DNA of 33,203 bases, taken from the NCBI GenBank assembly GCA_030640255.1, contig DAOWJS010000103.1, forward strand, positions 1 to 33,203. The letters run 5' to 3'. Every line of letters starts with the position of its first letter. Position 1 is the stretch's first letter. Positions 1 through 33,203 of the stretch are shown piece after piece. A program made the position numbers and the translations under genes. The notes beneath the pieces were generated by a model. That model worked only from the letters and a program-made list of their open reading frames with translations, did not search any database and had not been told where the DNA came from. This DNA comes from Dehalococcoidales bacterium (GTDB taxonomy: Bacteria; Chloroflexota; Dehalococcoidia; Dehalococcoidales; GCA-2688105).

Positions 1-14
1 AAAGGAGGAGTAAA

Positions 15-1349
15 ATGAGAAAGATTGATGTAAGGATTATAGGGGGAAGTGCTGCTGGCATTGAGGCAGCGATTATTGCCCAACAACAGTACCCTTCTAA
101 GAAGGTTATTGTTGTTCGAAGGGAAGAAAAGACTCTTGTTCCCTGTGGTATCCCTTATATTATGGGAACTTTGGGGTCTGCAGAGGAGGATGTGATACCT
201 ACCGCCCTTTTAGGCGATGTCGAGTTAATAGTTGATGAGGTTACTTCCATTAATAGGGAAGCGAAGAGTATAACTACCACTGGAGGCAAGACTATTGGCT
301 ATGACAGGCTGGTACTGGCTACAGGCTCACGGCCAACGGTACCTCCCATACCAGGTGCTGATTTGGAGAATGTCTTTACCATCAGAAAGGAGATAGATTA
401 TCTCCAGAAACTGAAGGAGGCTTTAAAGCAGGCTAAGGATGTAGTCATCGTTGGTGGTGGCTTCATCGGGGCCGAATTTGCCGATGAGTGCCGCAAGATG
501 GGAGTTAATGTAACCATTATTGAATTACTAGATCACTGTCTCATGTTAAACTGTGATGAGGATTTATGCATCCGAATTGAGGACAAGATGAGAGAAGTTG
601 GGGTACAAGTGAATACTATGTGCCGGGTAAAATCAATTGTTGGCGATAAGAAAGTTGAGCATGTGGAGTGTGATAAAGGGCTGCGTTTTAAAGCAGGCGT
701 AGTAATTCTAGCCATAGGTGTAGTGCCCAACACTGAGCTGGCTCATGATGCCGGATTGAAGATTGGTGAACAGAGAGGCATATGGGTTGACCAGTATATG
801 ATAACCAGTGACCCTAATATCTTTGCCATCGGTGATTGTGCTGAGAAGTTCTGCTTCTTCACCGGTAAACCCACGGCCACCCGTCTTGCCTCAGTAGCTA
901 CCAGAGAGGCTAGAATCGCTGGGGCTAATCTCTTCCAGACACGGCGGCGTAGAAACCGGGGCACCATAGGTGTATTCGGGACTATGATTACTGATACTGC
1001 CATGGGAGTAGCCGGGCTCACTGAGAGAGCAGCCAAGAATTTAGGCTTTGATTTAGTTACCGGAGAAGCAGCCGCGATGGACAAGCATCCCGGAGCAATG
1101 CCAGGTGCTAGAGAACTGCGTGTCAAGCTTATCTTTGACCGAAGTTCAGGGAAAATGATAGGTGGTGAGGCCTGTGGAGGCATAACTGCAGGTGAGATTG
1201 CCAATGTCATGGCTCAAGCTATCGCTGGTGGAATGACAGCAGATGAGATAGCTGCTGCCCAGATAGGCACCCACCCTGCGCTGACAGCATCACCATTAGT
1301 TTATCAGATTGTAAATGCCGCTGAAGAGGCTGTAGTGAAGCTACGTTAA
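15..1349 (+). CDS. FAD-dependent pyridine nucleotide-disulfide oxidoreductase (CoA-disulfide reductase / NADH oxidase-like)
   Basis: N-terminal FAD motif GGSAAGIEAA, single active-site Cys context LVPCGIPYI, NAD motif VVIVGGGFIGAEFA, FAD motif IFAIGDCAE, C-terminal dimerisation domain GTHPALTASPLVYQ; RBS aaaggagg upstream. Confidence 0.9.
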   Translation: MRKIDVRIIGGSAAGIEAAIIAQQQYPSKKVIVVRREEKTLVPCGIPYIMGTLGSAEEDVIPTALLGDVELIVDEVTSINREAKSITTTGGKTIGYDRLVLATGSRPTVPPIPGADLENVFTIRKEIDYLQKLKEALKQAKDVVIVGGGFIGAEFADECRKMGVNVTIIELLDHCLMLNCDEDLCIRIEDKMREVGVQVNTMCRVKSIVGDKKVEHVECDKGLRFKAGVVILAIGVVPNTELAHDAGLKIGEQRGIWVDQYMITSDPNIFAIGDCAEKFCFFTGKPTATRLASVATREARIAGANLFQTRRRRNRGTIGVFGTMITDTAMGVAGLTERAAKNLGFDLVTGEAAAMDKHPGAMPGARELRVKLIFDRSSGKMIGGEACGGITAGEIANVMAQAIAGGMTADEIAAAQIGTHPALTASPLVYQIVNAAEEAVVKLR

Positions 1350-1363
1350 GGAGGAGGAAAGCT

Positions 1364-1642
1364 ATGCCAATTTATGACTTCAGGTGCCGGGAGTGTGGCA
1401 GAGTCTTGAAGATATTTCTTCGTGATACCAATCAGATGGCTCGCTGCTCTGGCTGTGGGAGTGATAATATGGAGAGGCTTTTCTCAACATCCTATATGAT
1501 AAAGATGAATGCTTCAGCGCCAGGTACCACCTGCTGCGGCAGAACCGAGCGCTGTGAAACGCCCCCTGCTCTACAGAGGGCGTATGCCGCAGAGAGTAAA
1601 GGCATATATATGCAGATATTAGCTCAGGAGGTCTATAAATGA
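1364..1642 (+). CDS. FmdB-type zinc-ribbon protein
   Basis: MPIYDFRCRECGRVLKI...ARCSGCGSDNMERL: two CxxC pairs typical of FmdB family. Confidence 0.8.
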   Translation: MPIYDFRCRECGRVLKIFLRDTNQMARCSGCGSDNMERLFSTSYMIKMNASAPGTTCCGRTERCETPPALQRAYAAESKGIYMQILAQEVYK

Positions 1643-1977
1643 GGTATGCAATACCAGTAAGTAGCGGCGGGCTATCAGCACACTTTGGTCACTGCGAGCA
1701 TTTCGCTTTGATTGACGTTGATGAAGAAAAAAAGAAAGTTTTGGGAAAGGAGCTTGTCCCCTCACCGGGGCACCAGCCTGGACTTCTCCCCCAATGGCTG
1801 GCTGAGCAGGGAGTCTCAGTGGTGATTGCTGGTGGGATGGGCTCCCGTGCTCAGAGCCTTTTTAACCAAAACCACATCGGCGTTGTCATTGGCGCTCTTG
1901 AGAGCGACCCGGAGAAGGCAGTCTTGAATTATCTGAATGGCATGCTGGCTATTGGGGATAATATATGTGACCACTAG
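1639..1977 (+). CDS. NifX/NifB-type dinitrogenase iron-molybdenum cofactor biosynthesis domain protein
   Basis: MRYAIPVSSGGLSAHFGHCEHFALIDVD...VSVVIAGGMGSRAQSLFNQNHIGVVIGA, typical of the family. Confidence 0.85.
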   Translation: MRYAIPVSSGGLSAHFGHCEHFALIDVDEEKKKVLGKELVPSPGHQPGLLPQWLAEQGVSVVIAGGMGSRAQSLFNQNHIGVVIGALESDPEKAVLNYLNGMLAIGDNICDH

Positions 1978-2004
1978 GACGGAAACTGAAATGGAGGAAA
2001 GCTT

Positions 2005-3009
2005 ATGGTAACTGAGGAGCAGGTAAGGGAAAGCCTGAGTCAGGTGCTGGTTCCCGGTATCAAGCGAAGTCTAGAAGCTTTGAATCTGGTTCGTAAGGTC
2101 ACTGTGTCTGACCAAGAGGTTAAGGTTACTCTGGCTTCAGCAGCGCTAAGTAGTGGTGCTCAGGACTGGGTTAAGACCAAGACGAAAGAAGTCATAGAGA
2201 AGCTACCTGAGGTAAACAAAGTAGAGGTAGAATTTATTGAGGCTAAGCCGGCAGAGCTGAACAAGATTGGCCACACCTTTGCTGTAATGAGTGGCAAGGG
2301 GGGTGTGGGTAAGTCGTTAGTAGCTAGCCTGGCGGCGGTAGTGCTAAAGCGTCAGGGTTATGAGGTGGGTATCCTTGATGCTGACATCACCGGCCCCAGT
2401 ATTCCCAAGATGTTTGGCATCACTGCCCGACCTGCTGGCAGCGAAAGTGGCATACTGCCGGTGCTGTCAAGGTCAGGCATAGCGGTGATGTCCATCAATC
2501 TTCTTCTACCCAGCGAGGATGATGCCGTTATCTGGCGTGGACCCCTGATTGGGAAAACAATTACCCAGTTTGGGGAAGATGTACTCTGGGGCAAACTTGA
2601 TTATCTAATTATAGACCTGCCTCCGGGCACAGCTGACGCCCCACTTACTGTAATGCAATCATTCTCGGTATCAGGGGTTATTATCGTTTTCACCCCTCAA
2701 GACCTAGTTGAGATGATAGTTAGAAAGGCAATAAACATGACTCAAAAAATGGGAAAACCTATCCTGGGTGTGGTGGAGAATATGAGCTATTTATATGTAC
2801 CTGAAATAGATAAAAAAATTGAACTCTTTGGTAAAAGTCACGGAGAGGAAATGGCACAAGCAGCCCATGCTCCGCTTTTGGGACAACTACCAATAGACCC
2901 AGAGTTGGCTAAGCTGTGTGATGAGGGAAATATTGAGCGTTATGATGCTGAAATTATGAATAGCTTCAGTAAGTCTCTTTCCGAAGCGATATCAGCTAAG
3001 GCAGGCTGA
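2005..3009 (+). CDS. Mrp/NBP35-family Fe-S carrier P-loop ATPase with N-terminal MIP18-like domain
   Basis: VMSGKGGVGKSLVASLAAVVL deviant Walker A; LDADITGPSIPKMFG; LDYLIIDLPPGTADAPLT. Confidence 0.92.
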   Translation: MVTEEQVRESLSQVLVPGIKRSLEALNLVRKVTVSDQEVKVTLASAALSSGAQDWVKTKTKEVIEKLPEVNKVEVEFIEAKPAELNKIGHTFAVMSGKGGVGKSLVASLAAVVLKRQGYEVGILDADITGPSIPKMFGITARPAGSESGILPVLSRSGIAVMSINLLLPSEDDAVIWRGPLIGKTITQFGEDVLWGKLDYLIIDLPPGTADAPLTVMQSFSVSGVIIVFTPQDLVEMIVRKAINMTQKMGKPILGVVENMSYLYVPEIDKKIELFGKSHGEEMAQAAHAPLLGQLPIDPELAKLCDEGNIERYDAEIMNSFSKSLSEAISAKAG

Positions 3010-3025
3010 TACAGGAGGCAATGCC

Positions 3026-3475
3026 ATGACTTCATCATGGGAGCAGTTTGAAGAACTTATCAAAGCCGAGATGAGGAAGGTCTACTCCGAGACAGCTATT
3101 GACCATTCCATGAACCCCAGAAATGTAGGCGATATGAAGGATGCCGATGGCTTTGCTAAGGTAACTGGTCCCTGTGGTGATACTATGGAGATATGGCTCA
3201 AAGTAAAGAACGGCACTGTTGCCAATGCTACTTTCATGACTGATGGCTGTGGAACCAGCATTGCCGCAGGTAGCATAGTTACTGAGCTGGCCAAGGGAAA
3301 GAGCATTAGTGAAGCCCGAAGGATTAACCAGCAGGATGTCTTAAGTGCTTTAGGCGGGCTGCCGGAGGAAAGCGAACATTGTGCTCTTCTGGCGGCAAAT
3401 ACACTGAGGGGAGCAATAAGAGATTACCTGGCGATGAAGAAGGAGCCATGGAAAAGGGCTTACCGCAAACATTAA
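3026..3475 (+). CDS. NifU/IscU-like Fe-S cluster assembly scaffold
   Basis: DHSMNPRNVGDM, GPCGDTMEIWL, DGCGTSIAAGS, EHCALLAANTLRGAI: three conserved scaffold cysteines. Confidence 0.9.
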   Translation: MTSSWEQFEELIKAEMRKVYSETAIDHSMNPRNVGDMKDADGFAKVTGPCGDTMEIWLKVKNGTVANATFMTDGCGTSIAAGSIVTELAKGKSISEARRINQQDVLSALGGLPEESEHCALLAANTLRGAIRDYLAMKKEPWKRAYRKH

Positions 3476-3490
3476 GGAGAGGAATAGACA

Positions 3491-4138
3491 ATGCCACCCA
3501 TAGTTTCAGTCATAGGTAAATCAAAATCAGGTAAGACAACCCTTATTGAGAAGCTGATTCCAGAATTAAGGTCGCGTGGTTACCGGGTGGCTACCATCAA
3601 GCATATCCCTCAGGGCGTTAGCTTTGATGAGCCAGGTAAGGATAGCTGGCGCCACATTCAGGCAGGGAGCGAGGCTACAGCTATTAGCTCCCCGGATAAG
3701 ATTGTGATGATAAAGCCTGTTGCTCAAGATGCTAGTCTTGATGAGATAGCACGCCTCTTGGGTGAGGACTACGACATTATCTTAACTGAAGGCTTTAAGC
3801 AGGGAAATGTCCCCAAGATAGAGGCCCACCGTAAGGATGCAGGCTCACCCCTCAAAGATATTAAGAAACTTATTGGCATAGTCACCGATGAACCTCTGGA
3901 AACCAAGGCAAGGCAGTTCCCCCTAGACGGTATTAAGGACATTGCTGACCTTCTAGAGAAAGGCTTTATAAAGCCACAAGCAGAGCGGGTATCTCTTCAC
4001 GTTAATAATACGCCCATAACCTTAACCGCCTTCCCTAAGCAAATCATAAGCAATGTCCTTCTGGCTATGGCCTCCTGCCTGAAGGGGGTGGGAGAAATCA
4101 GGAATCTCCAGATTTTCTTGAAGAAGGGGCGAACATGA
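3491..4138 (+). CDS. mobB: Molybdopterin-guanine dinucleotide biosynthesis protein MobB
   Basis: VSVIGKSKSGKTTLIEKLIPELRSRGYRVATIKH P-loop; DIILTEGFKQGNVPKIEAHR. Confidence 0.88.
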   Translation: MPPIVSVIGKSKSGKTTLIEKLIPELRSRGYRVATIKHIPQGVSFDEPGKDSWRHIQAGSEATAISSPDKIVMIKPVAQDASLDEIARLLGEDYDIILTEGFKQGNVPKIEAHRKDAGSPLKDIKKLIGIVTDEPLETKARQFPLDGIKDIADLLEKGFIKPQAERVSLHVNNTPITLTAFPKQIISNVLLAMASCLKGVGEIRNLQIFLKKGRT

Positions 4139-4224
4139 GCCTGAAAGATTACTACCAGATACTTGGTGTAAGCAGAGATGCGAGTGCTGGAGATATAAAG
4201 AAAGCCTTCCGCCGCCAATGTTGA
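4135..4224 (+). pseudogene. Truncated DnaJ J-domain stub (29 codons)
   Basis: ATG overlaps the mobB stop (ATGA). Translates MSLKDYYQILGVSRDASAGDIKKAFRRQC*, matching the start of a J-domain; stops before the HPD motif. Confidence 0.8.
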
Positions 4225-4252
4225 CAGGGCTAAGGCATGTGGAGGCAGGATA

Positions 4253-5026
4253 ATGGTAAATTCTATTATCTATGGACCGGTACCATCCTGGCGACTAGGC
4301 AGGTCACTAGGTATAGACCTTTTGTCCACCAAAGGAAAGGCCTGCTCTTTTGATTGTATCTATTGTCAGCTGGGAAGGACTACTCACCCACTGGTGGAGC
4401 GAAAGGAGTTTGTCAGCCTGGATAAGCTTGCCGAGGAACTGAAAGTAGTAAGAGACATTGCTGCCGACTATGTTACCTTCTCCGGGGTAGGAGAACCAAC
4501 ATTGGCTTCTAACCTTGGTGAGGCGATAGCGCTGGTAAGGTCAGTTTTAGAACTACCAGTGGCCGTGATCACCAATTCTTCACTAATGACCAGAGAAGAT
4601 GTGCGCCACGAGCTTGGTTTAGCTCATGTGGTGGTAGCCAAGGTGGACGCCCCAAGTGAAGAGCTGTTTCGGCAAATTAACCGGCCTTCTGTAGGATGCA
4701 GCACTCTTGATGGAATTATCCGCTCTATCCAGCTTTTCAGACAGGAATATGAAGGCAAGCTGGCTCTCCAGATGATGTTCGTTGAGGCAAATAAGAGCTA
4801 CGCACCGGAGATGGCAAACATAGCTGAACAGCTCTTACCCGATGAAGTACAGATTAACACGCCGCTACGCCCTTGTGCCGTTCCACCTCTAGCTCCTGAA
4901 GACATTAGCGCCATACGACAGGCATTCTCCAGTCTCAGGGGTGTAGTGACAGTATACCAAGCATCAAGGCCTGACGTTGTCTCTTTGAATCAGGAGGAGA
5001 CGTTACTGCGTCGGCCGGAGCTTTGA
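4253..5026 (+). CDS. Radical SAM protein (COG0731-like Fe-S oxidoreductase)
   Basis: CSFDCIYCQLGRTT = CxxxCxxC; YVTFSGVGEPTLASNLGEAI. Confidence 0.88.
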   Translation: MVNSIIYGPVPSWRLGRSLGIDLLSTKGKACSFDCIYCQLGRTTHPLVERKEFVSLDKLAEELKVVRDIAADYVTFSGVGEPTLASNLGEAIALVRSVLELPVAVITNSSLMTREDVRHELGLAHVVVAKVDAPSEELFRQINRPSVGCSTLDGIIRSIQLFRQEYEGKLALQMMFVEANKSYAPEMANIAEQLLPDEVQINTPLRPCAVPPLAPEDISAIRQAFSSLRGVVTVYQASRPDVVSLNQEETLLRRPEL

Positions 5027-5052
5027 CCACCTAGGAACTAGAGCGGGCGTGA

Positions 5053-5370
5053 CTCGAGGTTCAGAACTCTCTATCGGATAGGAAGCTTGATATCGAAGAT
5101 ATGTCGCTTACGCAGAGCTATGTGGCTGTTCTGAAGAGCTTACTGGAATCCGCTCCAATACTCGAGCAAAAAGCATACTTGAAGTCATTTGTCAGAAGTA
5201 TTGAGGTATCCAAATCTGAGGTTACTGTAAACTACTCTCTTCCGATGCCCATATCCAATACCGGTAGGGAAAGTGTTGGAGTTCTTGCTTTTAGATTGAG
5301 TGGTAGGCCGTGCAGGTCTCGAACCTGCGACACCCTGATTAAAAGTCAGGTGCTCTGCCAACTGAGCTAA
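5053..5370 (+). pseudogene. C-terminal remnant of a large serine site-specific recombinase, running into antisense tRNA-Lys
   Basis: Open from the codon after TGA at 5050-5052: LEVQNSLSDRKLDIEDMSLTQSYVAVLKSLLESAPILEQKAYLKSFVRSIEVSKSEVTVNYSLPMP; the tail GRPCRSRTCDTLIKSQVLCQLS is antisense tRNA. No catalytic domain upstream. Confidence 0.72.
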
Positions 5371-5376
5371 CGGCCC
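5304..5376 (-). tRNA. tRNA-Lys (anticodon UUU)
   Basis: Reverse complement GGGCCGTTAGCTCAGTTGGCAGAGCACCTGACTTTTAATCAGGGTGTCGCAGGTTCGAGACCTGCACGGCCTA folds as a cloverleaf; TTT anticodon in CTGACTTTTAATCAG; GGTTCGAGACC T arm. Confidence 0.95.
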
Positions 5377-5488
5377 GTATTTAACCTTAGTGAGTTGTCA
5401 CAGCGATACTTTGTTTATACGCTCCGATTTTAGCAAAGCTGGGATACCAATGCAAATATGACACGTTAGGGCACTGATTCTTTTTAGC

Positions 5489-5713
5489 TTATTTCCTGCC
5501 CATCTTGGTCAGGAGCCAGGAGACCCATTGCTCAATTCCCTGACCAGTGACACAAGAGACTTGAAAAATCTCTACTTTCTTGTTTATCCCCTTGATTGCT
5601 TGAGAAAAAGTCTGAATATCAAACTCCAGGTATGGCAAAAGGTCAATTACTGTCTCCTCACATCCGCCACACGAAGCACACCAATAAAAAGCAAAACAAT
5701 TTCGGGTTGTAAT
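5489..5713 (-). pseudogene. In-frame chimera: [NiFe]-hydrogenase small-subunit-like N-terminus joined to HypB C-terminus
   Basis: Minus strand reads ITTRNCFAFYWCASCGGCEETVIDLLPYLEFDIQTFSQAIKGINKKVEIFQVSCVTGQGIEQWVSWLLTKMGRK*. The first part resembles hydrogenase small subunits (CxxC near N-terminus). IDLLPYLEFD...VSCVTGQGIEQWVSWL resembles the C-terminus of HypB. No ATG at the expected start. Confidence 0.6.
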
Positions 5714-5726
5714 GCGGAGGAGGGGG

Positions 5727-7460
5727 CTATCCCTTGAATCGGTTGGTAATGGGCAATCTCCTATCTCTACCGAATGCCCGGGGAGTTACCTTGACCCCTG
5801 GCGGCGCCTGGCGACGCTTATACTCGCTCGTGTCCACTAACCAGGCAGCCCGCCTGACCACCTCTTCATCAATTCCCATAGCCATAATCTGCTCTACGCT
5901 TTTGTCCTCCTCGACATAAGCGGTTAACACCGGGTCGAGCAGGTCGTAGGGAGGCAGGGTGTCAGTATCCTTTTGTTCCGGCCTTAGCTCAGCCGAGGGC
6001 ACCTTGTCTATGATGGTGGAAGGTATAAGCTCCAACCCGGCTATTGAGTTTCGGTATCTGGCGAGTTTGTAGACCATGGTCTTGTATACGTCCTTTAGCA
6101 CGGCAAAGCCACCGGCCATATCCCCAAACAACGTGGTGTAGCCGGTGGCCATTTCGCTCTTGTTGCCCGTGGTCAGAACCAGCCAGCCGAATTTGTTGGA
6201 TAACGCCATGAGGATATTGCCTCGGACACGAGCTTGAATATTTTCCTCAGTCACATTGGGCTCAGTCCCTTCAAAAGATGGAGCCAGCATCTCAAGGTAG
6301 TCTTGAAAAACCTTCTCAATAGGGATAGTTATCAGCCTGATATCCAGGTTATGAGCCAGCAACTCAGCGTCTGAAATACTGCCCGGAGAAGAGTATCTTG
6401 AGGGCATCGCTACCCCGACCACGCTTGATGGCCCCAGGGCGTCAACGGCAATAGCAGCCACTAAGCTGGAGTCAATGCCTCCAGAAAGACCAATCAGTAC
6501 CTTCTCAAAACCATTCTTGATGATGTAATCGTGCGTGCCCAACACCAGCGCATCATAGACCTCCCCGGGCAGGCCATGCACCTCAAGTTGCCTTGGCGGT
6601 AGCGGTGGTTTTGGAGCTGCCGAAGGCACTTCAGACACCACTAATTTGGTCTCACGCCACCCTTGCTCTTCCAGAAGCGGCGTCCCCTTTCTCCACCTAG
6701 GGTCGTGAAGACGCGCCCGAAAGACAGCCTCAACATCAAGGTCAGCTACTATCAGGTCTTCTTCAAACTGCTTACCCCTGGCTATCAGCCGCCCCTTCTC
6801 ATCCAGCACCAGGCTATTGCCATCAAAGACCAGCTCATCCTGCCCTCCTACCAGATTGTTGTAAGCCACGATAGCTACATTGTCCGAGGCACGGGCTCCC
6901 ATCATTCTTTCCCTGAAGTCTCCCTTGCCAAAATGATATGGCGAAGCACTTATGTTCACTATGACCTCAGCCCCGGAGTAGACTTGTACCGTAGTTGGCC
7001 CGCCCTCGTACCAGAGGTCTTCACAAATGCTGATGCCGACACCAACGCCAGCTATGATATAGACGGGATACTCCTTCCCCGCCTGAAAGTAGCGGTTCTC
7101 ATCAAAGACTCCGTAGTTGGGCAGGTATATCTTGTGATAGACACTAACCAGCTTGCCATCGTGGATGACAGCGGCAGCATTGTAGATGTCACCTTTGGCA
7201 TCAACGAAACCAACCACCAGGGTAAGCCCCGAGGAGTGTTCAACCACCTGGTCAAGAGACCTTAGATTTTCCTCGATAAACCGTGGCTTAAGCAGAAGGT
7301 CCTCCGGCGGGTAGCCGCAGATGGCAAGCTCAGGAAAGGTAAGGAGGTCAACCCCTAAAGACCTGGCTTCGGTGATGGCTTCCAGAATCTTCTGAGTGTT
7401 ACCCTGAAGGTCACCAACGGTAGTATTGATCTGAGCCATACCTATTCGTAGTCTGCGCAC
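5727..7460 (-). CDS. nadE: Glutamine-dependent NAD+ synthetase (nitrilase domain + synthetase domain)
   Basis: N-terminal CN-hydrolase (LLTFPELAICGYPPEDLL, ISICEDLWYEGG), C-terminal IGLSGGIDSSLVAAIAVDALG, LTTGNKSEMATGYTTLFGDMAGGFAVLKDVYKT. Confidence 0.96.
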   Translation of the reverse strand: MRRLRIGMAQINTTVGDLQGNTQKILEAITEARSLGVDLLTFPELAICGYPPEDLLLKPRFIEENLRSLDQVVEHSSGLTLVVGFVDAKGDIYNAAAVIHDGKLVSVYHKIYLPNYGVFDENRYFQAGKEYPVYIIAGVGVGISICEDLWYEGGPTTVQVYSGAEVIVNISASPYHFGKGDFRERMMGARASDNVAIVAYNNLVGGQDELVFDGNSLVLDEKGRLIARGKQFEEDLIVADLDVEAVFRARLHDPRWRKGTPLLEEQGWRETKLVVSEVPSAAPKPPLPPRQLEVHGLPGEVYDALVLGTHDYIIKNGFEKVLIGLSGGIDSSLVAAIAVDALGPSSVVGVAMPSRYSSPGSISDAELLAHNLDIRLITIPIEKVFQDYLEMLAPSFEGTEPNVTEENIQARVRGNILMALSNKFGWLVLTTGNKSEMATGYTTLFGDMAGGFAVLKDVYKTMVYKLARYRNSIAGLELIPSTIIDKVPSAELRPEQKDTDTLPPYDLLDPVLTAYVEEDKSVEQIMAMGIDEEVVRRAAWLVDTSEYKRRQAPPGVKVTPRAFGRDRRLPITNRFKG

Positions 7461-7637
7461 ACTAATTCCTCCACCCGTAGCGAACTACACTCGACTCACC
7501 AGCTTGGGTAAGCATCACTCTTTACTATACTCAGCTTCAAGCCGAAAAGCAATGGCTTTACTGTTAAAAACGCCCGTTATCAGCACCAGAATGTAGTCTA
7601 TTTCCAAGAATCGGTTTTTTATGATACATTTATAACA

Positions 7638-8522
7638 ATGGTTAACTGGGCACAAGTTATATTTAATTCCGGCGTCACCGGTAGCCTGTATCTTATTGGA
7701 GCTGTAGGTCTTACCTTAACCTATGGTTTGTCTAAATTCCCAAATTTTGCTCATGCTGAATTTATGACTTTGGGTGCCTATATAGGATATTTTGTGGCTG
7801 AGCAATTAGGATTAGGCTTACCGCTAGCTCTGCTTGTTGCCTTCTTGATTGCTGGGCTAGTGGGGGTTCTATGTTACCGTGGTATTTTTCAGCCCCTAGC
7901 TAAAAGGGGAGCCAGCATCATCCATCTTATGGTGGCTTCTATAGCCCTGGGCTTTATCCTCAGGCATTCCATTGGTGCTGCTTGGACTTGGAAACCCTTG
8001 TATTTTACTGCTACCTGGTCTGCCTTCGATGCAGGTCCACTGAGAATCACTGGCCTTTGGCTCTGGCTTATCTTTGCCGCTCTAGTTTTATCGCTTGCCA
8101 TGCACTTCCTCTTGATGAATACCAAGATAGGCAAAGCCATCAGGGCAAGCTCCAGTAATCCCGAGCTTGCCTTAGCCTCCGGCATCAACGTTGATCGAGT
8201 GATTTGGATAACTTGGTTTATTGGTGCTGGACTCGCTGCCGTTGCTGGCATCTTTCGCGGTGCAGATACTCAGATTTGGCCCATGACAGGCTGGGACATC
8301 ATATTACCCATCTTCGCCGTTGCCATACTTGGTGGCATCGGCAACTTCTATGGGGCAATAGCCGCCGCCTTTATCATTGGATTAGCTGAAAATATCGGGG
8401 TGGTGGGTTTGATAGCCTTGGGGCTTTCTACAACATATCGTACAGGTATAGCTTTCTTGATTCTCATAATAACCTTAATTGTAAGGCCACAGGGACTAGC
8501 TATGTTGTTTAGGAGGGCTTAA
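7638..8522 (+). CDS. Branched-chain amino acid ABC transporter permease (LivH-type)
   Basis: Hydrophobic; GLTLTYGLSKFPNFAHAEFMTLGAYIGYF and AVAILGGIGNFYGAIAAAFIIGLAENIG; first gene of a five-gene liv order. Confidence 0.9.
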   Translation: MVNWAQVIFNSGVTGSLYLIGAVGLTLTYGLSKFPNFAHAEFMTLGAYIGYFVAEQLGLGLPLALLVAFLIAGLVGVLCYRGIFQPLAKRGASIIHLMVASIALGFILRHSIGAAWTWKPLYFTATWSAFDAGPLRITGLWLWLIFAALVLSLAMHFLLMNTKIGKAIRASSSNPELALASGINVDRVIWITWFIGAGLAAVAGIFRGADTQIWPMTGWDIILPIFAVAILGGIGNFYGAIAAAFIIGLAENIGVVGLIALGLSTTYRTGIAFLILIITLIVRPQGLAMLFRRA

Positions 8523-8523
8523 T

Positions 8524-9468
8524 TTGGATCCCTTACTTTATGTCTTTGACCTCATCGTCTTTATTGGCATCTTTGGCATTGTCTCTCTAAGCCTTAACTT
8601 GGAGTTTGGCTTCGCCGGACTTGCCAATTTTGGCAAGGTAGCTTTCTTCCTCATCGGTGCTTATACCTATGCCCTTCTCTCTCAAATTGGCCTTCCCTTT
8701 TACCTTTGCCTTATCGCTGGTGGCTTAATCTCAGCTATTTTTGGTTTGCTTGTTTCTTTGCCTGCTCTGAGGCTAAGGGCTGATTACTTGGCCATAGCCG
8801 TCTTGGCCTTTGGAGAAATCTTGAGGTTGATTGTTAAATCTGAGGACTGGCTTGCCGGCGGCGATTGGGGAATAACGGTTTCTTCAGCTATTTCCTTGGC
8901 GGGTGCTTCTCACCGCGTTGATGCTTTGGTAAATATTGCTCTAGTCTATTTCTGTTTGTTTATCTGTTTCACTGTGGCTCAGCTATTGGCCAACTCTCCC
9001 TACGGCAGGGCAATGCGAGCCATAAGAGAAGACGAAATAGCCGCTGAGACACTAGGTAAGAGCAGGGCTAAATTTAAGGCTCAAGCATTAATGTTGGGTT
9101 CGGCTATGGCTGGAGTAGCTGGGGGGCTTTACGCTCAGTATCTCCACTGCGTCCTCCCCGGTATGTTTATGCCTATGATTACCTTTACCGTGTGGATAAT
9201 GGTTCTCTTGGGAGGACCAGCTAATAACTGGGGTGCATTATTGGGTGCTGCTCTGGTAGAGATTTTCGATAGGGGTACAAATATAGTCAAGGACTATTTC
9301 GTTTTGCCTATTGACCCCAGCAACTTGCAGTATATTCTATTTGGCGCTTTGATCATATTTGTGCTACTATATAGACCGCATGGTCTGCTAAAGGAAAGCT
9401 CTATCAAGACAAAGGCACTGAGGTTAGCCTACAATGGAAGACGCTCTATTAAGAATAAGAGAAGTTAG
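8524..9468 (+). CDS. Branched-chain amino acid ABC transporter permease (LivM-type)
   Basis: SLNLEFGFAGLANFGKVAFFLIGAYTYALL; MRAIREDEIAAETLGKSRAKFKAQALMLGSAMAGVAGGLYA; TTG start. Confidence 0.9.
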   Translation: MDPLLYVFDLIVFIGIFGIVSLSLNLEFGFAGLANFGKVAFFLIGAYTYALLSQIGLPFYLCLIAGGLISAIFGLLVSLPALRLRADYLAIAVLAFGEILRLIVKSEDWLAGGDWGITVSSAISLAGASHRVDALVNIALVYFCLFICFTVAQLLANSPYGRAMRAIREDEIAAETLGKSRAKFKAQALMLGSAMAGVAGGLYAQYLHCVLPGMFMPMITFTVWIMVLLGGPANNWGALLGAALVEIFDRGTNIVKDYFVLPIDPSNLQYILFGALIIFVLLYRPHGLLKESSIKTKALRLAYNGRRSIKNKRS

Positions 9469-10198
9469 CAAGCACTTTGGCGGTGTTTACGCCGTCAACG
9501 GGGTAAGCCTGGACATCACTCATGGTGGGGTTTGTGGATTGGTGGGGCCTAATGGCAGTGGCAAGACGACCTTGTTTAATACCATCCTTGGCCTTCATAG
9601 ACCTGACCAGGGAGAAATCTACTTCCACGGCGAGTGTATCAATAACCTGGCTCCTCACCAGATTTATGAGTTAGGCTTGGTAAATGCCTTTCAATTACCT
9701 CGACTCTTTTATGACCTCAGCGTACTGGATAATATGCTGGTGGCGGCACGGGGTCACCAGGGCGATAGGCTGTTTAATAGCCTTTTCCTGAGACGGAGAT
9801 GGCAGGAGCAGGAAAAAGGCTTGATTGAGGAGGCTCTGGATATCCTGGAACTTGTGGAGCTGGATAAATGGGTTTCTTCTCCCGCTGGTGAGCTTTCTGG
9901 TGGACAGAGAAAACTTCTTGAAGTTGCCCGGGGGCTTATGGCCAAGCCGACACTTTTGCTCCTAGACGAACCAGCAGCAGGCATAAATCCCGTACTGGGC
10001 AAGAAAATATTTCAGAAATTGGCAGATTTCTCCCATAACGGCATAACCTTTTTCGTTGTGGAGCACCGGTTAGAGATACTGTTCGAGTTTGCCTCCTGGG
10101 TCTATGTTATGGATAAAGGCAGGATAGCAATTGCCGGACAGCCGCAAAACATAATCGGCGACCCCACTTTCTACACAATATATTTAGGGGAAGAATAA
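9434..10198 (+). CDS. Branched-chain amino acid ABC transporter ATP-binding protein (LivG-type)
   Basis: Walker A GPNGSGKTT, LSGGQRKLLEVARGLM signature, LLLLDEPAAGINP. Confidence 0.93.
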   Translation: MEDALLRIREVSKHFGGVYAVNGVSLDITHGGVCGLVGPNGSGKTTLFNTILGLHRPDQGEIYFHGECINNLAPHQIYELGLVNAFQLPRLFYDLSVLDNMLVAARGHQGDRLFNSLFLRRRWQEQEKGLIEEALDILELVELDKWVSSPAGELSGGQRKLLEVARGLMAKPTLLLLDEPAAGINPVLGKKIFQKLADFSHNGITFFVVEHRLEILFEFASWVYVMDKGRIAIAGQPQNIIGDPTFYTIYLGEE

Positions 10199-10927
10199 AT
10201 GGACCCTATCTTTGTGGCTGAAGACATCAATGCTGGCTATGGCGACGTCATTATTGTTCAAGGTGTCTCTATCCAGTTGGCCGAGGGTGAGACCGTAGCC
10301 ATCGTGGGGCCTAATGGCAGCGGCAAGTCAACTTTGATTAAAAGCTTCCTTGGCTTTGCTAGGTTATTTCAAGGCAGCGTCTTCTATCAAGGGAAGGACA
10401 TCACAGGCATAGCCTCTAATCGAGCAGTGAGCCTGGGAATAGGCTATGTTCCTCAGATAAACAATGTCTTCCTCAATCTTACTACAGCCGAAAATTTGGA
10501 TATGGGAGCCTATCACAGAAAAGGTAAGGCTTCTATTAAAGCTGGGATGGCCGAGATATATGACATGTTCCCTGAGCTTGAAGCTAGGAAAAATGGCTTG
10601 GCAGGAAATTTAAGCGGTGGTGAAAGGCAAATGCTGGCTATAGCCAGAGCTATGATGGCACAGCCTAAAGTTCTGTTCCTCGATGAGCCATTAGCTTCTT
10701 TGTCTCCCAAGCCAGCTTCAGCCATCCTGTCTAAGATGGAAAACATAAGAGAAAGCGGCACTGCTATAATAATAGTAGAGCAAAATGTCAAAAAGGCCTT
10801 GAGCGTATCTAATCGGGGCTATGTTTTGGTTAATGGCACCTGTGCTATAGAAGGAGACGCAGCCTCTCTATTTGCCGAAGACTCCTCCAAACAGCGCTAT
10901 TTGGGATTAGAAGCTAAAAAGGATTGA
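10199..10927 (+). CDS. Branched-chain amino acid ABC transporter ATP-binding protein (LivF-type)
   Basis: Walker A GPNGSGKST, LSGGERQMLAIARAMM, VLFLDEPLASLSPK; starts right after the livG stop. Confidence 0.93.
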   Translation: MDPIFVAEDINAGYGDVIIVQGVSIQLAEGETVAIVGPNGSGKSTLIKSFLGFARLFQGSVFYQGKDITGIASNRAVSLGIGYVPQINNVFLNLTTAENLDMGAYHRKGKASIKAGMAEIYDMFPELEARKNGLAGNLSGGERQMLAIARAMMAQPKVLFLDEPLASLSPKPASAILSKMENIRESGTAIIIVEQNVKKALSVSNRGYVLVNGTCAIEGDAASLFAEDSSKQRYLGLEAKKD

Positions 10928-11051
10928 CGTAAACCTATCTGGTATTAAATTTAGTATTAAAATTGGGTATGTTAAGAAAGGAGGTGAAGGAATAGTTTAT
11001 TTTCCAGGGTAAATTAGTTTCTAACATTAAACCTTGAAGAAGAGGTGATAC

Positions 11052-12221
11052 ATGATTAAAAGATTATTATTGGTGGCAGCTACCTTAGCTTTGCTTATAC
11101 CAGTTACAGCTTGTGCTCCGGCAGAGGCTGAGACAATCAAGATAGGCTGTATACTGGACCTCAGTGGAGACTTGGCTCCTATGGGGGCTAGGATGCTGGA
11201 CGGCGCAAAGCTAGCAGTTGAGGAGATCAACGCCGCTGGGGGTGTACTGGGAAAACAGGTGGAATTAGTGGCGGAGGATGGCAAGACAGACCCGGCCGCA
11301 GGATTGGACAGAGTCAAAAAGTTAATCGAGATAGACGGGGTACAGGTAATCGCTGGCCCTATGATCTCCGGCTCCTCTAAGCTTGCAATCCCCTATGCGA
11401 AGGAACATAAAGTCCCTCTGATAACGATGTCAGCTACGGCATTTGAACTCTCTGAACTAGAGGGGACAGAATGGTTCTTCCGCGCCTGTCTTATGGATGA
11501 TGCCCAAGGTCGGGTGTTAGCCGACGTCATTATGGACAAAGGCTATACCAGAGTAGCTTCCATAGTACTGGATAACCTATACGGCAAAGGTGTGGAAAAA
11601 GCTCTTATTGAGGGACTTGAAGAGGGGGGGTGGCAAGGAGAGGTAGTAGTAACGGTACACTACGACGAGGCTAAGAAGGATTATCGCACCGAGCTAGGGC
11701 AAATCAAGGATAGCAATCCTGATGTAGTCCTTATTGTTAGCTATGCTGATGACGGCATTATAGTTTTTAAGCAAGCCTTAGAGATGGGCTTGGATAGTAT
11801 CGCCTGGCTTGGCTGTGATGGTAACTATGGCTCAGGCTTATTTAAAGAACCAAGGAGCGCTGAGTTCATGGAAAAGGCCATTGTTGCTGGAACCAGAACT
11901 GTTGGCTCAGGGTCAACCTACGATGAGTTTGTGGCTAAATATACTGAGGAATTCGGCGAGGCTCCCGAAATCTACTGTGATACTACCTATGATGCGGTAT
12001 GGGCAGCAGCCAAGGCAATAGAGGCAGCCGGTGTCTATGACGGCGTAGCCATAAGGACTGCCTTGACCAAACTGGAATTCGAAGGCGCCAGCGGCCCTAT
12101 CAGCTTCAACGAGAAGGGTGACCGCGCTTCCGGTAGCTTTGAGCTCTGGAAAGTGGTGAAGGACCCCACGACTGAAACTGGCTACAAGAATGTGCGAATA
12201 AAGCTGGTTACCCTGGAGTAG
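11052..12221 (+). CDS. Branched-chain amino acid ABC transporter substrate-binding protein (LivJ/K-type)
   Basis: Lipoprotein-like signal (LLIPVTACAPAEAE); IKIGCILDLSGDLAPMGARMLDGAKLAVEEINAAGGVLGKQVELVAEDGKTDP. Confidence 0.93.
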   Translation: MIKRLLLVAATLALLIPVTACAPAEAETIKIGCILDLSGDLAPMGARMLDGAKLAVEEINAAGGVLGKQVELVAEDGKTDPAAGLDRVKKLIEIDGVQVIAGPMISGSSKLAIPYAKEHKVPLITMSATAFELSELEGTEWFFRACLMDDAQGRVLADVIMDKGYTRVASIVLDNLYGKGVEKALIEGLEEGGWQGEVVVTVHYDEAKKDYRTELGQIKDSNPDVVLIVSYADDGIIVFKQALEMGLDSIAWLGCDGNYGSGLFKEPRSAEFMEKAIVAGTRTVGSGSTYDEFVAKYTEEFGEAPEIYCDTTYDAVWAAAKAIEAAGVYDGVAIRTALTKLEFEGASGPISFNEKGDRASGSFELWKVVKDPTTETGYKNVRIKLVTLE

Positions 12222-12387
12222 AAACCACGATTATTTCTCGACTGCTAGCTGCAAAGCAAGCCGCTGAGGGTGTCTATTCCGATTATACATTGGAGATGGT
12301 CGAAGCCGCTGAGTTTATGGAGAAAGCAGTCATCGGCACCAGTCCTAAGGGTAAAAGTTATCTCATTATAGTCAACGGCAAACTAAT

Positions 12388-12432
12388 AAACAGGGGAGAT
12401 TGGAGTTGGTGCCAGTTTCCCCTGTTTTATTT
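12388..12432 (+). terminator. Probable Rho-independent terminator
   Basis: AAACAGGGGA ... TTCCCCTGTTT stem followed by T-rich TATTTT, downstream of the liv operon. Confidence 0.6.
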
Positions 12433-12557
12433 TGGCTTGGTCTTTTGTATCTGAGTCAGCACCAATCGTGACTTTGGTCAATACCCCCAGCTACTGACCT
12501 CTCTTGCCATCGTCTTCAACTGGGTGTTAGAATAAGGAACAGCAGTTACACAAATAT

Positions 12558-12630
12558 GGGCCGCTAGCTCAACTGGAAGAGCAGCTGACTCTTAATCAGC
12601 CGGTTGGAGGTTCGAGTCCTCCGCGGCTCA
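12558..12630 (+). tRNA. tRNA-Lys (anticodon CUU)
   Basis: GGGCCGCTAGCTCAACTGGAAGAGCAGCTGACTCTTAATCAGCCGGTTGGAGGTTCGAGTCCTCCGCGGCTCA folds as a cloverleaf; CTT anticodon in CTGACTCTTAATCAG; acceptor GGGCCGC/GCGGCTC. Confidence 0.95.
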
Positions 12631-12692
12631 CATTCAAATAGGGAACAAAGCTAGGCCTAACAACCTGCACCGGGCGGGCTCCCCAAAACAGC

Positions 12693-13232
12693 ATGGTGCA
12701 AAGTGGAACTTGGGAATGGCTACTGCAGGGCTTCAAGTTTGAGCTGGAGACAGAAGTTAAACCTAGAACCGTTGAATATTACTATAAGCACGCTAGGTTA
12801 TGTGCTAGGTGGGCCCAAAATCAGGGCCTAGATGACCCTTACTTCATTACTAAGCGCCACCTTCAGGCTTTCCTTTATCAGATTGTTCGCAACTCGGAGA
12901 TGTGGATAGGCGGGAACGGCGCTATCTGTAAAGCCCAGCGTAGCGAGCGTACCCGCTGGCATTATTACCGGGCGTTAAAGCGCTTCTTCAGTTGGGCGGC
13001 GAAGGAAGACTATTTTAACCAAAACCCTCTGAATGGCATTAAGCTAAAGGCCCCGAAACCTCCACCTAAGGCATACCAGAGATATGAAGTGCTATCGGCA
13101 TACGAGCTATTCACTCTAACGTTATGCCAACTACCGCCTGACCTCCCCTCTGTAGTGGTTGAGGCTGTTAGGCGAGAGGGCTTTCTATTTATCCCTCAAA
13201 AATGCCCTGCTAGAAATATGATGAAAATATAG
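12693..13232 (+). pseudogene. Tyrosine recombinase remnant: N-terminal core-binding domain only
   Basis: FKFELETEVKPRTVEYYYKHARLCARWAQNQ...ERTRWHYYRALKRFFSWAAKEDYFNQNPLNGIKLKAPKPPPKAYQRYEVLSAYEL resembles the SAM-like N-domain of phage integrases; no R..H-x-x-R..Y catalytic region before the stop. Sits 62 bp after tRNA-Lys. Confidence 0.72.
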
Positions 13233-13442
13233 GTTCATTCTGAAATTCAACATTTGTTCGAATTGTTACCCCTTTGAAGGAAAGTCCATTATGTGTGATA
13301 AGTAATGAAATGGCTGATTGTTACCTGGATGTGGCGTTTCAAGGTAATTCCATGACAATCCGATGAACTGTTAGTCTCCACATTTATTTATTGTTGCCTA
13401 ACCCTAAGCCCCTGTTATATTATTAAGCACAGAAAACTACTA

Positions 13443-14426
13443 TTGACAAGGAGGAAAGGTATGTGGCTTCAAACCAGGATGTTCCTGCTAGTCGCCGTTC
13501 TCTTTGGCATCCTTTATGGCGTGATTACCGGCATCGGCACCTGGATGGGAGCCGGAAGTGCTGCGTTCTACATTATCATTGCCTTCGTCTTCCTCGGTAT
13601 CCAGTATCTGATTAGCCCGGCTATAGTGGGTCGGATAATGAAGATAAGGTGGGTTTCGGAAAAAGAGGAGCCAGAGCTACACCGAATAGTTACTGAACTA
13701 GCCAAGGAGGCACGTCTCCCCAAGCCTAAAGTTGGCATCTCCCAGCTGGCTATACCCAATGCCTTTGCTTTCGGTCGAACACAACATGATGGGCGGGTTT
13801 GCGTTACTCAGGGTATCCTGAAGCTACTGAGCCGAGACGAATTGAGAGCTGTCCTCGGGCACGAGCTATCTCACATCAAGCATCGGGACATGGTAATCAT
13901 TACCTTACTTTCGGCTATCCCACTGATAATGTACTGGCTCGCCTGGAGCATGATGTGGGGAGGGGCTTTCGGTGGTCGCCGAGCGGGGGGTGGTTATGCC
14001 GCGCTAATCGGGCTCGGTGCCTTCCTCCTTTACTTCATTACCAACCTATTGGTGCTCTATGGCTCTAGGATACGTGAGTATTATGCTGACCTGGGAAGCG
14101 TTCAGTTGGGGAATATGCCCCATCACCTGGCTTCGGCACTATATAAGTTGACCTACGGAAATGCTCGCCTCAGGGACAAGGAGGAATTGAGGCGGGTTGA
14201 GGGAGTCAAGGCCCTCTTCATTAATGACCCTTCCCGGGCGTGGGGTGAAATTAGAGAGCTATCCCAGATTGACCGTGACATGAGTGGCACTATCGACTAT
14301 GACGAACTCATGGAACTGCGTCAGAAGGAAGTGCGGCTGGGCACTGCCCATAAATTGATGGAGCTTTTCACCACCCATCCTAACATGCTCAAAAGGATAA
14401 AACACCTCTCTACTCTAACCGTTTGA
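13443..14426 (+). CDS. M48-family membrane zinc metalloprotease (HtpX-like) with an EF-hand-like loop
   Basis: AVLGHELSHIKHRDMVI (HExxH), N-terminal TM segments, YGSRIREYYADLGSVQL, C-terminal ELFTTHPNMLKRIKHLS; DRDMSGTIDYDE loop. Confidence 0.9.
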   Translation: MTRRKGMWLQTRMFLLVAVLFGILYGVITGIGTWMGAGSAAFYIIIAFVFLGIQYLISPAIVGRIMKIRWVSEKEEPELHRIVTELAKEARLPKPKVGISQLAIPNAFAFGRTQHDGRVCVTQGILKLLSRDELRAVLGHELSHIKHRDMVIITLLSAIPLIMYWLAWSMMWGGAFGGRRAGGGYAALIGLGAFLLYFITNLLVLYGSRIREYYADLGSVQLGNMPHHLASALYKLTYGNARLRDKEELRRVEGVKALFINDPSRAWGEIRELSQIDRDMSGTIDYDELMELRQKEVRLGTAHKLMELFTTHPNMLKRIKHLSTLTV

Positions 14427-14455
14427 TGCTTGGGAAGACGGGGGAGATTTAATAG

Positions 14456-16171
14456 ATGGAGAAACTAAAAATCCTCGTTCTTCTCTCAATGATTGCCATC
14501 CTAATAACTGGCTCATGCCAGGTTGCCCAAGAGACCAAGGGAGTTTATATATCGGGAACATCAGCCGGAGATGCCGAAACGCTCAACTGGATTCTGGCCG
14601 CCGATAGTGCCTCATTAGGTTATGTCGGGCATACCCTGGATTCCCTGGCTACCTATGATAATGAGTGGAATATCCAGTTGCGCTGCGCCGCCAGAGACGT
14701 TGAGGTAAGCGAAGACGGTCTGGTTTATACCGTGACCATTAGAGATGACCTAAAGTGGAGCGATGGGTCTCCGGTTACGGCTGAAGATTATGTCTACACC
14801 CTGAAGGATTTGATGTTCTCCGACTGGCTCAATTACACCTACCAGAGCGACTGGCAAGAACAGGTGAATGACGAAACAGTGTTTGTCACCCCTGAAGTAG
14901 TTAATAAGACCACCTTTACCATAACCCGTCAGACGGTTGACCCCGAATTTATATACACGGTGCGCAATCTGACCCCCTACCCCAAATATATCGCCACTAA
15001 ATACGAAGGTGATATTGATGCCTTCACCCAGGCTCCAGAATTTAATAATTTGACCTACACCGGGAACCTGGGACCATATAAGTTCGTGGAATGGATAAGA
15101 AATGACAAGTTTGTCGTCGAGCGAAACCCGGAGTATTATCTCGGCAAAGACATTAGCGCCCCTTATTTTGAGCAGTATATCGTGAAGCTCTTTGGCACTC
15201 CAGCCACCTGCCACGCCGCCCTTGAAGCCGGAGATATCGCTTATGCCGGTATCGACCCCCCTCATGTGGCTAAGTTCAAAGCCATAGAACGGATTAATGT
15301 CTATACTGTGCCTACCACCGGTTATCTGTTACTGGCGTATAACCTGAGAGATAATGGCTGGGAAGGGCTTAAGCAGAAAGAGGTGAGGCAGGCTCTGTCT
15401 ATGGCCATAAGCAAGGAACTGCTGATAGAAAAGGTGCTTTTTGGCTTTGGTGAGCCTGCCTACAGCTTCATACCTAAACCCTCACCCTGGTATGTATACA
15501 TTGCTACCGCCAAATATGGGGTTGAGCCTCTACTGGATGAAGAAAAGGCTAAAGAACGGTTACTTGAGACGGGCTATGCTACCCAGAGAGCTGACGGCAG
15601 CATAGAAGTTGCTGATAAAGAAGGCAAACCGCTCAAACTGACCCTGGTAACTAACTCCGGGAACGATATACGCGAAAATGTAGGGCACCTGGTGAAGGAA
15701 GAGTTGTCAGCTATTGGCATTGAGGTAGAACTCAAATTTGTCCCCTGGGCAACCGAACTGAGAAAATACCTTATGAATAAGGTTCCCGGCACCGAGCAGG
15801 AACTGGGATACAATAATGGCCCCAGAGCCGTAAGTGAAGAGCCCTGGGACTTGATGGTAATGGGCTTCAATACCCACCCCCTATCGCCTTCAGGCCAGGA
15901 TGTCTTTTATGCTACCCAAGGCGGCTTAAACTTCTGGGGCTATTCCAATAGCCGGGTTGATGAGTTGTTCCAAAGGATAAAGTCAGAGGAAGCCCTTGAC
16001 GAAGGGGTGAGGAAGCAATTATATGCTGAGCTATCCCAGCTTGTTGCTGAGGAACAGCCGGTGAATTTCCTCGCTTTTCAGCTGGCCAACGCCGGCTTCC
16101 AGAAGAACGTCAAGGGGATAGAACCGGGCATAAACATGGGGTATAACTATCACCTGTGGTATTTTGAGTAG
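14456..16171 (+). CDS. Peptide/nickel ABC transporter substrate-binding protein (SBP_bac_5 family), lipoprotein
   Basis: Lipobox ILITGSCQ; AETLNWILAADSASLGYVGHTLDSLATYD; DGLVYTVTIRDDLKWSDGSPVTAEDYVYTLK; VRQALSMAISKELLIEKV. Confidence 0.93.
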   Translation: MEKLKILVLLSMIAILITGSCQVAQETKGVYISGTSAGDAETLNWILAADSASLGYVGHTLDSLATYDNEWNIQLRCAARDVEVSEDGLVYTVTIRDDLKWSDGSPVTAEDYVYTLKDLMFSDWLNYTYQSDWQEQVNDETVFVTPEVVNKTTFTITRQTVDPEFIYTVRNLTPYPKYIATKYEGDIDAFTQAPEFNNLTYTGNLGPYKFVEWIRNDKFVVERNPEYYLGKDISAPYFEQYIVKLFGTPATCHAALEAGDIAYAGIDPPHVAKFKAIERINVYTVPTTGYLLLAYNLRDNGWEGLKQKEVRQALSMAISKELLIEKVLFGFGEPAYSFIPKPSPWYVYIATAKYGVEPLLDEEKAKERLLETGYATQRADGSIEVADKEGKPLKLTLVTNSGNDIRENVGHLVKEELSAIGIEVELKFVPWATELRKYLMNKVPGTEQELGYNNGPRAVSEEPWDLMVMGFNTHPLSPSGQDVFYATQGGLNFWGYSNSRVDELFQRIKSEEALDEGVRKQLYAELSQLVAEEQPVNFLAFQLANAGFQKNVKGIEPGINMGYNYHLWYFE

Positions 16172-16295
16172 CCTATTCCAATCAAGCTCGTTAAAACCCT
16201 GCTTATCAGGATGAGGTGAACTTTGGGGGTAGAGAAACCGCAAGCGCTTCTGGGTAATTTCTCCCTGCCCATACCTGAAGCCTACTGTAGAACCA

Positions 16296-17273
16296 ATGAA
16301 AAAGACCTGGCTTAGAGATTACATCATTAAAAGGCTACTTTTGGCGATATTTATCGCCTGGGCAGTACTAACCATCACCTTTGTTCTGGTCAGGGTGGGA
16401 CCGACATCACCAGCCGACAAATATCTGGCTAACCTGACCGCCCGGGGGCAGGATGCGGCACAGGTGGTGGCTGCCATAGAGGCTAGATATGGGGTTGATA
16501 TCCCAATATATGAGCAATACATAAATTATATAGTCAACCTGGGACGTGGGGATTGGGGGTGGTCATTAAGCACCTCAATGCCGGTAATGGAGCTAATTAA
16601 AACCCACTGGATTTACTCCTTTCAGTTAATATTTCTGAGCTCCATTTTGGCGGCTTTAATAGGTATCTTAATCGGCATTTATTCTGCTGTCAGGCAATAC
16701 AGTAAGACCGATTACATAGCTACCTTTTTCTCTTTCATTGGTATATCTATCCCCAATTTCTGGCTGGGCGTGATGCTTATTCTCCTCTTTTCGGTGAAGC
16801 TGGGACTATTCAAGACCTATTATGATACCGGTATACCCCTCTTTTCCTTAGCCAATCTCCAGCAGTTAATTTTGCCGGTGATTACCCTTGGTACCGGGAT
16901 GATGGCAGCCTATACCCGGTATACCCGGTCGGCAATGCTGGATAATTTGAGAAAGGAGTTCGTCAGGACCGCCAGAGCCAAAGGACTACCGGAAAGGACA
17001 GTCATCGGCAAGCATGTCTTCAGGAATGCTATTCTGCCTTTAATCACCATCATTATGTTTGATTTGGGCAGCATCGTCTTTGGCGGCGCCTACCTCACCG
17101 AGATTATCTTTGGCATCCCCGGCTTAGGCCAGATATCCTTCAATGCCATCTTTGCCGATGATTATGCGGTAGTCGTCGCCGTAACCGTTATCTCAGCCTT
17201 CTTGATATTGATGATTAACCTCATAACTGATATTACCTATACCTACCTTGACCCGAGGATAAGATATGACTAA
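16296..17273 (+). CDS. Peptide ABC transporter permease (DppB/OppB-type)
   Basis: YIIKRLLLAIFIAWAVLTITFVLVRVGPTSP; TRYTRSAMLDNLRKEFVRTARAKGLPERTVIGKHVFRNAILPLIT (EAA-loop region). Confidence 0.93.
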   Translation: MKKTWLRDYIIKRLLLAIFIAWAVLTITFVLVRVGPTSPADKYLANLTARGQDAAQVVAAIEARYGVDIPIYEQYINYIVNLGRGDWGWSLSTSMPVMELIKTHWIYSFQLIFLSSILAALIGILIGIYSAVRQYSKTDYIATFFSFIGISIPNFWLGVMLILLFSVKLGLFKTYYDTGIPLFSLANLQQLILPVITLGTGMMAAYTRYTRSAMLDNLRKEFVRTARAKGLPERTVIGKHVFRNAILPLITIIMFDLGSIVFGGAYLTEIIFGIPGLGQISFNAIFADDYAVVVAVTVISAFLILMINLITDITYTYLDPRIRYD

Positions 17274-18381
17274 CCGACTAAAGAACATCAAGCCTATAGC
17301 CCAAAAAGTCGGCGATGTTAAGAACTCTATTTTTATCACCGTCATCGCTCTTCTGGGCATAACTCTTTTACTGGACATTTTTGTAGTTGAGAAGATTTTC
17401 AACCCACTTACTTACCTCTATATTGTCCTGGGCATATTGTTTGTCCGGTATGGAATACCGCTCCTCTACACCAGCCGGAGATTAATTCAATACTACTGGC
17501 AGAGAGCCAGCCGGAACAAACTGGCTGTTGGTGGATTAGCCTTCATTCTGTTTCTAATCCTGCTGGCTTTAATCGGTCCTTTGTTCACTGCTGACCCAAC
17601 CGCGGTCAACTTTGAGGAGAAAAACCTGCCGCCACCGGGTTTCACCCTTGAGGAATCGGTCTATGACCTCAAGACGGGGCAATTTATCACCAATAGAATA
17701 ACCGGAACCACCCAACACCCCCTGGGCACTGATGATAAGGGGCGGGATTTACTGGCGATGATAATTTCCGGAGCCAGAGTCTCTTTGCAGGTTGGTCTAT
17801 TTGCCACCGGTATCGCTATAGCCCTGGGGACGCTTATTGGTGTTACTGCTGCCTATTTAGGTGGCAAGATGGACAATGTCCTGATGAGATTCACTGATAT
17901 TATGATGACCTTCCCCTTCTTCCTGTTGTTAGTGTTCATCGTTTTTATCTTTGGTCCCAACCTAGCTCTTATCGTCATTGTAATCGGTCTTACCGGCTGG
18001 ACGGGCACCGCCCGGCTAATCAGGAGTGAAACCCTTTCATTAAGGACAAGGGAATTCATTATGGCTTCCAAAGCCTTGGGAGCAAGCGATGGCAGAATCA
18101 TTCTGTCCCATCTTATCCCCAATGTCATTAGCCTGATTATAGTAATAGCCACCTTATCTATCCCCGGGGTAATCTTAGCCGAAGCTGCCTTGAGCTTTAT
18201 CGGTTTAGGTGACCCCACCGTAGCCAGTTGGGGGATGATTCTAAAAGCGGGGCAACAAAATCTGGATACTACCTGGTGGGTAGCCGTAGCCCCGGGCATT
18301 ATGCTCTTCCTCACCGTGCTTGCCTTTAATTTCCTAGGCGATGGGCTCAGGGACGCCTTTGACCCCAGGAGTAACGTTTGA
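17266..18381 (+). CDS. Peptide ABC transporter permease (DppC/OppC-type)
   Basis: TQHPLGTDDKGRDLLAMIISGARVSLQVGL; LRTREFIMASKALGASDGRIILSHLIPNVISLIIV; overlaps the preceding permease by 8 bp. Confidence 0.92.
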   Translation: MTNRLKNIKPIAQKVGDVKNSIFITVIALLGITLLLDIFVVEKIFNPLTYLYIVLGILFVRYGIPLLYTSRRLIQYYWQRASRNKLAVGGLAFILFLILLALIGPLFTADPTAVNFEEKNLPPPGFTLEESVYDLKTGQFITNRITGTTQHPLGTDDKGRDLLAMIISGARVSLQVGLFATGIAIALGTLIGVTAAYLGGKMDNVLMRFTDIMMTFPFFLLLVFIVFIFGPNLALIVIVIGLTGWTGTARLIRSETLSLRTREFIMASKALGASDGRIILSHLIPNVISLIIVIATLSIPGVILAEAALSFIGLGDPTVASWGMILKAGQQNLDTTWWVAVAPGIMLFLTVLAFNFLGDGLRDAFDPRSNV

Positions 18382-18382
18382 T

Positions 18383-19363
18383 ATGACTGAGACAATTTTA
18401 AGAATTAGAAATCTGAGGACATATTTTTTCACCCGGCGGGGTACGGTTAAGGCAGTAGACGGCATCGATTTTGACCTTCTGAAGAGCAAATGCCTGTGTC
18501 TGGTGGGCGAATCCGGCTGCGGGAAAACAGTGACCGCGCTGTCTATTTTAGGTTTAATTGATAGTCCACCGGGCAGGATAGTCGGCGGCGAAATATACTA
18601 CAACAATCTAAATCTACTGGAATGTCCCCCTGACCAGCTCAGGCGTATCAGAGGCAAAGAAATTGCCATGGTCTTTCAGGATGCGCAATCAGCCCTCAAT
18701 CCAGTATTCACCATAGGTAACCAGATAGTGGAGCAGGTAAAGCTCCACCTCGGGGCGACCACGCGGGAGGCAAAGGAAAAGGCGCTAAGCCTGCTGGAAG
18801 AGGTGGGCATACCAACACCGGAAAAAGTGGCTAACTATTATCCTCACCAGTTATCCGGTGGGATGAGACAGAGAGCCATGATAGCCATGAGCTTGTCCTG
18901 TGACCCGCAAATCCTTATTGCTGATGAGCCAACCACGGCGGTTGATGTAACGGTAAAAGCCCAGATTCTGGACATTTTTAACCAGCTCAAAAATACCCGG
19001 CAGATGTCCCTCCTCTTCATAACTCACGACCTGGGTATAGTTTCCGAAATTGGGGATAGGATTCTGGTCATGTACGGCGGCAGGGTCGCTGAAGCCGCTA
19101 CCGTTTCAGGATTACTCAACAATCCCAAACACCCGTACACCGCTAGCTTGATTAGGTGTTTGCCCGATATAACCCAAGTAAAAGATAGACTTGAGACCAT
19201 ACCCGGAACTGTGCCCAGCCTTATTGACCCCCCTGGTGGCTGTCTTTTCCACCCCCGATGCGATAAAGCTCTGGCTATTTGCCGGGAGGAGACGCCGCCA
19301 CCGTTTATTGTTGCCGAGGGGCATACTGTCTTCTGCCATCTATATTCTCACCTTGAAAGGTAA
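18383..19363 (+). CDS. Peptide ABC transporter ATP-binding protein (DppD/OppD-type)
   Basis: Walker A GESGCGKTV, LSGGMRQRAMIAMSLSCDPQILIADEPTTAVDVTV, C-terminal oligopeptide-transporter Cys motif GCLFHPRCDKALAICREETP. Start placed at the internal ATG (MTETILRI) just after the permease stop. Confidence 0.92.
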   Translation: MTETILRIRNLRTYFFTRRGTVKAVDGIDFDLLKSKCLCLVGESGCGKTVTALSILGLIDSPPGRIVGGEIYYNNLNLLECPPDQLRRIRGKEIAMVFQDAQSALNPVFTIGNQIVEQVKLHLGATTREAKEKALSLLEEVGIPTPEKVANYYPHQLSGGMRQRAMIAMSLSCDPQILIADEPTTAVDVTVKAQILDIFNQLKNTRQMSLLFITHDLGIVSEIGDRILVMYGGRVAEAATVSGLLNNPKHPYTASLIRCLPDITQVKDRLETIPGTVPSLIDPPGGCLFHPRCDKALAICREETPPPFIVAEGHTVFCHLYSHLER

Positions 19364-19372
19364 AATGGGATA

Positions 19373-20338
19373 ATGTTGAACCATAAGCTACTGGAAGTAG
19401 AGAATTTAAAGAAATACTACCTAATTACCGGCGGGCTACTTGCCCGACAGGTTGGTGAAGTAAAGGCAGTTGATGGGGTATCTTTTTATATTAAAGAGGG
19501 AGAAACCCTGGGGTTAGCCGGTGAATCAGGATGTGGGAAATCCACTCTGGGCAGGATAATATTGAGATTAGAGGAGCCGACCGAAGGGGAAATTATTTAC
19601 CAGGGAATCAATATCACCAGGCTGGGCAAGAAGGAACTACGAAGATTACGAAAGCAAATCCAGATAATATTTCAGGACCCCCAGTCCTCTCTCGACCCAA
19701 GGATGACGGTCAACCAGTCCATAGGCGAGGCTCTACTCATCCACGGTATGAAAGATGAGAAGGAACGGGCAAAAAGAGTGGTAGAGATACTGGAGCGAGT
19801 CGGCTTGGAAGCCCAACACGCCTGGTGCTACCCTCACGAGTTCAGTAGCGGACAGAGGCAACGCATCGGCATTGGTCGAGCGCTGGCGGTAAATCCCAAG
19901 CTTATTATCGCTGATGAGCCGGTAAGCGCCCTGGATGTTTCTATTCAGGCTCAAATCTTAAATCTAATGCTAGACCTGCAGACGGAATTTGGTCTGGCAT
20001 ATTTATTCATTGCCCACGATTTATCGGTGATAAGACAAATCTCCCACCGGGTGGCCATAATGTATCTGGGCAAAATTGTTGAGCTAGCCGAAAAGGGTGA
20101 GATTTTCCAGAATCCCCTTCATCCCTATACCGAGGCGTTACTATCTGCCATCCCCAATATAAGGCAAAGGAAGAAGGCTAGAATCCTGCTCCCGGGTAGT
20201 GTTCCCTCTCCCTTGAACCCTCCCGCCGGCTGCCGCTTCCACACTCGATGCCACCGGGTATTACCAATTTGTGATAAAGAAGAGCCACCGCTCAAGGATG
20301 TCGGGGAGGGACACCTGGTAGCGTGTCATTTGTATTAG
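19373..20338 (+). CDS. Peptide ABC transporter ATP-binding protein (DppF/OppF-type)
   Basis: GESGCGKSTLGR, FSSGQRQRIGIGRALAVNPKLIIADEPVSALDVSIQAQ, CRFHTRCHRVLPICDKEEPP. Confidence 0.93.
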   Translation: MLNHKLLEVENLKKYYLITGGLLARQVGEVKAVDGVSFYIKEGETLGLAGESGCGKSTLGRIILRLEEPTEGEIIYQGINITRLGKKELRRLRKQIQIIFQDPQSSLDPRMTVNQSIGEALLIHGMKDEKERAKRVVEILERVGLEAQHAWCYPHEFSSGQRQRIGIGRALAVNPKLIIADEPVSALDVSIQAQILNLMLDLQTEFGLAYLFIAHDLSVIRQISHRVAIMYLGKIVELAEKGEIFQNPLHPYTEALLSAIPNIRQRKKARILLPGSVPSPLNPPAGCRFHTRCHRVLPICDKEEPPLKDVGEGHLVACHLY

Positions 20339-20394
20339 GCCTAATTTTGCTAATAGCTTACCGTGGCGAGGCGGACTAAATTATAGATGACCTT

Positions 20395-20745
20395 CTAGCG
20401 ACCTTTTATCTCGTAGGAGCTAAAAATGAAGTCCAGGTCGTCCTGCAAAGCCGAAATCTTCTCCCGGGAAAAGAGCTTTTCATCTATATCCAGCATTACC
20501 TTGGTTTCACCTTTAGCTGAGCCTACGATATGGGCTCTGAGGCATTCCTTTTCCGCCTTGCCCGACTCACCTTGAACCTTGAAGGTTAGTGTGCCCCGAG
20601 AGATAAATGATGACGAGTCAGTAGGCAGAGAGTATGTTTCAAATTTTGCCTCACCTATAACCGCTCCTTGCTTGAGGACAAAATCTCTCACCTCATCATA
20701 TAGCAACTCAGGCTTTACATCTTGGTATGTTTTCCTAATCTGCAC
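20395..20745 (-). CDS. Small conserved-looking hypothetical protein (116 aa)
   Basis: ORF occupies the intergenic interval on the opposite strand; globular composition with no repeats, no recognised motif. Confidence 0.6.
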   Translation of the reverse strand: MQIRKTYQDVKPELLYDEVRDFVLKQGAVIGEAKFETYSLPTDSSSFISRGTLTFKVQGESGKAEKECLRAHIVGSAKGETKVMLDIDEKLFSREKISALQDDLDFIFSSYEIKGR

Positions 20746-20829
20746 CTGATTCCCCGCATTTATTATACTCTATATCGGAAGTTTATATAATAGAGCTTTG
20801 CCAATTTTTGTCAAGGAGATTATTTATTA

Positions 20830-21235
20830 ACCTCACCCCTTTAGATTTTTATTAGGTAACCCCATCCCCTTTATCCTTGCCAAAGCAGGCAAGGACTTTA
20901 TCCCCTTCATTCGTGAAATTATAAACTCTAATTTCTAAATCCTAAACAAATTCAAAATTCAAATCCCTAAAGTCTAGAATTTAGTATTTAGTATTTTTAT
21001 TAAATAGGGGCTCCGCCCCTCTAACACCCCTGACTCTTACTCTTGAACAGGGGCTTCGCCTCCCTTTGACTCTCCTTAAAAGGAGAGGGGAAGAGTTTTT
21101 AGCAAAGGGATTTAAAGGGGCGAAGCCCCTTTAAGAATTTCTCTTCCCTCTCCCCTTATGAAGGGGAGAGGGATAAAGGGTGAGGGGTTGTTAAACAATC
21201 TTTTATTAAGGGAAGGGGGGGCAGGGGGATAGGTT
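20830..21235. repeat. Composite palindromic intergenic repeat (copy A)
   Basis: Hairpins AGGGGCTCCGCCCCT (21006-21020), TTAAAGGGGC-GAA-GCCCCTTTAA (21112-21134), CCCTCTCCCCTT-ATG-AAGGGGAGAGGG (21146-21172), plus AT-rich module 20913-20968. Confidence 0.8.
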
Positions 21236-21262
21236 GCTAAACAACCTAGATAGCAAGCCTTC

Positions 21263-21291
21263 TTGATTTTACCTTCAGCATAAGATATACT
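21263..21291 (+). promoter_or_regulatory. Sigma70-type promoter for the rpsB operon
   Basis: TTGATT (21263-21268), 17-nt spacer, TATACT (21286-21291), about 58 nt before the rpsB start. Confidence 0.6.
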
Positions 21292-21349
21292 TGTATACTT
21301 GTTAACAGATTTATTAAACAACAATTAATCATAAGGAAGGGATTCAAGA

Positions 21350-22132
21350 TTGCCAAATAGAGTTACTATTAAGGACCTTTTAGAATCTGGTGCCCACTTT
21401 GGGCATCAGACCAGTCGCTGGCATCCTCGTATGAAGAGCTACATTTTCACTAAGCGCAACGGTATTCATATTATTGACCTAGAACAAACCGTCAGCATGT
21501 TAGACAAGGCTTGCGACTTTATCCAGCAAGTAGTAGAGGAGGGCGGCACTATCCTTTTTGTCGGCACTAAAAAGCAAGCCCAGGAAACTATTGAGGAAGA
21601 GGCTAATCGCTGTGGTATGTATTATGTCAACCAACGTTGGCTGGGAGGAGTGCTGACTAACTTTGCCACTATCCAAGCCCGTATTGACTATCTCGTCCGC
21701 TTGGAGGACCAGCAAACTAGAGGGGAATTTGACTGCCTACCTAAAAAGGAAGCCCTAAAACTAGGGGAGAAAATCTCACGCCTTAATCATCAGATGGGTG
21801 GTTTCAAAGAGATGACCAGCCTGCCCGATGCTCTATTCATTGTTGACCCTACCAAGGAAAGGATTGCTCTAGCTGAAGCCAAGCGTACAGGAATACCAGT
21901 GGTAGCTATAGTAGATACTAATTGTAACCCCGACGATATAGACCACCCCATTCCCGCCAACGACGATGCTATTAGAGCCATAAAACTGATATGTAATAAA
22001 GTTGCTGATGCCGTTATTGAAGGCAAAACCGGTGAGGTAGTGATTCCGACAGAGGAAGGTGAGGAAAGGGGTCTAGAGGAACTTAAAGTTACCGAGACTA
22101 CCGAACCTGCTACTTTCACCCCGAATGAATAA
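21350..22132 (+). CDS. rpsB: 30S ribosomal protein S2
   Basis: [67 protein letters not shown] start with aaggaaggg RBS. Confidence 0.97.
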
Positions 22133-22152
22133 TAAAAACAGAGAGGGAGAAG

Positions 22153-22656
22153 TTGAAAATTCCAACCACCAGAGTAAAGGAGCTAAGAGACCAGTCTGGA
22201 GCCGGGGTTATGGATTGTAGAAATGCCCTACTTGAAGCCGAGGGGGACATAGAAAAGGCGCTCGAAATTCTAAAGCAGAAAGGCTGTCTTCAGGCACAAA
22301 AGAAAGCAGAACGTGCCGCCACTCAAGGAGTGATTGAAGCTTACATCCATACCGGTGGGCAAATAGGAACCATGGTTGAAGTCAACTGTGAAACTGACTT
22401 TGTAGCTCATACTGACGAATTCAAGGAACTGGCTCACCACCTGGCAATGCAAGTAGCCGCCATGCCTCCCCACTTCGTCTCAAAAGAAGAAGTCCCCGAA
22501 GGAGCTGAGATAGAACCTCAATCAGCTTGCCTGCTTCTCCAGCCTTTCATTAAAAACCCCGACAAGACCATTCAGGATATTATAAACGAAACTATTGCCA
22601 AGGTGGGAGAGAATATCAAAGTAAGTAGATTTGCTCGATTTGAAGTAGGCAGTTAG
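22153..22656 (+). CDS. tsf: Elongation factor Ts (short form)
   Basis: VKELRDQSGAGVMDCRNALLEAEGDIEKALEILKQKG; VEVNCETDFVAHTDEFKELAHHLAMQVAA; TTG start. Confidence 0.96.
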   Translation: MKIPTTRVKELRDQSGAGVMDCRNALLEAEGDIEKALEILKQKGCLQAQKKAERAATQGVIEAYIHTGGQIGTMVEVNCETDFVAHTDEFKELAHHLAMQVAAMPPHFVSKEEVPEGAEIEPQSACLLLQPFIKNPDKTIQDIINETIAKVGENIKVSRFARFEVGS

Positions 22657-23391
<735 letters not shown>

Positions 23392-23395
23392 GAAA

Positions 23396-23953
23396 ATGGC
23401 TAGCCGCACTCTATGGACTATTGAAGAAAAAATGCAAATATCTGTTGAGGGCTTGAAGAGGGAGTTAGCCACTATTCGCACCGGGCACGCCACCCCCGCC
23501 TTAATAGAGCATATCAAGGTGGAATATGCTGGCGTTCCCACTCCACTCAATCAAATTGCTGGTATTTCGGCGCCTGAAGCCAGGCTCCTCGTCGTCCAAC
23601 CCTGGGACCCAGGCAGTATACATAACATAGAAAAAGCTATCCTGAAGTCAAACCTGGGGCTAAATCCGACTAGTGATGGGCGTATAATTCGGGTGAATAT
23701 TCCACCACTTACTGAAGAGCGACGACGGGAGCTAATTAAGATGGTGCGAAGTAGAGTTGAGGAAAGAAAGATTGCAATACGCAACCTAAGACGTGAAGCC
23801 ATGGAAGAACTAAAGGGGCTAGAGAAAAATAAGGATATATCACAGGATGAGCTTAAGCGCGTCCTAGACCAGCTACAAAAGCTTACCGATAGCTTCACAG
23901 CCGATACCGAGCAAATTGGACGAGATAAAGAAGCCGAACTTATGGAGGTCTAG
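23396..23953 (+). CDS. frr: Ribosome recycling factor
   Basis: LKRELATIRTGHATPALIEHIKVEYAGVPTPLNQIAGISAPEARLLVVQPWD; DGRIIRVNIPPLTEERRRELIK. Confidence 0.97.
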   Translation: MASRTLWTIEEKMQISVEGLKRELATIRTGHATPALIEHIKVEYAGVPTPLNQIAGISAPEARLLVVQPWDPGSIHNIEKAILKSNLGLNPTSDGRIIRVNIPPLTEERRRELIKMVRSRVEERKIAIRNLRREAMEELKGLEKNKDISQDELKRVLDQLQKLTDSFTADTEQIGRDKEAELMEV

Positions 23954-23975
23954 CTAAGGTTAAAGAGGTTTAATA

Positions 23976-24758
23976 TTGAGTGGCAAAACAGTAGGTACTT
24001 CATCAACAATGAAAAGGATTGCTCTACTCCCCAATCATGTAGCCATTGTGCCCGACGGTAATGGTAGATGGGCAGAGCAGCACGGGTTACCCAGGCTTGA
24101 GGGGCATCAGGCAGGGGCAGAAAACATGCGCCGCATGGTCGAATACCTTAATGAATACCCAATAAAATATGTAACCCTTTATGGTTTCTCTACGGAAAAC
24201 TGGAGCCGACCCGAAGATGAGGTTAGAGGTTTATTCCAGCTGCTGGGGGAGTTTATAGATAAATGTGTCTCAGAATTTTATGAGAATGGTATCAAACTCC
24301 GTCACCTTGGTCGCCTTAATGAACTCCCGCAAAATCTGCAACAAACAATAAATAGAGCGGCAGAGCTAACTAAAAACAATACCAGAATGACACTTGGCCT
24401 CGCCTTCAATTACGGAGGACGCGCTGAGATTATAGATGCCGTGCGCTGCCTGGTAGCTGAAGGTATCCCACCCCAAAACATAGACGAAATTTTATTTAAT
24501 AACTACCTTTATACCGCCGGCTTACCCGATGTTGACCTGTTAATTCGCACTGGTGATGAGCTCCGTCTTAGCAATTTTTTAATCTGGCAAACAGCTTACA
24601 GCGAATACTACTTTACCGATGTTCTATGGCCCGACTTTGATAAAAAAGAGGTGGAGAAAGCACTAATAGCCTATAGCCAGAGGAAAAGGCGCTTCGGCGG
24701 ACTACAAAGAGGCAAAAAGGGAAACAGAGTAAACAGCATTACTCCCGGCAACACGTAG
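23976..24758 (+). CDS. uppS: Isoprenyl transferase (undecaprenyl diphosphate synthase family)
   Basis: HVAIVPDGNGRWAEQHGLPRLEGHQAGAENMRRMVEY; YGFSTENWSRPEDEV; DLLIRTGDELRLSNFLIWQTAYSEYYFTDVLWPDF; start may be the internal ATG at 24009. Confidence 0.95.
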   Translation: MSGKTVGTSSTMKRIALLPNHVAIVPDGNGRWAEQHGLPRLEGHQAGAENMRRMVEYLNEYPIKYVTLYGFSTENWSRPEDEVRGLFQLLGEFIDKCVSEFYENGIKLRHLGRLNELPQNLQQTINRAAELTKNNTRMTLGLAFNYGGRAEIIDAVRCLVAEGIPPQNIDEILFNNYLYTAGLPDVDLLIRTGDELRLSNFLIWQTAYSEYYFTDVLWPDFDKKEVEKALIAYSQRKRRFGGLQRGKKGNRVNSITPGNT

Positions 24759-24774
24759 CTAAAGTCTATTTAAT

Positions 24775-24875
24775 AACCTAACCCCTTGTGTCCCCCTCCC
24801 CCTGATGAGGAGAGGGGGAATCGGTTATGTAAGAGGGGCTTTGCCTCTCGGTAACACTCTTTACTCCAGAGAGGT
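24775..24875. repeat. Palindromic intergenic repeat (copy B), in the cdsA 5' region
   Basis: TCCCCCTCCCCCTGATGAGGAGAGGGGGA and AGAGGGGCTTTGCCTCT, same core elements as copies A, C, D, E. Confidence 0.65.
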
Positions 24876-24888
24876 AAAGGGAAATCTC

Positions 24889-25710
24889 ATGCTTAAGAAA
24901 AGGGCCATAACTGCACTATGGGTTATTCCTCTCCTCGTCGCGGCTATTTGGTTTGACCAACCATTGCCCTGGTTCACCATAGTAGTGGCTATCTGGGGAC
25001 TGCTGGCTGCCTTTGAATTCTATAAAATGGTGGCGGTAGCCAAGGTGCCGCCCCTTACCTGCTTCGGGCTAATCTGGACATTGCTATTTATCTTGAGTCC
25101 CCATTTTGATTATGCCACTCTTATACCACTGCTATTAACCTCGGCAGTGATACTACCCCTAATCTACCTTGTAGGACGCCAGCAGAAGGAGGCTTTCACT
25201 AGCTGGGTATGGACAATAGCCGGAATTCTCTACCTAGGGTGGATGCTAAGTCATTTTGTCGCTCTGAGGGGTCTAGATACAGGCAGAAATTGGGTATTTT
25301 TTGCCCTGTTTACCACCTTTGCTTCTGATACCGCTGCCTTCTTCATCGGCAGAGTCCTGGGCAGACACCGCCTTGCCCCGCATATTAGCCCCGGCAAAAC
25401 CTGGGAAGGCGCCATAGCTGGCGTCTTTGGTGCCATCATAATTAGCTTGCTTTTTATCACACCCAATCTCTTTACTGTACCCAATCCCCTCTATCTTCAG
25501 GATTTTAGCTACTGGCAGGCAATACTTTTAGGCTTACTGGTCAGTGTCTTTGGGCAACTTGGCGACCTGATAGAGTCCCTGCTCAAACGCAACATGGGAG
25601 TAAAGGACTCAAGCCAGCTAATACCTGGACATGGTGGCTTCCTTGACCGTATAGACAGCATTGTCTTTGCTGGCGTAGTGGTATATTATTATGTAATATG
25701 GGTGGTATAG
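24889..25710 (+). CDS. cdsA: Phosphatidate cytidylyltransferase
   Basis: C-terminal signature SVFGQLGDLIESLLKRNMGVKDSSQLIPGHGGFLDRIDSI; start placed at MLKKRAIT because the ORF extension to 24805 translates repeat B. Confidence 0.93.
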   Translation: MLKKRAITALWVIPLLVAAIWFDQPLPWFTIVVAIWGLLAAFEFYKMVAVAKVPPLTCFGLIWTLLFILSPHFDYATLIPLLLTSAVILPLIYLVGRQQKEAFTSWVWTIAGILYLGWMLSHFVALRGLDTGRNWVFFALFTTFASDTAAFFIGRVLGRHRLAPHISPGKTWEGAIAGVFGAIIISLLFITPNLFTVPNPLYLQDFSYWQAILLGLLVSVFGQLGDLIESLLKRNMGVKDSSQLIPGHGGFLDRIDSIVFAGVVVYYYVIWVV

Positions 25711-26849
25711 TAAAGCAACTAGCTGTTCTGGGCTCAACCGGCTCCATAGGTCAGCAAACGCTTCAAGTAGTCCGTGCCTTACCTGACCGGTTTCATATAG
25801 TTGGGCTGGCGGCGGGGAAGAACCTTGAGCTACTGACCAAGCAAGTCAATGAGTTCAGACCCAGATTTATCTACTACCAGGATAGAGAGACACGGGTTCG
25901 CCTGACTAACGGGGAATATGAATTCCTATCACCGGAAGACATCGCCCGTCACCCTCAAGTGGACACCGTGGTCATCGCTACCCCCGGGAAGTCAGGGCTG
26001 AGCCCGACACTGGCGGCAGTGAAAGCCGGCAAAAGGGTCGCCCTGGCCAACAAGGAATCGTTAGTCATGGCCGGCGAGATTATCACCGATGAGGCAAACC
26101 TAAATGGAGCCCAGATTCTGCCTATTGATAGTGAACACAGCGCTATATGGCAATGCCTCAGAGGCGAAATGCAACCACCGGTCCAGATTATGCTGACGGC
26201 ATCAGGGGGGCCTTTCCTTCACTATTCACCAGCGCAGCTAAATAAAGTTACCATTGACCAAGCACTAAAGCACCCCTCGTGGCAGATGGGAAGGAAGGTT
26301 ACCATTGACTCGGCTACCCTGATGAACAAGGGGTTGGAGGTAATTGAAGCCCACTGGCTATTTAACCTGCCTTTTGAGGATATCAAGGTTTTAATTCACC
26401 CCCAGAGCATTATACACTCTATGGTAGAATTCGCCGACGGCTCAACTAAAGCCCAGTTAGGTTACCCTGATATGCGCCTACCCATTCAATATGCCCTGTC
26501 CTACCCGGAACGGCTAGCCAACCCCCAGCTCCCCCGGCTTGACTGGAGTCGGATTAATAGCCTCACCTTTGAGTCACCTGACCTGGATACCTTCCCTTGT
26601 CTCAGGTTAGCCATTGAGGCGGGGAGGAAGGGGGAGACTTACCCGGCGGTGCTTGGCGGCGCCGATGAGGTAGCTGTGGAACTCTTCCTATCACAACGCA
26701 TTAAATTTACCGATATTGCCCACCTTGTAGAGCAAGCGCTGGAACAGCATCAAGTTATAGCTTACCCCAATCTGGAGGGAATACTAGCCGCTGATGCCTG
26801 GGCGAGGCGAAAAGTCACGGAACTGGCCACCGGAGATAACCCATGGTAA
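25698..26849 (+). CDS. dxr: 1-deoxy-D-xylulose 5-phosphate reductoisomerase
   Basis: VLGSTGSIGQQTLQVV; ALANKESLVMAGEII; LPIDSEHSAIWQCL; LTASGGPF; HPSWQMGRKVTIDSATLMNKGLEVIEAHWLF. Confidence 0.97.
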   Translation: MGGIVKQLAVLGSTGSIGQQTLQVVRALPDRFHIVGLAAGKNLELLTKQVNEFRPRFIYYQDRETRVRLTNGEYEFLSPEDIARHPQVDTVVIATPGKSGLSPTLAAVKAGKRVALANKESLVMAGEIITDEANLNGAQILPIDSEHSAIWQCLRGEMQPPVQIMLTASGGPFLHYSPAQLNKVTIDQALKHPSWQMGRKVTIDSATLMNKGLEVIEAHWLFNLPFEDIKVLIHPQSIIHSMVEFADGSTKAQLGYPDMRLPIQYALSYPERLANPQLPRLDWSRINSLTFESPDLDTFPCLRLAIEAGRKGETYPAVLGGADEVAVELFLSQRIKFTDIAHLVEQALEQHQVIAYPNLEGILAADAWARRKVTELATGDNPW

Positions 26850-27901
26850 TTAATATCATAATAGGTGTAGTTGTTCTGTCAGTGATTATCCTTGCCCACG
26901 AACTGGGGCATTTTATTACTGCCAAAGCTTCCGGGGTAAAAGTGGAAGAATTCGGCTTGGGCTTCCCCCCACGATTATTCGGGGTAAGACGGGGGGAAAC
27001 ACTATACTCACTGAATGCGATACCCTTTGGCGGTTTTACCAAGATGGCCGGCGAAGAAGACCCCAAGGCGCCAAGGAGTTTAGCCAGTAAGGGCATCGGC
27101 ACCAGGCTACTGGTGCTCAGTGCCGGCTCACTAATGAATATCCTGCTGCCTCTCCTTCTGTTCTCAATTGCCTTTATGGTTCCCCATAACCTGGTAGTCG
27201 GACAGGTACTAGTAGAAGAGGTAGCCCCGAATTCGCCAGCCGCCAGGGCTGAGATTGAATCTGGAGACTTATTACTCAGCATAAACGGGGAACCACTGCC
27301 CAATAGCGGTGAGCTAAACCGCCTTGTTTACCTCAACCTGGGTAATGAAATTACCATTCTTGTTAAACACCTTGACTCAACTGCCAAGGATGTTCAGTTA
27401 ATACCCCGATGGAAACCGCCAGAAGGTGAGGGAGCGATTGGCATTTGGCACACTACATCAAATCCAACCACTATTAGCCAGCATGAGCCCTTGTGGAAGG
27501 CAATACCTATGGGAGCCAGGGAATGTATAGAAACCTTTGTTCTATATAAGAATGGAATAATCAGCGTGATTATTGGGGCAGCCCCGGCAGTAGTAGCTGG
27601 ACCGGTAGGTATTGCCCAACTAACCGGGGAGATAGCTAGGGTAGGGATAAGCCCGTTACTGGAATTTGCTGCCTTAATTAGCTTAATACTGGGTATATTA
27701 AATCTATTCCCTCTCCCCGCCTTAGATGGTGGTAGAATTGCCTTTGTCCTTCTGGAATGGTTCCGCCGGGGCAAGCGCGTGTCACCCAGAATAGAAGGGC
27801 TGGTGCACTCCATTGGCTTCGCCATGCTAATCGGACTAATGCTGGTAATCACCTACCAGGATATTTTGCGCATCATAAGCGGAGGCAGCCTGATACCATA
27901 A
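26843..27901 (+). CDS. rseP: Site-2 protease, M50 family, PDZ domain (RseP-like)
   Basis: ILAHELGHFITAKASGVKVEEFGLGFPPRLFG (HExxH), PDZ VEEVAPNSPAARAEIESGDLLLSING, LNLFPLPALDGGRI. Confidence 0.95.
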   Translation: MVINIIIGVVVLSVIILAHELGHFITAKASGVKVEEFGLGFPPRLFGVRRGETLYSLNAIPFGGFTKMAGEEDPKAPRSLASKGIGTRLLVLSAGSLMNILLPLLLFSIAFMVPHNLVVGQVLVEEVAPNSPAARAEIESGDLLLSINGEPLPNSGELNRLVYLNLGNEITILVKHLDSTAKDVQLIPRWKPPEGEGAIGIWHTTSNPTTISQHEPLWKAIPMGARECIETFVLYKNGIISVIIGAAPAVVAGPVGIAQLTGEIARVGISPLLEFAALISLILGILNLFPLPALDGGRIAFVLLEWFRRGKRVSPRIEGLVHSIGFAMLIGLMLVITYQDILRIISGGSLIP

Positions 27902-27919
27902 ATCAGTCTCATTTATCAA

Positions 27920-28150
27920 GGGAAGCTTGAAGGGGCTTAGCCCCGGCTAATAAGTTAAGAGATTATTTGGTAACCTATCCCCCTGCCCCCCTTCCCTTAA
28001 CCAAGGGAAGGGGGGAGTGCAGGTGAGAGAGGGGCTTTGCCCCTCTCTAAAATCTCTTCCCAATAGGGGTTTAAGGGGCGGAGCCCCTTCAAAAACCACT
28101 CCTCCCCCTCTCCTTTGAAGGAGAGGGGGATAAAGGGGGTGAGGTAGGTA
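27920..28150. repeat. Composite palindromic intergenic repeat (copy C)
   Basis: AGAGAGGGGCTTTGCCCCTCTCT, AAGGGGCGGAGCCCCTT, TCCCCCTCTCCTTTGAAGGAGAGGGGGA, CCCCCTTCCCTTaaccAAGGGAAGGGGG. Confidence 0.82.
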
Positions 28151-28159
28151 AATAGTCCC

Positions 28160-29206
28160 ATGAACCTGCGGAGAAAAAGTAAACCAATTCAAATTGGCAA
28201 GGTAACTGTCGGCGGTGGCGCTCCCATCGTGGTGCAGTCTATGACTAAGACCGACACTCGTGATGTTATGTCAACTATTGCCCAAATCAAGGAGCTTGAA
28301 GATTGCGGCTGCGAACTGGTGCGAGTGGCAGTGCCTGATATTGAAGCCGCCCGGGCGATACGAGATATAAAAAGAGGCGTTTCCATACCCGTAATTGCCG
28401 ACATTCACTTTGATTACCGGCTGGCTTTAGAAGCCCTGAAGGCTGGTTGCGATGGGCTGCGGTTAAACCCGGGCAATATCGGCGAGCCGGAAAAGGTCAA
28501 GGCTATAGCTCAAGCTGCCAAAGAAAGAAACGTCCCCATCCGTGTCGGGGTCAATGCCGGCAGCCTGCCCAGAGCCGCCAATCCTAAATTAACTATCGCC
28601 CGGCAAATGGTAGATGCCGCCTTACACCAGATTCACCTGCTGGAGAGCCTGGACTTTGACCTGATTAAGGTCTCCCTCAAAGCCTTTGATGTCCCGACTA
28701 CCATTGGCGCCTACCAGGATATTGCCCAGAAGATACCCTACCCTCTGCACATCGGTATTACTGAAGCCGGCCCGCCCAGAACGGGCATTATCCGCAGCAC
28801 GGTAGGCATCAGCACCCTGCTCTACCTCGGCATTGGTGATACTATCCGGGTTTCGCTCACCGCCCACCCCCGAGAAGAGGTAATTGCCGCTTATGAAATT
28901 CTGAAGAGCCTGAACCTGCGCCAGCACGGTCCGATATTAGTCAGCTGCCCCTCCTGCGGTCGGGCTGAGGTTGATATTGTAAAATTAGCTGAGGCGGTAG
29001 AGGAAAGATTATTAAAGGTTGATAAGCCGATAAAGGTGGCGGTGATGGGCTGTGTGGTCAACGGACCCGGCGAAGCCAAAGACGCCGATATCGGCATCGC
29101 CTGCGGCAAAGGCAAAGCCGTCCTCTTCAAAAAAGGCAAGAAGCTCAGAACCATAGAGGAAAGGGATTTCGTGACGGCACTAATGGCAGAAGTGGAGAGG
29201 TTTTAG
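28160..29206 (+). CDS. ispG: 4-hydroxy-3-methylbut-2-enyl diphosphate synthase
   Basis: IQIGKVTVGGGAPIVVQSMTKTDTRDV; RLNPGNIG; ISCPSCGR-type VSCPSCGRAEVDIVKLAEAVE; VMGCVVNGPGEAKDADIGIACGKGKAVLFKKGK. Confidence 0.97.
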   Translation: MNLRRKSKPIQIGKVTVGGGAPIVVQSMTKTDTRDVMSTIAQIKELEDCGCELVRVAVPDIEAARAIRDIKRGVSIPVIADIHFDYRLALEALKAGCDGLRLNPGNIGEPEKVKAIAQAAKERNVPIRVGVNAGSLPRAANPKLTIARQMVDAALHQIHLLESLDFDLIKVSLKAFDVPTTIGAYQDIAQKIPYPLHIGITEAGPPRTGIIRSTVGISTLLYLGIGDTIRVSLTAHPREEVIAAYEILKSLNLRQHGPILVSCPSCGRAEVDIVKLAEAVEERLLKVDKPIKVAVMGCVVNGPGEAKDADIGIACGKGKAVLFKKGKKLRTIEERDFVTALMAEVERF

Positions 29207-29208
29207 CT

Positions 29209-30210
29209 ATGGGAGACGGAACAGAACAAAATCCCTTTACCCGCGAAGATGTGCTCAAAGCCATAGAAGAAAATGGCGGAACAGCCGAAGGTCTTGACCT
29301 GTCTGGGGCAGTATTTGAGCAAGGGATTGACCTGCACGGTCTCGACCTTAAAGGGATTATTCTTAATGGAGTGGATTTGCCGAGCGCTCAGCTCCTTCAT
29401 GCTGACCTTCAGTATGCTAAATTTAACCCGCATAATTCCAAGCCTGCAAATCTTGAAGGCGCTGACCTGCGAGGTGCACATTTGGAATATGCCGAACTCA
29501 AGGGTGCTGAGCTTTGCGAAGCAATCTTTGGGTTATCAGGAGAGTTATCGCATATGAAAGCACACCTCGACAATACTGACCTTCGGGGTGCCAAGCTGTT
29601 TCGTGCTGATTTTAATGGTGTGTTTTTCTACGATACAAAACTTGAGGGCACTTTCATTCGTGGTGCTGATATTACCGAAGCTCATTTAGGTGACGCTGAT
29701 TGGGGTAACTATAAAATCGGAGAGGAGATAAAATATAAAGACTACTACAGTGCGGAACACCGATACAGGCAACTAAAGATATGGTATACCCAATCTGGAT
29801 ATTATGACATAGCGGGAGAGTTTTTCTTCAGGGAGATGGAAGCCAAAAGAAAGGGCGTAAAGTGGTGGCCACAACCTTGGCATAGGACATGGTCTGCGTT
29901 TCATTCTTTTGTTTCTGGCTATGGAGAAAGACCGCTAAGAGTTGTAAGATGGGGAGCGCTAGTTCTATTTGTGTCAGCTTTGCTGTACTTCTTTCTTCGT
30001 GGTGTAGCTCCATATAACCTGTCTTTGCAGGCTTTCCTAGGTAGCCTGTACTATAGCGCAGTGTCCTTCACCGCACTAGGATATGGTCCCTGGTTCACCG
30101 GCGCCTCGGTGCGCAGTTGGGTACAGGGTGCTGGATCAGCAGAAGCTTTCATCGGGGTTTTTACAATAGCGCTATTCTTGGTAACTTTTACCAGAAAAAT
30201 GAGAAGATAA
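29209..30210 (+). CDS. Pentapeptide-repeat protein with C-terminal two-TM K+-channel-like pore domain
   Basis: A(D/E)L-type repeats (ANLEGADLRGAHLEYAELKGAELCEA...NTDLRGAKLFRADFNG...IRGADITEAHLGDADW), then TM - SLYYSAVSFTALGYGPWF (TxGYG-like filter) - TM FIGVFTIALFLVTFTRKMRR. Confidence 0.82.
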   Translation: MGDGTEQNPFTREDVLKAIEENGGTAEGLDLSGAVFEQGIDLHGLDLKGIILNGVDLPSAQLLHADLQYAKFNPHNSKPANLEGADLRGAHLEYAELKGAELCEAIFGLSGELSHMKAHLDNTDLRGAKLFRADFNGVFFYDTKLEGTFIRGADITEAHLGDADWGNYKIGEEIKYKDYYSAEHRYRQLKIWYTQSGYYDIAGEFFFREMEAKRKGVKWWPQPWHRTWSAFHSFVSGYGERPLRVVRWGALVLFVSALLYFFLRGVAPYNLSLQAFLGSLYYSAVSFTALGYGPWFTGASVRSWVQGAGSAEAFIGVFTIALFLVTFTRKMRR

Positions 30211-30308
30211 GGGGAAGCTTGAAGGGGCTTCGCCCCTTCATTAACCACCCTCCCCCTCCCTTACAAGGGAGGGGGATAAAGGGGGTAGGTTGCTAACAAA
30301 TTTATAAA
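30211..30308. repeat. Palindromic intergenic repeat (copy D)
   Basis: TGAAGGGGCTTCGCCCCTTCA (30220-30240) and CCCCCTCCCTTACAAGGGAGGGGG. Confidence 0.8.
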
Positions 30309-30390
30309 GGGGGTGAGGTAGAAAGAATCTAAACTACTAGAATGAACCGGTTCAACATGGTTTAATACTTTGAGTTCTCGTATTGCCTAA
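30309..30390. repeat. Duplicated leader module, copy 1
   Basis: gggggtgaggtagaaagaatctaaactactagaatgaac...atggtttaatac... aligns without gaps to 31130-31211. Confidence 0.8.
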
Positions 30391-30439
30391 AGAAGCGGGT
30401 GGTAAACAATTATCAACTATTTAAGGAGGTTATGAGCTA

Positions 30440-30940
30440 ATGAAAAAAGCTATCGTGGTCGGGCTGGCATTAATTCTGATGCTTTCGTTTGTAATTTCAT
30501 GCGGGATACCTCAGGAAGAATATGACAAGGTAAGCAGTGACCTTGCCGCCGCTCAGACGCAGATTCAATCGCTGCAAGATGACTTGACCGCAGCTCAGGC
30601 ACAAGTTCAATCGCTGCAAGGTGATTTGGCTGAAGCCCAGGCACAAATTCAGCCCCTGCAAGACGACAAAGAGGCTGCCGAGGAAAAGCGTGCCCAAGCA
30701 TTGGCTTATGCCGAGTATTTGGATATACTTCTGTATTCACTTTTTGAGGAAGCTGGGCTTACTCCCCGCTTCGCATTTGAAGATGAAATTGATTGGATGA
30801 TAGAGCTAAAAACTAGAGCCGACGACATAGGAGATGCCGAGCTAAGTAATTACCTTAAGGAACTAGAGCAACGCAGTGAAGCAGCAATGGAGCGGATGTG
30901 GCAGTATTGCTTGGATAGAATAGAGAAAGCCCTAAAGTGA
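30440..30940 (+). CDS. Coiled-coil lipoprotein
   Basis: Lipobox SFVISCG; three consecutive 14-aa repeats LAAAQTQIQSLQDD / LTAAQAQVQSLQGD / LAEAQAQIQPLQDD; RBS aaggaggt. Confidence 0.8.
   Translation: MKKAIVVGLALILMLSFVISCGIPQEEYDKVSSDLAAAQTQIQSLQDDLTAAQAQVQSLQGDLAEAQAQIQPLQDDKEAAEEKRAQALAYAEYLDILLYSLFEEAGLTPRFAFEDEIDWMIELKTRADDIGDAELSNYLKELEQRSEAAMERMWQYCLDRIEKALK
30542..30667 (+). repeat. In-gene 42-bp tandem repeat (3 units)
   Basis: cttgccgccgctcagacgcagattcaatcgctgcaagatgac and two diverged copies directly following. Confidence 0.85.
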
Positions 30941-30959
30941 ACGGATTCTCATTGAGTTT

Positions 30960-31129
30960 TGCCTCTCTCTAGAATCTCTTCCTAATAGGGGTTTAAGGGG
31001 CGGAGCCCCTCTTGTAAAACCCTAAATCCTAAACCCTAAATCCTAAACCCTAGGGATTTGAATTTTGAGCTTGTTTAGTCCTTCACCTGTGAAGGATTAG
31101 AAATTAGAATTTGTGATTTCACCAAAAGA
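30960..31129. repeat. Composite repeat (copy E): palindrome, telomere-like 14-bp tandem, AT-rich module
   Basis: CTCTCTAGAATCTCTTCCTAATAGGGGTTTAAGGGGCGGAGCCCCT nearly identical to copy C (28042-28090); CCCTAAATCCTAAA x2 at 31020-31047; AT-rich module 31052-31122 is the inverted counterpart of 20913-20968. Confidence 0.85.
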
Positions 31130-31211
31130 GGGGGTGAGCTAGAAAGAATCCAAACTACTAGAATAAACTTGCTCACTATGGTTTAATACCTCAAGTTGTC
31201 CTACTGCCTGT
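31130..31211. repeat. Duplicated leader module, copy 2
   Basis: gggggtgagctagaaagaatccaaactactagaataaac...atggtttaatacc... aligns to 30309-30390. Confidence 0.8.
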
Positions 31212-31234
31212 AATTTAAAAAGAAGGAGAACAAA

Positions 31235-31573
31235 ATGGAGAGAACATGGAAACCGACCACTGCCGGCATCTTGACCATAGTTGCCGGGGTTTTCAATTTG
31301 ATTGCGGGTATAACTCTTGCCTGTGTAGGCACAGATTGCTTAGGTCCACTTACCGGCTTTACAGTTGCCGGGGTTATGTGGTTCGGGGTAATTGGTACGC
31401 CATTAATTATTATCGGGATAGTCGCCATAGTAGGTGGTATCTTTGCTTTGAGGAGAAGAGTCTGGGGGCTGGCGCTGGCTGGAGCCATTTGCGCCCTCTT
31501 CCCACCGCCTATTATCGCCTTGGGGCTATTGTCTATTATATTCCTAGCCCTATCAAAAGAGGAGTTTGCCTAG
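31235..31573 (+). CDS. Small multi-TM membrane protein (about 112 aa)
   Basis: TM-rich: TAGILTIVAGVFNLIAGITLACVG, MWFGVIGTPLIIIGIVAIVGGIFAL, WGLALAGAICALFPPPIIALGLLSIIFLAL; RBS aaggag. Confidence 0.75.
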   Translation: MERTWKPTTAGILTIVAGVFNLIAGITLACVGTDCLGPLTGFTVAGVMWFGVIGTPLIIIGIVAIVGGIFALRRRVWGLALAGAICALFPPPIIALGLLSIIFLALSKEEFA

Positions 31574-31596
31574 AGTCAATTAGCGGTAAATGAAAA

Positions 31597-33203
31597 GTGC
31601 GGATATCAAAGCTATTTGGTAAGACACAGAGAGAGGTGCCGGCTGAGGCAGAGACAGCCAGCCACCAGCTACTGCTAAGAGCCGGAATGATACATCAGGT
31701 AGCCGCCGGGGTATATTCCTATTTGCCCTTAGCCTGGAGGGTGCTCAAGAAAATAGAGAATATAATCCGTGACGAGATGGATAAAGCCGGCGGGCAGGAG
31801 CTACTGCTCCCCGTTCTCCAGCCTCTAGAGTTGTGGCAGGAAACCGGACGAGACCTCGCCTTTGGCAAAAGCCTGTTTATCCTCTCTGACCGTAGAGACC
31901 GCAAGCTAGCCCTGGGACCAACCCATGAGGAGGTCATCACCCGACTGGTTAGCCACAATGCTAAGAGCTACCGTGACCTGCCCCTACTACTGTATCAGAT
32001 TCAGACCAAGTTTCGTGATGAGCCTCGCCCCAGAGGCGGACTGATACGAGTTCGCGAGTTCACCATGAAAGACCTCTATAGCTTTGATACTGATGAAGAG
32101 GGATTAAGCCAGAGCTACGACAAGATGCTCAAGGCATACCAGAATGTCTACACTCGCTGTGGTCTGCCTACCTTACTCGTTGAAGCCGATAGTGGCGCTA
32201 TCGGCGGCAAGGATTCCCACGAGTTTATGGTTATCACCGAAACTGGTGAGGACGAAATTATCTATTGCCCCGGTTGCCAGTATGCGGCTAATGCTGATAA
32301 GGCTCAGAGCATCAAGGATAAGTTAGCCGACGAGACGCTGTTACCCCTGGAAGAGGTTAACACCCCGGGTATGACCACAATTGAACAGGTATCACGTTTC
32401 CTGGGAGTACCGCAAAGCCACACCCTTAAAGCGGTATTCTATACCGCCGACGGTGAGCTAACCTTCGTGATTATCAGGGGCGACCTTGAGGTAAACGAGG
32501 TAAAGCTGAAAAACACCCTGCACTGTGTCGAGCTCCGCCTGGCTACTGAAGCCAAGGTGATAGAAAGTGGAATAGTCGCCGGCTCAGCCTCTCCTATAGG
32601 GAGCAGTGGTATCAAGATTATTGCTGACGACTCCATAACCTCAGGGGCAAACTTTGTTGCTGGCGCCAATAAACCAGATACCCACTTTAGAAATGTCAAC
32701 TACCCAAGGGATTTTAAGGTTGACCTGGTAATTGATATTGCTCGAGCTCGTGCCGGAGATAAATGCCCTAGATGTGGAGGTAAACTATCATCGGCGCACG
32801 GCATTGAGGTCGGGCACGTCTTCAAACTGGGCACCTTCCTCAGTGAAAAATTGGGTGCCTTCTTCACTAACGACGAGGGCATATCCCATCCGATTGTTAT
32901 GGGGTGCTATGGCATAGGTCTGGGCAGATTGTTAGCTGCTGTCATAGAACAGAACCATGATGATAAGGGCATTATCTGGCCGCTAACTATTGCTCCCTAT
33001 CATATCTACCTTTGTTCGCTGTATGGGGAAGGCTCTAAGGTTTCAGAAGTTGCTGAAAAACTGTATTCTGAGCTTGAGGCTGAGGGTTTAGAGGTGCTTT
33101 TTGACGACCGCCAAGAGTCCCCCGGGGTAAAATTCAACGATGCCGACCTTCTGGGGATACCTATCCGGGTTACCATTAGTCCTCGCACCCTTAAAAGTAA
33201 CAG
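31597..33203 (+). CDS. proS: Prolyl-tRNA synthetase, 3' end beyond window
   Basis: GTG start; open to the window end: MRISKLFGKTQREVPAEAETASHQLLLRAGMIHQVAAGVYSYLPLAWRVLKKIENIIRDEMDKAGGQELLLPVLQPLELWQETGR...LGPTHEEVITRLV...QIQTKFRDEPRPRGGLIRVREFTMKDLYSF...GCYGIGLGRLLAAVIEQNHDDKGIIWP. Not in the ORF track. Confidence 0.96.
   Translation, partial: MRISKLFGKTQREVPAEAETASHQLLLRAGMIHQVAAGVYSYLPLAWRVLKKIENIIRDEMDKAGGQELLLPVLQPLELWQETGRDLAFGKSLFILSDRRDRKLALGPTHEEVITRLVSHNAKSYRDLPLLLYQIQTKFRDEPRPRGGLIRVREFTMKDLYSFDTDEEGLSQSYDKMLKAYQNVYTRCGLPTLLVEADSGAIGGKDSHEFMVITETGEDEIIYCPGCQYAANADKAQSIKDKLADETLLPLEEVNTPGMTTIEQVSRFLGVPQSHTLKAVFYTADGELTFVIIRGDLEVNEVKLKNTLHCVELRLATEAKVIESGIVAGSASPIGSSGIKIIADDSITSGANFVAGANKPDTHFRNVNYPRDFKVDLVIDIARARAGDKCPRCGGKLSSAHGIEVGHVFKLGTFLSEKLGAFFTNDEGISHPIVMGCYGIGLGRLLAAVIEQNHDDKGIIWPLTIAPYHIYLCSLYGEGSKVSEVAEKLYSELEAEGLEVLFDDRQESPGVKFNDADLLGIPIRVTISPRTLKSN

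Follow-up and report, generated by a model that had tools for sequence, protein, structure and literature searches.

A hydrogenase-hypB fusion remnant beside nadE as a probable deletion scar of a lost [NiFe]-hydrogenase cluster in a Dehalococcoidales genome

RESULTS

A fusion remnant between nadE and tRNA-Lys

We found that positions 5489 to 5713 of the window (the whole 33,203-nt stretch of Dehalococcoidales DNA analyzed here) are best explained, with a probability of roughly 93%, as a deletion-scar pseudogene of a lost hydrogenase cluster rather than as a gene. Specifically, the two parental genes are separate, ordered, and co-oriented in related genomes, the genes that lie between them there are absent here, the translation signals have been lost, and the parents share a short identity at the join. 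The source genome (G000) is a 965-kb, 93%-complete draft in 103 contigs, and the features of the locus, in order along the minus strand, are as follows.

5727–7460, minus: nadE, the upstream neighbor of the fusion and likewise the neighbor in the sister species G001 (contig C13)
5489–5713, minus: fusion remnant, in which the 5′ stump of the small-subunit gene runs in frame into a hypB 3′ stump (74 codons plus stop, without a start codon)
5696–5713, minus: degraded small-subunit start region, with ATT where relatives have ATG (5′ ends compared)
5639–5695, minus: hydrogenase small-subunit stump (FAFYWCASCGGCEETVIDL), with the first cysteines of the proximal [4Fe-4S] motif retained
5639–5647, minus: join ATTGACCTT, common to the likely parents (small subunit ...GTNATTGACCTTAA; hypB AATAAGATTGACCTTCTG)
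5489–5647, minus: hypB stump, the last 52 codons plus stop, lacking the G1 P-loop and the bulk of the GTPase domain
5377–5460, minus: tRNA-Lys leader, conserved in G001 and marking the far border of the ancestral cluster site
5301–5376, minus: tRNA-Lys (ttt), on the 3′ side of the fusion frame

The original prediction of a 74-codon frame that lacks an ATG and lies 13 bp past nadE was accurate: 13 bp separate the end of the nadE stop codon (5727) from position 5713, and the translation matches letter for letter. A codon scan revealed that the frame opens inside nadE, after a TAA at 5788–5786.

The two halves have different parents

Comparison with 60 related genomes, which include Dehalococcoidales and Dehalococcoidia metagenome assemblies, identified both parents, and the matches of both halves far exceed chance. 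Over 20 residues, residues 7–26 of the fusion are 80–90% identical across relatives, and 80–85% in these 60 genomes, to the N terminus of ~330-aa hydrogenase small subunits (~1e-8), and residues 8–25 are 94% identical to the small subunit at one relative's locus (L032); this parent belongs to a Vhu/Mvh-type [NiFe]-hydrogenase. Residues 22–74 are up to 77% identical to the C terminus of intact HypB proteins of 216–218 aa (1.2e-24 across the 60 related genomes), and HypB was the best family for residues 23–69 (2.3e-12, NCBIfam). The claim that the first part is a small-subunit N terminus was therefore borne out for residues 7–26 and not for residues 1–6, which have no clear counterpart in relatives because the start region is degraded. 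The claim that the second part is the end of HypB holds for residues 22–74, and the halves match two different parent families rather than one family end to end.

Neither parent is represented in full. Only 52 of the ~216 HypB residues remain, all of them C-terminal and without the P-loop and full GTPase domain, and the fusion scores below the curated HypB whole-protein cut-offs (46.9 bits versus 385, and 34.6 versus 121.2). In the small-subunit stump, the proximal-cluster ligands are incomplete, with the first CxxCGGC motif alone present, and Pfam PF01058 (Oxidored_q6) matched neither the 28-residue stump nor the whole frame, compared with 3.8e-23 for an intact relative. Pfam was uninformative for both halves because they are too short, and it was NCBIfam and the genome searches that resolved their identity. 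A search of solved structures with the fusion returned mostly chance antibody matches and one weak HypB match and was set aside.

Relatives carry the intact cluster, and the rest of it is absent here

In Dehalococcoidales relatives, the parents are separate same-strand genes at opposite ends of one cluster, which contains small-subunit, large-subunit, protease, VhuD-like, HdrA-like, MetV-like, and hypFCDEAB genes. Both parents occupy one contig and one strand in many relatives (among them G019:C17, G023:C26, G033:C14, G043:C76, G050:C10, and G058:C2), and the distance between their join positions is 10.8–14.5 kb in eight intact relatives. A check of related genomes for an intact hypB...hydrogenase cluster thus found it present, with both the order and the strand of the parents as in the fusion. 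The arrangement at L032 (G019:C17), where the whole cluster lies on one strand, is given below.

6919–7911: small subunit
7913–9376: large subunit, followed by a NifU-like gene
9646–10095: maturation protease, followed in order by VhuD-like, HdrA-like, MetV-like, HypF, HypC-like, HypD, HypE, and HypA genes
18438–19088: HypB

Here, the HdrA-like protein is a 728-aa flavoprotein with a FlpD domain, and the NifU-like, HypC-like, and HypA genes were named by sequence and position, without a family search. The cluster resembles that of the Vhu/Mvh-type F420-non-reducing [NiFe]-hydrogenase in matching VhuG, VhuA, VhuD, the maturation protease, HypF, HypD, HypE, and HypB. Among named proteins, the small and large subunits are closest to VhuG and VhuA, with scores below the curated Vhu cut-offs, so that the enzyme counts as a relative; the cluster further differs from Vhu in its additional HdrA-like and MetV-like genes, whereas the window keeps two stumps only. 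None of the intact relatives examined has nadE adjoining its hydrogenase, so the location of the cluster next to nadE appears to be a trait of this genus.

Searches of G000 with the cluster proteins revealed no large subunit, HypD, HypE, or HypA, no HypB or small subunit other than the window stumps, and only weak matches to HypF, one of them to an acylphosphatase domain. Within its 93% completeness, this genome therefore lacks the hydrogenase core and the hyp genes, in agreement with the original prediction that most of a hydrogenase and maturation cluster had been lost. HdrA-like and MetV-like matches on another contig (G000:C61) were rejected as the missing cluster; their low identity (36–45%) and their counterpart at G001:C5 mark them as a separate intact gene set. 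No second copy of the fusion was found among 156 genomes of the order. Short small-subunit or HypB frames in G030, G048, G066, G099, G102, G121, and G123 were dropped as further fossils, lying as they do at or near contig ends.

Recombinase-like sequences were also noted near both loci. In the window, a plus-strand fragment at 5027–5300 that abuts the 3′ end of tRNA-Lys and ends in ...SGRPCRSRTCDTLIKSQ resembles a site-specific recombinase C terminus (no match in Pfam), and ~6 kb upstream of the intact cluster, L032:247–657 (G019:C17) encodes a tyrosine-integrase-like C terminus with the tail SRPYRSRTCDTLIKSQ. The window fragment may be what is left of an element that had inserted at tRNA-Lys. 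The two tails are similar, and a link between tRNA-Lys elements and mobility of the hydrogenase cluster is conceivable.

A short identity at the join

The join, originally placed at about 5636–5650 in a shared VIDL/IDLL segment, was found at 5639–5647, in I-D-L codons common to both genes. The likely parental sequences are GTNATTGACCTTAAT for the small subunit and AATAAGATTGACCTTCTG for hypB, with the 9 bases of ATTGACCTT in common. At this register, identity ranges from 3 to 9 bp across intact relatives, because the ancestral letters differ, and reaches 9 bp in the likely parents, from which we infer a 9-bp identity at the window join, the exact parental sequences of the lineage being lost. 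By comparison, identities of at least 8 bp at random registers between the two genes arose in 0.02% of 200,000 trials. Since I-D-L is encoded in one phase by both copies of this sequence, the reading frame continues across the join.

The sister species bears different scars of the same cluster

Besides G000, the genus has one representative among the compared genomes, G001. Its nadE is 82% identical to that of the window, and the ~84 bp before its tRNA-Lys align with the window, which establishes the interval as the same locus. HypB and a full hydrogenase are absent in G001, and two further scars were found.

L031:9935–10300 (minus) and G061:C90: second scar, small-subunit N terminus joined in frame to large-subunit C terminus, an open 121-aa frame
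L076 / L201 (G001:C13:1–584): third scar, HdrA-like tail joined to MetV-like C terminus between nadE and tRNA-Lys, out of frame and with stop codons

In the second scar (G001 contig C4), the first 94 small-subunit residues meet the large-subunit C terminus at TGCCTGTGCT, and the first cluster cysteine has become arginine. The sequence upstream is kept and resembles that of family f33 relatives (TTTGTAATATCTGCCATATCTAGCTATAAT), and the ribosome site is lost. A further assembly, G061, which has 8% contamination and is possibly the same species as G001, carries this scar too, with 99.8% identity across 3,793 bp. Beside this scar (G001:C4 near 25497–25908) lie an intact 72-aa NifU-like gene and a maturation protease cut after ~58 residues. 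The third scar comprises a 56-residue HdrA-like tail piece and 88 residues of the MetV-like C terminus. Because the HdrA and MetV pieces are joined out of frame, we rejected the idea that in-frame joins had been selected for. For the closest available parents of the three scars, the join identities are 9, 10, and 8 bp.

G000 retains the hypB end without the HdrA/MetV piece, and G001 shows the opposite. These complementary remnants imply that the common ancestor carried both and that the visible deletions postdate the split. At the G001 nadE locus, the whole cluster would once have been contiguous, the small-subunit stump now sitting elsewhere. The two congeners thus eroded one ancestral cluster via different deletions, each at 8–10 bp of likely parental identity.

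Timing of the loss and authenticity of the junction

Compared with its nearest relatives, the HypB stump shows mostly synonymous differences, with dN of ~0.11–0.15 and dS near saturation, values to which the short length lends little power. Bases unique to the stump number one over 46 codons, with no excess of nonsynonymous change, again with little power at such a length. This lack of accelerated decay reflects either recent loss or constraint, and the cluster may have been lost recently.

A variant of the deletion-scar reading, not exclusive of it, is that the cluster was inactivated once before the species split and that the differing deletions are later trimming. Neither congener has a working hydrogenase, as this variant would have it, and a shared earlier inactivating point mutation remains compatible with the data; however, the complementary remnants show that the ancestor carried all of these parts, and the G000 stump is little decayed. 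We regard the variant as plausible in outline, though unlikely.

It is very unlikely that the junction is an assembly artefact in which distant parts of an intact cluster were misjoined. The genome is a 103-contig draft, and the window junction is known from one assembly, as assembled sequence only. Yet no other hydrogenase-core or hyp part occurs in the 965-kb, 93%-complete genome, and the nadE/tRNA-Lys interval of the sister independently carries remnants of the same cluster. Moreover, usual assembly word sizes far exceed the ~9 bp shared at the join.

Translation signals

The codon scan detected no in-frame ATG, GTG, or TTG upstream of residue 26, the first common in-frame start being a TTG at 5638, and upstream of the frame there is no counterpart of the purine-rich ribosome site that relatives have (5′ end comparison and codon scan). 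With the start codon and ribosome site gone, the fusion is most likely untranslated and probably not expressed. The alternative raised in the original prediction, a fusion that is still made and useful (e.g., as a small iron-sulphur protein or one that interferes with HypB), is thus unsupported and very unlikely, for although 74 codons are open, the HypB stump lacks excess nonsynonymous change, and the CASCGGC motif is intact, the start signals are missing, only one side of the small-subunit cluster ligands is left, the P-loop is gone, and no conserved copy exists in the 156 genomes.

DISCUSSION

Under the deletion-scar reading, one or more deletions would have removed ~12 kb encoding a Vhu/Mvh-type [NiFe]-hydrogenase along with electron-carrier and Hyp-maturation genes. 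Repeats of ~9 bp (ATTGACCTT), one near small-subunit codons 20–25 and one in the hypB codons for NKIDLLPY, would have been joined by illegitimate (RecA-independent) recombination, for example, replication slippage or end joining, with loss of the intervening DNA. A single 12-kb event would account for the scar, and several nested deletions fit equally; the recombination mechanism itself is presumed from the repeats. The sister species lost the same cluster via other deletions, so that loss was completed separately in each lineage. It is a more doubtful proposition that the three scars sample a general process of joining at 8–10 bp identities that is the main driver of long deletions in this lineage. 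If true, short-identity joining would underlie genome shrinkage in free-living Dehalococcoidia, repeatedly eroding one cluster in sister species.

The remnant resembles the deletion-scar pseudogenes of reductive evolution, as studied in Rickettsia and Mycobacterium leprae (PMC2374718), in being a truncated ancestral remnant that stays in place and is informative on lost function. In contrast to those pseudogenes, it joins both ends of a ~12-kb metabolic cluster in a small uncultivated genome, and a sister species bears different scars of the same cluster. A study of single-cell genomes of marine Dehalococcoidia reported hypABCDEF in some but not in others, along with HdrABC-MvhD-MetVF gene sets; the authors were unable to separate true absence from missing sequence (PMC5736913). 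Compared with those genomes, the scar offers positive evidence of loss. We found no earlier description of the present scar in a limited search of the literature.

The process is already known, and the finding is of value because two congeners eroded the cluster differently and because the scar is positive evidence of loss. Missing hydrogenase genes are normally ambiguous in incomplete genomes of uncultured organisms, whereas an end-to-end scar shows their former presence and removal. The turn of this lineage from hydrogen metabolism can therefore be assigned a position on the tree, and, with a different scar in each congener, parallel loss and the manner in which the ends were joined become directly testable.
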